A DNA stretch of 64,000 bases from Candidatus Planktophila versatilis (GTDB lineage: Bacteria > Actinomycetota > Actinomycetes > Nanopelagicales > Nanopelagicaceae): assembly GCF_002288105.1 (NCBI RefSeq), contig NZ_CP016774.1:62001-126000 (forward strand), read 5' to 3'. Shown piece after piece: positions 1 to 64,000 of the stretch. The notes under the pieces are model-generated. The model saw nothing but the letters and a program-made list of their open reading frames with translations. It did no database searches and was not told the DNA's origin. A program made the translations under genes and the position numbers. The stretch's first letter is position 1; every line of letters starts with the position of its first letter.

Positions 1-383
1 GATGAGGTGGGATCACTTGCCTGGGTGTGGGCAGCGTGGGCACCGACTGCGATACGAATACGTGCATCTACTTCAGCTGGGCCGGCAGTGTCGAGAATGA
101 CATCGGTAAAACCCCAATCTGCAGCAAATGCAGATAGTCCACCTTCAGTAGTAATTGCAATGATCGGAGCGCCTACACCTGTTGTGGCAAGTAAACGTGT
201 GAGTGATTTAGCTGCTGGAAAATCACGACGGGCATCAATAAAGACGATATCCATTACCGGTGTATCAATCAGAACTGATGCTTCAAGGGGTGCCACCTTG
301 CAAGTGTGTTGCAAGAGGGCAAGTGCTGGCAGCACGTCAGCACTTGCTGCATGCGAATTTGTCAGTAGCAACACCTTGGCCAT
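1..383 (-). CDS. GlnR-like response-regulator transcription factor (partial, 3' end outside window)
   Basis: The 127 visible codons form the N-terminal receiver-like domain of an actinobacterial OmpR/GlnR-type regulator. The opening MAKVLLLTNSHAASADVLPA, the VFIDARRDFPAA strand and the TEGGLSAFAADWGFTDVIL segment match the paralogue that lies beside thioredoxin and DUF4395 genes in actinobacteria (Mycobacterium Rv0816c-Rv0818 region). The C-terminal winged helix lies beyond base 1. The ATG at 383 is 17 bases from the divergent thioredoxin start at 401, so both genes must have very short leaders. In this family the phosphoryl-accepting site is often degenerate, and nitrogen control is the usual role. 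Whether this copy is the nitrogen regulator cannot be judged from a half gene. Confidence 0.8.
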   Translation of the reverse strand, partial: MAKVLLLTNSHAASADVLPALALLQHTCKVAPLEASVLIDTPVMDIVFIDARRDFPAAKSLTRLLATTGVGAPIIAITTEGGLSAFAADWGFTDVILDTAGPAEVDARIRIAVGAHAAHTQASDPTS

Positions 384-400
384 TGTGTGAGAATACTCTT

Positions 401-814
401 GTGAAAACCTATCTTCCACTCGCGATTGTCATAGCCCTCTCAACGGCCTATGGCTTCTGGTGGAAGGCCAACCAGGGAGCAATCCGTACCAAGAAGGCGG
501 TTCCTGGCCATCGCTTGAATGCGCAGATCTTGGGTGAGGCACTGGGCGCTCGCGCCACCATGGTGCAGTTCTCATCAGCTTTCTGCACACCGTGCCGGGC
601 CACACACTCACTTCTCGCACAAATGGTGGAGAGCATGAGCGATGTGAAACACATTCAAGTCGATGCCGAATCCCACCTAGAACTAGTGCGGGAATTAGAT
701 ATTCGTTCAACTCCCACAACACTGTTCATCAATAGCCAAGGCATTGAAGTGGGTCGGGCAGCTGGCACACCCAAGCGCGATCAAGTCTTGGCCGCCCTTG
801 CCAACATCGCCTAA
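401..814 (+). CDS. Membrane-anchored thioredoxin-fold protein
   Basis: This is a 137-residue protein starting at GTG 401. Residues 4-20 form a hydrophobic N-terminal anchor. A thioredoxin fold follows, with the redox motif FCTPC (Cys62, Cys65) and the cis-proline loop STPT (Pro105). The family catalyses thiol-disulfide exchange. The anchor with no cleavage site suggests a tethered domain outside the membrane, like mycobacterial ThiX. It is followed by the membrane protein DUF4395, which carries its own CxxC, so the two may be redox partners (inference). An upstream in-frame extension to base 260 was not used because it lies antisense to the regulator and places the hydrophobic anchor internally. 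Confidence 0.85.
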   Translation: MKTYLPLAIVIALSTAYGFWWKANQGAIRTKKAVPGHRLNAQILGEALGARATMVQFSSAFCTPCRATHSLLAQMVESMSDVKHIQVDAESHLELVRELDIRSTPTTLFINSQGIEVGRAAGTPKRDQVLAALANIA

Positions 815-816
815 CC

Positions 817-829
817 GCGAATTATTCGC
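817..829. promoter_or_regulatory. Small perfect inverted repeat after the thioredoxin gene
   Basis: GCGAA-TTA-TTCGC forms a five-pair perfect inverted repeat three bases after the thioredoxin stop. The bases that follow are only weakly T-rich, so it is a poor terminator. It may be an operator or a weak 3' structure. Confidence 0.25.
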
Positions 830-842
830 AAGTGGTCTTTTG

Positions 843-858
843 TTAGGTGATTGCCTAA
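843..858. promoter_or_regulatory. Palindrome upstream of DUF4395-fur
   Basis: TTAGG-TGATTG-CCTAA is a perfect five-base inverted repeat ending nine bases before the DUF4395 ATG. The ends resemble halves of the DtxR/IdeR iron box, but the spacing is 16 rather than 19 bases, so regulator identity is uncertain. It lies in the promoter region of the small operon that includes fur. Confidence 0.3.
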
Positions 859-867
859 TCTTCACTC

Positions 868-1314
868 ATGTCTGAAGTATTAGATAACAAAGAAGTTGCA
901 AAGATCTATATCGATGCACGTGGTCCCCGTTTTGGTGCAACGATTACAACAATTGTTCTTGCCATCGCACTGGTTACCCAGAACAAGTGGGTCATAGTTG
1001 CGCAAGGTCTTGTCTTTCTGATTGGCGCAGTCAAAGGCCCACAGTTCACCCCTTATGGTCTGATCTTTAAGAACGTGATCAAGCCACGTCTGAATGGTGT
1101 GGCACCAACTGAAGATGTACGCCCACCCAAGTTTGCCCAAGCCGTTGGTTTTGTATTCGCACTTATTGCCGGCATCGCAGCATTTGCCGGTGCCGATCTG
1201 GTCTTTACTATCGCAGTGGGCGCAGCCCTTGCTGCTGCCATTCTTAATGCCGCCTTTAATTACTGCCTTGGCTGCGAGATGTACCTGCTGATAGTCCGCT
1301 TCACTTCCAAGTAA
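868..1314 (+). CDS. DUF4395 integral membrane protein
   Basis: This is a 148-residue protein with four predicted membrane segments (about 24-40, 41-57, 92-108 and 112-130). It has the signature NYCLGCEMY near the C-terminus, giving a CxxC pair at Cys133/Cys136. This is the hallmark of DUF4395, a membrane family of unknown biochemical function that in actinobacteria sits next to thioredoxin genes. The pairing with the anchored thioredoxin upstream supports a thiol-redox role at the membrane, but that is inferred. The FUR gene starts 26 bases after the stop, so the genes are probably co-transcribed. Confidence 0.85.
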   Translation: MSEVLDNKEVAKIYIDARGPRFGATITTIVLAIALVTQNKWVIVAQGLVFLIGAVKGPQFTPYGLIFKNVIKPRLNGVAPTEDVRPPKFAQAVGFVFALIAGIAAFAGADLVFTIAVGAALAAAILNAAFNYCLGCEMYLLIVRFTSK

Positions 1315-1340
1315 TAGGAAAAAGAAAGTAGACTTCAGTC

Positions 1341-1748
1341 ATGGCTGATAAGCATGAGCTCCATGAAAAAGGTTTACGTCTGACACCACAGCGTGAACTT
1401 GTTCTCGCTGCTGTGCGCGCACTTGGCCATGCAACCCCGGAAGAGGTAGCGGAAAAAGTACGCCAGACACATCCTGGAATTAATTTATCTACTGTTTATC
1501 GCAACCTAGAAACACTAGAAAATGTAGGACTTGTGCAGCACACCCACCTTGGCCACGGTGGTGCTACCTATCACGCGGCAGCAGAGCTCACCCATTTACA
1601 CCTTGTCTGTGGCACCTGCGGATCTGTGGGCGATGCACCAATCGATGTGGCAGCTAACTTTGTGCAGAATCTTTCTGATGACTTTGGTTTTAAAACTGAT
1701 GTCACACACTTTGCCATCTATGGCACATGTGCCACCTGTGTTAAGTAA
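1341..1748 (+). CDS. Fur-family metal-dependent repressor
   Basis: This is a 135-residue Fur family protein. The N-terminal winged helix includes RLTPQRELVLAAV and the recognition helix INLSTVYRNLETLE (residues 47-60). The dimerisation domain has the THLHLVCGTCG metal segment (His85, His87, Cys90, Cys93) and a second pair at Cys130/Cys133, together making the structural four-cysteine zinc site. The sequence cannot tell iron (Fur), zinc (Zur) or peroxide (PerR) sensing apart. It sits between DUF4395 and ygfZ in a tight operon. A Fur-type 7-1-7 palindrome lies elsewhere in the window, at 25589. Confidence 0.9.
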   Translation: MADKHELHEKGLRLTPQRELVLAAVRALGHATPEEVAEKVRQTHPGINLSTVYRNLETLENVGLVQHTHLGHGGATYHAAAELTHLHLVCGTCGSVGDAPIDVAANFVQNLSDDFGFKTDVTHFAIYGTCATCVK

Positions 1749-1753
1749 GAGCA

Positions 1754-2659
1754 ATGACTGCCGTATTTGTCGAAGATGGCCCCGATAAGGGTGCGATTTG
1801 GCATTTCGGTGAACCTAATAAAGAACAACGCGCACTTCTAGCGGGCGCCGCATGGGCAGACCTCTCGCATTTAGCTGTGGTTGCAGTGACAGGTGAAGAC
1901 CGCCTGAAATGGCTCCATGATTTAACAACACAGCATTTACTTGAGTTTGGTGTTGGAATCTGGACATCAGCGCTGATTTTAGATCCGCAAGGACATGTGG
2001 AATATCAATTCGCACTAGTCGATGATGCAACGACAACATTTATCGTCCTTGATCCACACTTTGCCCAAGGTTTGATTGCATACCTGAACAAGATGCGCTT
2101 TATGCTCAAAGTCGAAGTTCGCGATGCATCAGGTGAGTTTGCAGTATTACGAGCACCGGGCGCCGCAAATGAAGTGGGTGGACCTTTTGCACTTGTGCCA
2201 CGCGCAGAACTTGAAGATATGAAAAAAGCATTTGGCGCACATGCAACACAGGTGGGTACGTGGGCACTTGATGCTGAGCGCGTTGCAGCCGGGCGTCCTC
2301 GTCACGGAATTGATACTGATGCAAAGGCAATACCTAATGAACTTGGCTTCATCCATGGTGCCGTGCATATGAATAAGGGTTGCTATCGCGGACAAGAGAC
2401 AGTTGCCAAGGTATATAACTTAGGAAAACCACCACGTCGTTTAGTGATGTTGCATCTTGATGGTCACGCAGTTGTCATGCCGCCAACTGGAACACCGGTC
2501 ATGAACGGAGAAGTACAGGTGGGCTTTTTGGGCACCGTTGCTCGACACTTTGAACTCGGGCCCATTGCACTTGCCATCGTGAAGCGAAATACCCCGGTTG
2601 ATGCAGAATTAACGGTAGAAGGCGTGGCCGCTTCACAGCAGATCATCGTTGAGGCATAA
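1754..2659 (+). CDS. ygfZ: YgfZ/GcvT-like folate-binding protein
   Basis: This 301-residue protein has the YgfZ signature KGCYRGQE at residues 208-215. Its N-terminal half resembles the folate-binding fold of aminomethyltransferase GcvT. YgfZ proteins use tetrahydrofolate and the motif cysteine to help assemble or repair certain Fe-S enzymes in the cytosol. The ATG lies five bases after the fur stop. The synteny (GlnR-like, thioredoxin, YgfZ, FABP-like) matches the mycobacterial Rv0811c-Rv0818 neighbourhood. Confidence 0.9.
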   Translation: MTAVFVEDGPDKGAIWHFGEPNKEQRALLAGAAWADLSHLAVVAVTGEDRLKWLHDLTTQHLLEFGVGIWTSALILDPQGHVEYQFALVDDATTTFIVLDPHFAQGLIAYLNKMRFMLKVEVRDASGEFAVLRAPGAANEVGGPFALVPRAELEDMKKAFGAHATQVGTWALDAERVAAGRPRHGIDTDAKAIPNELGFIHGAVHMNKGCYRGQETVAKVYNLGKPPRRLVMLHLDGHAVVMPPTGTPVMNGEVQVGFLGTVARHFELGPIALAIVKRNTPVDAELTVEGVAASQQIIVEA

Positions 2660-2734
2660 GTGAAATTTCTTGGTCAGCTTTTTATTGTTGCCCTGGCTTG
2701 CCTTGCAATCATGTGGGCGGTGCGCAAGCTTTAA
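2660..2734 (+). CDS. Putative 24-residue membrane peptide
   Basis: A GTG directly follows the ygfZ stop, with GAGG about seven bases upstream inside ygfZ. It opens a 24-codon frame ending at TAA 2732-2734. The product is one hydrophobic helix (LFIVALACLAIMWAV) flanked by lysines near both ends, typical of a single-pass small membrane protein. No homologue is recognised. It could be chance, but the position, ribosome site and composition favour translation. Confidence 0.45.
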   Translation: MKFLGQLFIVALACLAIMWAVRKL

Positions 2735-2746
2735 GAGTTACTCTTA
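2732..2746. repeat. Inverted repeat between two small ORFs
   Basis: TAAGAG-TTA-CTCTTA is a perfect six-base inverted repeat overlapping the stop of the 24-residue ORF and ending four bases before the ATG at 2751. It could be a short hairpin coupling or separating translation of the two ORFs, or an operator. Confidence 0.3.
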
Positions 2747-2750
2747 GCCC

Positions 2751-2885
2751 ATGGAGTCCTTCACAACTGTGGTGCTGGCACTGGTCGCACTTGTAGTTGG
2801 CGTAGGACTCGTTGTTTATGGCGTCAAAGGGCGCAGACAATCTCAAGCTCGCGATGGACGCACATATAAGAGAGGCAGGCTCTAA
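2751..2885 (+). CDS. Small single-pass membrane protein, 44 residues
   Basis: ATG 2751 opens a 44-residue protein. It has one strong membrane helix (residues 5-24, TTVVLALVALVVGVGLVVYG) followed by a basic soluble tail rich in Arg, Lys, Gln and Gly. Its stop TAA shares one base with the ATG of the nitrobindin-like gene (TAATG), the same junction seen at the next gene boundary. This argues that the ORF is a genuine operon member. Function unknown; the topology suggests an N-terminal anchor with a cytosolic basic tail. Confidence 0.6.
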   Translation: MESFTTVVLALVALVVGVGLVVYGVKGRRQSQARDGRTYKRGRL

Positions 2886-3385
2886 TGGCCTTCACGATCC
2901 CAGAAGGTTTACATCCTGATCTCAATCCACTTGCTTGGATGGTCGGCACTTGGCGCGGTAAAGGTCGCGGTGAATACCCAACTATTCCCACCTTTGAATT
3001 TGCTCAAGAAGTCACCTTTAACCACGATGGGCGTCCATTTCTGAATTACTTCTCACGTTCCTGGATCATCGATGCTGAAGGAGAAATCATTCGCCCTGGT
3101 GCATCTGAAGTTGGTTTCTGGCGCGTGAAAGAAAAAAACGTTTTAGAAGTTGTTATTTCACATAACACTGGAATCTCTGAAGGCTGGGTCGGACAGTTTG
3201 ATGGTCCCAAGATTCAGTTAGTGATGGATCAAGGGTATTCAGCGCCTTCGGCAAAGATTGTGACAGCGGGTGTGCGCCTTTACGGCCTTGTTGCTGGCGA
3301 ACTTTTCTATGCCTATGACATGGCAGCAGAAGGTCAAGAGTTGCAGGCACATATCTGGTCCACCCTTGAGCGCCAGGTCGATTAA
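2885..3385 (+). CDS. Nitrobindin-like FABP-family heme-binding protein
   Basis: This is a 166-residue beta-barrel protein. It carries the family signature LAWMVGTWRGKGRGEYP (residues 16-32), a variant of GxWxGxGxGxYP. A histidine at position 156 (LQAHIWSTLER) is placed like the proximal heme ligand of bacterial and human nitrobindins. Nitrobindins bind ferric heme and react with nitric oxide or peroxynitrite. It overlaps both neighbours by one base (TAATG), so translation is coupled. The heme assignment follows from family knowledge and the conserved His. Confidence 0.85.
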   Translation: MAFTIPEGLHPDLNPLAWMVGTWRGKGRGEYPTIPTFEFAQEVTFNHDGRPFLNYFSRSWIIDAEGEIIRPGASEVGFWRVKEKNVLEVVISHNTGISEGWVGQFDGPKIQLVMDQGYSAPSAKIVTAGVRLYGLVAGELFYAYDMAAEGQELQAHIWSTLERQVD

Positions 3386-4305
3386 TGTCTGATGCAGTAC
3401 TGGCGCAGTATGTGCGAGACGGTGTTGTTGAATCAGAACACCGTGGGCATTTACTCGCACTGAACGCCGATGGTTCCGTTAATTTCTCTTTAGGCGATCC
3501 CAGCCATCTGATTTTTCCACGCTCAACCGTTAAATGTATTCAAGGTGCAGCGATGGTGCGTGCAGGTCTGAAGCTTGAACCACGGTTGTTAGCACTGGGT
3601 GCATCAAGTCACTCTGGTTCGGGTGCACATATTGCAGCTGTGAGAGAGATATTGGCGCTAGCAAAGCTTGATGAGAGTGCGTTGCAATGCGCACTTGATA
3701 AACCATTGGGTGAAGCAGAGCGCCGGGCATGGGGAGACGCACCTGCCACACGTATTGCCATGAACTGCAGTGGCAAGCATGCCGCCATGTTATTAACCTG
3801 TGTTACCAATAATTGGCCAACTGATAGTTACTTGGATGCCGCCCACCCGTTGCAGGTTGCCATTAAGAGTGAGCTAGCAACGCTGGCTGGTGAGAAGATC
3901 ACACTGACATCAACAGATGGTTGCGGGGCGCCATTGTTCTTACTCTCCGTTGCTGGTTTAGCACGAGCGATGAGAGCAATTACTATCTCAACAGTTAGTG
4001 CTCATCAATCTGTGATGGAAGCATCACGTGCTTTTCCTGAGATGGTGGCAGGTGTGGGGCGGCTGACAACACAGATGATTAGCGCTGTTCCGGGTCTTTA
4101 CATGAAAGATGGGGCAGAGGCTGTTGAAGTTGCAACGATGACTGATGGCCGCACACTTGTATTTAAAGTCTCAGATGGTTCACTGCGCCCCTTTAGAGTC
4201 TTAGTTCATGCGGGCCTTGCGAAGTTAGGTATTGATAGCCCCTATGAAGTCGAAAACGTGCTGGGTGGAAACACTGTTATCGGCACCATTCGCGCAACCT
4301 TTTAA
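3385..4305 (+). CDS. L-asparaginase II family protein
   Basis: This 306-residue protein belongs to the thermolabile asparaginase II family (Rhizobium type), not the common AnsA/AnsB fold. Family blocks seen are GASSHSGSGAH (72-82), NCSGKHAAML (127-136) and DGCGAP (178-183), containing the Ser/Lys/Cys residues of the active site. The reaction is hydrolysis of asparagine to aspartate and ammonia in the cytosol. The ATG overlaps the preceding stop. It closes the operon that begins downstream of the thioredoxin. Confidence 0.88.
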   Translation: MSDAVLAQYVRDGVVESEHRGHLLALNADGSVNFSLGDPSHLIFPRSTVKCIQGAAMVRAGLKLEPRLLALGASSHSGSGAHIAAVREILALAKLDESALQCALDKPLGEAERRAWGDAPATRIAMNCSGKHAAMLLTCVTNNWPTDSYLDAAHPLQVAIKSELATLAGEKITLTSTDGCGAPLFLLSVAGLARAMRAITISTVSAHQSVMEASRAFPEMVAGVGRLTTQMISAVPGLYMKDGAEAVEVATMTDGRTLVFKVSDGSLRPFRVLVHAGLAKLGIDSPYEVENVLGGNTVIGTIRATF

Positions 4306-4324
4306 TGGCGCGTACCCTTAAGGG

Positions 4325-5590
4325 GTGAACCGAACCAATCGCCGTGTTGCCACCTTGATGGTGCACACATCCCCGCTTGATCAAGCGGGTACGGGCGATG
4401 CCGGCGGAATGAATATCTATGTGGTTGAAGCAGCGCAGAATATGGCTGCTATGGGAGTTGCAGTAGATATTTTTACTCGCAGAACAAATAACCAGGTTGC
4501 AGATATTGTTGATGTTGCACCGGGTGTGAGAGTTATCCAACTTAATGTGGCCCCAGTCTCTGGTGTTACTAAAGAGCAGTTACCTAGTTACATTCCTGAA
4601 CTCTCGGTTGCCTTTAAGCAGGCCTTGCAAGCAGAGACTTATGATGTGATTCATTCCCACTATTGGATCAGCGGCAAGGTTGCGATGCCGGTTGCGAAAG
4701 AACTTGATATTCCCTTGATTCACACCATGCACACCATGGCGCGAGTGAAGAATTTGAATTTGGCTGAAGGAGAAAGCCCAGAGCCAATGATTCGCGTGCA
4801 GGGTGAGACCCAAGTGGTGGCAGCAGCCGATGCCCTGGTTGCAAATACCGATGCCGAAGCAGCATCCCTTGTTTCACTCTATGAAGCATGTCCTGACAAT
4901 GTCTCGGTGGTAAGCCCAGGAGTGAACCTGAAAGTCTTTACACCAGGTGCTGGTCGCGCCAGTGCACGCAAAGAGCTAGGCCTTGATCCTGATGCTCACA
5001 TCATTACCTTTGTGGGTCGCATTCAGCCACATAAGGGACCTGAAGTATTAATTCGCGCAATTGCAGAGATGGTTTCACACTCTAAGCACCTGCGTCCTAA
5101 GTTAATTACCAACATTATTGGCGGCGCCTCTGGTGCTAACCAATCTGAAGTTGAGCGCCTTACTGAACTTGTTTCCTGGCTTGGAATATCTGATGTGGTG
5201 CGCTTTGCACCACCTGTTCCACGCACAGATTTACCACAGTGGTATCGCGCCGCAGATTTAGTCTGCGTGCCAAGCTACTCAGAAAGTTTTGGTCTAGTTG
5301 CACTGGAAGCACAAGCATGTGGCACACCTGTGGTGGCAACAGCTGTTGGCGGCCTTCGCACAGCAGTTGCCGACGGCATCTCTGGCGTATTAGTTGATGG
5401 TCATAATCCACGTGCCTGGTCATCTGTCTTTGCTCGACTATTGCAAGAACCACAACGTCGCGTGCTCTTATCGATGGGGGCGATCGAACATGCTTCTCAC
5501 TTCGGCTGGGATGCCACATCTCGTGGAACACTTGATATCTACGACCGAGTCTTATCTGCTCGTCGTGATGCACAGAAGCACATTGGCTAA
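4325..5590 (+). CDS. mshA: D-inositol-3-phosphate glycosyltransferase (mycothiol step 1)
   Basis: MshA transfers GlcNAc from UDP-GlcNAc to 1L-inositol-1-phosphate, the first committed step of mycothiol synthesis. This 421-residue GT4 enzyme has the N-terminal HTSPLDQAGTGDAGGMNIYV block (14-33) and the C-terminal nucleotide-sugar motif ESFGLVALE (320-328, the Ex7E glutamates). The GTG at 4325 is embedded in AAGGGGTG, which itself looks like a Shine-Dalgarno sequence. Initiation slightly downstream, at the ATG of LMVHTS, is therefore also possible. MshA-YbjN-GpmA order is the same as in mycobacteria. Mycothiol marks the host as actinobacterial. Confidence 0.95.
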   Translation: MNRTNRRVATLMVHTSPLDQAGTGDAGGMNIYVVEAAQNMAAMGVAVDIFTRRTNNQVADIVDVAPGVRVIQLNVAPVSGVTKEQLPSYIPELSVAFKQALQAETYDVIHSHYWISGKVAMPVAKELDIPLIHTMHTMARVKNLNLAEGESPEPMIRVQGETQVVAAADALVANTDAEAASLVSLYEACPDNVSVVSPGVNLKVFTPGAGRASARKELGLDPDAHIITFVGRIQPHKGPEVLIRAIAEMVSHSKHLRPKLITNIIGGASGANQSEVERLTELVSWLGISDVVRFAPPVPRTDLPQWYRAADLVCVPSYSESFGLVALEAQACGTPVVATAVGGLRTAVADGISGVLVDGHNPRAWSSVFARLLQEPQRRVLLSMGAIEHASHFGWDATSRGTLDIYDRVLSARRDAQKHIG

Positions 5591-6070
5591 ATGTCCCTGA
5601 ACCCAGCTGTTGTCATTGAAGATTTCCTGGAATCACATGATCTTGATTTTGAGCGCAGCAATGAAAAGACCTTCATGGTCACTTTGCCTGGAGAGAAGAA
5701 GCTGCAGACTCATTGCGCGCTGATCATTGGTGATCACTCTTTAAGCATTAACGCTTTTGTGATTCGCAAACCTGATACCCACGAAGATGCGGTGCATAAG
5801 TGGTGCATGGCAAAAAATGCCCAGATGTATGGCATTGCATTTGCCATTAATGAATTGGGAGACATCTACCTGGTGGGGCGTTTGCCGCTAGCGGCTGTGA
5901 GCGCGTTAGAGATAGATCGCATTATTGGTTCAGTGCTGCAGTATTCAGATTCATCATTTAACCCACTGCTCGAACTTGGCTTTGCAGATGCGATCCGGCG
6001 CGAGTGGGCTTGGCGAGTCAGTCGCGGAGAATCACTGGCAAATCTTGAGGCATTTACCCATCTCATTTAA
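5591..6070 (+). CDS. YbjN-domain protein
   Basis: This 159-residue cytosolic protein has the YbjN fold (class I secretion-chaperone-like). Typical blocks are the acidic N-terminal helix, the central alternating strands and AFAINELGDIYLVGRLPL. Its ATG directly follows the mshA stop with no spacer, so it is translated from the same message. YbjN proteins have no settled biochemical role. In actinobacteria this position next to mshA is conserved (Mycobacterium Rv0487). Confidence 0.8.
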   Translation: MSLNPAVVIEDFLESHDLDFERSNEKTFMVTLPGEKKLQTHCALIIGDHSLSINAFVIRKPDTHEDAVHKWCMAKNAQMYGIAFAINELGDIYLVGRLPLAAVSALEIDRIIGSVLQYSDSSFNPLLELGFADAIRREWAWRVSRGESLANLEAFTHLI

Positions 6071-6075
6071 TTATT

Positions 6076-6094
6076 TCTTCTCATCATGAGAAGA
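6076..6094. promoter_or_regulatory. 19-bp perfect palindrome upstream of gpmA
   Basis: TCTTCTCATCATGAGAAGA has nine-base perfect arms around one central base. It fills most of the 31-base ybjN-gpmA gap. As RNA it would fold into a seven-pair stem with a five-base loop. As DNA it looks like a dimeric repressor site. No T-run follows, so it is not a convincing terminator. Confidence 0.45.
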
Positions 6095-6101
6095 TAGCCA
6101 C

Positions 6102-6851
6102 ATGTCACACTCCACACTCATCCTCTTGCGCCATGGCGAATCCGAATGGAATGCCTTGAATCTCTTCACCGGTTGGGTCGATGTCAGACTTTCAACCAAG
6201 GGTGAAGCAGAAGCTGCGCGTGGTGGAAAGTTATTGGCAGAGCGCGGACTTTTACCTGATGTTGTCCACACTTCACTCTTGCGCAGAGCTATTCACACTT
6301 CACAGTTGGCACTCGATGCTTGTGATCGCCACTGGATTCCAGTTAAACGTTCCTGGCGCCTCAATGAACGCCACTACGGCGCACTACAAGGCAAAGATAA
6401 AGCGCAAACTTTGGCTGAATATGGGGAAGCACAATTCACGCTTTGGCGCCGCTCCTTTGACACACCACCACCGCTGATTGAAAAAGGCTCGAAGTATTCC
6501 CAAGATTCAGATGCCCGCTATGCCGGCCTTGGCTCTGATTTGCCCATGACTGAATGCCTGAAAGATGTCGTGGTGCGGATGGTTCCTTATTGGGAACAAG
6601 AAATTGTGCCTGATCTAAAGGAGGGCAAAGTAGTTCTAGTTACCGCCCACGGTAATTCACTGCGTGCGCTGGTTAAGCACCTTGAAGGTATTAGCGATGA
6701 AGATATTGCCGGACTTAATATCCCCACTGGAATCCCACTGCTCTATGAACTAGATGAGCAGATGCGCCCAGTGAAAAAAGGCGGAGAGTACTTAGATCCA
6801 GCGGCAGCCGCAGCTGCTATTACAGCTGTTGCGAATCAGGGTAAGAAGTAG
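6102..6851 (+). CDS. gpmA: 2,3-bisphosphoglycerate-dependent phosphoglycerate mutase
   Basis: This 249-residue cytosolic glycolytic enzyme interconverts 3- and 2-phosphoglycerate. The phosphohistidine motif [10 protein letters not shown] (His11) opens the protein. [12 protein letters not shown], the [12 protein letters not shown] substrate segment and the second catalytic His183 in [10 protein letters not shown] are all intact. Length and order are standard for dPGM. The gene ends one base before the convergent lipoprotein gene. Confidence 0.97.
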
Positions 6852-6852
6852 G

Positions 6853-7347
6853 TTAGGGCGTAACGCTTGCGTAATCATCACGCTTATCGCGAATGATGAC
6901 GTTGGTAGTGACAACACCGGCGCGCGCAAATGCCAGTGAAAGCTTCACATTATTGCCAGCTTTTGCTCCAACGCCGATAAAGACTGCCTTTGTTGTTGCA
7001 ACGTCTCCTTCAAAGCGTACTGGCTTATTCTGATCAAGGTTTTGTTCACCTGTAATTGCAGCCGCCACGTTATTAACTGAGATTCCCAGCAGTGCATCGC
7101 GCTCTTCTGAGTAGTTAATAATCGTTCCGACAACAACGGCTGAGCCATCTTCAGTTGCCACAAGAAGTAAGTTGGTAACAGAGATGTTATTTCCTTCGTT
7201 TTTGATCATAATCTCAGCACCGTCTGTCACTTTCTTAACCAGGCGCGTTGCAGCGTTGGGCCCGGAACCTGAACATGCGGTGAGTGAGAGAGCCAATGCA
7301 ACAGCTGTGAATGCAAGAGAAATATTCTTGAAATGTGTTCGGCTCAT
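6853..7347 (-). CDS. LpqE-like lipoprotein
   Basis: This 164-residue exported lipoprotein has a signal peptide (residues 1-24) ending in lipobox LTAC with acceptor Cys25. The mature part is a small beta-rich domain of the DUF461/PCuAC type. Divergent placement next to carD-ispD matches Mycobacterium lpqE (Rv3584) beside carD (Rv3583c), which is the main reason for the name. The metal-binding His/Met set of true PCuAC copper chaperones is not evident, so a copper role should not be assumed. Confidence 0.75.
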   Translation of the reverse strand: MSRTHFKNISLAFTAVALALSLTACSGSGPNAATRLVKKVTDGAEIMIKNEGNNISVTNLLLVATEDGSAVVVGTIINYSEERDALLGISVNNVAAAITGEQNLDQNKPVRFEGDVATTKAVFIGVGAKAGNNVKLSLAFARAGVVTTNVIIRDKRDDYASVTP

Positions 7348-7363
7348 GGCGAAATTATCTCAT

Positions 7364-7384
7364 GTGAAATAAGCCTTATTTCAC
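7364..7384. promoter_or_regulatory. Perfect 9+9 palindrome in the lpqE-like/carD gap
   Basis: Arms GTGAAATAA and TTATTTCAC are separated by three bases. It lies 17 bases upstream of the lipoprotein start (minus strand) and about 80 bases upstream of carD, in the shared divergent promoter region. The form suggests a dimeric operator or a stable mRNA hairpin in the lipoprotein leader. Confidence 0.45.
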
Positions 7385-7462
7385 GCCGCTTTACGCCGAT
7401 AACCCGGGGTTTTCTATGTCGGTGATGGCTGGTAGAATTGACCCTCTACCGAAGGGCAATAC

Positions 7463-7945
7463 ATGACATTCAAGGTCGGCGAAACCGTTGTTTATCCACA
7501 TCACGGAGCAGCTCTTATCGAGGCGATTGAAACTCGAGTAATCAAGGGCGAAGAGAAGACCTACCTAGTTTTGAAAGTTGCTCAGGGTGACCTCACCGTT
7601 CGCGTTCCAGCAGAGAATGTAGACCTGGTCGGCGTGCGCGATGTAGTCGATTCTGCAGGCCTTGATCGGGTATTTAACGTCCTTCGTCAGCCATATACCG
7701 AAGAGCCAACAAACTGGTCACGTCGCTATAAGGCAAACCTAGAAAAGCTTGCATCAGGAGATGTCATTAAGGTCGCAGAAGTTGTGCGTGATCTCTACCG
7801 CCGCGATCTCGATCGTGGTCTCTCTGCTGGTGAAAAGCGCATGCTCGCCAAGGCGAAGCAGATTCTCGTCTCTGAGCTCGCACTTGCCGAGCGCACAGAT
7901 GAAGAGAAGGCTGCAACTCTCCTTGACGAGGTTCTCGCTTCTTAA
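7463..7945 (+). CDS. carD: CarD-family RNA polymerase-binding regulator
   Basis: This 160-residue protein has the N-terminal RNA-polymerase interaction domain ([20 protein letters not shown], Tudor-like, about 1-65) and a C-terminal helical DNA-binding domain containing [17 protein letters not shown]. CarD binds the RNA polymerase beta subunit and stabilises open complexes, notably at rRNA promoters. It is a global actinobacterial activator. The match TAGAAT at 7433-7438 is a plausible -10 element. Order carD-ispDF-cysS-rlmB is conserved across actinobacteria. Confidence 0.95.
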
Positions 7946-7965
7946 TTTTTTAATAACTCATCGCT

Positions 7966-9087
7966 ATGATCGCCGCAATTATCGCAGCTGCCGGTAGCGG
8001 TGAACGTTTCGGTGCATCTATTCCCAAAGCGCTCATTCAACTCGGTGATCGCACACTTCTGGAACATTCCATCTCAGCGTTGTCATCGGTTGCAGATCAG
8101 ATTGTTGTCAGCGCTCCAGCTGGATATGAAGATCAAATCCGAGCACTGGTCGGTAATGACATCACTGTTGTCACAGGTGGCGCCACACGTTCAGAAAGTG
8201 TTCGCCTAGCGCTAGCAACAATTGAAAATGCAGATTTTGTCTTAGTCCACGATGCTGCGCGAGCACTTGCTAGCCGCGAACTGGCAGCACGCGTTGTTGC
8301 TGCGCTAAAAGCTGGTGATGTTGCAGTGATTCCAGCACTACCAGAAGTTGATACGGTCAAAGTCATTGATGCCAACGGTTATGTAACATCAACTCCAGAT
8401 CGCACAACACTGCGCCGCGTGCAGACCCCACAAGGTTTTACATTTTCAGTTCTTAAGAGCGCCCATGCAACAGCCAGTGATGCCACAGACGATGCAGCAC
8501 TTGTTGCAGCTGCTGGCCACAAAGTGCGCGTCATTGACGGGCAAGAACGAGCCTTGAAAATCACAACACCACATGATCTTGCAACCGCGCTGCAATTTAT
8601 GGGTAGCGCGCAATCATTTTCTTCAGGTGTGGGAGTTGATGCCCATGCATTTGGCCAAGGGCGCGAACTCTGGCTGGCCGGTTTGCATTGGCCTGATGAA
8701 GTTGGAGTTGAGGGGCACTCTGATGGCGATGTTGCAGCACATGCCATTTGCGACGCACTCTTTGCCGCAACTGGTCTCGGTGATCTAGGAAGTAATTTTG
8801 GAACATCGCGGCCTGAATATGCGGGAGCATCTGGAATCAAGTTATTGAAAGAGACCTACCTTTTGATTAGTAATGCGGGATTTTCAATCTCACATGTTTC
8901 GGTTCAGATTATTGGAAATCGTCCAAGAATCGGTGCTCGTCGCGCAGAAGCGATTGCAACGATATCGACCGCCCTTGGGGGCGCCGAGGTAGCAATCCTT
9001 GCAACAACCACCGATGGCATGGGCCTTACCGGTGAAGGCAAAGGTATTGCTGCAATTGCATCGGCCCTTGTTATTAAGTGCGCATAG
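7966..9087 (+). CDS. ispDF: Bifunctional IspD/IspF isoprenoid enzyme
   Basis: This 373-residue fusion catalyses two non-consecutive MEP-pathway steps. Residues 1 to about 215 are the CTP-dependent MEP cytidylyltransferase, with the nucleotide loop [10 protein letters not shown]. Residues from about 220 are MEcPP synthase, with metal ligands Asp225/His227 (GVDAHAF) and His251 (EGHSDGDV). In many actinobacteria the two are separate adjacent genes, so fusion here is compatible with genome compaction. The product feeds isopentenyl diphosphate synthesis together with ispE at 50.0 kb. Confidence 0.95.
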
Positions 9088-9105
9088 TTAAAGTAGAATT
9101 GCCTA

Positions 9106-10512
9106 ATGAGTTCGCTATCTTTATATGACACCTTAACGCGAACCACCTCTGAATTCATTCCGCTCAAAGCTGGCGAAGTAGGCATCTATTTATGTGGTGC
9201 CACGGTGCAGGCACCGCCACATATTGGCCATGTGCGCTCTGGTGTGAACTTTGACATCTTGCGCCGCTGGCTAACGCGAAGTGGATACAACGTCACATTT
9301 ATTCGTAATGTCACAGATATTGATGACAAGATTTTGCATAAGGCAGTGCACGAGCAAGCGCCATGGTGGGCAGTTGCGATGAAATATGAACGCGCATTTA
9401 CTGATGCTTACGCAGCACTGAATGTCTTGCCACCCACATATGAGCCGCGTGCTACCGGACATGTCACACAAATGATTGAATTGATGCAGCTACTGATTGA
9501 AAAAGGCGCTGCATATGCCCCAGGTAATGGCGATGTGTATTTAGAGGTTCGCAAACTCTCTTCCTATCTCACCCTTTCACGTCAGAAGCTTGATGATCTA
9601 TTGCCGGCAGCCGATGCTGATGAAACATATAAAAAAGATCCACGAGATTTTGCACTATGGAAAGCGGCCAAGCCAGGAGATCCATCATGGCCAACACCAT
9701 GGGGTGCTGGTCGCCCAGGTTGGCACTTGGAATGTTCGGCGATGGCGCATGCTTATCTAGGTGAAGCATTTGATATTCACGGCGGCGGACTAGATCTGAT
9801 TTTTCCTCACCATGAAAATGAAATCGCACAATCTGAAGCTGCGGGATACGGCTTTGCTAAGCGCTGGTTACATAACGCCTGGGTCACTGCCTCCGGTGAG
9901 AAGATGTCGAAATCACTGGGTAATTCATTGCAGGTGCATGAATTGTTAAAGAGCGTGCGCGGAATTGAACTGCGTTGGTATTTAGGTTCTGCTCATTACC
10001 GCTCCATGCTTGAGTTTTCACATGAAGCTTTGGCTGAATCTGCCACCGCTTTCCGTCGTATTGAAGGCTTCCTTAATCGCTCTGTTGAGATTTTAGGCTC
10101 AGAGCCGGTACCTACTATCAGCCAGGTCTTTACCGATGCCATGAATGATGATTTAGCTGTGCCAACAGCTCTTGCCTCAATTTCAGAGGCGCTGCGCGCA
10201 GGAAATAGCGCAATTACTGCAGGCGATACCGCCACCATTGAAAATAGCGCCAATGAGATTCGCGGAGCGTTAGAAATACTTGGCTGTGATCCCTTTGATC
10301 CCGCCTTCGCATCTAGCACCGCCGTTGAAGATATTGGCGCAGCACTCGATGGTGTTATTCAATTAGCACTGGCCCAGCGCACAGCTGCGCGTGAGCGAAA
10401 AGATTTTGCAGCATCCGATCAGATTCGTGATGGCTTAGCAGTGCTGGGAATTACTATTGAAGATACAGCTCAAGGACCACGTTGGTCGATTACTGGAAAT
10501 GGAAGTAACTAG
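9106..10512 (+). CDS. cysS: Cysteinyl-tRNA synthetase
   Basis: This 468-residue class I synthetase carries HIGH (39-42), KMSKS (266-270) and the zinc ligands Cys30, Cys210, His235 and Glu239, matching the E. coli enzyme. It charges tRNA-Cys in the cytosol. The mycothiol ligase MshC is a paralogue, but that protein is shorter and lacks the C-terminal anticodon region present here, so CysS is preferred. rlmB follows after two bases. Confidence 0.96.
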   Translation: MSSLSLYDTLTRTTSEFIPLKAGEVGIYLCGATVQAPPHIGHVRSGVNFDILRRWLTRSGYNVTFIRNVTDIDDKILHKAVHEQAPWWAVAMKYERAFTDAYAALNVLPPTYEPRATGHVTQMIELMQLLIEKGAAYAPGNGDVYLEVRKLSSYLTLSRQKLDDLLPAADADETYKKDPRDFALWKAAKPGDPSWPTPWGAGRPGWHLECSAMAHAYLGEAFDIHGGGLDLIFPHHENEIAQSEAAGYGFAKRWLHNAWVTASGEKMSKSLGNSLQVHELLKSVRGIELRWYLGSAHYRSMLEFSHEALAESATAFRRIEGFLNRSVEILGSEPVPTISQVFTDAMNDDLAVPTALASISEALRAGNSAITAGDTATIENSANEIRGALEILGCDPFDPAFASSTAVEDIGAALDGVIQLALAQRTAARERKDFAASDQIRDGLAVLGITIEDTAQGPRWSITGNGSN

Positions 10513-10514
10513 CA

Positions 10515-11468
10515 ATGGCCGGTAATGCAAAACCACGTGGAGCAGTGCGAAAGAGTAAAAAAGGACCATCGGCTGGAACTGGTGGAAATAACAAGCGACG
10601 TCTTGAAGGTAAGGGGCCAACACCGAAGGCGGAAGATCGTCCCTATCACGCAGCAGCGAAGCGAAAGAAGGCGGCTGAAAAAACTGCGGCAAAGAAGCCA
10701 GCAGCAGCTGGGCGCAAGTTTTCAAAAGGTGATGCACCTCGTGGTGAGATTGTGGCCGGACGCAACGCGGTATTAGAAGCGCTGCGCGAATCTGTGCCAG
10801 CAACTGAGTTACTTGTGGCACGCAGTATCGATGTCGATGATCGTGTTGCGGAATCACTGCAGATTGCACTTAACCATGGACTATCTATTCGCGAGGCACA
10901 TCGCGCCGAGGTGGAAGGAATTTCTCCAAATAGCCAAGGAATTATTCTTTCGATTAAGCCTTTTCAATATTCATCTTTTGAAGAAATCACACAGCGAGCA
11001 AAGAACCCGATGTTACTTGTTGCCCTAGATGGTGTGACAGATCCACGTAACTTGGGCGCAATTGTGAGAAGCGCCGCAGCCTTTGGCGCATCTGGTGTTT
11101 TGATGACTGAACGACGCGCTGCCGGCATGACCGCATCTGCGTGGAAATCATCAGCTGGAGCAGCTGCACGCTTACCCATTGCACAAGTAACAAACCTTGC
11201 TCGCACCATCGATGAAGCAAAGAAACTAGGCTGTTTTGTGGTCGGCCTTGATGGCGAATCCGATGTATCTATCGCTGAGATGAAGGTGGCAACTGAGAAT
11301 TTGATGGTGATTGTGGGCTCTGAAGGTAAGGGGCTGGCACGTTTAACTCGCGAGAAGTGTGACCTAGTTGTCTCTATTCCCATCAGTGCAAGTACTGAAT
11401 CCTTAAACGCTTCCGTTGCAACATCTATCGCGCTCTATGCCGTCGATGAAGCACGGCGTAAAGGTTAA
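10515..11468 (+). CDS. rlmB: 23S rRNA (guanosine-2'-O-)-methyltransferase RlmB
   Basis: This 317-residue SPOUT methyltransferase methylates the 2'-O of a 23S rRNA guanosine (G2251 in E. coli). An unusually basic Lys/Ala-rich tail covers residues 1-75. The substrate-binding and knotted catalytic domains follow, with DGVTDPRNLGAIVRSAAAFG, VGSEGKGLARL and IPISASTESLNASVATSIALY (the SAM-binding knot). The basic extension is common in actinobacterial copies and probably contacts rRNA. Confidence 0.93.
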   Translation: MAGNAKPRGAVRKSKKGPSAGTGGNNKRRLEGKGPTPKAEDRPYHAAAKRKKAAEKTAAKKPAAAGRKFSKGDAPRGEIVAGRNAVLEALRESVPATELLVARSIDVDDRVAESLQIALNHGLSIREAHRAEVEGISPNSQGIILSIKPFQYSSFEEITQRAKNPMLLVALDGVTDPRNLGAIVRSAAAFGASGVLMTERRAAGMTASAWKSSAGAAARLPIAQVTNLARTIDEAKKLGCFVVGLDGESDVSIAEMKVATENLMVIVGSEGKGLARLTREKCDLVVSIPISASTESLNASVATSIALYAVDEARRKG

Positions 11469-11487
11469 TTACTTAGGTTAATTCGCA

Positions 11488-12264
11488 GTGATATATCAAC
11501 GTTTCATCGTCTGTGGAGATTCTTACTCTGAAGGCATGAGCGATGAAATCATCGATGGTCAGTATCGCGGATGGGCAGATCGTGCTGCAGATGAGATGGC
11601 CAAAGCCCGCCCTGATTTCACCTATGTGAATTTAGCTGTGCGTGGAAAATTGCTGGGACAAGTTGTGCAAGACCAAGTTCCGGTCGCACTCTCATTTGTC
11701 ACAGGTCGTGACACTCTTATCTCATTTCACGCCGGTGCTAATGATGCGCTGCGCCCGGGATATCAGGCAGATGTTGCCATCGCGCTCTATCAAGATGCGG
11801 TCCGATCACTTGCGCGAAGTGGCGCGCAAGTAATGCTCTTTACCGTCCTTGAAAAAACTGGCAACCAGGGGCGAGGCGCCGAGATTTGGGAGCGCCGCTT
11901 TTCGGCATTTAATAAAGGTGTGCGAGCGGTGGGGCTAGAAGTTGGCGCGATTGTGGTTGATGCCAATGAAGAGAATTTCTTAAGTGATCGAAGATTTTTA
12001 GCATTTGATCGCCTTCACTTAAATTCGGAAGGTCACTATCGATGTGCGCAAGCGGTATTAGAAAAAATTGGCTTGCCATTTAATCCTGGATGGAGAACAC
12101 CGTTGCCACCAGCGAAGAAAGTTCCGTGGATTGTGCAAAGGGGCATCACTGTTGCCTGGTTTATTGTTTTTGCGCTGCCCTGGATTTATCGTCGTTTACG
12201 GGGTAAGTCATCAGGTGATGGAAGAAGTGCCAAATACCCATTACCGCTCTCCTGGCCGAGGTAA
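11488..12264 (+). CDS. SGNH/GDSL-family hydrolase with C-terminal membrane segment
   Basis: This 258-residue protein starts at GTG 11488. It has SGNH block I (CGDSYSEG, nucleophile Ser12), block III (GANDAL) and block V (DRLHLNSEGH, catalytic Asp-His pair). Such enzymes are esterases, lipases or acyl-transfer enzymes; the substrate is not predictable. A C-terminal hydrophobic stretch (ITVAWFIVFALPWIY) followed by basic residues suggests membrane association. No signal peptide is visible, so the active site is likely cytosolic. Confidence 0.85.
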   Translation: MIYQRFIVCGDSYSEGMSDEIIDGQYRGWADRAADEMAKARPDFTYVNLAVRGKLLGQVVQDQVPVALSFVTGRDTLISFHAGANDALRPGYQADVAIALYQDAVRSLARSGAQVMLFTVLEKTGNQGRGAEIWERRFSAFNKGVRAVGLEVGAIVVDANEENFLSDRRFLAFDRLHLNSEGHYRCAQAVLEKIGLPFNPGWRTPLPPAKKVPWIVQRGITVAWFIVFALPWIYRRLRGKSSGDGRSAKYPLPLSWPR

Positions 12265-12278
12265 AGGCCACGATTTTT
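12253..12278 (+). terminator. Possible intrinsic terminator after the SGNH hydrolase
   Basis: TGGCC (12253-12257) pairs with GGCCA (12266-12270) across an eight-base loop that contains the stop codon, followed by CGATTTTT. It is a five-pair GC-rich stem with a short T-run, placed between the hydrolase gene and tRNA-Thr. Confidence 0.4.
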
Positions 12279-12317
12279 AGAATTGGGCGCTGGGTGCCAT
12301 AATTACGCTCGCACTTC

Positions 12318-12392
12318 GCCTCCCTAGCTCAGTGGTAGAGCAGCTCACTTGTAATGAGCAGGTCATCCGTTCAATCCGGATGGGGGGCTCCA
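12318..12392 (+). tRNA. tRNA-Thr(TGT), CCA encoded
   Basis: A full cloverleaf can be drawn. The acceptor stem is GCCTCCC/GGGGGGC with one T-G pair. The D stem is GCTC/GAGC, the anticodon stem GCTCA/TGAGC with loop CTTGTAA (anticodon TGT, reading ACA), and the T arm ATCCG-TTCAATC-CGGAT. CCA at 12390-12392 is encoded. Confidence 0.97.
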
Positions 12393-12428
12393 AATCAATT
12401 ACTCCAACGCATCATGGAAGGAGTCCAC

Positions 12429-12947
12429 ATGTCAGATAACTCATTTTCCCATGAATCATTTGATGATCTCATCGCTGCAAATACCGAATATCAGAAAACC
12501 TTTAAGTATTCCGGGCTCTCCGGCTCTGCCGCTAAGGGCCTTGCGATTGTGACCTGTATGGATTCACGCATTAATCCACTTTCAGTAGTGGGAATGAATT
12601 CAGGGGACGCCAAGATTCTTCGTAATGCAGGAGCTCGCGTGACCGAAGACGTTCTACGTACTTTGGTTCTTGCTACCTACCTACTTAACGTCAATCGCAT
12701 TTTGGTGATGCCACATACTGACTGCGCCATGGCGCGTGGTGATGAAGCGGCAATTCACAAACTCATTGATGATAAGTATGGTGTGAATACATCGAGCCTG
12801 GAATTTAAAACTACTTCAGATCAATTAGGTGCACTGGCATCAGATATCAATCGGGTGCGTTCCTACCCACTGCTGCGTGATGGCGTTGTTGTTGCGGGCG
12901 CAATTTATGATGTCAAGACTGGAAAAATTACTCCATACGAGGGTTAG
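12429..12947 (+). CDS. Beta-carbonic anhydrase
   Basis: This 172-residue beta-class carbonic anhydrase interconverts CO2 and bicarbonate. Zinc ligands are Cys43 (CMDSR, with Asp45/Arg47 as the catalytic dyad), His96 and Cys99 (HTDC). The start is set at ATG 12429 because a strong GGAAGGAG lies eight bases upstream. An in-frame extension would run back into tRNA-Thr. Bicarbonate supply fits with PEP carboxylase at 55-58 kb. The 3' end overlaps the convergent hydrolase gene by 20 bases. Confidence 0.93.
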   Translation: MSDNSFSHESFDDLIAANTEYQKTFKYSGLSGSAAKGLAIVTCMDSRINPLSVVGMNSGDAKILRNAGARVTEDVLRTLVLATYLLNVNRILVMPHTDCAMARGDEAAIHKLIDDKYGVNTSSLEFKTTSDQLGALASDINRVRSYPLLRDGVVVAGAIYDVKTGKITPYEG

Positions 12948-13710
12948 CACGGCGGATCGGCATCTTGGTAACTGGATAGCTCAAATCTTCTAGGAAATCC
13001 TGAATTAATACCTGCGTGATGGCGGGCTTTTCTTTTACAAATCCATGGGAAGTTCCCGGCACTACTGCAAGTTGGCCTAGTGGAATACTTTCAAAGAGTT
13101 CGATGGTGTGGCTATGTGCGATGACATCATCATCACCGGCCATAACAAGTACTGGGCATTGGATTGTGGCCAAATCTTTGGTGGTCAGTGTTGGCTCTGA
13201 TTTCCAGATTTTTATCATTCGCACGATTTTTTCAGCCAAGGTATCGGGTGCATCGGGTGAGGTGCGGTTGTACTCCTCTTGATCTTCTGGCGAGATAACG
13301 CCATCGAATTCAGGTAGCGGCAGCGTTCCGCTGTGATGGAAATTTGCTCCCAGTGTCACCACTGATCGCACGAGTTCCGGGCGCTTCATTGCTGCAAGCA
13401 GGGCAATATTTCCACCATCGCTATAACCAATGAGGTGCGCTGGCTCTTTCACAACACTTTCTAGGTATGCAATCAGCTCTGTTACTTGATAATCAAAGTG
13501 CAAACTTCCAGTGCGATCTCCGGTGAAGCCATGTGCGGTGCGATCATAGGCAAAGGGATGAAATTGTTCTTCAATAGCAGGAAGCACTTGGGCATCCCAA
13601 TGGGAAGTCTGGCTTAAGCCCCCATGTAGTAACACAACAGCTTCGCCATTGTTATCCCATTCATAGCAGTAGAGCTGATGTCCTGCTACCTCGAGATATT
13701 TTTCTAACAT
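12928..13710 (-). CDS. Alpha/beta-hydrolase
   Basis: This 260-residue alpha/beta-hydrolase fold protein has the oxyanion-hole motif LLHGGLSQTSHWD (27-39), nucleophile elbow GYSDGG (Ser97), acid in MAGDDDV and catalytic His in GTSHGF. The fold covers esterases, lactonases and C-C hydrolases; substrate unknown. No signal peptide. Its last seven codons overlap the convergent carbonic anhydrase gene. The ndh gene lies directly upstream on the same strand, 11 bases away. Confidence 0.85.
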   Translation of the reverse strand: MLEKYLEVAGHQLYCYEWDNNGEAVVLLHGGLSQTSHWDAQVLPAIEEQFHPFAYDRTAHGFTGDRTGSLHFDYQVTELIAYLESVVKEPAHLIGYSDGGNIALLAAMKRPELVRSVVTLGANFHHSGTLPLPEFDGVISPEDQEEYNRTSPDAPDTLAEKIVRMIKIWKSEPTLTTKDLATIQCPVLVMAGDDDVIAHSHTIELFESIPLGQLAVVPGTSHGFVKEKPAITQVLIQDFLEDLSYPVTKMPIRRANPRME

Positions 13711-13721
13711 AACAAAGAGCG

Positions 13722-14954
13722 TTAGAGCGTATCCATGATGTGGCGATTGCCGCGATCAAATGTGAGGTAGTTCCAGCTCCAGTCGACGATAGTGCCCACT
13801 TTGTTGCGCCCACCAACAAGATAGAAAAGGTGGAGGAATAACCAAGCAAACCAGGCAAGTGGTCCTGTTAATTTAAGCCCGCGGAATTCAACAACAGCCT
13901 TGTGGCGGCCAATAGTTGCCATGGCACCTTTATCAAAGTATTTAAATGGTGAGAGTGCTTTGCCTGACTCTTTGCGCAAGATTTGTTTTGCCACCCACTT
14001 TGCTTGTTGCAAGGCAACGGGTGCGACCATCGGCAAGAAACGACCATCGGCGCCGGGTGTGCCGTTGATATCTCCGATTGCCCAAATATTTGGATAGTTC
14101 TTCACTTCTAGATTTTCATCGGTATCAATACGGGTGCCGGCAAGTGGAAGATTGAGAATGCTGGCGGTGGGTTCACCCTTAACACCGGCGGCCCAGATAG
14201 TTACTTCTGCTGGAATCGGAGCACCCTCAGTAAGAATAATCTGTCGTGATTTCACTTCCCGCACAGCGGTATTGGTTCGCACGATGACGCCGAGTTTGCG
14301 CAGATCAGATTCAGCGCGCGCCGAAAGCTTCTCGCTAAACATCGGCAAGATGCGCGGGCCAGCTTCAATCAGATAAACATCGATATGTTCAGCTGCGGCG
14401 GCTAAGTCATTTTTCAGTGGCCCACGCTTAAGTTCGGCAAGTGCGCCAGCCATTTCAACACCCGTAGGTCCGCCGCCAACTACTGCAATCGATAGTCGGG
14501 TGTTATCTTCAAAACGAGCAAGATCTTCAAAGCGGCGAAGTACTTCTGCGCGAATTGTGAGCGCTTCATGCACACTCTTCATTCCAAGTGCGTGATCTGT
14601 TACCCCAGCAACTCCGAAGTCGGCAGTGACTGAACCGAGGGCCACGATCAGGTGATCGAAATCAAGAGACTCAGAGGAATCAAGTTTTACTGACTTGTTC
14701 TTATGATCAACTGAGATAGGTGAACCCATTCGAAACTTCACCCCAGTATCGCGAAGGGCGCCACGAATTGGATGGACTACGTGATCTGCGGCCAAGCCAG
14801 CAGTTGATACCTGATAGAGAAGTGGTAGAAAAGTTTGAAAGTTATGGCGATCAACGAGTGTGACATCTGCCTTTTCGGCCAAGGCGCGAGCTGCTCCAAG
14901 GCCGCCGAAACCAGCGCCAAGTATGACTACGCGCGGTCGGGTAGAAGTCTTCAT
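13722..14954 (-). CDS. ndh: Type II NADH dehydrogenase (NAD(P)/FAD oxidoreductase)
   Basis: This 410-residue flavoprotein has two Rossmann dinucleotide sites: FAD at VVILGAGFGGLGAARAL near the N-terminus and NAD at IAVVGGGPTGVEMAGALAEL. A third FAD contact is WAIGDING. The C-terminal amphipathic/hydrophobic region around PLAWFAWLFLHLFYLVG anchors it to the membrane, as in NDH-2. It passes electrons from NADH to quinone without proton pumping. The start lies 23 bases from the divergent NmrA-type gene. Confidence 0.9.
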   Translation of the reverse strand: MKTSTRPRVVILGAGFGGLGAARALAEKADVTLVDRHNFQTFLPLLYQVSTAGLAADHVVHPIRGALRDTGVKFRMGSPISVDHKNKSVKLDSSESLDFDHLIVALGSVTADFGVAGVTDHALGMKSVHEALTIRAEVLRRFEDLARFEDNTRLSIAVVGGGPTGVEMAGALAELKRGPLKNDLAAAAEHIDVYLIEAGPRILPMFSEKLSARAESDLRKLGVIVRTNTAVREVKSRQIILTEGAPIPAEVTIWAAGVKGEPTASILNLPLAGTRIDTDENLEVKNYPNIWAIGDINGTPGADGRFLPMVAPVALQQAKWVAKQILRKESGKALSPFKYFDKGAMATIGRHKAVVEFRGLKLTGPLAWFAWLFLHLFYLVGGRNKVGTIVDWSWNYLTFDRGNRHIMDTL

Positions 14955-14977
14955 GTGCGCAGTCTACGCTCCGTCCT

Positions 14978-16465
14978 ATGGAATCGCAGAATCAAGACCG
15001 GCTCTACCTCGTTACTGGTGCATCTGGATATGTAGGTGGTCGTTTGGTGCGAGTACTTCTGGAAGATAAGAAGCGAGTGCGGGTCTTTGTTCGCGATGCC
15101 CAAAAGATTAAAGGACATGCCTGGGCTGATGGTGTTGAAATTTGCGAAGGCACTGCAACAAATGGTGAAGATCTAGCGCGCGCTTTGGAAGGTGTGCACA
15201 CCGCCTACTACCTCTTGCATTCCATTAACGTGGCGACAGATTTTGAATCAGTGGAAGCGCAGATGGCACGCACCTTTGCCGATCGGGCAGAAGCTGCCGG
15301 TGTAAAGCAAATTGTCTACTTGGGTGGAATTGCCAACGATGAAAACCGCAGCCGCCACTTGCTATCACGTATGAATACCGGCATTGAGTTGGCATCCACA
15401 TCGGTACCAGTGCTCGAACTTCGCGCTGGAATTATTATCGGTTCCGGTTCGGCCTCTTTTGAGATGCTGCGCCATCTCACACACCGCTTGCCGATTATGA
15501 CCACCCCCAAGTGGGTTTCTAATCGCACCCAACCGATTGCTATCCGCGATGTTCTTTACTACTTACGTAGCGTGGCAAATTTAAAGCAACCAGTTAATCG
15601 CATCTGCGATATTGGTGGCCCAGAAGTAATGTCATATGCGGCGATGATGCAGGAATTTTCCAAGTTATCTGGACTACGAAAGCGCATCATTATTCAAGTG
15701 CCGGTGCTTACTCCCAAGCTTTCCAGTTTGTGGATCGGTTTTGTGACACCTGTGCCAACATCACTTGCGCGTCCACTAGTGGAATCACTGATTAGTGAAG
15801 TTGTGGCAGATCCGCGCAAGAGCATCAACGATTTGATTCCATCCCCTGCAGAAGGTCTGCTCACTGTTTCGCAAGCAATTCAGTTAGCTCTTACTCGCAC
15901 GGAAGAGAACTCAGTCTCCACTCGCTGGTCAGATGCCGCTTTTCCCACAGCGCCCTGGCAGAAAGCACAGAGTGATCCCGATTGGGCAGGGGAACTCACA
16001 CTGAAAGATCATCGCGAAATTACTACCGATGTTCCCGCTAAATATATTTGGGAGCAGATCGAAGGAATCGGCGGGGAACACGGTTGGTTTGGTTCCGGTT
16101 GGCTCTGGTATTTGCGCGGATTAGTCGATCGCATGGTGGGAGGTGTTGGACTACGTCGTGGACGGCGTGATCCGAACCATCTCCGTGTTGGCGATAGTTT
16201 AGATTTTTGGCGAGTAGAAGGACTTACGCCAGAAAAACACTTGCGACTCTATGCCGAGATGATTCTGCCTGGAAAAGCATGGCTGGAATTTCATTTAGAA
16301 GAAATTGATGGCAAGACTGTCCTTACCCAAGATGCCCTCTTTGCACCACGTGGATTAGGTGGCCAGATTTATTGGTATCTCGTTTCACCCTTTCATTTCT
16401 TTATCTTTCCAACGATGTGTCGCAATATTGTTAAAGCTGCTCGTAAATCCCACACTTCACGCTAA
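14978..16465 (+). CDS. NmrA-like SDR fused to DUF2867 domain
   Basis: This 495-residue two-domain protein starts with an NAD(P)-binding atypical SDR region (YLVTGASGYVGGRLVRVLL, glycine motif at the N-terminus, up to about 300). The DUF2867/SRPBCC-like region runs from about 335 to the end and contains GWFGSGWLWYLRGLVDRMVGG. This architecture is known in actinobacteria and proteobacteria but has no defined substrate. It may act on a quinone or lipid-like ligand (inference). It diverges from ndh. Confidence 0.85.
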   Translation: MESQNQDRLYLVTGASGYVGGRLVRVLLEDKKRVRVFVRDAQKIKGHAWADGVEICEGTATNGEDLARALEGVHTAYYLLHSINVATDFESVEAQMARTFADRAEAAGVKQIVYLGGIANDENRSRHLLSRMNTGIELASTSVPVLELRAGIIIGSGSASFEMLRHLTHRLPIMTTPKWVSNRTQPIAIRDVLYYLRSVANLKQPVNRICDIGGPEVMSYAAMMQEFSKLSGLRKRIIIQVPVLTPKLSSLWIGFVTPVPTSLARPLVESLISEVVADPRKSINDLIPSPAEGLLTVSQAIQLALTRTEENSVSTRWSDAAFPTAPWQKAQSDPDWAGELTLKDHREITTDVPAKYIWEQIEGIGGEHGWFGSGWLWYLRGLVDRMVGGVGLRRGRRDPNHLRVGDSLDFWRVEGLTPEKHLRLYAEMILPGKAWLEFHLEEIDGKTVLTQDALFAPRGLGGQIYWYLVSPFHFFIFPTMCRNIVKAARKSHTSR

Positions 16466-16486
16466 CTCCGTCGTAAGATTAGGTAC

Positions 16487-16753
16487 ATGTCTGCGTTAGA
16501 AAACTCCGAGACTGCCGGTTCCACATTGACCGACCTCGAACGACGCATTCTTGAATTCGAACGTGATTGGTGGCGCTTTGCGGGGGCGAAAGAGAGCGCG
16601 ATTAAAGAGCTCTTTGACCTATCTGCCCCTCGTTACTACCAACTGCTCAATGACCTCATTGATCGAGCCGATGCCCTTGAGGCGGCTCCCATGCTGGTCA
16701 AGCGCCTTCGCCGCCTGCGTGAAGCCCGCATGAGCGCTCGCACCGCCCGCTAA
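16487..16753 (+). CDS. DUF3263 protein
   Basis: This 88-residue all-helical protein has the DUF3263 pattern LEFERDWWRFAGAKESAIKELF and APRYYQLLNDLIDR. The layout resembles a helix-turn-helix, and the family is restricted to actinobacteria. A DNA-binding role is plausible from the helical pattern but not demonstrated. It lies just upstream of the groEL promoter and is transcribed in the same direction. Confidence 0.85.
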   Translation: MSALENSETAGSTLTDLERRILEFERDWWRFAGAKESAIKELFDLSAPRYYQLLNDLIDRADALEAAPMLVKRLRRLREARMSARTAR

Positions 16754-16765
16754 CCCTCTCTCGTT

Positions 16766-16794
16766 TTGCAGCCTGGAATAAGAACCTCTAGATT
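16766..16794 (+). promoter_or_regulatory. Predicted groEL promoter
   Basis: The -35-like TTGCAG (16766-16771) and -10-like TAGATT (16789-16794) are separated by exactly 17 bases. This places the transcription start close to base 16801, at the left edge of the CIRCE element. The layout is that of a housekeeping promoter blocked by a repressor bound at +1. Confidence 0.5.
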
Positions 16795-16799
16795 TGGCG

Positions 16800-16826
16800 T
16801 TAGCACTCATAGGCCGAGAGTGATAA
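16800..16826 (+). promoter_or_regulatory. CIRCE operator (HrcA binding site) of groEL
   Basis: TTAGCACTC, nine bases, GAGTGATAA: this matches the CIRCE consensus TTAGCACTC-N9-GAGTGCTAA with one mismatch in the right arm. HrcA binds CIRCE and represses chaperonin genes until heat stress. The groEL ATG is 40 bases downstream, with TAGGAGC as the ribosome site. Confidence 0.92.
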
Positions 16827-16853
16827 TTCGGCCGGATTCACCCGATCTATTAG

Positions 16854-18488
<1,635 letters not shown>

Positions 18489-18521
18489 ATCCTTAGCTAA
18501 ATCAGGCAAAGATTTAAGGGC

Positions 18522-18558
18522 GGCCCTCGAGATTAACCTCTCGGGGGCCTTCTGCTTT
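18522..18558 (+). terminator. Intrinsic terminator of groEL
   Basis: GGCCCTCGAG (18522-18531) pairs with CTCGGGGGCC (18540-18549), ten pairs including one T-G, across an eight-base loop. It is followed by TTCTGCTTT. The stem is strong and the T-tract moderate, 33 bases after the stop codon. Confidence 0.75.
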
Positions 18559-18569
18559 ACGATTAGCAG

Positions 18570-19232
18570 ATGAAGTCATTTAACGCAGAATCCGTAGCAC
18601 GCGATGCCGCTTTGGCAGATGCCGAATTTGCGACTCAGGTTGGCGACTTCGTCTCTGTTGAATACGATGACGATAATCGCGTAGCGACATATCTTTTTGA
18701 CGCCGTCATTGCCGGCTATGTCGGATGGCGTTGGTGCATCACACTTGCCAAAGTAGATAAAGATGCTGAACCAACTATTTGTGATGTCGTTATTTTGCCT
18801 GGCCCAGATTCACTGATTGCACCTGATCACATTCCTTATATGGATCGCATTTTGCCCGAAGATATTGAACCGGGCGTTATTGTTCCAAGTGTTTTGGAAG
18901 ATACTCGACTTGTTCCTGGTGTGAACGCACTTGTGCAAGATGAAGACCTTGATGCAACACAAGTATTTGATTTAGGCTTAGCGCGTCCTCGTGTTCTTTC
19001 CATCGAAGGTCGCGATCAAGCAAGCAAGCGTTGGTATTCAGGTGATCGCGGACCTAATACGCCACTTGCACAAGGTGCTCCTAAGCCATGCGCCTCCTGC
19101 GGATTTTTCTTACCTATCGCTGGATCACTTCGTTCAGCATTTGGCGTCTGTGCCAATGCAATCGCACCTGATGATGCCCGCGTGGTCTCAGTTGATCATG
19201 GGTGTGGGGCTCATTCAGAGGCAACTCTGTAA
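18570..19232 (+). CDS. DUF3027 protein with C-terminal cysteine cluster
   Basis: This 220-residue actinobacterial DUF3027 protein ends in a cluster PCASCGFF...GVCANA...DHGCGAH, with Cys174, Cys177, Cys194 and Cys212 spaced like a zinc ribbon. The N-terminal half contains VGWRWCITLAKVDKDAEPT. Function is unknown. It sits next to a cold-shock-domain gene, as in mycobacteria (Rv0883c region), which hints at RNA- or stress-related work (inference). Confidence 0.85.
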   Translation: MKSFNAESVARDAALADAEFATQVGDFVSVEYDDDNRVATYLFDAVIAGYVGWRWCITLAKVDKDAEPTICDVVILPGPDSLIAPDHIPYMDRILPEDIEPGVIVPSVLEDTRLVPGVNALVQDEDLDATQVFDLGLARPRVLSIEGRDQASKRWYSGDRGPNTPLAQGAPKPCASCGFFLPIAGSLRSAFGVCANAIAPDDARVVSVDHGCGAHSEATL

Positions 19233-19347
19233 AACTTTTACGCCTAAAACCCGGTAGCACGCCCCATCGCAAATACGATAAATTAGCCCCCTGTCCGAAT
19301 CCCCCGGCTACTAAACGAGTACCGTAAGAATTTAAGGAGTAAGTGCA

Positions 19348-19731
19348 ATGCCTACCGGAAAAGTTAAATGGTTTTCCCTTGAAAAAGGCTTTGGATTTAT
19401 TGCATCCGATGAAGGCGAAGATGTCTATCTAGCTGGATCAGCACTCCCAGAAGGCGTTGCAACTGTTAAGCCTGGAACAAAGCTTGAGTTCAGCGTGATT
19501 GATTCTCGCAAGGGGCCACAAGCAATGTCTGTGCACATCATTGATGCACCAGTTTCTTTGGCTGAAAATTCACGCGTTAATAGCGATGATCTTGCCGCAA
19601 TGATTGAAGACACCATCAAGATTCTTGATCGTGTTGGAAATGGTCTTCGTCAAGGACGCCATCCATCAGGTGCTGAAGCAGAGCGTCTTGGTCGTGTTCT
19701 TCGCGGTATCGCTTCCCAACTAGAAGCTTAG
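19348..19731 (+). CDS. Cold-shock-domain protein, long actinobacterial form
   Basis: This 127-residue protein has a cold-shock domain at residues 1-65 (GKVKWFSLEKGFGFIASDEG, RNP1-type KGFGFI). A helical C-terminal extension (about 75-127) is absent from the 67-residue CspA class. It binds single-stranded nucleic acid as an RNA chaperone. The clean AAGGAG site lies before ATG 19348. The 116-base leader contains no obvious long stem. The stop overlaps the convergent DUF2530 gene by four bases. Confidence 0.92.
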   Translation: MPTGKVKWFSLEKGFGFIASDEGEDVYLAGSALPEGVATVKPGTKLEFSVIDSRKGPQAMSVHIIDAPVSLAENSRVNSDDLAAMIEDTIKILDRVGNGLRQGRHPSGAEAERLGRVLRGIASQLEA

Positions 19732-19916
19732 ATACCGCTACGTCTACTACGACGTATTGTGTAACGAATACCCATAACGCCTAAGCCGGCGCCCACCACA
19801 CATGTCCAAATGATTTTGGATTCTGCATCAATAACTACTGCGACAGCGCCGGCGCCAATCCAGGCAATGGTTCCCACTGCAATAAGAGTGACCACATTCT
19901 TGATATTACTTGCCAT
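19728..19916 (-). CDS. DUF2530 small membrane protein
   Basis: This 62-residue protein has two membrane helices (about 8-27 and 35-51) and a basic RRSRRSG tail, matching the actinobacterial DUF2530 pattern including WTCVVGAGLGVMGIRY. Function unknown. It follows the MFS transporter and a tiny ORF on the same strand, an order conserved in actinobacteria, so it may act with that transporter. Confidence 0.75.
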   Translation of the reverse strand: MASNIKNVVTLIAVGTIAWIGAGAVAVVIDAESKIIWTCVVGAGLGVMGIRYTIRRSRRSGI

Positions 19917-19931
19917 AGTTAAAGCCTAACC

Positions 19932-20009
19932 TTAGTTACCAAGAAAAATAAGAGCGACTAGTGCAATAAGTGTGAGGACTGTAATAAGTCTGCGACTTCT
20001 ATAGTTCAT
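19932..20009 (-). CDS. Putative 25-residue membrane peptide
   Basis: The ATG at 20009 overlaps the end of the MFS gene (11 bases, in another frame). It encodes a basic N-terminus (MNYRSRRL) followed by a single hydrophobic helix (ITVLTLIALVALIFLG). DUF2530 starts 15 bases after its stop. The coupled start and helix composition suggest a real small membrane protein, but chance cannot be excluded. Confidence 0.45.
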   Translation of the reverse strand: MNYRSRRLITVLTLIALVALIFLGN

Positions 20010-21162
20010 GTGCTGGCTCCGCATGCGATGGTATGAATTGAATAACAGCATAGGCGATGATCATCAGCACTGGCACCATCAAATATGCACGAGAGATACC
20101 AAGGTGATCACCCAGAATTCCAAGTACGAATGGGGATAAACCAATTGCACTTCCGGCCGCCAGGGAGTTCTTTCCCATTGCTAAATCTGGACGACCGTCA
20201 CTGAGGCCAATCAGTCGCAAGGATGAGAGTGTGAACTGACTTGATACCCCAAGACCAGTAACTAGTAGCGAGAAGAAGCTGATTGTTAGGTTGTGCGAAA
20301 ACCATAAGCCGGCAAAGCCAAAGAACTGTGTGGCAATAAATATTTTCAGTTGTGCATCAATTTCCCATTGTTTAAGCAGAATCGGTCCATACCAACGCCC
20401 AATTGCCATTCCAGAACCAAATGCCACGACAGCAAGAGTTGCGATGGCAGGTGTGGCATCAGTGCGGTCACGGATAAGTGCTGCCGCCCAGAAAGAGATT
20501 GCGAACTCGCTGGCAATGCAAGCAAAGAAACCAAACCAAGAGATCCAGAAGTGGCCGGAAAGTTTGCCGCCTTGTGGTCCATCTTCGTGCGGCACATGCG
20601 CCTGCTCATCTCTAATTCTGCGAAAGAAAAATAGATAGAGCACAAATGGCAAGACAGCCAGGATTCCGATGCGCCATTGATCTCGGAAACTATCTGCGAC
20701 CAGTCCCACAGTCAGCGTGCCGATGACATAACCGATAGAACCAATCGCATTTGCTTGCGTGAGCGCCACCGCTGATTGCTTGCCATAGTGCCCCGTCAGT
20801 GAAGTGACAAAGTTATTAATGACAACTGAGACTCCAAAACCGGCAACAAGTGCCGCCAGAATTGTCAGTTCAACTGGGGGAGCTGCAACAAATCCGATCA
20901 GGCCGATGGAGAAAATGATGAGACCAATCCACCCAGTACTAGAGCGACCAAATCTATGCACAAGGTGTGAATTAGAAAGACCGGCCATGATTGAGGCAAC
21001 ACCCATTGCAGTTCCATGAAGACCAGCGATAGTGAGCGATGTTCCCTGGTCTGCGCGGAGCAACGGTTGTGATGGACCGAATGCTCCTAGGAAGATATTG
21101 ACAGCCGCACCTTGTAGCGCGATCGTCCAGAAAAAGGAGTCGCGCTTTACCTTATGGGCCAT
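19999..21162 (-). CDS. MFS transporter
   Basis: This 387-residue protein has about twelve predicted membrane helices and the major-facilitator layout. Positive residues follow helix 2 (HLVHRFGRSSTGW, in place of the usual loop 2-3 motif). Substrate unknown. It starts three bases after the serC stop on the same strand, so it belongs to the pdxH-serC-MFS operon. Order with DUF2530 matches the mycobacterial Rv0876c-Rv0884c region. Confidence 0.85.
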   Translation of the reverse strand: MAHKVKRDSFFWTIALQGAAVNIFLGAFGPSQPLLRADQGTSLTIAGLHGTAMGVASIMAGLSNSHLVHRFGRSSTGWIGLIIFSIGLIGFVAAPPVELTILAALVAGFGVSVVINNFVTSLTGHYGKQSAVALTQANAIGSIGYVIGTLTVGLVADSFRDQWRIGILAVLPFVLYLFFFRRIRDEQAHVPHEDGPQGGKLSGHFWISWFGFFACIASEFAISFWAAALIRDRTDATPAIATLAVVAFGSGMAIGRWYGPILLKQWEIDAQLKIFIATQFFGFAGLWFSHNLTISFFSLLVTGLGVSSQFTLSSLRLIGLSDGRPDLAMGKNSLAAGSAIGLSPFVLGILGDHLGISRAYLMVPVLMIIAYAVIQFIPSHAEPAHEL

Positions 21163-21165
21163 GAA

Positions 21166-22296
<1,131 letters not shown>

Positions 22297-22995
22297 CTAA
22301 GGGTAGTAACGACCTACTTCCCAATCTGAACTGGTGTTAGCCCGCTCATAGCGCAGGCGATCATGTAAGCGGGAGTAGCGTCCTTGCCAGAATTCGATGC
22401 TGATTGGCGTAACGCGATAGCCACCCCATTGCGGCGGACATGGAACGGATATCCCTTCCGGCCATTTCTGCGCAGCACCGGCATAGCGTTGCTCTAACTC
22501 TTCGCGGGAAGCTAAGGGTGCAGATTGTGCCGATGCCCAGGCGCCAATCTGAGAACCCCACGGACGAGTTGCAAAGTAATCTTCAGATTCTTCGCGCGAA
22601 ATCTTTGCGGCAAATCCGCTGATTGAAACCTGCCGCTCCATGGCATACCAAGGGAAAAGCAGAGTGACTTGTTCGTGTAATTCAATCGCTTGTGCTTTGC
22701 GAGATGAGTAGTTGGTAAAGAAGGTAAAGCCACCATCTGATACATCTTTAAGTAACACTGTGCGCGTGGTGATGGCGTCGTGGCCTTGCGCATCACTACC
22801 TAAAGTAGATAAGACCATTGCATTGGCTTCGACGATAAAGTCATTTGCTGCAGCTTCAGTGAGCCAGCTACCAAATGCGGCAAAGGGATCAGCCGGCAAG
22901 GACTCGAGTCCGACCTCGCCATAAGAGCGGCGCATGGCTCGGATTGCATCGCGTTCCATCTGGCTCATGGATGTATCGAACCTCACTTTTGGCAT
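22297..22995 (-). CDS. pdxH: Pyridoxamine 5'-phosphate oxidase
   Basis: This 232-residue FMN flavoprotein oxidises PNP/PMP to pyridoxal phosphate. Family segments are RTVLLKDVSDGGFTFFTNYSSRKA, FPWYAMERQVSISG and the C-terminal FWQGRYSRLHDRLRYER. Start ATG 22995 (MPKVRF) is chosen because a GGGGGTG ribosome site lies just upstream. Further upstream in-frame codons fall in a C-rich repeat region. It is the first gene of the pdxH-serC-MFS unit, divergent from citrate synthase. Confidence 0.93.
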   Translation of the reverse strand: MPKVRFDTSMSQMERDAIRAMRRSYGEVGLESLPADPFAAFGSWLTEAAANDFIVEANAMVLSTLGSDAQGHDAITTRTVLLKDVSDGGFTFFTNYSSRKAQAIELHEQVTLLFPWYAMERQVSISGFAAKISREESEDYFATRPWGSQIGAWASAQSAPLASREELEQRYAGAAQKWPEGISVPCPPQWGGYRVTPISIEFWQGRYSRLHDRLRYERANTSSDWEVGRYYP

Positions 22996-22999
22996 GTGT

Positions 23000-23045
23000 G
23001 CACCCCCGCCCGGTGTGGTGGTCAGCACCCCCGCGTTAGGTGCAG
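23000..23045. repeat. Tandem CACC/GGTG inverted repeats between pdxH and citrate synthase
   Basis: GCACCCCCGC occurs twice, at 23000-23009 and 23025-23034. Each copy is followed by GGTG (23012-23015) or GGTGC (23039-23043), making two short stem-loops 25 bases apart. They fill the divergent promoter gap, so a paired operator is possible. Confidence 0.4.
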
Positions 23046-23094
23046 AATTGGCTCCGAATCAAAGAGTAAAAAGCCGATTTTGAAGGAGCTCAAA

Positions 23095-24210
23095 GTGTCA
23101 GATGATTTCAAGCCAGGCCTGGAAGGCGTAATTGCATTCGAATCTGAAATTGCAGAGCCAGATAAAGAAGGTAGCGCCCTTCGCTACCGCGGCGTTGATA
23201 TCGAAGACCTCGTAGGACGCGTTTCCTTTGGAAATGTCTGGGGACTACTCGTTGATGATGAATTTAATCCAGGACTACCAAATGCCGAACCATTCCCACT
23301 TCCAGTTCACTCTGGTGATGTGCGGGTAGATATTCAATCTGCGATTGCAATGCTGGCACCAGCTTGGGGCTTTAAGCCACTACTTGATATTTCAGATGAA
23401 GAAGCACGTAGCAACCTTGCTCGCACATCAGTCATGGTTCTTTCATACCTGGCCCAAGCTGCCCGCGGAGTAATTGCCAAGCCAGTACCTGAAGCAGAAA
23501 TTGATAAGGCACATACCGTCGTAGAGCGCATGATGATTCGCTGGCGCGGAGAGCCCGATCCAGCACACGTGCGTGCCATCGATGCTTACTTTGTATCAGC
23601 TGCCGAGCACGGTATGAACGCTTCCACATTTACTGGTCGTGTTATTGCATCAACTGGCGCCGATGTGTGCGCGGCACTATCGGGTGCAATTGGTGCGATG
23701 TCAGGTCCACTTCATGGTGGCGCGCCATCTCGTGTGCTGCACATGATTGAAGAAGTTGAGAAGACTGGAAACGCCGAAGCATATGTAAAGGGATTACTTG
23801 ATCGCAAAGAGCGCCTGATGGGATTTGGTCACCGTGTGTATCGCGCCGAAGATCCACGCGCTCGCACACTTCGCCGCACTGCAAAAGAACTCAACGCACC
23901 ACGCTATGCCGTTGCCGAAGCACTTGAAAAGGCTGCGCTAAAAGAACTCCATGAGCGTCAACCAGATCGCGTACTTGAAACAAACGTTGAGTTCTGGGCG
24001 GCAATCATTCTTGATTTCGCAGAAATTCCTTCACCGCTCTTTACCTCAATGTTTACCGCAGCCCGCACTGCAGGTTGGTCTGCCCACATTCTTGAGCAAA
24101 AGCGCACTGGTCGTTTGATTCGTCCATCAGCTCGTTACGTCGGTAAGGCTCCTCGTAAGCCGGAAGATGTTAAGGGCTGGGATGCAACTGTCGAGCAGCT
24201 TCACAAGTAA
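23095..24210 (+). CDS. citA: Citrate synthase (CitA type)
   Basis: This 371-residue citrate synthase condenses acetyl-CoA and oxaloacetate. The catalytic histidines lie in GPLHGGAPSRV and GFGHRVYRAEDPRA, and the aspartate region is ETNVEFWAAIILDF. The GTG at 23095 follows GAAGGAG at good spacing and gives the standard N-terminus SDDFKPGLEGVIAFES. In mycobacteria citA is also close to serC. Confidence 0.94.
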   Translation: MSDDFKPGLEGVIAFESEIAEPDKEGSALRYRGVDIEDLVGRVSFGNVWGLLVDDEFNPGLPNAEPFPLPVHSGDVRVDIQSAIAMLAPAWGFKPLLDISDEEARSNLARTSVMVLSYLAQAARGVIAKPVPEAEIDKAHTVVERMMIRWRGEPDPAHVRAIDAYFVSAAEHGMNASTFTGRVIASTGADVCAALSGAIGAMSGPLHGGAPSRVLHMIEEVEKTGNAEAYVKGLLDRKERLMGFGHRVYRAEDPRARTLRRTAKELNAPRYAVAEALEKAALKELHERQPDRVLETNVEFWAAIILDFAEIPSPLFTSMFTAARTAGWSAHILEQKRTGRLIRPSARYVGKAPRKPEDVKGWDATVEQLHK

Positions 24211-24221
24211 TTTCAGGCACT

Positions 24222-25577
24222 ATGCGAAACATCATCTGGTTTCGCCGCGACCTTCGCATTGGTGATCATCCGGCGCTGCTAGCGGCGATGGAAAACAGTG
24301 ATGAAATTGTGCCGCTCTTTATTTTAGATAAGGCACAGATTGCTGAAGCCGGGGAAAAACTACTTGCCTATATGGGGCAATCTCTGCGCGCACTTGATCA
24401 ATCACTGGGCAATACCTTGCACATCATTGAAGGCGATCAAGTTGAAGTCTTGAAGGAGTTGATTGCACGTTATGACGTCAAAGAAGTTCATATTTCGGCT
24501 GAGTATGAACGCTACGGTGCAGCGCGTGATGCACGTGTTGAAGCTGCGGGAATTCCACTAGTTCGTACCGGCTCCCCATATGCAGTTGCGCCAGGTCGGG
24601 TTCGTAAACCAAGTGATGACACACCGTACAAGGTCTACACACCTTTCTATCGCGCATGGTGCACACATGGCTATCGCTCACCTGCTGCAACACCAAAAAA
24701 CATTAAGGCTCCCACTCCACCAGCTGAGTACCGAGCATTTCCAGATTTTGTTATGCCAGCTGATGTACATGTGATTGAAGCAGGGGAGGCAGCAGCGCTT
24801 AAGCGGTTTAAAGAGTTTTCTAAAAAAGGTCTTGATTCCTACGATGAGAACCGCAACTTTGCCGGCATTGATGGCACCTCAAAGATGAGCACCTATTTGA
24901 AATTTGGTGAGATCCACCCACGCACCTTGCTGGCAGATTTAGGTGAGAGCAAAGCACATGACACATTCCGCAAAGAGATTGCCTGGCGCGAGTTCTATGC
25001 CGATGTGCTCTGTAATAACCCAGATACTGATACCGAGTACTACGCACCGAAATTTAAAGAGATGCGTTATGACAAGCCAGGAAAGCAATTTAAAGCATGG
25101 TGTGAAGGAAAGACTGGCTATCCATTTGTCGATGCTGCCATGCGCCAATTAGTGCAAGAAGGTTGGATGCATAATCGCACCCGCATGGTGGTGGCATCAT
25201 TTCTTGTTAAAGATCTGCATTTAGAGTGGCAGTTAGGTGAGCGCTTCTTTGCCGAGCACCTAGTTGATTACGATGTTGCATCAAATGCACATGGTTGGCA
25301 ATGGACGGCTGGTACTGGCACCGATGCCTCTCCTTATTACCGCGTCTTTAATCCAATAGAACAAGGCCGGCGCTTTGATGAAAACGGTGATTACATTCGC
25401 AAATATGTGCCAGAACTTGCGCATTTAAGTGCGGCTGAAATTCATGAACCTTGGCTATTCCTTGATGGATATTCACATAACTATCCAGAGCGCATTGTCG
25501 ATCATGCAGTAGAACGCATTGAGTCACTCGAGCGATTGAAAGAGATTAAGGCAGATAAGCCCGAAAAACCGTTGTAG
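24222..25577 (+). CDS. phr: Deoxyribodipyrimidine photolyase, class I
   Basis: This 451-residue FAD protein uses light to split UV-induced cyclobutane pyrimidine dimers. The antenna domain opens with IIWFRRDLRIGDHPAL. The FAD domain has GTSKMSTYLKFGEIHPRTLL, EIAWREFYADVL, WMHNRTRMVVASFLVKDL and DYDVASNAHGWQWTAGTGTD. These conserved Trp and Asn residues are typical of class I CPD photolyases rather than cryptochromes. A repair enzyme of this type fits a sunlit-water bacterium. Confidence 0.95.
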   Translation: MRNIIWFRRDLRIGDHPALLAAMENSDEIVPLFILDKAQIAEAGEKLLAYMGQSLRALDQSLGNTLHIIEGDQVEVLKELIARYDVKEVHISAEYERYGAARDARVEAAGIPLVRTGSPYAVAPGRVRKPSDDTPYKVYTPFYRAWCTHGYRSPAATPKNIKAPTPPAEYRAFPDFVMPADVHVIEAGEAAALKRFKEFSKKGLDSYDENRNFAGIDGTSKMSTYLKFGEIHPRTLLADLGESKAHDTFRKEIAWREFYADVLCNNPDTDTEYYAPKFKEMRYDKPGKQFKAWCEGKTGYPFVDAAMRQLVQEGWMHNRTRMVVASFLVKDLHLEWQLGERFFAEHLVDYDVASNAHGWQWTAGTGTDASPYYRVFNPIEQGRRFDENGDYIRKYVPELAHLSAAEIHEPWLFLDGYSHNYPERIVDHAVERIESLERLKEIKADKPEKPL

Positions 25578-25588
25578 TTTGATTGCAC

Positions 25589-25605
25589 TTGCAAATGATT
25601 CGCAA
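25589..25605. promoter_or_regulatory. Fur/Zur-like 7-1-7 palindrome upstream of the sulfur locus
   Basis: TTGCAAATGATTCGCAA is a 17-base palindrome with one mismatched pair. Its core TGnnAAT-n-ATTnnCA fits the Fur-family 7-1-7 operator scheme, and AAATGATT is shared with actinobacterial Zur boxes. It lies 65 bases before the leader peptide ATG, in the expected promoter region. The match is by eye only. Confidence 0.35.
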
Positions 25606-25669
25606 TTTTACTTCACAAGCCTCTTTCACTATCTTTTCCCAGTATTCACAACTCGGCAAAGGAGTCACG

Positions 25670-25729
25670 ATGTTATTTACTAAACGTCGCATTATTGACT
25701 ACTGCCGCATTTCAACAACAAGTTGCTGA
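25670..25729 (+). CDS. Cys-containing leader peptide of the sulfurtransferase operon
   Basis: A 19-residue ORF, MLFTKRRIIDYCRISTTSC, is preceded by AAAGGAG at ideal spacing. It shows the pattern TKRR(x)xDxCR...C of the actinobacterial Ms5788A-type Cys-rich leader peptides, which precede thiosulfate sulfurtransferase genes. Such peptides let ribosomes sense cysteine (or Cys-tRNA) supply and thereby adjust expression of the downstream gene. The main gene begins 71 bases after the stop. Family assignment is from recall of the motif and the matching genomic position. Confidence 0.75.
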   Translation: MLFTKRRIIDYCRISTTSC

Positions 25730-25800
25730 TTTAGCTTCCTTTTGCATTATCTAGTTTTATCAAATCTATTTTCATACCCAACAACAAACAGAGGAAAAAA

Positions 25801-26751
25801 ATGTCAATTTCAAGAAAAGTATTGGCTGCCGCAGCAGTTGCAGCGCTCTTTACATCAACTGGTGTTATTCCAGCTGATGCACGTCCGAAGAATCAAGCTC
25901 GCGCAGTAGCGCAACCAGATTGGCTAGAACAGAACATTGATAACCCAAATGTTCGTATCATCGAGGTAAGCACTGAGCCTGGTATTTACGAGCGTGGTCA
26001 CATCAAGAACTCGATTAAGTTTGTCTGGCACACCGATCTCGTTGACACAGTAAATCGCGACATCATTAGCCAAGCTAACTTCACCGCACTTGCACAAAAA
26101 GCTGGCATCAGCGATGACACAACCGTTGTCCTATACGGTGATAAAAACAACTGGTTTGCGGCATGGGGAGCCTGGATTTTCAATATCTACGGTCAAAAAG
26201 ATGTTCGCGTGCTAGATGGTGGACGCGTTAAGTGGGAAAAAGATGGTCGTGCTCTCACAACCGCTGTTCCAACATTTAAGGCAGGTAACTTTGTAGCAAA
26301 TAACGCTGATAAGAACTTGCGTGCAAGCTTAGCCAAAGATGTTCTTCCGGTAGCGAAGAAGACAAAAATTGCAGCGCTGATTGATATCCGCGGCGCAGAT
26401 GAGTTCAGCGGCAAGCTCTTTGCTGCTCCTGGCTTCCAGGAACTCGCAGTACGCGCGGGCCATATCCCAGGTGCAATCAACGTCCCATGGGGTTCAAATG
26501 TAAATGCTGATGGAACTTTTAAGACAGTTGCAGAACTTAAGAAGCTCTATGCTGATAAAGGTGTAACTGGCACAGATCAGATCATCACATATTGCCGTAT
26601 CGGTGAGCGCTCATCACTGACCTGGTTCGTACTCAGCGAAATTCTTGGATTCCAAAAGGTCAAGAATTACGACGGATCATGGACTGAGTACGGAAACTCA
26701 GTAGGTGTTCCAATTAATAATCCTTCCGGAACAATTTGGGGAGCTGCGTAA
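25801..26751 (+). CDS. Exported thiosulfate sulfurtransferase (tandem rhodanese)
   Basis: This 316-residue CysA-type protein has two rhodanese domains (about 38-140 inactive, 165-300 active). The catalytic loop is YCRIGERSS with Cys265; the CRxGxR form is typical of thiosulfate rather than mercaptopyruvate sulfurtransferases. Unlike cytosolic CysA, it begins with a clear signal peptide (basic MSISRK, hydrophobic core, cleavage around ADA|RP at residue 27). It therefore probably works outside the membrane. AGAGGAA precedes ATG 25801. It lies between a Cys leader peptide and a YeeE/YedE transporter gene, pointing to extracytoplasmic sulfur handling. Confidence 0.9.
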   Translation: MSISRKVLAAAAVAALFTSTGVIPADARPKNQARAVAQPDWLEQNIDNPNVRIIEVSTEPGIYERGHIKNSIKFVWHTDLVDTVNRDIISQANFTALAQKAGISDDTTVVLYGDKNNWFAAWGAWIFNIYGQKDVRVLDGGRVKWEKDGRALTTAVPTFKAGNFVANNADKNLRASLAKDVLPVAKKTKIAALIDIRGADEFSGKLFAAPGFQELAVRAGHIPGAINVPWGSNVNADGTFKTVAELKKLYADKGVTGTDQIITYCRIGERSSLTWFVLSEILGFQKVKNYDGSWTEYGNSVGVPINNPSGTIWGAA

Positions 26752-26772
26752 TTAGCACCTCACAGCAGTCAG

Positions 26773-26803
26773 AGAAGAGCCCCGATAGCCTCGGGGCTCT
26801 TCT
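26773..26803 (+). terminator. Strong hairpin between sulfurtransferase and transporter genes
   Basis: AAGAGCCCCGA (26775-26785) pairs perfectly with TCGGGGCTCTT (26791-26801) over a five-base loop. Two more pairs extend the stem at its base. It is followed by CTTCCTG, only modestly T-rich. It resembles an intrinsic terminator or processing site 22 bases after the sulfurtransferase stop, and it ends five bases before the likely transporter start. Confidence 0.7.
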
Positions 26804-26807
26804 TCCT

Positions 26808-27992
26808 GTGTGGACTCGCACTGAAAAGATTCGAACAGCAATCTCACTTGGAGTAATCGCTGCGCTATTGGGAACTGCCTTCACTCTCTCTTCATCGGAG
26901 AACTCATCCACTGCGCCAATCTCACTTCTGATTGGCGCCAGCCTTGGACTATTGCTTGAACGTGGTCGATTCTGCTTCTTCTGCATTTTCCGTGATGGAA
27001 TTGAAGATAAGAACACCACGCCATTTCTATCAATTCTTATTGCAATTGCTACCGGATCTATCGGTTACGCAATAATTTTCGGACAATTTCTGCCAGATAC
27101 AACTACTGAGCGCCTGCCACCGGTTGCCCATATTGGGCCAGTGAGTTGGGTGCTCGTGCTTTCTGCCTTTGCATTCGGCATTGGTATGGCACTTTCTGGT
27201 GCCTGCATTAGTGGCCATCTTTATCGTTTAGGGCAGGGTTATATTCGCGCCATTCCGGCGCTAATCGGAACACTCATCGGTTTTGTGCTTGCATTTCTTT
27301 CTTGGAATTGGCTTTATCTAAATGCAATCGCAGATGCGCCCACTATTTGGCTGCCGCATTACTTTGGATATTCAGGTTCGCTCATCATTACCTTCATAGC
27401 TCTGATTGCACTCGCTCACTTTGTCATCAGAAAAGGCAAGAATTCAGATCCACTGCGCGTGGTCTATGCCGGACAGATTTCTATTGCGGCATCACTAAAG
27501 CGTGCCATTACTGATCGCTGGAGCCCAATCACAACTGGGCTGCTTGTGGGAGTTGTTGGAACTATCGCCTACTTACGTGTTGAACCGCTAGGTGTTACAC
27601 GTCAAATAAGCACGCAGGCAAGAACATTTATGACTGAAAATAAAATTGGTGATGAGACTCTGGTTGGCCTTGATCGGATGGCTGGATGTATTGCTGTCGT
27701 TTCTGAAACCATCACAAATAATGGTTGGCTCATCCTCGGCATCGTGGCTTCATCTTTTGCAGCGGCTTTTGCTGGCAATCGCTTTAAGCCAGCACTTCCT
27801 ACCGTGCGAAATGGCGCAACAGCATTACTCGGTGGAGTTCTCTTAGGTTGGGGCTCAATGATTTCACTCGGGTGCACCATTGGTGTTCTCCTTTCTGGCA
27901 CACAAGCATTTGCCCTTTCTGGTTGGGTCTTCTTCGCCTTTGTATTTCTTGGCAGTTGGGTCGGAATTAAGTGCAAACTTCACACGCTCTAA
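26808..27992 (+). CDS. YeeE/YedE-family sulfur (thiosulfate) transporter
   Basis: This integral membrane protein of about 394 residues has roughly ten helices. It contains the family cysteine motifs: GRFCFFCIFRDG, SGACISGHLYRLGQG and SLGCTIGVLLSG. In characterised YeeE proteins these cysteines relay thiosulfate through the pore. The start is uncertain. GTG 26808 is the first start codon after the strong hairpin; a TTG at 26736 would place the hairpin inside the gene. Together with the exported rhodanese it suggests uptake of thiosulfate or released sulfur. Confidence 0.85.
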   Translation: MWTRTEKIRTAISLGVIAALLGTAFTLSSSENSSTAPISLLIGASLGLLLERGRFCFFCIFRDGIEDKNTTPFLSILIAIATGSIGYAIIFGQFLPDTTTERLPPVAHIGPVSWVLVLSAFAFGIGMALSGACISGHLYRLGQGYIRAIPALIGTLIGFVLAFLSWNWLYLNAIADAPTIWLPHYFGYSGSLIITFIALIALAHFVIRKGKNSDPLRVVYAGQISIAASLKRAITDRWSPITTGLLVGVVGTIAYLRVEPLGVTRQISTQARTFMTENKIGDETLVGLDRMAGCIAVVSETITNNGWLILGIVASSFAAAFAGNRFKPALPTVRNGATALLGGVLLGWGSMISLGCTIGVLLSGTQAFALSGWVFFAFVFLGSWVGIKCKLHTL

Positions 27993-29360
27993 TTACCGAG
28001 CCTGGATAACTCCGGCACCGGTTCGCTTAGCTTCATACATTGCAGCATCAGCGCGTTCAAGAAGGCTGTTTTCGCCATCATTGTGAGCGTGGCCAATACT
28101 GACGCCAATAGTGATGCTGTGGCCACGAATAATAAATGGATAACTTAAAGTAGCTTGCAGGGCAAATGCGGCCTCTAAAGTTCTTTCGTAGCTGCCATTA
28201 ATCAAGACACCAAACTCATCACCACCGAGTCTGGCAAGGACCGCCCCCGTTGGCAGCGATCGACTAAAGCGTTGCGCCACTTGTTGCAAAATCAGATCAC
28301 CCACCTCGTGGCCGTATTGATCATTGACTGGTTTAAATGCATTGAGGTCAAGGAGTAAGAGCGCACCTTCGGTCTCTGAATATGTGGCAAGTTCTGCCAC
28401 TAAGCGACGACGATTAGGAAGTCCCGTTAGCTCATCGGTGCGCGCTAACACCTTCTCTTCGCCAAGATTTCGTGCTTGTCTAATCACTATTGTCATTCGG
28501 ATAAAGGCTAGAAAGAGGGTGGCGATAGTTGGAATGAGAATATAGATAGAGAAGATTCCGGGACGTAGCGCCATCAACGCGAGCAGGGTGGGGCTAATGA
28601 AGATTGAGAGTGCAATAAAGACCGGGTGGATTGTCACCTCAGATGTAGTTGCGCTCTGTGCATACCAAAAGGAGCTAGCAATGATGACAATTCCTATCAG
28701 CCAGCCATCATCGGAAATCTGACCGAAGGTGTAATTGTTATTGACGGAGAGCCACAGGTAGAACAGATCTGATGCGCTAAAGATAAGAATTCCAAGAAAG
28801 AGCAAGAGCGCACGCTTCTGTAGTCGATGAGTGATTACCGCTATTGCGGCCAGTGTAAGGAGTAATAAATCCGATACCGGAAATAACAGTGAGAAGAATT
28901 GATCTTGCACGTCAGAGATAGATTCTGGAAACACTTTCGAGAGAAAGAGCGCTGTGGCTATTGCGGAAATACCGAGCCCAAAGATCACTGAATCGAGCAC
29001 TTCAATGGGATTTAAACGGCGCCCGCGCGAGAGAGTGCGAGGAATTGCAACGAGTAAGAGTGGATAAAAAAAGAGGTAACTGAGCTGAGCTAGAAATTGT
29101 GAGGTGTTGGAAAGCGGGTAGAAATCGGCGTAGCTATTAAGGAGTGAGCCAACACCCCAGAAACCAATGGCAAGTGATGTCGTGGCAACTGCGACCGGGT
29201 CATTGCTTAAGGGTGCTTGGGTAATTGCCGCAATCGCAAAGATCCAGATTGCGTTATAAGCAATGAGATCGAGGGCTAGTGAGTTGCTGTGAATAAAGAG
29301 TTTAAGAAAGAGATGAAGCAGTAGGAGTGCCACCGGAAGAAACCTGATGGCGCGATACAC
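27993..29360 (-). CDS. Membrane diguanylate cyclase (GGDEF)
   Basis: This 455-residue protein starts at GTG 29360. About 270 residues of multiple membrane helices are followed by a GGDEF domain with an intact active-site motif GGDEF (379-383) and the RTDELTGLPNRRRL entry motif. It should make cyclic di-GMP from GTP. The RxxD inhibitory site normally five residues before GGDEF is absent, so product feedback is unlikely. The N-terminal sensor region is of unknown type. Its stop abuts that of the convergent transporter. Confidence 0.88.
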   Translation of the reverse strand: MYRAIRFLPVALLLLHLFLKLFIHSNSLALDLIAYNAIWIFAIAAITQAPLSNDPVAVATTSLAIGFWGVGSLLNSYADFYPLSNTSQFLAQLSYLFFYPLLLVAIPRTLSRGRRLNPIEVLDSVIFGLGISAIATALFLSKVFPESISDVQDQFFSLLFPVSDLLLLTLAAIAVITHRLQKRALLLFLGILIFSASDLFYLWLSVNNNYTFGQISDDGWLIGIVIIASSFWYAQSATTSEVTIHPVFIALSIFISPTLLALMALRPGIFSIYILIPTIATLFLAFIRMTIVIRQARNLGEEKVLARTDELTGLPNRRRLVAELATYSETEGALLLLDLNAFKPVNDQYGHEVGDLILQQVAQRFSRSLPTGAVLARLGGDEFGVLINGSYERTLEAAFALQATLSYPFIIRGHSITIGVSIGHAHNDGENSLLERADAAMYEAKRTGAGVIQAR

Positions 29361-29373
29361 CTAAGAATTAAAC

Positions 29374-29401
29374 AGGGGTGCTACCCCCTTATGAATAGGG
29401 G
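29374..29401 (-). promoter_or_regulatory. Mutually exclusive hairpins before the diguanylate cyclase
   Basis: On the minus strand the order is CCCCT (29401-29397), N7, AGGGG (29389-29385), N6, CCCCT (29378-29374). The middle block can pair with either flank. The second hairpin is followed by GTTTAATTCTT, giving a small terminator-like structure 14 bases before the GTG start; the first would prevent it. The layout is attenuator-like but the stems are only five pairs. Confidence 0.4.
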
Positions 29402-29428
29402 AATCGTTACAGCAGGTGAGCTATTGGC

Positions 29429-30034
29429 TTAGTAACCCTTTTTGCAGAGCAAGCCGGCTGATGATTGTGCATCAGAGACGCTATCTTTAAATGCAGCTGG
29501 AGCGCTGAGTAAGAGAGCTTTCTTTGACTCGAGATCTTTCACCTGTGCCGAAAGCTTTGACTTGGAGCTGCTGAGAATAAGCACAGCATTTGCAAGTTTT
29601 GATAGCGCGCCAGAAAGTGCCAGTTTTTCAGATGCATTAGTGGAGGCGTTCATAGATGCCTGTGACTTTGTCACCTGGGCACGTGCACTTTCATATGCTG
29701 TAGTCACATTTGCAAGAGCTGCGACCGCTTTCTCAAGTTCAGCATCAAGTTCAGCAGTCTGTGCAGAAATATCACCTACGCCCTTTTGAGCCTTCACAGC
29801 GGCCTGGAATTGAGTAATTGCGGTTACGCACTCAACGGATAACCAGGTGAGCTTTGAATTCTTGACCATCGAATTCTTGGCACACTTGTACTTATAACCT
29901 GAGACAGAAGTTGTCGCATTGAGCTTTGAGCAAGCAGTGCCGTTGCTGATCTTGGCAGCAGATGCGGGCGCTGCGAAAAGTCCACCAGCGATAACTACAG
30001 TTGAAAGTAATGTGGCTGCTAATTTGCGGGACAT
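29429..30034 (-). CDS. Secreted helical protein with N-terminal Cys module
   Basis: This 201-residue exported protein starts at ATG 30034, which follows a GGAGG ribosome site; an upstream in-frame ATG was rejected. A signal peptide runs to ASA|AK around residue 26. A compact module with Cys35, Cys51 and Cys69 (GTACSKL...YKYKCAKN...LTWLSVEC) follows. Residues 75-190 form a long Ala/Ser/Lys-rich helical, probably coiled-coil, region. A last Cys197 ends the protein. No catalytic motif; a surface or envelope structural role is a guess. Confidence 0.75.
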   Translation of the reverse strand: MSRKLAATLLSTVVIAGGLFAAPASAAKISNGTACSKLNATTSVSGYKYKCAKNSMVKNSKLTWLSVECVTAITQFQAAVKAQKGVGDISAQTAELDAELEKAVAALANVTTAYESARAQVTKSQASMNASTNASEKLALSGALSKLANAVLILSSSKSKLSAQVKDLESKKALLLSAPAAFKDSVSDAQSSAGLLCKKGY

Positions 30035-30147
30035 CGTGTTCCTCCGTCGGGTATGCGGCAATGGTAGCGAGACTGAGTTAAATTCCCGTGTAAAGGCGCT
30101 CTTTCAAGCATAGAAAATCGTGTGAATTTTGAATCTCAAATTGCGTG

Positions 30148-30153
30148 TATGAT
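30148..30153 (+). promoter_or_regulatory. Putative -10 element of the helicase leader
   Basis: TATGAT at 30148-30153 is a good -10 match, preceded by G/T-rich sequence. It is about 155 bases before the helicase start and just before three consecutive hairpins. No clear -35 is seen. Confidence 0.35.
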
Positions 30154-30158
30154 TAACC

Positions 30159-30292
30159 CATCGACGCACCCTGCATCGATGTACTTCCCCCAAAGTGCGC
30201 CAGATGGCCACTTACTTGCGAGTCTTATCAAGACCCTGATGGCCCTAGTTCAGCTAGCTGGCCGATCTAACCGAGACGCGCTTGTCGTCTCG
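30159..30292 (+). promoter_or_regulatory. Structured 5' leader of the DEAD-box helicase
   Basis: Three stem-loops occur in series. CATCGA/TCGATG is at 30159-30181. GGCC-CTAG/CTAG-(CT)-GGCC is at 30241-30263, eight pairs with a two-base bulge. CGAGACG/CGTCTCG is at 30272-30292, seven pairs. The leader ends 16 bases before the ATG, which lacks a good Shine-Dalgarno. Long structured leaders are typical of cold-inducible helicase mRNAs. Confidence 0.5.
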
Positions 30293-30308
30293 ATTGGTAT
30301 CTATTTTC

Positions 30309-32468
30309 ATGTCTCTACAAACACGTACCCCTGCCCCCGGCAAAGCTCGTCGCGCCGCAAAAGGCAAACCCCGCCACACAACTGCTCAGAAGGCTGCGCG
30401 TAAGACCGTAGCTGCTAAGCCTGCTGCTCGCGGAACTGCCAAGCGCAGCGCGGAATCAAAGCCAATAGTTGCCAAGTCAACTATTGCCAAGAAGGCAACT
30501 ACTGAACGTTATTCAGATCGCGAAGTTGTCACTAAGAAGGACGTTCGTTTAGCTGATCGTTCAAAGCTCCGCGCACAACGTTTTCAGGAGCGCACAGCAT
30601 CTAAGTCAAAAAATATTGAAGGTGCACCAAAAGGTAATCCAAAACAGAGTCGCGAAGAGCGCACATTCTCAAAGCCAGCAAAAGCATTTAAGGGATCTGC
30701 TCCAAAGCGCACCGAATCTACATCGCGTCCAGCAAAGCCAGTCTCACGTGCGGCAAAGTTTGTGGAAGATCGTGCAGAGCGCGCATCACGACCATTTCGC
30801 CCAGATCGCCCAGAGCGTCCAGCGCAATCAGATACCCGTCCAACAAATCGTCGCGAGGCAGTGAAGGCAAAGATTGCACGTTCAGATGATGGTCGTCCAA
30901 ACTTTATCCCGCAAAAGCGCGAAAAATTTAATCCAAGTGCGCCACGTGGTGCAGCAACCCGCAGTGCTTCAGCACGAAGTGCAGCACCAGCTCGCGATAC
31001 CGAAACTTCACAGCGTCCAGCTCGTGATCGTCGCAATGATTCACCAGCCTATGCCCGCGATGATCGTCGTGCGTCAAAGACTCATTCAAATGTGGCAACC
31101 GATTTCGGCGCAGATGATAATTACATTTCAGTAAATTTAGCTGATGCCAACTTAGTTGAGGCAACGCCACTTTCTGAAGTAACAACTACTTTCCGTGACC
31201 TAGGAATCGCACCAGCGCTCTCAAACGCCCTTAGCGCCCAAGGAATCATGCATCCTTTCCCTATCCAGATTGCAACACTTCCAGATGCGCTCGCTGGCCA
31301 TGACATCTTGGGTCGCGGACAAACTGGTTCTGGAAAAACTCTAGCTTTTAGCCTTGCACTGCTGACAAATATCAGCGACAAGGTTGCTCGTCCACATAAG
31401 CCACTGGCATTGATCTTGACCCCTACTCGCGAGCTCGCGCAGCAAATTGATGAAGTACTTCGTCCGCTTGCACGCGCAGTTGGCCACGAATCAGTTGTTA
31501 TCGCTGGCGGAATGCCATATGCAAAGCAGATCACTGCCATGCGTAAAGCAACCGCAATCTTGGTGGCAACACCAGGTCGCCTGATTGACTTGCTCAATAA
31601 GAATGAAGTTCAGCTCGATCAACTTCAGATCACAGTTCTTGATGAAGCAGATCAAATGGCAGATATGGGATTCCTCCCAGTTGTGAAGGAAATTCTTGAT
31701 CAAGCACATCTTGGTGGACAGCGTCTGCTCTTCTCAGCAACACTAGATCGCGGCGTGGATTCACTTGTGAAGCAGTACTTAAAGAATCCAAAGACACACT
31801 CATTGCAAAATGATCGTGCTTCAGTATCAACTATGGAACACCATGTTCTACAGATGCACCCTGGCGATAAAGATGACATCACATCCCAGATTGCGGCGCG
31901 TAACGGAAAGACAATTCTCTTCGTAAAGACACAACGCGGCGCAGATCGTTTAGCGGACAAGCTTGCTAACGCAGGTGTTCCAGTTGGCGCATTGCACGGT
32001 GGAAAGTCACAGGCAGTGCGTACTCGCACCCTTGCCCTCTTTAAGGAGCAAGAGAATTCAGCTCTCGTTGCAACAGATGTTGCAGCACGCGGTATTCACG
32101 TTGATGGAATTTCACTGGTAGTTCACGTTGATCTTCCACAAGATCACAAGGATTACTTGCACCGTTCTGGTCGCACAGCTCGCGCTGGTGAATCAGGAAC
32201 TGTCGTAACCCTTTCATCATCAAAGAATTCACGAGCAGTATCAGGACTTCTGACACGCGCAGGTGTGACACCGAAGTTCCACGATGTTCGCCCACTTGAT
32301 GAAAAGCTCATGGTCCTTACAGGAGCACAAGAGCCAACAGGTGTTCCTTATATTCCACCAGTAATGGAGCGTAAGAGCCCACAAAGTGGATCACGTTCTG
32401 GTGGCGGCAATCGTCGTGGTGGTAGCAGTGGTGGATATCGCGGTGGCAATAGCCGTCGCAGTCGCTAA
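30309..32468 (+). CDS. DEAD-box RNA helicase with long basic arms
   Basis: This 719-residue ATP-dependent RNA helicase has a highly basic disordered arm (about 1-265) rich in Lys, Arg, Ala and Pro. The helicase core has motif I GRGQTGSGKT, Ia PTRELAQQ, Ib TPGR, II DEAD (VLDEADQM), III SAT and VI HRSGRTARAG. The tail is Gly/Arg-rich (GGGNRRGG, GGYRGG), an RGG-like RNA-binding region. It remodels RNA in ribosome assembly or cold adaptation. ATG 30309 (MSLQTRTPAPGKARR) is preferred over an in-frame ATG nine codons upstream. Confidence 0.93.
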   Translation: MSLQTRTPAPGKARRAAKGKPRHTTAQKAARKTVAAKPAARGTAKRSAESKPIVAKSTIAKKATTERYSDREVVTKKDVRLADRSKLRAQRFQERTASKSKNIEGAPKGNPKQSREERTFSKPAKAFKGSAPKRTESTSRPAKPVSRAAKFVEDRAERASRPFRPDRPERPAQSDTRPTNRREAVKAKIARSDDGRPNFIPQKREKFNPSAPRGAATRSASARSAAPARDTETSQRPARDRRNDSPAYARDDRRASKTHSNVATDFGADDNYISVNLADANLVEATPLSEVTTTFRDLGIAPALSNALSAQGIMHPFPIQIATLPDALAGHDILGRGQTGSGKTLAFSLALLTNISDKVARPHKPLALILTPTRELAQQIDEVLRPLARAVGHESVVIAGGMPYAKQITAMRKATAILVATPGRLIDLLNKNEVQLDQLQITVLDEADQMADMGFLPVVKEILDQAHLGGQRLLFSATLDRGVDSLVKQYLKNPKTHSLQNDRASVSTMEHHVLQMHPGDKDDITSQIAARNGKTILFVKTQRGADRLADKLANAGVPVGALHGGKSQAVRTRTLALFKEQENSALVATDVAARGIHVDGISLVVHVDLPQDHKDYLHRSGRTARAGESGTVVTLSSSKNSRAVSGLLTRAGVTPKFHDVRPLDEKLMVLTGAQEPTGVPYIPPVMERKSPQSGSRSGGGNRRGGSSGGYRGGNSRRSR

Positions 32469-33233
32469 CTAGCGCTGTTTCTTCCGTACATTCATCCCGA
32501 TTTGGCGTACAAAACTTCTTGGCGCAATAGAAACTATTGCCACAAGTAACTTGTATTGCCATCCAGGAACACTGACAGGCTGATGTGCTTGCGCATCTTT
32601 CCAAGATTGCGCCACTAATTTATCGGCGTTAAGCCACATAAAGCTTGGCAACCCTTTCATCTTCATTCGTCCACGCTGATGAAATTCGGTGCGAGTAAAG
32701 CCTGGGCAGAGGGCAGAGACAATAACGCCAGTGCCTTTTAGCTCTGTATTCAATGATTCAGAGAGCACCGTTAGATATGACTTAGCAGCGCTATATGTTC
32801 CACCCGCAATAAAGCCGGCAACGGATGAAACATTGATAATCGTGCCAGATTTACGTTCTTTCATCCCGGGCAAGATCACATGCATCAAACGCATGGGAGC
32901 GCGCACCAACACATTGAGTAAATCTTGTTCATCGCCCAAACTACTTACCGTAAAAGCCTTATTGATACCAAAGCCTGCATTGTTAATTAGCACTTCTATT
33001 TCATAGCTCTGAATGTATTTCTCAACAGATTTCACGCCACTTTTGGTAGCTAAATCTGCCGGCAGTACAAATGTTTGGATTCCATATTTTTCACGCAGCC
33101 CAGCAGCACGTTCGTGTAGTCGGGCTTCATCGCGAGCAACAAGTGCGATGTTGTAACCCTTGGATGCCAGTAAGCGAGTGAAACTTTCACCTATTCCGGC
33201 AGTTGCACCAGTTACTAAAGCCCATTGCGCCAT
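32469..33233 (-). CDS. Short-chain dehydrogenase/reductase
   Basis: This 254-residue classical-type SDR has the NADP-binding GATAGIGESFTRLL near the N-terminus, the INNAGFG strand, the catalytic Ser in NVSSVAGF and the YSAAKSYL motif (Tyr-x3-Lys). Substrate unknown. The stop codon abuts that of the helicase gene, and its start is directly next to the saccharopine-dehydrogenase-like stop, so the two minus-strand genes form an operon. Confidence 0.88.
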   Translation of the reverse strand: MAQWALVTGATAGIGESFTRLLASKGYNIALVARDEARLHERAAGLREKYGIQTFVLPADLATKSGVKSVEKYIQSYEIEVLINNAGFGINKAFTVSSLGDEQDLLNVLVRAPMRLMHVILPGMKERKSGTIINVSSVAGFIAGGTYSAAKSYLTVLSESLNTELKGTGVIVSALCPGFTRTEFHQRGRMKMKGLPSFMWLNADKLVAQSWKDAQAHQPVSVPGWQYKLLVAIVSIAPRSFVRQIGMNVRKKQR

Positions 33234-34460
33234 TTAAATAACTATTCCTTGCGCATCTTCATCGCGAATATGCCAGGAAGATCCGTACTCCTTAATCAAA
33301 TCAAGGAAGGGTTGTGCGACAAACCATTCTGGGCCAGAAATTCCTTCCGGCTTCCACTGCCCGGTTGAAATGAGTTCAAGTGCGATCATGGGATTAATCG
33401 CAGTCTGCCAGACAACTGCTTGGTTGCCATAGTTTTTCATGGACCACTTGTTGTCTACCACGTTATAAATATAGACAGCCTTCGGTAATCCATCCTTACC
33501 CAAACCTTTTACTAGCGTTCCAGCACATGTTTTGCCATGCATGAGATCACCGATAGTTGCTGGATCAGGCAAGAGTGCAGCCAGTAGGTCGCGTGGTGAG
33601 ACTTCTACGCTTCCCACCTTCACCTTCTCTTTCCTATCAAGGCCAAGGGTATGAATGGTTTTGAGAGTCTCGATGAATTGTGCTCCGAGGCCGTACTTAA
33701 AGCGCACTTGCTTGGCTTTTACTTTCTGGGGGATGAGTACAACTTCCTCATGCTCCACGTTTACACATTCAACCGGTCCAATGCCATCTGGAAAATCAAA
33801 TGTTTCGATTTCACTAAATGGCTCAGTTGTATACCAACCACGACCTTCTTCATAAATCAGTGGTGGATTAAGGCACTCCTCAATTGTGGTCCAGATAGAA
33901 AAGGATGGCGCGAAGTCATATCCATCGACTGTCAGGTTCGAACCATCCATCACCGCTAGGTAATCAATACGGGAGAAGAGTTCATCTTGGGCATAGCGGG
34001 CAAAGACATCGCTCATACCTGGTTCGATCCCCATACCAACAACGGCATAGATTCCTTTTTCTTTCCACACCTTTTGACGGGCAAATTGTTCATCACCTAA
34101 TTTGATTCCAGGTTTATTAGTTGGGTCAGTGGGATGAGCAATTGATAGTGACATCGCCATATCCATGTAGTGCACACCTTCTTCTTCACATGCAAGAAAG
34201 ATTGGCATAACAAATCGTGGGTCTACCGCGTTAATCACAATATCGGGAGACACCTTGCGAATGAGGGCACGGATGTTATTCACATCAGAGGCATCGACTT
34301 CTTGCGCCGAAAACCTGGAATCATTCGCTTTTGATACAGCTGCCTCGGCTCGCGCGAGTGCGTAATCTGCAATAACCATTGATGTAATAAAAGGTCTACG
34401 TGCTGCGATATTTGCAATTGCACTGCCAACTCCGCCTGCGCCGATAAGGAGCGCTTTCAT
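33234..34460 (-). CDS. Saccharopine dehydrogenase-family protein
   Basis: This 408-residue protein has the N-terminal Rossmann motif LLIGAGGVGSAIANIAARR and the VINAVDPRFVMPIFLACEE segment. It matches the lysine-type saccharopine/carboxynorspermidine dehydrogenase family, which forms or cleaves a secondary amine with NAD(P)H. Genes for lysine degradation or polyamine synthesis are not adjacent, so the substrate is open. ATG 34460 is preferred because of GAGAGG upstream; a longer start at 34490 would run into the palindromic leader. Confidence 0.82.
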   Translation of the reverse strand: MKALLIGAGGVGSAIANIAARRPFITSMVIADYALARAEAAVSKANDSRFSAQEVDASDVNNIRALIRKVSPDIVINAVDPRFVMPIFLACEEEGVHYMDMAMSLSIAHPTDPTNKPGIKLGDEQFARQKVWKEKGIYAVVGMGIEPGMSDVFARYAQDELFSRIDYLAVMDGSNLTVDGYDFAPSFSIWTTIEECLNPPLIYEEGRGWYTTEPFSEIETFDFPDGIGPVECVNVEHEEVVLIPQKVKAKQVRFKYGLGAQFIETLKTIHTLGLDRKEKVKVGSVEVSPRDLLAALLPDPATIGDLMHGKTCAGTLVKGLGKDGLPKAVYIYNVVDNKWSMKNYGNQAVVWQTAINPMIALELISTGQWKPEGISGPEWFVAQPFLDLIKEYGSSWHIRDEDAQGIVI

Positions 34461-34482
34461 GGGTGGCCTCTCATATTTCTTA

Positions 34483-34507
34483 GAACACACTTCCTATAAG
34501 CGTGTTC
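34483..34507. promoter_or_regulatory. Imperfect 10-bp palindrome upstream of the saccharopine dehydrogenase-like gene
   Basis: GAACACACTT and AAGCGTGTTC pair with one mismatch across a five-base loop. It ends 23 bases upstream of the minus-strand ATG. Together with the perfect palindrome at 34512-34535 it forms a double element. Confidence 0.45.
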
Positions 34508-34511
34508 AGGG

Positions 34512-34535
34512 AAGGTTATCTCTACCGATAACCTT
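34512..34535. promoter_or_regulatory. Perfect 9-bp palindrome upstream of the saccharopine dehydrogenase-like gene and tRNA-Arg
   Basis: AAGGTTATC and GATAACCTT are perfect nine-base arms separated by six bases. It lies in the gap between the minus-strand dehydrogenase and plus-strand tRNA-Arg, four bases from the companion palindrome. It could be a regulator operator or one of two leader hairpins. No T-run follows it on either strand. Confidence 0.5.
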
Positions 34536-34567
34536 TGCCAAGCATCTTCCATACGTGATGGTGCCCA

Positions 34568-34641
34568 CGTCCCCGTAGCTCAGTGGATAGAGCAACCGCC
34601 TCCTAAGCGGTAGGTCGCAGGTTCAACTCCCGCCGGGGACA
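34568..34641 (+). tRNA. tRNA-Arg(CCT)
   Basis: The acceptor stem is GTCCCCG/CGGGGAC, D stem GCTC/GAGC, and anticodon stem ACCGC/GCGGT with loop CTCCTAA (anticodon CCT, reading AGG). The T arm GCAGG-TTCAACT-CCCGC contains one A-C mismatch in the middle of the stem. CCA is not encoded. Confidence 0.95.
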
Positions 34642-34651
34642 CAATTAGATA

Positions 34652-35491
34652 TTAGGAAAATATGACTGTGCGCTGACCGACGATAAAGATTCGATCTTCG
34701 GCAAATAACTTCACTGCCCGTGCAAGAACGCGACGTTCAATATCGCGGCCACGAGCAATCATCTCTTCCGGAGTTGCCGCATGGTTTACGTGTGCCACAT
34801 CTTGTTCAATGATTGGACCTTCATCTAAATCAGAGGTAACAAAGTGCGCGGTGGCGCCAATGATTTTCACACCACGCTCGTGTGCCTGGTGATAAGGCTT
34901 GGCACCTTTAAAGCCAGGTAAGAACGAGTGGTGGATATTAATAATCTTTCCTGGCATAGCTGCACAGAATTCCTTGGAGAGTATCTGCATATATCTAGCT
35001 AGGACCACAAAATCGATTTTGAGTTCGGCAATCTTTGCCAGCATTACCTTTTCTTGCTCTGCCTTTGTTGCTGCTGTGACCGGCAGGTATAAGAATGGAA
35101 TTCGGTGTGATTCAACCAGGGACTTCAAATCTTCCCGGTTAGAGATTACAAGTGGGATTTCAATGGGAAGTTCACCCAACTCAAGTAGATACATCAAATC
35201 TCTAAGGCAGTGGCTCTCTTTAGTAACAAGAATAAGAGCGCGAGGCTTCTCATCGGTAGGCCGGATATGAAGTGAAGGAGAGAACTTTCCTAGTCCGTCG
35301 CTCAAGCTCTTCTTTGCGGCATTTAGGTCTTGTGAGGTTTCAAAGCGAGTGCGCATAACAAAAGTATTTGTGGTGGTATCTGTGAACTGTTGGTTCTCGA
35401 TGATATTTCCACCGCAGCTAAGCACAGCGGAAGTCATCGCATGCACGATTCCTGGCTGGTCTGCACATTGCAGGGAAGCTATGAGATCCAT
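34652..35491 (-). CDS. purU: Formyltetrahydrofolate deformylase
   Basis: This 279-residue enzyme hydrolyses 10-formyl-THF to formate and THF, balancing one-carbon pools. An N-terminal ACT-type regulatory domain (about 1-80, LIASLQCADQPGIVHAMTSA) precedes a formyltransferase-like domain. The catalytic region is INIHHSFLPGFKGAKPYHQA and GATAHFVTSDLDEGPIIEQD (Asn, His, Asp triad). It complements the 5-formyl-THF cyclo-ligase gene at 41.7 kb. Confidence 0.94.
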   Translation of the reverse strand: MDLIASLQCADQPGIVHAMTSAVLSCGGNIIENQQFTDTTTNTFVMRTRFETSQDLNAAKKSLSDGLGKFSPSLHIRPTDEKPRALILVTKESHCLRDLMYLLELGELPIEIPLVISNREDLKSLVESHRIPFLYLPVTAATKAEQEKVMLAKIAELKIDFVVLARYMQILSKEFCAAMPGKIINIHHSFLPGFKGAKPYHQAHERGVKIIGATAHFVTSDLDEGPIIEQDVAHVNHAATPEEMIARGRDIERRVLARAVKLFAEDRIFIVGQRTVIFS

Positions 35492-35510
35492 AGCTCAAGG
35501 GTAAAGGTAA

Positions 35511-37622
35511 CTAGTGCGTAATCGTAAATCGCTGCATCCACTTTGGCGCCCACCAGTTGCGTTCGCCAAATAGGCGCATGAGAGCAGGTACCAAAAGGGC
35601 GCGAACGATGGTGGCATCAAGAATTACTGCCAGTGCCACACCAAATCCCATTGATTTAATCGATGTGACGCCACTTGTGATGAAGGCGGCGAAGACCACG
35701 GCAAGGAGTACTGCGGCGGCGGTAATAATGCGAGCAGATCTTTGAAGTCCAGTCGCAACAGCTTCAATATTTGATTTACCAGCCAGATGTTCTTCTCGGA
35801 TGCGAGAGAGCAAAAAGAGCTCATAGTCCATCGAAAGACCAAAGACCACGACGGCAATTAAAATGACAATAGAAGTATCAAGTGTTCCGGTCAGAGTAAA
35901 GGAGCCGACTAACCATTGCAGATGACCATCGATGAAGACCCAGGTGAGAACGCCCATGGTTGCGGCTAGTGAAAGCACATTAAGTAGCACCGCCTTAATG
36001 GGAAGAATGATGGAGCCGGTAAAAACAAAGATTAATACGAAAACACTGAGTGCAATCCAACCCAGTGCCCATGGCAATGTTTTGGAAATACCATCCTGTG
36101 AATCTGTGTAGTCAGCGGCAACTCCACCAACGAGCGTTCCTGCTGGTGAATCGAGATCACGAATATCGTGAATTAACTTCTGCGCATCAGGGGTGCGTGG
36201 CAACATTGAGTGAAATGCCACCAGGCGAACATCTTGGCCAATTACTTGCGGAGGTTGTACTGCCACAATTCCAGAGACGGTGGCAATTTCTTTCACGTAT
36301 TGGTCAACTTCCAGAGTTTTATCCGCGCCATCAAAGACAATAATTTCTACTGGATTATTTGTCTGCCCCGCAAAACGATCAGCTTGTAGCGCAGTTGCAA
36401 TCGCTGCCGGATTTGATGCCGGCAACATTCTTGAATCACCTTGTGCAAATTTAATGTTTTGAACAGGTGCGGTGAGAATTCCTAGAATCACCAGCGAAAG
36501 AATGACTACCGCCGTAGGGCGTTTCATCACAAGTCTGGCGGTCTGAGCCCAACGACCGTCTTCCTTGGGAGTAATTGAAGACTTACGGATTACTCCTTTA
36601 TCAATTCTTGTACCTAAGAGAGCCAAGATTGGTGGAAGTCCAAAGAGTGCACCAACGACAGCAAGTGCAACTACTGAAACTCCGGCGTAACCAAAAGATT
36701 TCAAGAAAGGAAGCGGGAAGAAGGTAAGTGAAACCATAGTGACCAGAACGGTGAGTCCTGAGTAAAAAACAGTTTTACCAGCGGTTGCCATGGTGGTAAC
36801 AATCGAATCTTGCACGTTCTTACCATGGTGAATTTCTTCGCGGAAGCGGTTGACCATCAAGAGCGCGTAATCAATACCAAGGCCAAGGCCCATACCGGTG
36901 GTGAGATTAAGCGCGTAGACGCTGACATTTGTGAAGAGTGAGATCAGGTAAAGAATAAAAAAGGCCCCAATAATTGCAGCTACACCAACAATAAGTGGCA
37001 TGGCAGATGCGGCTAGTGCGCCAAAGACAAAGGCGAGGAGAATAAATGTCAGCGGGATAGATACGATCTCGGCAATCTTCAAATCTGAAGCAATTTTTTC
37101 AGAGATGGCATTTCCTACAACAGATACTCCACCTGGATATAAAGTGAAGCTTCCAAATTTGCCTTCGTACTTATCCTGAAAAACTGCGCCGAGTTCCTGG
37201 CTTTCGGGTGAAAATGCATCTGCTTCACCATAAATTAAAATGTAGGCAGCACGGCCGTCTTTAGATATCAGCGTTGCTTCCCCGCCTGAGCTCCAGTAGG
37301 AGAGAGTCTTAGTAACACCTACTTCGCTAGCTATCTTGGCCTCTAGCGATTTTGCTTCTTGCACAACATCTGGACTGGTTACATCTCTGGTGCCGGCATC
37401 CACTACAACGACTACAGAGGGATCGTTAATTTTTAAGTCATCTCGGAGATACTCATAGACTTTGTAAGAATCACTCTTTGGATCTGAATATCCACCAGCA
37501 TCAAGGCGGCTAAAGATGAGTGAGCCAAAGACACCAGAAAGAATTATTCCGATGAGAAAGAGTGCTAATCCCTCTTTTTTCCTGCGTACAAGCAGGTGCC
37601 CGAGCCTCTCAAACATAGACAT
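35511..37622 (-). CDS. MMPL/RND-family membrane transporter
   Basis: This 703-residue protein has twelve predicted helices in two repeats, each with a large extracytoplasmic loop. The proton-relay aspartates lie in the helix-4 and helix-10 motifs: GLGLGIDYALLMVNRFREE and VFGLSMDYELFLLSRIREE. MMPL proteins export lipids or drugs, or act in envelope assembly, using proton motive force. The Asp-Tyr pairs are intact, so it should be active. Substrate unknown. It lies 19 bases upstream of purU on the same strand. Confidence 0.9.
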   Translation of the reverse strand: MSMFERLGHLLVRRKKEGLALFLIGIILSGVFGSLIFSRLDAGGYSDPKSDSYKVYEYLRDDLKINDPSVVVVVDAGTRDVTSPDVVQEAKSLEAKIASEVGVTKTLSYWSSGGEATLISKDGRAAYILIYGEADAFSPESQELGAVFQDKYEGKFGSFTLYPGGVSVVGNAISEKIASDLKIAEIVSIPLTFILLAFVFGALAASAMPLIVGVAAIIGAFFILYLISLFTNVSVYALNLTTGMGLGLGIDYALLMVNRFREEIHHGKNVQDSIVTTMATAGKTVFYSGLTVLVTMVSLTFFPLPFLKSFGYAGVSVVALAVVGALFGLPPILALLGTRIDKGVIRKSSITPKEDGRWAQTARLVMKRPTAVVILSLVILGILTAPVQNIKFAQGDSRMLPASNPAAIATALQADRFAGQTNNPVEIIVFDGADKTLEVDQYVKEIATVSGIVAVQPPQVIGQDVRLVAFHSMLPRTPDAQKLIHDIRDLDSPAGTLVGGVAADYTDSQDGISKTLPWALGWIALSVFVLIFVFTGSIILPIKAVLLNVLSLAATMGVLTWVFIDGHLQWLVGSFTLTGTLDTSIVILIAVVVFGLSMDYELFLLSRIREEHLAGKSNIEAVATGLQRSARIITAAAVLLAVVFAAFITSGVTSIKSMGFGVALAVILDATIVRALLVPALMRLFGERNWWAPKWMQRFTITH

Positions 37623-37676
37623 AAGTATGTAGGATTCGATTATGAAATTCGAATTTGGTCACAGGTGTTCTCGCTC

Positions 37677-37796
37677 ATGAGCGATGTGTTTCCCGTAACA
37701 ACTGAGGACGAACGCGACCCACGTGAAGACCAGAAAGAAGATAGCAAGCGTGAGGAAGAAATTAGAGGGGATAAACCCCCACATCACGACGAGTAG
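37677..37796 (+). CDS. Putative 39-residue charged protein
   Basis: ATG 37677 opens a 39-codon frame coding an extremely charged, presumably disordered peptide (VTTEDERDPREDQKEDSKRE). Its TAG stop abuts the stop of the convergent fmdB gene, as seen for established gene pairs in this window. The ribosome site is weak. No homologue recognised. Confidence 0.4.
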   Translation: MSDVFPVTTEDERDPREDQKEDSKREEEIRGDKPPHHDE

Positions 37797-38021
37797 TTAT
37801 TCTGCCGCCGCTGCAGGTTTTGGTTCTGCCGCCGCTGCAGGTTTTGCAACAGAGTCTGTCTTATAGAAACCAGATCCTTTAAAAACTACACCAACAGAGG
37901 AATACACCTTGCGAACTTCACCCTTGCATTCAGGGCACTCGGTCAGGGGCTCTTCCGAAAAACTCTGAAACGCCTCGAAGGCATGGTCGCAGGCGTTGCA
38001 CAGGTATTGATAGGTAGGCAA
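37797..38021 (-). CDS. FmdB-type zinc-ribbon protein
   Basis: This 74-residue protein starts at TTG 38021 with GAAAGG upstream. The zinc ribbon MPTYQYLCNACDHAFE...CPECKG has Cys8, Cys11 and the CPEC pair. VGVVFKGSGFYKTD follows, then an Ala/Pro/Lys-rich tail (KPAAAAEP repeated). Family function is poorly defined (regulatory or metal-binding). The tail is encoded by a tandem 24-base repeat. Confidence 0.88.
   Translation of the reverse strand: MPTYQYLCNACDHAFEAFQSFSEEPLTECPECKGEVRKVYSSVGVVFKGSGFYKTDSVAKPAAAAEPKPAAAAE
37800..37847. repeat. Tandem 24-bp repeat in the fmdB tail
   Basis: Two copies of a 24-base unit beginning TTCTGCCGCCGCTGCAGG lie head to tail (37800-37823 and 37824-37847) and differ at the last base. 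They encode the KPAAAAEP-like tail, so copy-number change would stay in frame. Confidence 0.85.
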
Positions 38022-38079
38022 TGTGAGACCTTTCTCAAGAGGGATATCTATGCCTAAGTCTAAAGAAGTGAGACGATAG

Positions 38080-38106
38080 GCGCGAATCCACGGGATTCAC
38101 GAGCGC
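38080..38106 (+). promoter_or_regulatory. Hairpin just before the copC ribosome site
   Basis: GCGC-GAATCC (38080-38089) pairs with GGATTC (38093-38098) and GCGC (38103-38106), giving ten pairs with a four-base bulge. It ends directly at GAAGGAG, so it could modulate access to the ribosome site. Confidence 0.35.
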
Positions 38107-38122
38107 GAAGGAGATTCAAGCA

Positions 38123-38644
38123 GTGAAGCGAATGACAGCAATTGCACTTATTGCAGGGGTACTTTTACTGAACCCGCAAACGGTATTCGCTAATACGCTG
38201 GTTGCAACAACTCCGGTTGCAGGTGCCTCACTGGATAGCGCGCCGAGCGCCGTAACAGTCACAACCGAAATCGCTCTCATGGATGCTGGCAATGAGGTGA
38301 CAGTCACTGATCCATCAGGTGCTCGAGTTGATGATGGCGCACTCACAATTGATGGAGTCAACGCAGTTGTTGGCCTCAAGCAACTCGTTAAGACTGGAAT
38401 CTACACAGTCAACTATTCGCTGTTGGCAGAAAATGATGTTCCACTAGTTGGAAAATTCACCTTTAATTTTGCAGAACCAACTGTGATTGAACCAGTTGCA
38501 CCACAACCAACACCAACTCAGGCAACAACGCCGTCGGGAAATAATGTGGGTACAACGACATTTGTCCTCGGCCTCTTACTTGCAGCACTCGTCGTAACCT
38601 TGGCTCTTGCACGATATGCTCGAAAGATTTATAGGGAGCGATGA
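38123..38644 (+). CDS. CopC-domain protein lacking copper ligands
   Basis: This 173-residue exported protein has a signal peptide 1-24 (cleavage FA|NTL), a CopC beta-sandwich (25-117), a Pro/Thr linker and a C-terminal membrane helix (about 143-165). In copper-binding CopC the mature protein starts with His and has a DGH motif. Here the first residue is Asn, the DGH region reads ENDVPLVG, and no His or Cys occurs in the mature chain. Copper binding is therefore unlikely. GTG 38123 is chosen with GAAGGAG upstream. It overlaps the CopD/CtaG gene (ATGA). Confidence 0.85.
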   Translation: MKRMTAIALIAGVLLLNPQTVFANTLVATTPVAGASLDSAPSAVTVTTEIALMDAGNEVTVTDPSGARVDDGALTIDGVNAVVGLKQLVKTGIYTVNYSLLAENDVPLVGKFTFNFAEPTVIEPVAPQPTPTQATTPSGNNVGTTTFVLGLLLAALVVTLALARYARKIYRER

Positions 38645-40533
38645 ATTTACTGTCAGGAGATCTGACTCAGGCAAGTTCTTTCATTAGCGCTGTTGGGACA
38701 GTCAATAAGTCTTTACTCATACTTTCGGCTTGTGTTTTGGTCGGCGTGCTGCTCTCCTTTGGTTTTTTGCTGATTGAACACGGCGGTAAGTTACAGAGCT
38801 CAGCAAGCAAATTACGAAAGTTCGGTGAAATCGCTGCCGGTATCTGGCTTGTGACAAGTTTTCTAGAAATAACAATCACCCTGGCAAACATTCTCGACTC
38901 TTCCCTCGGCGCAGCACTTGAACCCACAACCTTTCGCTCATTTATCACCCAGGTAGATCTGGGAAGATTCCTCTTTGCCCAAACTATTGCCGCTGCAGTA
39001 GTTCTTGTTGGGCTTCGTTTTATCACCACCGCACTGCAATCAATTGTCTTTTTAGCCATCACTCTGGTGGGCCTAGTTGCACCTGTATTCCAAAGTCATT
39101 CAGCAGCGGCTGGTTCTCACGCCCTGGCAATTGGTTCCCTTGTGGTGCATGTGGTTGCACTTTCACTCTGGGTGGGTGGCCTCTGTGCAATTGCACTGAT
39201 TGCAGATGCCGATCGAAGAATCGCGCTGCCTCGATTTAGCCAGCTCGCGCTATGGGCAGCAATTGCAGTCGTTATCAGCGGAGTGACAAATGCATGGTCG
39301 CGTTTAGATTTTGCACAAGCATGGTCAACTTCTTATGCCCGCATTGTGATTGCAAAAGCAGTGCTCACCTTAGTTTTAGTCTTCATTGGTTATCGCAATC
39401 GGCGCAAGCTCACACAAGGAGTTCATACTGGTTGGTCGCTACTGACTCGAGTGATTGTCTATGAAGTTCTACTTATGGGCGCGATAGTCATTCTCGGCAG
39501 TTGGCTCTCTAAGACAGAGCCGCCAGTGGGTGCGCAAGCTGCATATAGCCCGGCAATTGCAATCGTAGGTTTCCCGGCACCGGCTGAACCAAACTTCATG
39601 CGCATACTCACCGTTTATGATCCAGATGCGCTGATGATTGCCATTCTTATTGCTTTGGTTGCACTTTATATAAATGGTGTAGTTATCTTGAAAAAACGTG
39701 GAGATGCTTGGCCAGTTGGTAGAACAATTTCTTTCGCCCTCGGTATTGCGGCAATTGATTTTGCAACAAGTGGCGGCTTGGGCGTTTATGCACTCTTCTC
39801 TTTTCAGTATCACATGATTGCGCACATGATTCTAGGAATGCTCGCCCCCATCGGTTTGGTACTTGGCGCACCACTTACGCTTGCACTGCGCACACTTCCA
39901 CAGGGTCGCACGCCCGAGGAACGCGGTGTGCGCGGATCACTGCTGGCAGCGCTGCATTCAAGGTATTCGGTCATCATCACTAATCCAGTCGTCGCACTTG
40001 CCTTGTTTGACGGATCTCTTTTCGTTCTCTACTTCACCAATCTCTTTGGTGATCTCATGCAGAACCACGCCGGTCACTTCTTTATGAATGTGCACTTCTT
40101 GCTCGCTGGCTATCTCTTCTTCCATGTGATTATTGGAATTGACCCAAATCCGCGCAAGGTTCCACATGTGGTTCGCATCGTTATTTTGTTTGCCGCAATG
40201 AGCATTCACGCATTCTTTGCCATCTCATTACTAGCAACTTCTACCTTGATTGATGGTGGTTACTACAAATCAATTGCAACCCCATGGGTAACAGACTTAT
40301 TAGCTGACCAACATGCAGCTGGCTCAGTGGCATGGGCGATGGGGGAGATCCCAGTACTGCTTGCAATTACCGCAACCTTTATTCAGTGGATGCGCGATGA
40401 TACGCGCGAGACTAAGCGAATAGATCGCAATGAAGCCCGCATGGCGGCCATGGGTGAACCAGATGACTTGGCGCAATACAATAATTATCTGAGTAAATTA
40501 CAGCGCCGCAGCGAGAGAGAAGGTCAGCAATGA
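38641..40533 (+). CDS. Fused CopD / CtaG-like membrane protein
   Basis: This 630-residue polytopic protein has about 14 helices. The N-terminal part (to about 310) is a CopD-type copper resistance domain (SHSAAAGSHALAIGSLVVHVVALSLWVGG). The C-terminal part is a caa3-oxidase assembly factor (CtaG) domain with FQYHMIAHMILGMLAPIGLVLGAP and HFLLAGYLFFHVIIGIDPNPR, rich in His likely to bind copper. This fusion is standard in actinobacteria. It is probably involved in copper delivery to cytochrome oxidase. Overlaps on both sides show an operon with copC and the acyl-CoA dehydrogenase gene. Confidence 0.9.
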   Translation: MNLLSGDLTQASSFISAVGTVNKSLLILSACVLVGVLLSFGFLLIEHGGKLQSSASKLRKFGEIAAGIWLVTSFLEITITLANILDSSLGAALEPTTFRSFITQVDLGRFLFAQTIAAAVVLVGLRFITTALQSIVFLAITLVGLVAPVFQSHSAAAGSHALAIGSLVVHVVALSLWVGGLCAIALIADADRRIALPRFSQLALWAAIAVVISGVTNAWSRLDFAQAWSTSYARIVIAKAVLTLVLVFIGYRNRRKLTQGVHTGWSLLTRVIVYEVLLMGAIVILGSWLSKTEPPVGAQAAYSPAIAIVGFPAPAEPNFMRILTVYDPDALMIAILIALVALYINGVVILKKRGDAWPVGRTISFALGIAAIDFATSGGLGVYALFSFQYHMIAHMILGMLAPIGLVLGAPLTLALRTLPQGRTPEERGVRGSLLAALHSRYSVIITNPVVALALFDGSLFVLYFTNLFGDLMQNHAGHFFMNVHFLLAGYLFFHVIIGIDPNPRKVPHVVRIVILFAAMSIHAFFAISLLATSTLIDGGYYKSIATPWVTDLLADQHAAGSVAWAMGEIPVLLAITATFIQWMRDDTRETKRIDRNEARMAAMGEPDDLAQYNNYLSKLQRRSEREGQQ

Positions 40534-41675
40534 GTCTAGAAAACGTCTTCACACTTCCTGCTGAATACAACGACCTTCGCGATAGCGTGAGAGCGCTGGC
40601 TGAAAAAGAGATTGCACCTTTTGCGCGCGCTGTTGATGAAGAGCATCGATATCCGCAAGAGGCGCATAACGCTCTTGTGAAATCTTCCCTCTTTGCAGCC
40701 CATGTTCCAACTGAGAATGGTGGCGATGGCGCAGACGCTCTTGCCACCTGCATCATCATTGAAGAGGTAGCGCGAGCATGTGGTTCGGCATCTCTTATTC
40801 CGGCAGTAAACAAATTGGGATCACTTCCTCTTATTCTTGGTGGAAATAAAGAACAGAAAGAGCGTTGGCTTCGCCCGCTGACTCAAGGAAAAGGTTTCTC
40901 CTACTGTCTTTCCGAATCTGAAGCAGGCTCTGATGCATCAGCGCTGAAAACAACGGCAGTTCGCAAAGGTGATGGCTGGGTCATTAACGGAAGCAAGAAG
41001 TGGATTTCTAACGCAGGTGAATCTGAGTTCTACACAGTCATCGCACAAAGTGATTCTTCACTTGGCTCAAAAGGAATCACCGCATTTGTCATTGAGAAAT
41101 CTGATCCCGGAGTCTCATTTGGCGCACCTGAGAAGAAGATGGGCTTTCGTGGTTCACCAACGCGCGAGGTGTATTTCGATAATGTAGAAATTGGCGATGA
41201 TCGTCGCATTGGTGAGGTGGGCAAAGGTTTTGCACTGGCCATGGACACTTTAGATCACACTCGAATTACCATCGCCGCCCAAGCTCTCGGTTTAGCTCAG
41301 GGCGCTTTTGATGTGGCAAAGAAGTATTCCCATGAAAGAAAACAATTTGGAAAAGAGATTTTTGACTTCCAAGGCGTGCAATTCATGTTGGCAGATATGG
41401 CTATCGGCATTGAATCTGCGCGGGCACTCACCTACGCCGCCGCTGCTAAAAGTGAACGTGGTGATAAAGATTTACGTTTCTTCTCTGCCTCAAGTAAGAC
41501 CTATGCAACCGATGTTGCAATGAAGGTAACGACAGATGCAGTGCAAGTTCTTGGCGGTTACGGCTATGTCTCTGATTACCCAGTTGAGCGCATGATGCGT
41601 GATGCCAAACTCACTCAGATTTATGAAGGCACCAACCAGATTCAAAGAATAGTAATTGCTCGAAATCTTCCTTAA
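40530..41675 (+). CDS. Acyl-CoA dehydrogenase
   Basis: This 381-residue FAD enzyme of the acyl-CoA dehydrogenase family has CLSESEAGSDA, KKWISNAGESEFYTVIA, the FAD-binding YSHERKQFGKEIFDFQGVQF and the catalytic glutamate region QIYEGTNQIQRIVIAR near the C-terminus. It introduces an alpha-beta double bond into acyl-CoA. Chain length or branched-chain preference is not certain. It overlaps CopD/CtaG by four bases. Its link to that operon may be only transcriptional. Confidence 0.92.
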   Translation: MSLENVFTLPAEYNDLRDSVRALAEKEIAPFARAVDEEHRYPQEAHNALVKSSLFAAHVPTENGGDGADALATCIIIEEVARACGSASLIPAVNKLGSLPLILGGNKEQKERWLRPLTQGKGFSYCLSESEAGSDASALKTTAVRKGDGWVINGSKKWISNAGESEFYTVIAQSDSSLGSKGITAFVIEKSDPGVSFGAPEKKMGFRGSPTREVYFDNVEIGDDRRIGEVGKGFALAMDTLDHTRITIAAQALGLAQGAFDVAKKYSHERKQFGKEIFDFQGVQFMLADMAIGIESARALTYAAAAKSERGDKDLRFFSASSKTYATDVAMKVTTDAVQVLGGYGYVSDYPVERMMRDAKLTQIYEGTNQIQRIVIARNLP

Positions 41676-42224
41676 CTATCGCTGAAAGCGGATAACTAAA
41701 TCTGGAGTTGCTGCTGCATGAAGTGGGATATCCCATTGCTCGCGCGGTAGATCTTCACTAGAGATTTCATCAGGATGAATAAGGCCAATTGAAAATGCAG
41801 AAAATTGTGGAAGTGCTCTGTCGTAATACCCACCACCTTGTCCCAGGCGATATCCACTGCGATCAATTCTGAGAGCGGGCACAACAATTACTTCAACATC
41901 GCCAAGATCGGTAACGACCGGACCTTTCGGTTCTGCAATTTTCTTCGCCTTTGAAATCTGACTTTGCTCGCCATCCCAGCGCACCCACTCAAGATCCTTA
42001 CCTGCTATTCGAGGCAGAAGCAGAATCTTTCCACTTTTAATCAGTGCCAGATTCAAGGCTGTTGTGTCAGGTTCATCTGCATAAGAGATGTAGCTTGCAA
42101 CAACTTTTGCTTTGTGAAACTCCTGTGAATCCGCAAGATGTTCAAAAGAGTGTTCTAGATAACGTTCACTTCGCTCACGACGGTAACGAGTACGAAGGCT
42201 GGCTTTTTCTTCGCTGATACCCAT
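41676..42224 (-). CDS. 5-formyltetrahydrofolate cyclo-ligase
   Basis: This 182-residue enzyme converts 5-formyl-THF to 5,10-methenyl-THF with ATP. N-terminal basic helix SLRTRYRRERS, ILLPRIAGKDLEWVRWDGE and the glycine-rich VPALRIDRSGYRLGQGGGYYDRAL (nucleotide and folate site) are intact. Its stop abuts the acyl-CoA dehydrogenase stop. It diverges from the MoeA-like gene, the same order as in other actinobacteria. Confidence 0.93.
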   Translation of the reverse strand: MGISEEKASLRTRYRRERSERYLEHSFEHLADSQEFHKAKVVASYISYADEPDTTALNLALIKSGKILLLPRIAGKDLEWVRWDGEQSQISKAKKIAEPKGPVVTDLGDVEVIVVPALRIDRSGYRLGQGGGYYDRALPQFSAFSIGLIHPDEISSEDLPREQWDIPLHAAATPDLVIRFQR

Positions 42225-42269
42225 GGAAATCCCCTAGAAATTAGTGCAGTGCAAGTAAGGTTAGTGATT

Positions 42270-43181
42270 ATGTCAGAAGCTGCGCGCGTAGATGAAGTTC
42301 TCGCTTCACTCTTAGAACTTTGTCGCCCCCTCGAGCCATTTGATATGCCTTTACTTGATGCCCACGATGCCACGCTTGCTGAAGATATCTTTGCCGGTGA
42401 GCGCTTAGTGATGAAAGCCGGTAGTCGTATCCGTTCTACCCAAATCGGATTAGCCGCATCAATCGGCCTTGATCACCTGCCCACACGACCACACCCACGA
42501 GTTGTTGTTATCTCAGCCGGCCCCGATCTGGTTGAACCGGGAGTTCCACTTAAGGCAGATGAAGAGTATGAAACAAATTCTTGGTTGCTCACTACTGCAG
42601 TGCGCGAGGTTGGCGCAGTTGCCTACCGCGTTCATTCAATCCCAGATGATGAATCCCAACTACAAGATGTGATTGAAGACCAACTAGTTCGCGCTGACCT
42701 CATTATTATCAGCGGTGAACGCCACGATGATTCCTTTGATCTCATTACAAGAACACTCGAAAAAATTGGTGAGATCAAGACTGTGGAGCTCTCCATCGAA
42801 TCAAGTGGCCGACACAACTTTGGCACCATTGGTCCAGATAAGACTCCGGTAGTGACACTGCCAGGAGATCCCATCGCTGCCTACATCTCATTTGAACTTT
42901 TGGTGCGCCCAATGATTCGCACCATGCTTGGAACAGCAACAATTCACCGGCCATCGCTGAAGGCAAAACTTGATAAGGCAATTACTTCCAAAAGTGGAGT
43001 TCGCTCCTACGTTCGAGCCGTACTCAGTGAAGACGGAAAATCTGTCACACCACTGAGTTCGCAAGATGAACAAGCAACCTTGTCAGATGCCAACTCACTC
43101 ATTGCAATTAGTGAGAGCGATACCAAACTTTCTGCCGGAGATTCTGTCACCGTAGTTGTGCTTGAACGCCGATATATTTAA
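42270..43181 (+). CDS. Reduced MoeA/gephyrin-like protein (Glp-like)
   Basis: This 303-residue relative of molybdopterin molybdotransferase MoeA is about 100 residues shorter than the family norm. After LLDAHDATLAEDIFAGE it jumps straight to MKAGSRIRSTQIGLAASIG. The SAMDGYA motif and all of domain II are therefore missing. In domain III, SGGxSxG has become SGERHDD and LPGNP is LPGDP. Catalysis of molybdate insertion is unlikely. In corynebacteria the gene at this locus is Glp, a MoeA-like FtsZ partner, and its membrane receptor GlpR is encoded nearby, as here. ATG 42270 follows AAGG. Confidence 0.8.
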   Translation: MSEAARVDEVLASLLELCRPLEPFDMPLLDAHDATLAEDIFAGERLVMKAGSRIRSTQIGLAASIGLDHLPTRPHPRVVVISAGPDLVEPGVPLKADEEYETNSWLLTTAVREVGAVAYRVHSIPDDESQLQDVIEDQLVRADLIIISGERHDDSFDLITRTLEKIGEIKTVELSIESSGRHNFGTIGPDKTPVVTLPGDPIAAYISFELLVRPMIRTMLGTATIHRPSLKAKLDKAITSKSGVRSYVRAVLSEDGKSVTPLSSQDEQATLSDANSLIAISESDTKLSAGDSVTVVVLERRYI

Positions 43182-43190
43182 GAGCAGATA

Positions 43191-43766
43191 ATGCATCCAA
43201 CTAAGCTCTCCGGAAGCGAAGTGACGTTGCGCCCCATGCGATATCGGGATAAATCGCAGTGGACCCAAGTCCGAGCAGAAAATCGTGAGTGGCTAGATCC
43301 TTGGGAAGCAACCTTGCCAAATATTCCTGCTGGCAGCCCGGCTTATGAAGATTCCAGCGTGCGCCCTACCTTTTTTCAAATGGTGAGTCTGTTTAGACGC
43401 GAAGCACGCGCTGGTCGTTCGTACTCATTTCTTATCTGGCATAACGAGAATCTGGTGGGTCAGATAACAATGGGGGGCGTCACCTACGGCGCCATGCGTG
43501 GGGCTCATATCGGTTATTGGATTGATAAGAACTTTGCCAACCGAGGATTTACCACCCAAGCGGTAGAACTCATCTCTGAATTTGGTTTCACCCAACTTGG
43601 TTTACATCGCATCGAAATCAATGTGCGACCTGAAAATGATGCCTCATGCAGAGTTGCAGAGAAAGCAGGCTTTGAATTCGAAGGATTTAAGAAGGCTTTT
43701 CTGCACATCGATGGAGCTTGGCGCGATCATAAATGCTTTGTTAAAACTAACGAATTAATCCGTTAA
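43191..43766 (+). CDS. RimJ/RimL-type GNAT N-acetyltransferase
   Basis: This 191-residue acetyl-CoA-dependent acetyltransferase has a GNAT fold. Substrate-domain RPMRYRDKSQWTQVR opens the protein. The acetyl-CoA region is HIGYWIDKNFANRGFTTQAVELISEFGF and ENDASCRVAEKAGFEFEG (the AxxGF of RimJ-like enzymes). It probably acetylates a protein N-terminus. In actinobacteria the gene lies between glp and glpR, the same as here. It starts nine bases after the MoeA-like stop. Confidence 0.92.
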   Translation: MHPTKLSGSEVTLRPMRYRDKSQWTQVRAENREWLDPWEATLPNIPAGSPAYEDSSVRPTFFQMVSLFRREARAGRSYSFLIWHNENLVGQITMGGVTYGAMRGAHIGYWIDKNFANRGFTTQAVELISEFGFTQLGLHRIEINVRPENDASCRVAEKAGFEFEGFKKAFLHIDGAWRDHKCFVKTNELIR

Positions 43767-43820
43767 ACCCCCCTCGAAATCCACAGAGTTAAGGGGGTGC
43801 ACCTCTAACCTTTATCCACC

Positions 43821-44612
43821 ATGGCTTCAGGAATCATCTATTTGGCAATCATCGGGATGTGGGTTGCCTATTTTCTGCCCCGTTGGGTCCACAATAAAAA
43901 TGAATTTTCTGGAAAAAGCGTCGAACGTTATAAGAGCGCGCTACGAGTCGTAGCTAGCACTACACCGGGTGCCCAAATTGGAACCGGGGCCATTTACACA
44001 GATGTTGATCGTGCAGGACGAGTTGCCCAGCAACTCATGCGTCGCAGAATTGTTTTCCTCATTATTTCGACAACACTCATACTCACGACGGTAGGTGCAA
44101 TCATGCAAACATTCACATATGTAGCAATCGCTGTTCCAGCAACAGCCTTAGTTCTATACATCGCACATGTGCGACGTCAAACAGGTAGAGAACAGATTCA
44201 ACGACGCCGCGTTGATCAACTACATAAGCGAACCGAAGGTGTCTCACACACAAATCTTGCTGAAGTACTAACTAATAGGACAACAGAAGTTCATGTATCA
44301 AAAGAACACTGGATTCCATTTGCTGAACGTGAGTTAACGGGCGTTACCGTGCTACCTAAAGGAACGGCGCAATCACGTTCTGAGTGGCAACCAAATGAGG
44401 TTCCTGTTCCAACATATGTGAACGCGCCAAAGGCCATCACACCCAAGCGCATTATTGATCTCACAGAACCCGGCAAGTGGACAGATGAGCAAGAACGTCT
44501 AGAACGCGAAGCTTTAGCAGCAGCTGCTCCTTCACGAGATGAGATATTTGATCAGCAATTGGCCGATGAAGCGGTGCAGCGACTTCGCGATATCCGCGCT
44601 GCCAACGAATAA
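43821..44612 (+). CDS. GlpR-like membrane protein (putative Glp receptor)
   Basis: This 263-residue protein has an N-terminal helix (1-20, ending YFLPRWVHNK, the family signature). A basic region, two adjacent helices (about 75-118) and a charged cytosolic tail rich in Arg, Glu and Ala follow. The arrangement and position two genes after the MoeA-like gene match GlpR of corynebacteria, which binds Glp at the septum. Assignment is by synteny and topology rather than a catalytic motif. Confidence 0.72.
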   Translation: MASGIIYLAIIGMWVAYFLPRWVHNKNEFSGKSVERYKSALRVVASTTPGAQIGTGAIYTDVDRAGRVAQQLMRRRIVFLIISTTLILTTVGAIMQTFTYVAIAVPATALVLYIAHVRRQTGREQIQRRRVDQLHKRTEGVSHTNLAEVLTNRTTEVHVSKEHWIPFAERELTGVTVLPKGTAQSRSEWQPNEVPVPTYVNAPKAITPKRIIDLTEPGKWTDEQERLEREALAAAAPSRDEIFDQQLADEAVQRLRDIRAANE

Positions 44613-44617
44613 CTGAT

Positions 44618-45913
44618 TTAAATCCAGCTAGGAAACCACATCCTGGCCTGCCAAGCATCGTAGGAAATTACCTCACCTAGATATATCGGCAAAAAGTAGA
44701 CGAAGTTAAGGAAAATCAGAATAAATAACGCTGCCACCATCACTTCACCTCTTACCTTAAAGGTGGCAAGGATTGAGCGAACGGCGAATACCAGTGCCAA
44801 AATTACAAATGGTTCGAAGATAATTGCATAAAAGGTAAAGACTGTTCGCTCTTGAAAGAAGAACCAAGGCAAGTAACCAGCTACTAATCCGGTGATAATT
44901 ACTGTTATTGCTGGGTCAAAGTGGCGCGTGAAAATAGATCGCACCCAGAGACCGATGATGAATGAGATGGCAGCAATACCTAGCCACCATAAGAGTGGTG
45001 TGCCGAGTGCGATTATTTCTTGCGAACATGATTTCGCACCACATCCTTTGGGTGACTCATAAAAAAACGAAGTGGGTCTGCCCATGAATAACCAACTCCA
45101 TGGATTAGCTTCGTAGACATGTTTTTCTGTAAGCCCGGTATGAAAGCCCAACATCTGTTGGTGGTAGTAAATAAATGAATTAAGAATATTTGTTGAGTGA
45201 TCTCTAGCCCAGCCACGGTTGCTGGCAAACCAACCTGACCACGAAATGACATAAACACCAATAGGTATTACCCCGAATTGGACAATGCGTTGCACAGTTG
45301 GCTTGACCAAACTTTTTCCTGTGTGATGCGAGAAGGCTCGATAGAAAGCGATAAGCCCAAAGGCGATAATGAAATAGAGCGCACTCCATTTTGTAGCCAG
45401 GGCTAAACCAAGTATCAGACCCGTCCACCAATATTGTTTTGTAATAAAAAAATATGTGGCAAGGAGAATAAAAAAGGTGAGGAAATTATCGAGCAGTGAT
45501 GTGCGGGAATGAACTAAAGCCAATCCATCAAGTGCCATCAACGCACTAGCAAGGCCAGTAAGGAGCGGATCTCTAAATAACTTATGTGCAACGAGTGCAA
45601 TAACGAGAATAAGTAGCGAGCCAACTACCGCGGTGGCAATTCTCCAACCAAAAGGATTGTCACCAAAGACTTTAATTCCGCTGGCAATCATCCATTTGCC
45701 TAGTGGGGGATGCACGATAAATTCTGGCTTAGAGCCAGAAACTTCTACCCCGTATTTCAGTAGATCACGAGCACCATCAACGTAGTAGACCTCATCGAAG
45801 ATGAAGCTCTTTATCGAACCAAGGTTCATCACTCGAAGTACTAGTGAGATAAGCGCAATTACTATGGGAGCAATCGCTGCAATCATAAGCAGAGAATATG
45901 GGAGTATTCGCAT
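44618..45913 (-). CDS. Protein O-mannosyltransferase (PMT family)
   Basis: This 431-residue GT39 glycosyltransferase has many membrane helices. The catalytic Asp-Glu pair is in the first loop (FIFDEVYYVDGARDLL), followed by HPPLGKWMIASG. It transfers mannose from a polyprenyl phosphate to secreted proteins on the outer face of the membrane. It is about 90 residues shorter than the mycobacterial enzyme. Its ATG at 45913 touches the ATG of rsmI at 45914 with no gap and no ribosome site, suggesting leaderless initiation. Confidence 0.9.
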   Translation of the reverse strand: MRILPYSLLMIAAIAPIVIALISLVLRVMNLGSIKSFIFDEVYYVDGARDLLKYGVEVSGSKPEFIVHPPLGKWMIASGIKVFGDNPFGWRIATAVVGSLLILVIALVAHKLFRDPLLTGLASALMALDGLALVHSRTSLLDNFLTFFILLATYFFITKQYWWTGLILGLALATKWSALYFIIAFGLIAFYRAFSHHTGKSLVKPTVQRIVQFGVIPIGVYVISWSGWFASNRGWARDHSTNILNSFIYYHQQMLGFHTGLTEKHVYEANPWSWLFMGRPTSFFYESPKGCGAKSCSQEIIALGTPLLWWLGIAAISFIIGLWVRSIFTRHFDPAITVIITGLVAGYLPWFFFQERTVFTFYAIIFEPFVILALVFAVRSILATFKVRGEVMVAALFILIFLNFVYFLPIYLGEVISYDAWQARMWFPSWI

Positions 45914-46756
45914 ATGGCACTAGTTCTTGCTGCAACTCCACTGGGAAACCCCCTCGATGCAAGCGCACGCCTGAAAATGGCAATTGAATCAGCCGAGATT
46001 ATCGCCGCCGAAGACTCACGCCGTTTTCATCGATTGGCATCAGATCTCGGAGTCACCTTTACGGCGCGGATCATCTCCTTCTTTGAAGGAAATGAAAGTG
46101 ATCGCACCCAAGAAATTCTCACGCTATTACGTGAAGGTAAAGAAGTATTGGTAGTTACCGATGCTGGAATGCCAACAATTAGCGACCCAGGATTTCGTCT
46201 TATGCGAGATGCGATTGCGGAAAAGCTACCGACCATTGTTATTCCGGGACCAAGTGCTCCCACCATGGCTATTGCACTCTCTGGGCTACCAACAGATCGC
46301 TTCACCTTTGAGGGCTTCGCACCTCGCGCACACGGTGCACGTACTTCATTTTATGAATCACTTCGTTTTGAAGAACGGACAATGGTCATCTTTGAAGCCC
46401 CACATCGCTTACATGAATCACTAGTAGATGCTGCCTCGATATTGGGTGCTGATAGAGCTGCCGCAATATGTCGGGAAATGACAAAGACATACGAAGAAAC
46501 AATTAGAGGACCGCTTTCAGAACTTATTGCGTGGGCCGCAGGCCGCGAAGTTCTGGGCGAAATTACACTTGTGATTGCTGGAGTTGCCGCGGGTTCAGAA
46601 GTGCGCACAGCAGATGACGCCGTTGCCCGAGTTCGTGAATATGAAGTGGCCGGAATGGACCGCAAGGGAGCAATTGCCACCGTTGCCGAAGAATTCTCGA
46701 TTCCGAAGAAGATCGTTTATGCAGCGGTAGTCGATGCGAATAAGATGAGCAGATGA
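45914..46756 (+). CDS. rsmI: 16S rRNA (cytidine-1402-2'-O)-methyltransferase RsmI
   Basis: This 280-residue tetrapyrrole-methylase-fold enzyme modifies C1402 of 16S rRNA. The N-terminal LAATPLGNPLDASARL, EDSRRFHRL, VTDAGMPTISDPGFRLM and IPGPSAPTMAIALSGLPTDRFTFEGF are characteristic. GGGAG ten bases upstream, inside the divergent PMT gene, supports the ATG. The stop overlaps metG (ATGA). Confidence 0.95.
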   Translation: MALVLAATPLGNPLDASARLKMAIESAEIIAAEDSRRFHRLASDLGVTFTARIISFFEGNESDRTQEILTLLREGKEVLVVTDAGMPTISDPGFRLMRDAIAEKLPTIVIPGPSAPTMAIALSGLPTDRFTFEGFAPRAHGARTSFYESLRFEERTMVIFEAPHRLHESLVDAASILGADRAAAICREMTKTYEETIRGPLSELIAWAAGREVLGEITLVIAGVAAGSEVRTADDAVARVREYEVAGMDRKGAIATVAEEFSIPKKIVYAAVVDANKMSR

Positions 46757-48315
46757 AGTCTTTCTACCTGACAACGCCTATTTACTACGTAAATGATGCG
46801 CCACATATTGGCCATGCATATACAACAGTTGCCGGCGATGTCCTTACTCGTTGGCATCGTCAACGTGGTGAGTCAGTCTGGTTCTTAACCGGAACAGATG
46901 AGCACGGCCAGAAAGTCATGCGCACTGCCGAACAAAATAACGTTGCCCCGCAAGCCTGGGTCGATAAGTTGGTGGCCGATGCGTGGAAGCCCAATTGGCA
47001 AGCGCTTGATATCGCAAACGATGACTTTATTCGCACAACTGAGCCACGACATACAGAACGCGTGCAGAAGTTCCTGCAATCCTTAAAAGATTCCGGACAT
47101 ATCTATGCTGGAAAATATGAAGGCCCATACTGCGTCGGCTGTGAAGAATTTAAATTACCAGGTGATCTCATCGATGCCGACGGTGAAAAACTCTGCCCGA
47201 TTCATAGCAAGCCAATTGAGCTAGTCAATGAAAATAACTGGTTCTTCAAACTCTCTGATTTTACCCAGCCACTTCTGGATCACTACAAGAAAAACCCAGA
47301 AGCTTGCCAGCCAGAAAGTGCCCGCAATGAAGTAGTTTCATTTCTTGAAGGTGGCGTCTCTGATCTTTCAATCTCTCGCTCCACATTCGACTGGGGAATT
47401 CCAGTTCCGTGGGATACAGATCAAGTTGTTTATGTTTGGTTTGATGCACTCCTTAACTACGCAACGGCGGTAGGGCTTACCGACGCACCTGATTCAGAAG
47501 GTGGAAAGAAATTTGCCGCTACCTGGCCCGCAGATGTGCACTTAGTTGGGAAAGATATTTTGCGCTTCCATGCTGTGATTTGGCCGGCAATGCTGATGGC
47601 TGCTGGAATTGATATACCTAAGAAGGTCTTTGCGCACGGTTGGTTACTTGTTGGCGGCGAGAAGATGAGTAAGTCAAAGCTCACCGGTATTGCTCCTTCA
47701 GATATTACTGACCATTTTGGGGTCGATGCATTTCGCTATTACTTCCTACGCGCTATTCCATTTGGCAGCGATGGGTCATTCTCTTGGGAAGATATGAGCG
47801 CCCGTTACACATCTGAACTTGCAAATGACTTTGGAAACCTAGCATCAAGACTTGCTGCCATGATTGAAAAGTATTGTGGTGGCACCGTGCCAGCAGTTGC
47901 CCACGATGCCGGGCTTGAGCAAGCTCTGAAAGAAACGGTGGAGAAGGCTGATGCAGCGATGGTGGCACTTGATTTCCAGGGTGGAATTAACGCCATCATG
48001 GATTACTGCAAGCGAGTCAATGGTTTTGTTACCGAGAAAGAGCCGTGGATTCTTGCGAAAGATCCTGCTAATCAGGGCGAACTCGAGGCAATTCTTTATA
48101 ACACCGCTGAATCTTTACGCGCACTTGCCATCTTGTTACACCCAGTAATGCCGGCAACCACGCAAATTTTGTGGGAATCACTCGGTGCTCAAGCAGCCCT
48201 AGGTGAAATTGGTAAGCAAGAGATTTCACAGGTTGCAACATGGGGACAACTTCCACAAGGTGCAATAGTGACTAAGACCCCGGTTCTCTTTCCACGGTTA
48301 GAAGTTAAAGAGTAA
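46753..48315 (+). CDS. metG: Methionyl-tRNA synthetase
   Basis: This 520-residue class I synthetase has PHIGHAYTT (HIGH) and GEKMSKSKLTG (KMSKS) and one zinc knuckle of type CVGCEEF...CPIH. There is no C-terminal Arc1p-like tRNA-binding domain, so it is the short form. It charges tRNA-Met. It overlaps rsmI by four bases, and tatD follows six bases after the stop. Confidence 0.96.
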   Translation: MKSFYLTTPIYYVNDAPHIGHAYTTVAGDVLTRWHRQRGESVWFLTGTDEHGQKVMRTAEQNNVAPQAWVDKLVADAWKPNWQALDIANDDFIRTTEPRHTERVQKFLQSLKDSGHIYAGKYEGPYCVGCEEFKLPGDLIDADGEKLCPIHSKPIELVNENNWFFKLSDFTQPLLDHYKKNPEACQPESARNEVVSFLEGGVSDLSISRSTFDWGIPVPWDTDQVVYVWFDALLNYATAVGLTDAPDSEGGKKFAATWPADVHLVGKDILRFHAVIWPAMLMAAGIDIPKKVFAHGWLLVGGEKMSKSKLTGIAPSDITDHFGVDAFRYYFLRAIPFGSDGSFSWEDMSARYTSELANDFGNLASRLAAMIEKYCGGTVPAVAHDAGLEQALKETVEKADAAMVALDFQGGINAIMDYCKRVNGFVTEKEPWILAKDPANQGELEAILYNTAESLRALAILLHPVMPATTQILWESLGAQAALGEIGKQEISQVATWGQLPQGAIVTKTPVLFPRLEVKE

Positions 48316-48321
48316 TTTTTT

Positions 48322-49179
48322 ATGGCAGATCGCCACAACCGAGATATTGAGCGCCAGCAAGCTCCACTTCCAGAGCCACTCCCAGTTCCCACCGTCGATG
48401 CACATGCACACCTTGAAATAGTTACTAATGATGCAGCTGACTCTGCTGCCGTGCGCACGATTTTAGATGAGGCTAAATCAGTAAATGTTGATCGCGTTGT
48501 TCAGGTGGGATATTCAGCAGAACAATCTCAGTGGTGTGTTGATCTGGCCAATCTCTATCCGGGAAGAGTTTTAGCAGCTGTTGCGCTACATCCGAATGAA
48601 GCTCCTGTAGTTAAAGATTTAGAACGCGATTGGGCCATCATTGAAAAACTTGCCCAAGAACCACGCGTGCGCGCTATCGGTGAGACTGGATTAGATTATT
48701 TCCGTACTCCACCAGAGCTGCAAAAGCGGCAACAAGAATCTTTTAAATGGCATATCGAATTAGCAAAGAAGACTAAGAAGGCGCTAGTAATCCACGACCG
48801 CGACTCTCACGAGGATGTTTTATCGGTGTTACTAGAAGTGGGCGCACCTGAAAAGACTGTCTTTCATTGTTTCTCAGGCGATGTGGCAATGGCGAAGATC
48901 TGTATTGAGCGCGGCTATATCCTCTCCTTTGCCGGCACGATGACATTTAAGAACGCACCGGAGCTACGAGAAGCGGTGAAGTTAGTTCCACATGATCAAC
49001 TCCTTGTGGAAACAGATTCTCCTTTCTTGGCGCCAACTCCACACCGAGGAGCACTTAATACCCCGGCACAAATTGCAAATATTGTCCGGGCGATGGCGGC
49101 AGAACGTAATGATGATGTAGCTGAGCTTGCCACCGCGCTCTCGGTTAATGCAGAGCGCATATTTGGAAGCTTTGTATGA
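48322..49179 (+). CDS. TatD-family metal-dependent DNase
   Basis: This 285-residue metal-dependent hydrolase starts with VDAHAHLEI (metal His pair) and has IGETGLDYF, VIHDRDSH, FHCFSGD and VETDSPFLAPTPHRG. All are the standard metal ligands of TatD. TatD proteins are 3'-5' DNases. In mycobacteria rpfB lies between tatD and rsmA; here the two overlap by four bases and rpfB is absent. Confidence 0.92.
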   Translation: MADRHNRDIERQQAPLPEPLPVPTVDAHAHLEIVTNDAADSAAVRTILDEAKSVNVDRVVQVGYSAEQSQWCVDLANLYPGRVLAAVALHPNEAPVVKDLERDWAIIEKLAQEPRVRAIGETGLDYFRTPPELQKRQQESFKWHIELAKKTKKALVIHDRDSHEDVLSVLLEVGAPEKTVFHCFSGDVAMAKICIERGYILSFAGTMTFKNAPELREAVKLVPHDQLLVETDSPFLAPTPHRGALNTPAQIANIVRAMAAERNDDVAELATALSVNAERIFGSFV

Positions 49180-50006
49180 GCCTGCTTGGTGCTTCTGAGA
49201 TTCGTGAGTTAGCAGCTGCCTTAAATATCAAACCTTCAAAGTCGCTGGGGCAGAACTTTGTTCATGATGGCAATGTGTGTCGAAAGATTGTGCGAACTGC
49301 TGGGCTTACATCAAGTGATATCGCACTTGAAATCGGACCAGGTCTTGGTTCACTCACGCTGGCGATGTTGGAAGAAGCGCAATCAGTAATTGCGGTGGAA
49401 ATTGATGCTCGGCTAGCAGGTCAACTTCCGGCAACGGCTGCCAAACATTCTGAGCGTGCAGAACTGCTGACTGTTATTAATCAAGATGCGCTTACGCTAA
49501 AGAGCCTGCCAGTTGCACCCACAGTTTTGATTGCGAACTTGCCATATAACGTTTCAGTGCCAGTTTTCTTGCACTTACTTGAGATATTTCCTTCACTGCG
49601 AAGCGGTGTGGTGATGGTGCAGGCAGAGGTTGCAGATCGACTTGCCGCAAAACCAAATTCAAAGGAGTATGGAATTCCTAGCGTGAAGGCGGCATGGTGG
49701 GCTGATGTCACTGGCGCTGGTTCGGTATCGCGTTCCATCTTTTGGCCACAACCTAATGTTGATTCAAAGTTAGTTGCCTTTGTTCGCCGCCCAACACCAG
49801 GAGATGAAGAACTTCGCAAGAAGGTATTTACCATCATCGATTTAGCATTTGCGCAACGACGCAAAATGTTGCGCTCAGCTCTTTCCTCACTCTATGGCGG
49901 CTCTGCAGCTGCCGAATCTCACCTCACCGCTGCCGGAATAGATCCAACACTGCGCGGTGAAGCACTTGATATCAGTGCCTTCTGCGCAATTGCGAAACAA
50001 GGGTAG
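49176..50006 (+). CDS. rsmA: 16S rRNA dimethyladenosine transferase RsmA/KsgA
   Basis: This 276-residue enzyme dimethylates two adenosines in helix 45 of 16S rRNA. The SAM-binding SLGQNFVHDGNVCRKIV and EIGPGLGSLTLAMLE and the catalytic NLPYNVSVPV (NLPY motif) are intact. ispE follows nine bases after the stop, as in most actinobacteria. Confidence 0.96.
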   Translation: MSLLGASEIRELAAALNIKPSKSLGQNFVHDGNVCRKIVRTAGLTSSDIALEIGPGLGSLTLAMLEEAQSVIAVEIDARLAGQLPATAAKHSERAELLTVINQDALTLKSLPVAPTVLIANLPYNVSVPVFLHLLEIFPSLRSGVVMVQAEVADRLAAKPNSKEYGIPSVKAAWWADVTGAGSVSRSIFWPQPNVDSKLVAFVRRPTPGDEELRKKVFTIIDLAFAQRRKMLRSALSSLYGGSAAAESHLTAAGIDPTLRGEALDISAFCAIAKQG

Positions 50007-50015
50007 AGTTTTAAC

Positions 50016-50927
50016 GTGGGAAATAATTCTGTAACCGTTCGGGTTCCGGCCAAAGTGAATCTGCAGTTATCTGTTGGACCGCGCGAATCTGATGGTTTCC
50101 ACAATCTTGTCTCTGTCTTTCAAGCGATTTCAATCTTTGATGATGTCACTGTCTCAAAAAGTCATGCTGGAAGTGGCGTCACAATCTCTGTCACAGGCGA
50201 GCACACCCATGGGGTTCCAGAGGACCATTCAAATTTGGCTGTGAAAGCGGCGTTGTTGGTGGGAAGTAAGTTTGATTTCGCCGTTGATGTGCACATAGAA
50301 GTTAAGAAATCCATTCCTGTTGCCGGGGGAATGGCAGGAGGCAGCGCTGATGCGGCAGCAACTCTGATTGCGATGGATTCACTCTTTCAGTTAGAGATGT
50401 CGCGGGAAGAGCTACACGCACTGGGTTCTGAACTTGGAAGTGATGTGCCATTTATGATCTCTGGTGGAACTGCAATTGGGCAAGGTCGCGGAGATCAACT
50501 TACCGCCGCACTTTCTCGCGGTACCTATCACTGGGTATTAGCACTTTCTAGCGTTGGTTTATCTACGCCAGCTGTCTATACCGAATGCGATCGCATGCGT
50601 TCGGAGTTGGATATTGCAGCGCCACAAGTATCAGATGTATTGATGCAATCCTTATTGGCAGCAGATGCCGAAGGTGTGGGCAAAGCGCTCACAAATGATT
50701 TACAGAATGCGGCTTGCTCATTGCGCCCAGCGCTCAGTCTGGTGCTTGAAGTAGGTCGCGATTACGGCGCACTGGGAGCAATAGTTTCTGGATCAGGTCC
50801 CACCGTTGCATTCTTGGTTGCAGATGAAGATGCTGGGTTAGATTTAGCTGTGGCGCTGACGGCAAGTGGTGTTGTTGGAAGTGTGACTCGAGCACATGGT
50901 CCGGTACACGGTGCCAAAATAATTTAG
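50016..50927 (+). CDS. ispE: 4-diphosphocytidyl-2-C-methyl-D-erythritol kinase
   Basis: This 303-residue GHMP kinase phosphorylates CDP-ME in the MEP pathway. It uses a GTG start. The substrate segment VPAKVNLQLSVGPRESDGFHNL, the ATP loop PVAGGMAGGSADAAATL and the C-terminal VSGSGPTVAFL are conserved. It works downstream of the IspD and upstream of the IspF activity encoded at 7.97 kb. Confidence 0.95.
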   Translation: MGNNSVTVRVPAKVNLQLSVGPRESDGFHNLVSVFQAISIFDDVTVSKSHAGSGVTISVTGEHTHGVPEDHSNLAVKAALLVGSKFDFAVDVHIEVKKSIPVAGGMAGGSADAAATLIAMDSLFQLEMSREELHALGSELGSDVPFMISGGTAIGQGRGDQLTAALSRGTYHWVLALSSVGLSTPAVYTECDRMRSELDIAAPQVSDVLMQSLLAADAEGVGKALTNDLQNAACSLRPALSLVLEVGRDYGALGAIVSGSGPTVAFLVADEDAGLDLAVALTASGVVGSVTRAHGPVHGAKII

Positions 50928-50934
50928 TAAGTTT

Positions 50935-51432
50935 TTATTCAACATCTCTATCTAATTTAGAGACCAATGAACTAAGCAAATCAGCGAGCTGCTCACGATC
51001 TTTCCCGGTGAGTTCCTTGAGTAATTTACGTTCGTTACTGAGTAGCTCTTCCATCGCCGCATCTACTGCGCGGATTCCAGATTTTGTCAGAGTCACAAGC
51101 GAGCCTCGACCATCGCTGGGATCTGGTTGGCGGGTAATGAGTTGTAAATCTTCTAAGTGATCTAAACGATTTGTCATGGTGCCACTAGTAACCATCGTTT
51201 CTTGCATGAGTTGGCCTGGTGAAAGTTGGTAAGGAGCTCCAGCGCGACGAAGTGCGGCCAATACATCGAAGCCCCAATTCTCAAGTTCGCCAAATGCATC
51301 TCTGCGGGCGATATCCAGGTGTCGCGAAATTCGGGTGATGCGGCTTAATACCGAAAGGGGAGTGAGGTCCAAGTCGGGGCGTTCGTGCTTCCACGCCGCA
51401 ATGAGGCGGTCGACTTCATCGCGTTGCTCCAT
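50935..51432 (-). CDS. MarR-family transcriptional regulator
   Basis: This 165-residue MarR-type winged-helix dimer has LSPGQLMQETMVTSGTMTNRLDHLEDLQLITRQPDPSDGRGSLVTLT with the typical Asp-x-Arg wing. It is a single gene wedged between ispE and tRNA-Gln, with no obvious target next to it. An 18-base near-palindrome, 12 bases upstream of its ATG, is a good autoregulatory operator candidate. Confidence 0.92.
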   Translation of the reverse strand: MEQRDEVDRLIAAWKHERPDLDLTPLSVLSRITRISRHLDIARRDAFGELENWGFDVLAALRRAGAPYQLSPGQLMQETMVTSGTMTNRLDHLEDLQLITRQPDPSDGRGSLVTLTKSGIRAVDAAMEELLSNERKLLKELTGKDREQLADLLSSLVSKLDRDVE

Positions 51433-51444
51433 AAGAAGTGAGTT

Positions 51445-51462
51445 TAGTGGTCGCGAGCACTA
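51445..51462. promoter_or_regulatory. Candidate MarR operator
   Basis: TAGTGGTCGCGAGCACTA is an 18-base palindrome with one mismatched pair. It lies between the marR-type gene start and tRNA-Gln. Length and symmetry fit MarR dimer sites, which commonly overlap the regulator's own promoter. Confidence 0.5.
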
Positions 51463-51486
51463 CCGAATATAAGGGAGAATATAGGT

Positions 51487-51558
51487 TCCGCCATTGTGTA
51501 GTGGCTAGCACATGGGCCTTTGAAGCCCAGGGTCCAGGATCGATACCTGGTGGCGGAG
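51487..51558 (+). tRNA. tRNA-Gln(TTG)
   Basis: The acceptor stem is TCCGCCA/TGGCGGA, D stem GTGT/GCAC, anticodon stem TGGGC/GCCCA with loop CTTTGAA (anticodon TTG), and T arm CCAGG-ATCGATA-CCTGG. The T loop starts with A instead of T. CCA is not encoded. tRNA-Gln before glmU is conserved in actinobacteria. Confidence 0.95.
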
Positions 51559-51574
51559 CAAGTAGACTTACCGC

Positions 51575-53002
51575 ATGAACCTAGAAACCGTAGTGATTCT
51601 CGCTGCGGGAGAAGGAACGCGTATGAAGTCCGCTACGCCTAAAGTTCTTCATTCTATTTCTGGTCGCACACTCGTTGGTCACGTATTGCACGCAGTTAGT
51701 GGCCTGTCGGCTAAGCAAGTTCGTGTCGTTGTTGGTGCGGGCCGGGAAAAAGTAGAAGCACACATCGCAGAGATTGCTCCACATGCAGTAACTGTCTTTC
51801 AAGAAAAACGTGGCGGCACCGGCCATGCAACACAATTAGCACTCGTTGGCTTAAAGCCAACTGGCACGATTTTGATTCTCGCTGGGGATACGCCGTTGCT
51901 GACAAGCACTTCTCTTACGCACTTACTTGAGCATCATCATGCAGGTGGATTTACCGCCTCTGTTATGACTGCGCTACACCCAGATCCAACAGGTTATGGC
52001 CGAATCATTCGGGCCGATGATGACTCCTTGGCTCGCATCGTGGAAGAACGCGATGCCGATGAGAGCGAAAAAGAAATCATTGAAGTTAATTCTGGTGTCT
52101 ATGCCTTCGATGCCGCAAAGCTAGCGGGCGCAATCGGAAAACTTAAAACAGAGAATTCTCAGGGCGAGCTCTATCTGACCGACGTCATTGAAATTCTGCG
52201 CAATGAAGGCGGCACGATTGCACCAGTTCTGATTGATGACTTTTTTGAGATTCTCGGTGTTAACGACCGAGTGCAGCTAGCTGAATCTGCTGCGCTCTTG
52301 CGCGATCGCATCAACGAAGATCTCATGCGTGAAGGCGTCACTATCGTTGATCCATTAAGCACGTGGGTGGATTCCACAGCCAAGATTGAAAGAGATGTCA
52401 TCCTCATGCCTGGCACTGCAATTACTGGCACAACAACGGTGGCAAGCGGGGCCGTGGTTGGCCCACGTTCCACTCTTCACAATTGCACAGTGGGTGAAAG
52501 CGCCCGCGTACTTGAATCTCATTGCACGGAAGCGATTATCGGTGCATCAGTAAATGTCGGGCCATTTACATTCTTGCGCGCTGGAACCAAATTACTTACC
52601 GGTTCTAAAGCTGGCGCATTTGTTGAGATGAAGAATGCAACTCTGGGTGAGGGCTCTAAAGTCCCTCACCTTTCTTATGTCGGAGATGCTGTTATTGGCG
52701 AGGGCAGCAATATCGGTGCGGCCACGATTTTTGTGAACTATGACGGCGTGGAAAAGCATTACACCGTGGTGGGCGACCACGTTCGGATCGGGAGTGATTC
52801 GATGTTAGTTGCGCCCGTGACAATCGGAGATGGCGCATATACCGCCGCCGGCTCTGTCATTACTGAAGATGTCCCTCCCGGCGCGATTGGCGTTGGCAGA
52901 GCAAAGCAGAGAAATGTAATAGGTTGGGTACTGCGTAAGCGCCCCGGTACAAAATCTGCTGAGGCGGCATCGCGCCACAGTAGCGACGAGCAGAAAGGCT
53001 AA
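51575..53002 (+). CDS. glmU: Bifunctional GlmU (UDP-GlcNAc synthesis)
   Basis: This 475-residue enzyme acetylates glucosamine-1-phosphate and then adds UMP. The N-terminal pyrophosphorylase has ILAAGEGTRMKSATPKVLH (UTP loop) and EKRGGTGHATQ. The C-terminal left-handed beta-helix carries FLRAGTKL, the catalytic His-Leu-Ser-Tyr stretch and NYDGVEKH. The product is the precursor of peptidoglycan and of mycothiol (MshA substrate UDP-GlcNAc). Confidence 0.96.
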   Translation: MNLETVVILAAGEGTRMKSATPKVLHSISGRTLVGHVLHAVSGLSAKQVRVVVGAGREKVEAHIAEIAPHAVTVFQEKRGGTGHATQLALVGLKPTGTILILAGDTPLLTSTSLTHLLEHHHAGGFTASVMTALHPDPTGYGRIIRADDDSLARIVEERDADESEKEIIEVNSGVYAFDAAKLAGAIGKLKTENSQGELYLTDVIEILRNEGGTIAPVLIDDFFEILGVNDRVQLAESAALLRDRINEDLMREGVTIVDPLSTWVDSTAKIERDVILMPGTAITGTTTVASGAVVGPRSTLHNCTVGESARVLESHCTEAIIGASVNVGPFTFLRAGTKLLTGSKAGAFVEMKNATLGEGSKVPHLSYVGDAVIGEGSNIGAATIFVNYDGVEKHYTVVGDHVRIGSDSMLVAPVTIGDGAYTAAGSVITEDVPPGAIGVGRAKQRNVIGWVLRKRPGTKSAEAASRHSSDEQKG

Positions 53003-53007
53003 CTTCC

Positions 53008-53988
53008 TTGAGCGAAATCCGATTGTCCTCAGAGAAAAAACTTCGTCTCTTTTCAGGCCGCGGATTCCCAGAATTATCAGAGCAAGTTGCGCAAGAGTTA
53101 GGCATTCCACTCACACCGACTTCTGCTTATGACTTTGCCAATGGTGAAATTTTTGTTCGCTTTGAAGAATCAGTTCGCGGCTGCGATGCATTTGTGATTC
53201 AGTCACACTCGACCCCAATCAATAAACAAATCATGGAACAACTCATCATGATTGATGCTCTCAAGCGCGCCTCAGCAAAGCGCATCACCGTAGTCGCACC
53301 TTTTTATGCATATGCTCGTCAGGATAAGAAGAGCAGAGGTCGCGAACCGATAACCGCGCGCCTCATGGCTGATCTATTTAAGACTGCTGGCGCCGACCGC
53401 CTTATGGTTGTCGATCTTCATACTTCACAAATTCAAGGATTCTTCGACGGTCCAGTAGATCACCTCTTTGCACTACCAATGCTGGCAAATTATGTCGGTA
53501 GCAAAGTTGACCGCTCCATGCTCACCATCGTTTCACCAGACTCAGGTCGTGTTCGCGTTGCAGAACGTTGGTCAGAACTTCTCGGTGGCTGCCCCATCGC
53601 GTTTATTCATAAGACACGCGACCCACTTGTTCCTAATGAGGCAGTTGTTGGAAAAGTTGTTGGAGATGTTACGGGGCGCACTTGTGTCGTTATCGATGAC
53701 ATGATTGATACCGCCGGAACAATTACTAAGGCAGTTGACGCGCTCTTTGAAGGTGGCGCAAAAGATGTCATCGTGGCAGCAACACATGCAGTCTTTTCCG
53801 GCCCAGCAGTTGATCGGCTTAAGGAATCACGAGCAGTCGAGATAGTCGTGACAGACTCACTTCCGCTCTCTGAGGACCAGAAATTCGACAAGCTCACAAT
53901 TCTCTCCATCGCCCCCCTCTTGGCTCGCGCAATCCGCGAAGTCTTCGAAGATGGCTCAGTAACCAGCCTTTTTGACGGACATAGCTAA
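53008..53988 (+). CDS. prs: Ribose-phosphate pyrophosphokinase
   Basis: This 326-residue enzyme makes PRPP from ribose-5-phosphate and ATP for nucleotide, His and Trp synthesis. Segments are RQDKKSRGREPITARL, the flexible-loop VVDLHTSQIQGFF and the PRPP-binding CVVIDDMIDTAGTI. The start is TTG 53008 with GAAAGG about ten bases upstream, six bases after glmU. This is the conserved glmU-prs pair. Confidence 0.95.
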   Translation: MSEIRLSSEKKLRLFSGRGFPELSEQVAQELGIPLTPTSAYDFANGEIFVRFEESVRGCDAFVIQSHSTPINKQIMEQLIMIDALKRASAKRITVVAPFYAYARQDKKSRGREPITARLMADLFKTAGADRLMVVDLHTSQIQGFFDGPVDHLFALPMLANYVGSKVDRSMLTIVSPDSGRVRVAERWSELLGGCPIAFIHKTRDPLVPNEAVVGKVVGDVTGRTCVVIDDMIDTAGTITKAVDALFEGGAKDVIVAATHAVFSGPAVDRLKESRAVEIVVTDSLPLSEDQKFDKLTILSIAPLLARAIREVFEDGSVTSLFDGHS

Positions 53989-54000
53989 CTCACGCTAGCC

Positions 54001-54025
54001 TTCACCTTGTTCCGGCGAGGGTGAA
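54001..54025 (+). terminator. Hairpin after prs
   Basis: TTCACCTT (54001-54008) pairs with AGGGTGAA (54018-54025), eight pairs including one T-G, over a nine-base loop. It lies 12 bases after the prs stop and is followed by ATTTATCC. A weak T-tract makes terminator function only probable. Confidence 0.45.
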
Positions 54026-54108
54026 ATTTATCCGTGATCGACGGCGTAGGCATCAACTCCTGCTGGAACTTCGCAACATAAAGAAGTATCTATTAGAGGA
54101 GCTTTAAC

Positions 54109-54732
54109 ATGGCAGAAGTATCAATCAAGGGAACTACACGTACTGAATTCGGCAAGGGCGCATCACGTCGCGCACGCGTTTCAGGTCTAGTCCCAGCTGT
54201 TATCTACGGCCATGGTGAGAAGCCAGTTCACATCACTCTTCCAGCACGCGAACTCGGTGTTGCACTCAAAGAGTCAAACGTACTTCTTAATATTGATATT
54301 GATGGAAAGACAGAGCTCACCCTGCCAAAGTCGATTGTTCGCCATCCACTCAAGCAGATCCTTGAGCACATCGATCTCGTATTGGTGCGCCGCGGTGAGA
54401 AAGTTACTGTTGCCGTTCCTGTTCACACTGAAGGTAAGCACGATCCAGACGGCATCCTTGAGACACAGCACAACTCAATTGAAATTGAAGCGGAAGCAAC
54501 ATCGATTCCTAAGTTCCTTGTTCTAGATATTGAAGGAATGACAGCCGGAACTTCAAAGTACGCATCCGATGTAGTACTGCCTGCGGGAACCACGTTAGTG
54601 AGCCCAGCGAACACAATTATTGTTCACTTGTCAGAGCGTTCAACAATCGTTGAAGAAGTTGCAGTTGTGGCACCTGCCGCCGATGATGCTGCTGCTGCGG
54701 CACCTGCTGCAGATGCAGAGAAGAAGGACTAA
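54109..54732 (+). CDS. rplY: 50S ribosomal protein L25 (Ctc type)
   Basis: This 207-residue protein binds 5S rRNA. The N-terminal L25 domain starts EVSIKGTTRTEFGKGASRRA and the C-terminal TL5-type domain follows. An acidic Ala/Asp-rich tail ends the protein (PAADDAAAAAPAADAEKKD). GAGGAG lies before ATG 54109. The gene precedes pth, as in other actinobacteria. Confidence 0.95.
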   Translation: MAEVSIKGTTRTEFGKGASRRARVSGLVPAVIYGHGEKPVHITLPARELGVALKESNVLLNIDIDGKTELTLPKSIVRHPLKQILEHIDLVLVRRGEKVTVAVPVHTEGKHDPDGILETQHNSIEIEAEATSIPKFLVLDIEGMTAGTSKYASDVVLPAGTTLVSPANTIIVHLSERSTIVEEVAVVAPAADDAAAAAPAADAEKKD

Positions 54733-54753
54733 TAACCTCTACGATTTCATGTT

Positions 54754-55329
54754 ATGACGTGGTTGGTAGTGGGGCTCGGTAACCCGGGCGATGAATACGC
54801 TGCCACCCGTCACAATGTGGGTCAGATGGTTATTGACCATCTTCTTAAACGTCACAATCTAAAACTCTCATCCCATAAATCTCGTTGCGATATAGCTGCC
54901 TTTAAGTTAGGCGTTGGTATTGATTCCCACTCAATCATTTTGGCTAAGTCCAAAAGTTATATGAATGAAACTGGCGGCCCGGTTAAAGCGCTCGCAGCCT
55001 TCTATTCAGTTGAACCAGAGAAAATCATTGTTCTCCACGATGAGTTAGATATTGGATACGCAGCAATTCGCGCAAAGCTTGCGGGCGGTGATAACGGCCA
55101 CAACGGTTTGAAATCTCTCACATCTTCATTCGGCACGGCAGAGTATTTCCGTATTCGACTTGGAATTGGTCGCCCCATGGGTGAACAAGATCCAGCAGAT
55201 TTTGTGCTCAAGCAATTTAGTAAAGAAGAGAAGAAATCACTCGAGGAATTTATTGATCGAGGCGCGGACTGTGTTGAGTTCTTGATTGAAAAAGGACTTG
55301 ATTTAACTCAAAGTAAATTCAACAGCTAA
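54754..55329 (+). CDS. pth: Peptidyl-tRNA hydrolase
   Basis: This 191-residue enzyme rescues tRNA from peptidyl-tRNA released during abortive translation. Family motifs are VVGLGNPGDEYAATRHNVGQ (Asn and catalytic His), KSYMNETGGPV, HDELDIGYAAIRAKLAGGDNGHNGLKS and FRIRLGIGRP. Its stop touches that of the convergent PEP carboxylase gene. Confidence 0.97.
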   Translation: MTWLVVGLGNPGDEYAATRHNVGQMVIDHLLKRHNLKLSSHKSRCDIAAFKLGVGIDSHSIILAKSKSYMNETGGPVKALAAFYSVEPEKIIVLHDELDIGYAAIRAKLAGGDNGHNGLKSLTSSFGTAEYFRIRLGIGRPMGEQDPADFVLKQFSKEEKKSLEEFIDRGADCVEFLIEKGLDLTQSKFNS

Positions 55330-58056
55330 TCAGCCGGTATTGCGAAGTCCCGCTGCAACACCGTTGATTGTGAGTAGCAGGGCACGGATCAAAGCTGGGT
55401 CGGCCTTCTCGCCTTGTTCGCGCACACGGTTAAGAAGTGTGACCTGCAGAAGTTGAAGTGGAGCAAGATAGGTATCGCGTACCTGCAATGTGCGAGCCAA
55501 GACCGGTTGGTCTCCCAGCAATGATGTCTTGCCGGTCAGAGTGAGAATCTCGGCAACGGTGAGTTCAAACTCTGCAGTGATTACATCTAGGAAGTGATGT
55601 AGCTCAGATGGAACAAGGGTCTGAACATAATGTTTTGCAGTAACAAGATCAGTCTTTGCCAGAGTCATCTCCACGTTGCTGATAAATGTTGAGAAGAAGT
55701 GCCATTCTGAAAGCATCTGCGCCAGCACATCTGACTTTCCGGCTTCACGAGCAGCCTTTAACCCCGAGCCCACACCAAACCAGCCAGGAACAATCTGACG
55801 AGATTGGGTCCAACCAAATACCCATGGAATAGCACGCAGTGAATCAAGACCACCGGCTGCATCAGGTCGACGCGACGGACGAGATCCAAGGAAGAGATTT
55901 CCAAGTTGTTCAACCGGAGTTGAGGCATAGAAGTAGGCGGGAAGATCTGGGTGATCAACGAGTGCACGGTAGCGAGTGAAGGAGTTGTCACTTACTAAGT
56001 TCATGCAGTCATTCCATTTTTGCAAATCTTCAGCGCTCTGTCGCGGCCCGCGATTAAGAATTGTTGCCTCAAGTGATGCGGCCAAAGTGAGTTCGACATT
56101 CTCGCGCGCGAGAGCTGGCAGTGAGTACTTATCTGAAATAACTTCACCTTGTTCGGTCATCTTGATTTGGCCATCAACTGAACCCCAAGGAAGGGCAATT
56201 AGTGCGTCATATGTCGGCCCTCCACCGCGACCGACCGAACCACCACGACCATGGAATAGACGAAGCTTCACGCCGTGCTTGACTGCAACGTCGCGCAGCA
56301 TGCGCTGTGCGCGGTGAATCTCCCACTGCGATGTTGCGATTCCGGCATCTTTATTTGAATCTGAGTATCCGAGCATTACTTCCTGCACATCACCGCGAAG
56401 TGCGACCAGGGTGCGATAGGTAGGGTTAGCTAATAACTTCTCGAGAATTTCACCTGCTGCGCGCAGCTCTGCCACTGTTTCAAGAAGTGGTGCGAATCCA
56501 ATCTTGGCAATCTTCTTATCAATATCAACAAGCCCAGCTTGCTTACCGAGAACAGTTGCTGCGATGAGATCATCAGCACCCTTTGTCATCGAGACGATGT
56601 AGGTTTCAATGACTTCTGGACCGAAGCGTTCAATTAAATCTTCGATTGCCACAAAGGTATTCAGTGTTTTAGCTCCAGCTGCATCTAGCTTTGAGGCATC
56701 AAGTCGCGCAGATGATGCAAGCTGAGCAATGAGAATTGGGAACTTTTCTTCATGTGAAAGTCCGGCATAGTCAGGGCCAAGCATTTGCTGCAGCACCTTG
56801 TGGTGAGCATCAGAGTGCTCGCGAATATCAAGGGTTGCATGGGTCAGACCAAAGGCAGCAACTGTGCGAATGGTGCGTTCAAGTAGGCCAGTTGCAAGAA
56901 GTTCACCGCGATGGGCAAAGAGTGAATCGCGCATGAGTGTGAGATCTGCCAGAAGTTCCGCAGTGTTCTTGTAATCGCGACCTGGTACATGTGGACCTCG
57001 CACGGCATGACGCTGGCGAGTAAATGCCAGGCGATGCACGATTGCAGTTGCCTTTAGTCGGTATGGCTCTTGCACGTTCAGGCGCAAAAATCGCTCTTCA
57101 AATTCTGGAATATTCTTTAAATCTTTTTCAACAGATGCGCTTAGTTCAGGTGTAGCACCTGCAATGCGGGTAGAAACTGAGAGCATCTGGCGCAGCTTGT
57201 TCATTGCCGCAATCGTGGTTCTAATTGCATGGCCGACCTGAAGCACCACAGCGTCTTCGGTAATTGCAGGTGTGATATTTGGGTTTCCATCACGGTCACC
57301 GCCAATCCAGGTTCCAAATGTTAAAGGTCTGGATGTCACAGGTAATTCAATTCCAATTCGCTTTAATTCGCGGGCGAAGTCGTTGAGAACTTCAGGAACT
57401 GTGGAGGTGGCAAGGTCATCGAGGTAATACAAGGCGTTCATCGCTTCATCGAGTGGCTCTGGGCGATCTAGTCGCAACTCATCTGTCTGCCAAAGTAGAT
57501 CAACAGTTTCAGCTAAACGCTCATCTTGCGTAACACTTGCGGGGGTATCAAGAAGTGAAGCGATTTCACCCAATTTACTTAAGACAGAACGACGAGCAGC
57601 TTCAGTGGGGTGCGCGGTAAAAACTGGTCGCACATCTAATTCACTAATCCACTTAACGAGATCTTCGTGAGAAATTTCGTGACCTGCAACAGGATTTGCA
57701 ATTGCATCTTCAATCTTGTCGATTGCGCGTGTAATCCAAGAACCGCCTTCGGCGCGAACTTCGGCTAGAACTCGCGAGCGGTGAACTTGCTCTGCCACAT
57801 TTGCCAAGTTGAAGTAAGTGCTAAATGCACGTACTAACTGCACCGAATCTTCGACGGAGAGTTTTTCCAGAATTTCAACGCCGCCACCTTCGCGAACACT
57901 CTTTCGCACACTCTCGACTAGTTCAAGAAGCTCTGGGCCTTCTTGGCGAACTAAGGACTGACCTAAGAGATCTCCCAAATGACGGACATCTGCGCGAAGA
58001 GTGGCATCATCTGATGCAACCAAGCTCTTGGCTGTGTCCGTTGATTTGGTGGTCAT
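55330..58056 (-). CDS. ppc: Phosphoenolpyruvate carboxylase
   Basis: This 908-residue enzyme carboxylates PEP with bicarbonate to oxaloacetate. Signatures are VFTAHPTEAARRSVLSKL (catalytic His), GGDRDGNPNITP, VMLGYSDSNKDAGIATSQW, LFHGRGGSVGRGGGP and the C-terminal end LRNTG. It provides anaplerotic oxaloacetate for citrate synthase (23.1 kb), with bicarbonate possibly supplied by carbonic anhydrase at 12.4 kb. It lies head-to-head with mfd. Confidence 0.97.
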   Translation of the reverse strand: MTTKSTDTAKSLVASDDATLRADVRHLGDLLGQSLVRQEGPELLELVESVRKSVREGGGVEILEKLSVEDSVQLVRAFSTYFNLANVAEQVHRSRVLAEVRAEGGSWITRAIDKIEDAIANPVAGHEISHEDLVKWISELDVRPVFTAHPTEAARRSVLSKLGEIASLLDTPASVTQDERLAETVDLLWQTDELRLDRPEPLDEAMNALYYLDDLATSTVPEVLNDFARELKRIGIELPVTSRPLTFGTWIGGDRDGNPNITPAITEDAVVLQVGHAIRTTIAAMNKLRQMLSVSTRIAGATPELSASVEKDLKNIPEFEERFLRLNVQEPYRLKATAIVHRLAFTRQRHAVRGPHVPGRDYKNTAELLADLTLMRDSLFAHRGELLATGLLERTIRTVAAFGLTHATLDIREHSDAHHKVLQQMLGPDYAGLSHEEKFPILIAQLASSARLDASKLDAAGAKTLNTFVAIEDLIERFGPEVIETYIVSMTKGADDLIAATVLGKQAGLVDIDKKIAKIGFAPLLETVAELRAAGEILEKLLANPTYRTLVALRGDVQEVMLGYSDSNKDAGIATSQWEIHRAQRMLRDVAVKHGVKLRLFHGRGGSVGRGGGPTYDALIALPWGSVDGQIKMTEQGEVISDKYSLPALARENVELTLAASLEATILNRGPRQSAEDLQKWNDCMNLVSDNSFTRYRALVDHPDLPAYFYASTPVEQLGNLFLGSRPSRRPDAAGGLDSLRAIPWVFGWTQSRQIVPGWFGVGSGLKAAREAGKSDVLAQMLSEWHFFSTFISNVEMTLAKTDLVTAKHYVQTLVPSELHHFLDVITAEFELTVAEILTLTGKTSLLGDQPVLARTLQVRDTYLAPLQLLQVTLLNRVREQGEKADPALIRALLLTINGVAAGLRNTG

Positions 58057-58103
58057 TGGAGAATTCTCACATACATCTAGTCATCGCTAGACTGTAATTA
58101 CTA

Positions 58104-58128
58104 GCCCCCCTTCTTTTTGAAGAGGGGC
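58104..58128 (+). promoter_or_regulatory. Hairpin in the mfd leader
   Basis: GCCCCCCTTC (58104-58113) pairs with GAAGAGGGGC (58119-58128), nine of ten pairs, over a TTTTT loop. It ends about 46 bases before the mfd ATG. No gene lies upstream on this strand, so it is a leader structure rather than an ordinary terminator. Confidence 0.4.
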
Positions 58129-58174
58129 CTTGCGGCGTTTTGCCGGCAAGTCAATATCTACCGAGGAGGCTTTG

Positions 58175-61100
58175 ATGCGCGGGTTAACTCAACTTCTGCA
58201 GCGCGATGATGAAGTGACCTCGGCTCTTGCAGATAGCGAAAAAATTATTGCTCCTACTCCAACCTACCCATTTCTCTTGGCGATCAGAGCAGCCAGCAAG
58301 CCGCTCCTGGTCATCACCAGTTCTAGTAAGGCCGCCGAAGATCTTGCCGATGAATTGAAATCATTACACCCAGAAGTATTTGAGTTTCCAGCTTGGGAGA
58401 CCTTGCCGCACGAAAGACTGAGCCCTCGTAGTGACACTGTCGCCAAACGACTAGCAACGCTCTATGCGCTAAAGACTCCGACAGGCAATCCCATTGTGGT
58501 CGCACCTATTCGAGCAGTGATTCACAGATTTATTGCAGACCTTGCACACAATCCAATGTGGACTCTTGAAATCGGGCAAGAGATAGCACTGACTGAGTTA
58601 GCAACGCACCTGACTGCACTGTCATTTACTCGTACCGATCTTGTGGAAAAACGAGGCGAGTTTGCGGTGCGAGGCGGGATCGTCGATATCTTTTTGCCGC
58701 TTGCCGCACATCCGGTGCGAATCGATTTCTTCGGAGATGAAATTGAAGAGTTGTCATATTTCGATGTTTCAGATCAGAGAACCACATCGCCAGTAGTGGG
58801 CAAACTTTCAATCTTGCCGTGTCGTGAACTCTTACTCACTGATGCGATTCGAGAACGTGCCGAATCTTTAAAGCAGCAATACCCATCGGCGATTGAAATT
58901 CTCGATAAAATTACTGAGGGCATAATTGTTGATGGAATGGAATCTCTGATTCCACTACTGACTGATGACTTTGAAACAATTTTGGATCGATTACCTGAAA
59001 GCACGGAAGTCTTTTTCTTAGATCAAGAACGAATAAAGTCTCGAACAGCTGATCTGATTGAAACAAATGCTGAATTCTTAGCTGCCTCGTGGTCAAGTGC
59101 TGCCATAGGTGGCAACGCGCCATTACCTGTGGAGAAAGTAACTTTCTTAGATTGGTCGGGACTTGAGCAAGAAATGAGCCGACTATCGATCCCGGTCCGC
59201 TCACTAAATTCTTTTGGTAGCGATCTTGATTCCAGTGCAGAGTTCTTAGATTTTTCTTCGATTGATCCGATGCGCGGAAATGTGGAATCTCTCTGTGAAT
59301 TACTGCGCACTGCTCTAGAAGCTCACGAGAGCGTGATTTTCTCAACTCCCGGCCACGGTATGGCAGAGCGGTATGCCGGAATCTTTCGCGATGCTGACCT
59401 ACCGGTGCAGATGACTGCCGAGCTTTCAGCGCAGCCAACGAAAGGCGCAATTCATATAACTCAATCTGTCATGGGTTATGGATTCGCAAGTAGCCATACC
59501 GGAGTTTTATTCGTGACAGAACGTGACTTATCGGGAAGTAAGACAAATACTAAAGATAGCGCGCGTATGCCTTCTAAACGCAAGCAGGCAATTGATCCGC
59601 TTGAACTACGAACCGGTGATTTTGTTGTGCACGAACAACACGGAATTGGTAGATATATCGAGCTAGTGCAACGCACCGTGGCAGATGTGACGCGCGAATA
59701 TTTGGTTATTGAGTATGCCTCAGCAAAGCGTGGTCAACCAGGTGATCGAATATTTGTTCCCACAGATACTTTGGAGCAGATCAGTAAGTATGTGGGTGGG
59801 GAAACTCCCACAGTGCATCGCATTGGAAGTGGTGAATGGCTTAAGGCTAAGGGCCGTGCCCGCAAGGCGGTACGCCAGATTGCAGGGGAGTTAATTCGCT
59901 TATATGCCGCGCGCACCAGCGCACCAGGATATGCCTTCTCACCTGACACTCCATGGCAGCGAGAGTTAGAAGATGCTTTTTCTTATATTGAAACACCGGA
60001 TCAACTTTCCACGATAGAAGATGTTAAACGAGATATGGAACGCCCATATCCGATGGATCGAATTATTTGTGGTGATGTGGGCTATGGAAAGACTGAGATT
60101 GCAATCCGAGCAGCCTTCAAGGCTGTTCAAGATGGCAAGCAAGTTGCGGTGTTGGTTCCCACAACGCTCCTTGTGCAACAACATACAAAAACTTTTGCCG
60201 AACGTTATGCCGGTTTTCCGATAAAAGTCGCTGGGCTCTCGCGCTTTAACACAGCAAAAGAGAGCAAAGAGATTTTGGCTGACTTAGCGCAAGGGTCGGT
60301 AGATGTTGTAGTGGGCACACACCGCATCCTTTCAAACGATGTGCAATTTAAAGATCTTGGCCTTGTGATTGTCGATGAAGAACAACGTTTTGGAGTTGAG
60401 CAGAAAGAGTCCTTGAAGAAGATGCGCACCACTGTTGATGTGCTTTCCATGTCTGCCACCCCTATACCGCGCACGCTAGAGATGGCTGTTACCGGAATCC
60501 GTGAGATGTCCACCATCACTACTCCACCAGAAGAGCGCCATCCCATCCTTACTTATGTGGGACCAGCTGAAGATGCGCAGATAAAGGCTGCGATTCACCG
60601 CGAGCTCTTGCGCGATGGACAAATCTTTTTCATCCATAACAGAGTTGAATCTATAGACCGAGCGGCATCAAAGTTACAAGAGTTAGTACCAGAGGCCCGT
60701 ATAAGAATTGCCCATGGCCAGATGAGTGAAGGCCAACTCGAAGATGTCATTCTCGCCTTCTGGAATCGTGATTTCGATATCTTGGTCTGCACCACCATTG
60801 TTGAGAGCGGACTCGATATAGCCAATGCAAATACTTTGATTGTGGAACGCTCTGAAAACTTCGGACTCTCCCAGTTGCACCAACTACGTGGTCGAGTGGG
60901 TCGCGGGCGAGAGCGCGCATATGCCTACTTCCTCTATCCACCAGATCAGCCACTTTCAGAAATTGCACTAGACCGATTGAAAACAATTGCAACGAACACG
61001 GATTTAGGTTCTGGAATGCGAGTGGCACTGAAAGACCTAGAGATACGTGGTGCTGGCAATCTGCTCGGCGGAGAGCAGTCAGGACATATTGCAGATGTCG

Positions 61101-61660
61101 GTTTTGATTTATACATGCGCATGGTGGGTGAAGCGGTCAACGAATATAAGACTGGTTTTATTGAAACCGAAGAGAAGAACCACGAATGCAAAGTTGAACT
61201 GCCAGTCAATGCCCACCTATCTGAAAGCTATGTTCCAGGTGAAAGGCTAAGACTTGATCTCTACCGGCGATTAGCTGATGTGCGAAACGATGCCGAAGTT
61301 AAATCGATTCAGGAGGAACTAGTTGATCGATTCGGGGAGCCACCTCACGAGGCGCTCTCCTTACTTCGAGTTGCGCAACTACGAGCATTTGCAAAATCTC
61401 TTGGCGTGCGAGAGGTTGTGGCAGCCGGCAAGTACTTGCGCATTTCGCCACTGAATCTGCCGGAATCAAAACAACTCAGACTGAACCGACTTTTTCCGGG
61501 CTCGCTCTATAAATCGGCATCCAATACCGTGATGATTGCCATTCCGCGCGCTGCCGCATGGACACCGACGGCGCAAGGCTCGGCAGTCATAGGGGATACT
61601 TCTCTCCTGGAGTGGGCTGCAAAATCCCTCGATGATGTAACGAAAGAGAGCACCTCGTGA
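58175..61660 (+). CDS. mfd: Transcription-repair coupling factor Mfd
   Basis: This 1161-residue DNA translocase displaces RNA polymerase stalled at DNA damage and recruits UvrA. The UvrB-like N-terminal part, the RNA-polymerase interaction region (RTGDFVVHEQHGIGRYIEL), helicase motifs GDVGYGKTEIAIRAAFKA and DEEQRFG (DEEQ box), and the TRG motif are present. ATG 58175 is chosen because GAGGAGG sits six bases upstream. With photolyase it gives this organism several UV-repair routes. Confidence 0.96.
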   Translation: MRGLTQLLQRDDEVTSALADSEKIIAPTPTYPFLLAIRAASKPLLVITSSSKAAEDLADELKSLHPEVFEFPAWETLPHERLSPRSDTVAKRLATLYALKTPTGNPIVVAPIRAVIHRFIADLAHNPMWTLEIGQEIALTELATHLTALSFTRTDLVEKRGEFAVRGGIVDIFLPLAAHPVRIDFFGDEIEELSYFDVSDQRTTSPVVGKLSILPCRELLLTDAIRERAESLKQQYPSAIEILDKITEGIIVDGMESLIPLLTDDFETILDRLPESTEVFFLDQERIKSRTADLIETNAEFLAASWSSAAIGGNAPLPVEKVTFLDWSGLEQEMSRLSIPVRSLNSFGSDLDSSAEFLDFSSIDPMRGNVESLCELLRTALEAHESVIFSTPGHGMAERYAGIFRDADLPVQMTAELSAQPTKGAIHITQSVMGYGFASSHTGVLFVTERDLSGSKTNTKDSARMPSKRKQAIDPLELRTGDFVVHEQHGIGRYIELVQRTVADVTREYLVIEYASAKRGQPGDRIFVPTDTLEQISKYVGGETPTVHRIGSGEWLKAKGRARKAVRQIAGELIRLYAARTSAPGYAFSPDTPWQRELEDAFSYIETPDQLSTIEDVKRDMERPYPMDRIICGDVGYGKTEIAIRAAFKAVQDGKQVAVLVPTTLLVQQHTKTFAERYAGFPIKVAGLSRFNTAKESKEILADLAQGSVDVVVGTHRILSNDVQFKDLGLVIVDEEQRFGVEQKESLKKMRTTVDVLSMSATPIPRTLEMAVTGIREMSTITTPPEERHPILTYVGPAEDAQIKAAIHRELLRDGQIFFIHNRVESIDRAASKLQELVPEARIRIAHGQMSEGQLEDVILAFWNRDFDILVCTTIVESGLDIANANTLIVERSENFGLSQLHQLRGRVGRGRERAYAYFLYPPDQPLSEIALDRLKTIATNTDLGSGMRVALKDLEIRGAGNLLGGEQSGHIADVGFDLYMRMVGEAVNEYKTGFIETEEKNHECKVELPVNAHLSESYVPGERLRLDLYRRLADVRNDAEVKSIQEELVDRFGEPPHEALSLLRVAQLRAFAKSLGVREVVAAGKYLRISPLNLPESKQLRLNRLFPGSLYKSASNTVMIAIPRAAAWTPTAQGSAVIGDTSLLEWAAKSLDDVTKESTS

Positions 61661-62262
61661 AGAAGTTCCTTACTGTGATTGCTGTTCTGTCAGCACTTGC
61701 TCTGACCGGATGCGCAAAGGCAGATACCGCTGCATCAATTGGCGATATCACCATCACGCAGGCACAGGCGCAATCAAAGATTGATGAACTCTTAGCAGAG
61801 CGAGCAAAGATTGATACAGCAGGTACCCAATTTGAAACCGGGAACGCGCTTAACCGAAGCCAACTTCGCTTTACAATTATTACAACAGTGTTTGATGAAA
61901 TTGCGAAAGAGTTAAAACTCTCCGTTTCGGCGACAGAACTTGAGAACTCCCGCCAAGGCATTTATAGCCAAATTGGTGGAGAGGCAGAACTTTCCAAGAG
62001 TTTAGTTGCCGCGCAGATTGCGCCATCGAATTTCGACCGCTATCTACGCGCCACCATCATCTCAAATAAATTATCTGGTGCTCTTGCAATGGGTGGAGTT
62101 GCCGAAGCAGAGGTTCAGGCAAGGATCAGTGAGCTACTTCAGAAAAAGGCTGAGCAACTTAACGTCACAGTCAATCCTCGTTATGGCGTATGGGATGACG
62201 CCTCAGGTGATTTGATTCCTGGAGATTCTGCTGGATCAGCAGTAGTTCCATCAAATAAGTAA
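61657..62262 (+). CDS. SurA N-terminal-like lipoprotein
   Basis: This 201-residue lipoprotein has a signal peptide with lipobox LTGC (Cys19). The mature part resembles the SurA N-terminal chaperone region (TITQAQAQSKIDELLAERAKID), without a peptidyl-prolyl isomerase domain. It probably helps fold exported proteins at the outer membrane face. The GTG start overlaps the mfd stop (GTGA). Order mfd-surA-mazG-eno is conserved in actinobacteria. Confidence 0.87.
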   Translation: MKKFLTVIAVLSALALTGCAKADTAASIGDITITQAQAQSKIDELLAERAKIDTAGTQFETGNALNRSQLRFTIITTVFDEIAKELKLSVSATELENSRQGIYSQIGGEAELSKSLVAAQIAPSNFDRYLRATIISNKLSGALAMGGVAEAEVQARISELLQKKAEQLNVTVNPRYGVWDDASGDLIPGDSAGSAVVPSNK

Positions 62263-62267
62263 CGCTC

Positions 62268-64000
<1,733 letters not shown>

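Follow-up and report, generated by a model that had tools for sequence, protein, structure and literature searches.

A Glp-lineage MoeA paralogue without domain II in most genera of the freshwater Nanopelagicaceae

We confirmed that the gene at 42270-43181 of the window (the whole stretch of 64,000 nucleotides that was analysed, from the closed, 1.33-Mb chromosome of Candidatus Planktophila versatilis) encodes a MoeA paralogue of the Glp lineage that has no domain II, hereafter called the short Glp. With a probability of about 0.6, we take this protein to be a pure, non-catalytic adaptor of its lineage, anchored at the divisome by the membrane protein GlpR/SepX and with a changed partner surface. 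The features of the locus are the following, with the basis of each in brackets.

42270..43181, + strand: short Glp, a domain-II-less MoeA-like protein, 303 aa (ORF, Pfam, PDB alignment, AlphaFold, NCBIfam)
42270..42317, + strand: N-terminal segment of domain III, residues 1-16 (alignment to 8bve limits)
42318..42395, + strand: first half of domain I, residues 17-42 (alignment to 8bve)
42395..42396, + strand: junction of the domain II deletion, A42|G43 (alignment to 8bve)
42396..42488, + strand: second half of domain I, residues 43-73, with the first half the best conserved part in the short clade (alignment to 8bve)
42489..42938, + strand: domain III, residues 74-223, opening with the Pro-rich hinge 2 (P74, P76) (alignment to 8bve)
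42711..42731, + strand: SGERHDD in place of SGGxSxG (motif comparison)
42858..42872, + strand: LPGDP in place of LPGNP (motif comparison)
42939..43178, + strand: domain IV, residues 224-303, with the lowest conservation in the short clade (alignment, identity by domain)
43002..43052, + strand: shortened hairpin of domain IV, residues 245-261, counterpart of the FtsZ-binding hairpin of C. glutamicum (alignment, AlphaFold)
41676..42224, - strand: 5-formyltetrahydrofolate (FTHF) cyclo-ligase, conserved upstream neighbour (Pfam, synteny)
43191..43766, + strand: RimJ-type GNAT acetyltransferase, between glp and glpR (Pfam, synteny)
43821..44612, + strand: GlpR/SepX-like membrane protein, 263 aa, with hydrophobic stretches near 10, 86, and 106 (NCBIfam, alignment)
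44385..44480, + strand: conserved linear motif in the C-terminal tail of GlpR, WQPNEVPVPTYVNAPKAITPKRIIDLTEPGKW (orthologue alignment)

The open reading frame of the short Glp begins with ATG and encodes 303 aa, and the ORF listing holds an alternative GTG start upstream at 42249. Two Pfam families match above their cut-offs (MoCF_biosynth, 3.5e-12; MoeA_C, 5.4e-09). MoeA_N, which covers domains I and II, leaves a remnant: its best stretch corresponds to positions 139-160 of 160 and scores below the cut-off. The top NCBIfam model is Glp_gephyrin (NF045515, divisome protein Glp; 3e-79), matched in two stretches with 266.6 bits, below the curated cut-off of 475 bits, which full-length relatives exceed with the same model (508.7 and 543.1 bits). 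The closest PDB entries by sequence are 8bve and 8bvf, both of C. glutamicum Glp (E 2.4e-33). The initial annotation had proposed a clean domain loss within the lineage of the corynebacterial cell division protein Glp, and the NCBIfam match and the top PDB entries bear this out.

In C. glutamicum Glp, domain I comprises residues 20-45 and 146-181, domain II residues 46-145, domain III residues 1-19 and 182-331, and domain IV residues 332-417 (PMC10522489). We set the borders in the short Glp by alignment to the 8bve sequence combined with these limits. A42 corresponds to about residue 39 of 8bve and G43 to about residue 152, such that some 112 residues are absent (around 40-151 of C. glutamicum Glp), i.e., the whole of domain II and a few adjoining positions in domain I. 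The MoeA_N remnant, this alignment, and the predicted structure all agree with the deletion that had been read from the sequence. Domain II is indeed skipped, but because it splits domain I into two pieces, both sides of the junction belong to domain I, one to each of its halves; the initial annotation had the chain pass from domain I to the region before domain III.

None of the catalytic motifs of the MoeA insertase (SAMDGYA, SGGxSxG, LPGNP) is intact. SAMDGYA has gone with the deletion, and the other two were correctly described in the initial annotation as SGERHDD and LPGDP. Also lost are MQPGxPQG (SIESSGRHN instead) and, in domain IV, the GSH loop. Glp is characterised by two Pro-rich hinge regions. 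The prolines of hinge 2, equivalent to P182 and P184, are present in 37/37 short forms, P182 being missing from canonical MoeA. A proline at position 20, possibly part of the other hinge, occurs in 25 of the 37.

An AlphaFold model of the monomer, built from 59 window and locus sequences, predicts domains I, III, and IV with confidence (mean pLDDT 91.6, pTM 0.89). In the comparison with corynebacterial Glp that had been suggested at the outset, 8bvf (E 1.6e-28) and 8bve (E 5.7e-28) are the best fold matches and domain II is absent; other MoeA and gephyrin chains follow close behind, and the TM-scores do not distinguish between the open state of Glp and the closed state of MoeA. The model also matches E. 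coli MoeA (1g8l, TMq 0.87), with which it has the fold of domains I, III, and IV in common. The short Glp differs from that enzyme in having neither domain II nor the catalytic motifs, and its genome has no pathway for the molybdenum cofactor (Moco).

Of the 16 sampled genera of Nanopelagicaceae (acI freshwater actinobacteria), 14 have the short form. The exceptions are g40 and g42, with full-length proteins of 403-408 aa (genomes G119-G121 and G127; loci L113, L114, L115, and L116), which, unlike the short Glp, have domain II and the catalytic motifs intact. These are its nearest full-length relatives (44-46% identity) and lie in a shared neighbourhood. In a tree built on the shared columns, all 37 sampled short forms (37/37) make up one clade (support 100/100) that groups with the g40/g42 proteins (98/97), and a branch with 100/100 support splits the canonical MoeA paralogues of the family from the Glp side; C. 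glutamicum Glp itself stands outside the sequence set of this tree. The loss of domain II happened once: a single event is enough for the tree, and several independent losses were dropped as an explanation. The placement of two long rows (G118 and G147) is unsure, and domain II is missing there too.

Two genes downstream of glp, the best NCBIfam model for the neighbouring protein is SepX/GlpR (3.3e-30; 105.9 bits, below the curated cut-off of 150 bits). This protein aligns with the glp neighbours of other actinobacterial families, and its best family match, three hydrophobic segments, and conserved tail motif are all those of GlpR/SepX. With rimJ and glpR downstream, the window holds the synteny and co-occurrence of glp and glpR that characterise Glp. 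The motif, of the form W-P-x-x-VP-x-PTYV-x-AP ... R-x-IDLT-x-PG-x-W, is found in most orthologues from the outgroups to acI, within a tail that is otherwise variable. Losing the corresponding disordered tail of GlpR (IDR2) partly copies the deletion of glp in C. glutamicum. We infer that the motif docks Glp. One difference lies in the first cytoplasmic region of GlpR, which is about 50 aa long and basic here, whereas it is about 190 aa long and acidic in C. glutamicum.

The best match to the short Glp by both sequence and fold is C. glutamicum Glp (Cgl0883, 8bve/8bvf), described with GlpR (Cgl0885; Martinez et al. 2023, PMC10522489). The two have in common a co-localised glpR, a partner of the 3-TM type, the Pro-rich hinge 2, and eroded catalytic motifs. 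They differ in that the short Glp has no domain II, has a shortened hairpin without M361 and Y369, and comes from a genome in which Wag31 was not found. We therefore do not count it as a full Glp in the C. glutamicum sense: two of the features tested, the FtsZ-binding loop (S for M361, Y369 lost, loop shortened) and the four-domain architecture I-IV (domain II missing), are not those of that protein.

As an adaptor, the short Glp could have arisen and could work as follows. The starting point was probably an operon with the order galU-glp-moaC-mogA-rimJ-glpR. Its Moco genes would have left the locus in the common ancestor of most Nanopelagicaceae, where glp would also have lost domain II in a single event. 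The remaining domains I, III, and IV should still make a homodimer of the MoeA type, which should bind the cytoplasmic tail of GlpR/SepX, probably through the conserved tail motif. Such binding would recruit Glp to the FtsZ/SepF divisome at the membrane. The protein should be unable to transfer molybdenum or to form gephyrin-type SDII filaments. A useful comparison is the gephyrin E domain from which SDII was deleted, a MoeA fold without domain II that keeps dimerization and receptor binding and loses filaments and clustering (PMC12441120). By this precedent, the loss of domain II should end enzyme activity and filaments and spare the dimer and the binding of the receptor. The gephyrin variant is engineered and of vertebrate origin, whereas the short Glp is a natural, conserved state in bacteria.

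The alternative that survives best, and that we consider unlikely, is the reading of the initial annotation, an ordinary corynebacterial Glp, which binds the C-terminal peptide of FtsZ via the hairpin of domain IV at the dimer interface and couples FtsZ to GlpR. The C. glutamicum FtsZ peptide pairs with strand 360-363 of Glp, its contacts being V338, L343, L360, M361, Y369, L370, and F414, and the deletion of M361-L370 abolishes the binding of both FtsZ and GlpR (PMC10522489). At the equivalent positions the short Glp has L, D, L, S, a gap, S, and V, the alignment being uncertain within the loop. The hydrophobic residues at 338, 360, and 414 would suit this alternative, as would the hinge 2 prolines in all short forms and the FtsZ tail EIDVPDFMK, which resembles the conserved CTD; the tail does not discriminate, because it serves SepF as well. 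The polar residues at 343, 361, and 370 and the loss of Y369 argue against it, as does the model of the hairpin, whose strands have 8 + 4 residues versus 11 + 6 in the model of the full-length g42 protein. The tyrosine is kept in most outgroups and in 4/4 full-length g40/g42 proteins, and no tyrosine is among the commonest residues listed at that position in the short forms. M361 is also not conserved in the outgroups, and the length of the hairpin loop varies from 7 to 11 residues.

The distribution of conservation points the same way. Within the short clade, pairwise identity averages 0.74-0.76 for domain I, 0.64 for domain III, 0.36 for domain IV, and 0.19 at the tip of the hairpin, versus 0.51-0.52, 0.60, 0.44, and 0.34 in the outgroups; the two groups differ in depth, and only the shift between domains is meaningful. 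By this measure, constraint has shifted off the FtsZ-binding domain in the short clade. The initial annotation had concluded that the fold is kept only for the non-enzymatic role and had raised the retention of the surface that binds the FtsZ C-terminus. The non-enzymatic part of this proposal fits well. The surface is eroded, with the shortened hairpin, the loss of Y369, and the three polar positions, and a simple coupling to FtsZ of the corynebacterial type is unsupported in view of the eroded hairpin, the low conservation of domain IV, and the failure to find Wag31 in Nanopelagicaceae.

FtsZ and SepF are both encoded in the genome of the window, in the order ftsZ-yfiH-yggS-sepF-yggT followed by ileS in reverse (locus L164; G000:C1:516000-530000). 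In other actinobacteria, divIVA usually stands after sepF-yggT. At the PF05103 cut-off, DivIVA/Wag31 was found in 0/40 genomes of Nanopelagicaceae, versus 9/9 outgroup actinobacteria. A DivIVA protein query of 66 Nanopelagicaceae genomes gave two weak matches. The weak DivIVA matches in a few genomes of the family span the later part of the profile and not its N-terminal start; we took them as chance coiled-coil similarity. MreB is strong in all 21 of the Nanopelagicaceae genomes tested. In C. glutamicum, Wag31 is the known binding partner of GlpR. The literature that we searched contained no published account of the absence of DivIVA in Nanopelagicales, which is no proof that none exists. One tentative elaboration of the GlpR-anchored adaptor, for which the odds are somewhat below even, is that in this family without detected DivIVA/Wag31 and with MreB, the short Glp and GlpR/SepX serve the divisome through a new surface on domains I and III and not through the hairpin, and that the related genera have preserved an ancestral protein that was Moco enzyme and Glp in one.

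Several findings count against the adaptor model as such: the hairpin that C. glutamicum needs for binding FtsZ and GlpR is eroded, domain IV is less conserved than in the outgroups, Wag31 was not found, and the short Glp and GlpR both score below their NCBIfam cut-offs. A function unrelated to division (e.g., the binding of a ligand by domain III), with the adjacency of rimJ and glpR as an ancestral relic, would agree with the strongest conservation lying in domains I and III and not in IV, including residues specific to the short clade (I54, A62, P71, W105, H122, and D200). We regard it as slightly less likely still than the corynebacterial type, since the synteny with glpR has held across genera despite the loss of the intervening genes, and GlpR and its tail motif are conserved too.

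The neighbourhood shows which genes were lost. The g40 locus runs FTHF cyclo-ligase (reverse), a gene of the size of galU, full-length glp, moaC, mogA, rimJ, and glpR, and g42, where glp likewise lies next to moaC, matches it as far as its short contig extends. We take the second gene to be galU from its size and the known actinobacterial order. In the genera with the short Glp, moaC and mogA are missing there, and rimJ and glpR come immediately after glp in the loci that extend far enough. Family searches of the genome of the window, prompted by the question of whether it has other Moco genes, found no MoaA, MoaC, MogA, or second MoeA/PF00994 protein. Among Nanopelagicaceae genomes with a completeness of 95% or more, a second PF00994 gene is missing from 41/41 without MoaC, and 24/25 with MoaC have at least three; because these genomes are related to one another, a Fisher test on the counts yields no clean probability. 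A separate, canonical MoeA about 385-410 residues long is among the extra PF00994 genes in the sampled short-Glp genomes with MoaC. In the g40 genomes, which have MoaA, MoaC, and MogA, the full-length, motif-intact Glp/MoeA is the only MoeA found; a third PF00994 protein in G119 is CinA-like, as read from its sequence and its recA neighbour. Bacteria with Glp are stated to have at least two copies of MoeA (PMC11733289), and g40, with one Glp/MoeA found, departs from this.

It is very improbable that the short Glp still works as a molybdenum insertase or within a minimal Moco pathway. The MogA-like fold of domain III is kept, but domain II, which makes half of the substrate site (PMC12441120), is missing, the SGGxSxG, LPGNP, MQPG, and GSH loops are altered, the genome is without MoaA, MoaC, MogA, and canonical MoeA, and the relatives with MoaC have a separate canonical MoeA. 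A residual enzyme was rejected on the motifs and the genome content. Two genomes deserve mention in their own right. G220, without MoaC and with the short Glp only, has a match to the MoaA family (G220:C17:472-828), and the canonical MoeA of locus L131 (G225:C30) lies in an open frame of 647 codons, longer than its relatives, possibly a fusion or an upstream extension.

The short Glp is under purifying selection, with pairwise dN/dS among congeners of 0.007-0.042 (dS being near or above 1 in most pairs). A decaying gene or an assembly artefact, which a domain loss in a streamlined genome might suggest, was ruled out by these values, by the finding of the same deletion across 14 genera, in assemblies made independently and in closed chromosomes, and by the confident predicted fold.

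The loss of enzymatic function and of the active site in Glp has already been published (Megrian 2025, PMC11733289). For a MoeA without domain II, its single origin, and the contrast with relatives in a Moco operon, we found no report in the literature searched, which does not prove that there is none. One family thus holds both a motif-intact, full-length Glp/MoeA in a Moco operon and disarmed short forms beside the same receptor, a natural experiment in the passage from metabolic enzyme to cytoskeletal adaptor. As a natural counterpart of gephyrin without SDII, the short Glp offers a test of the need for domain II in bacterial scaffolding. The retention of Glp and GlpR/SepX where DivIVA/Wag31 was not found separates a role independent of Wag31 from the published one, in acI bacteria that are among the most abundant in fresh water and whose division has hardly been studied.

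Outside Nanopelagicaceae, in a family with small genomes (f5; loci L107 and L108, genomes G091 and G064), Glp has kept domain II and lost SAMDGYA and LPGNP, and G091 is without MoaA. The enzyme site has here been lost a second time, independently and by a different route.
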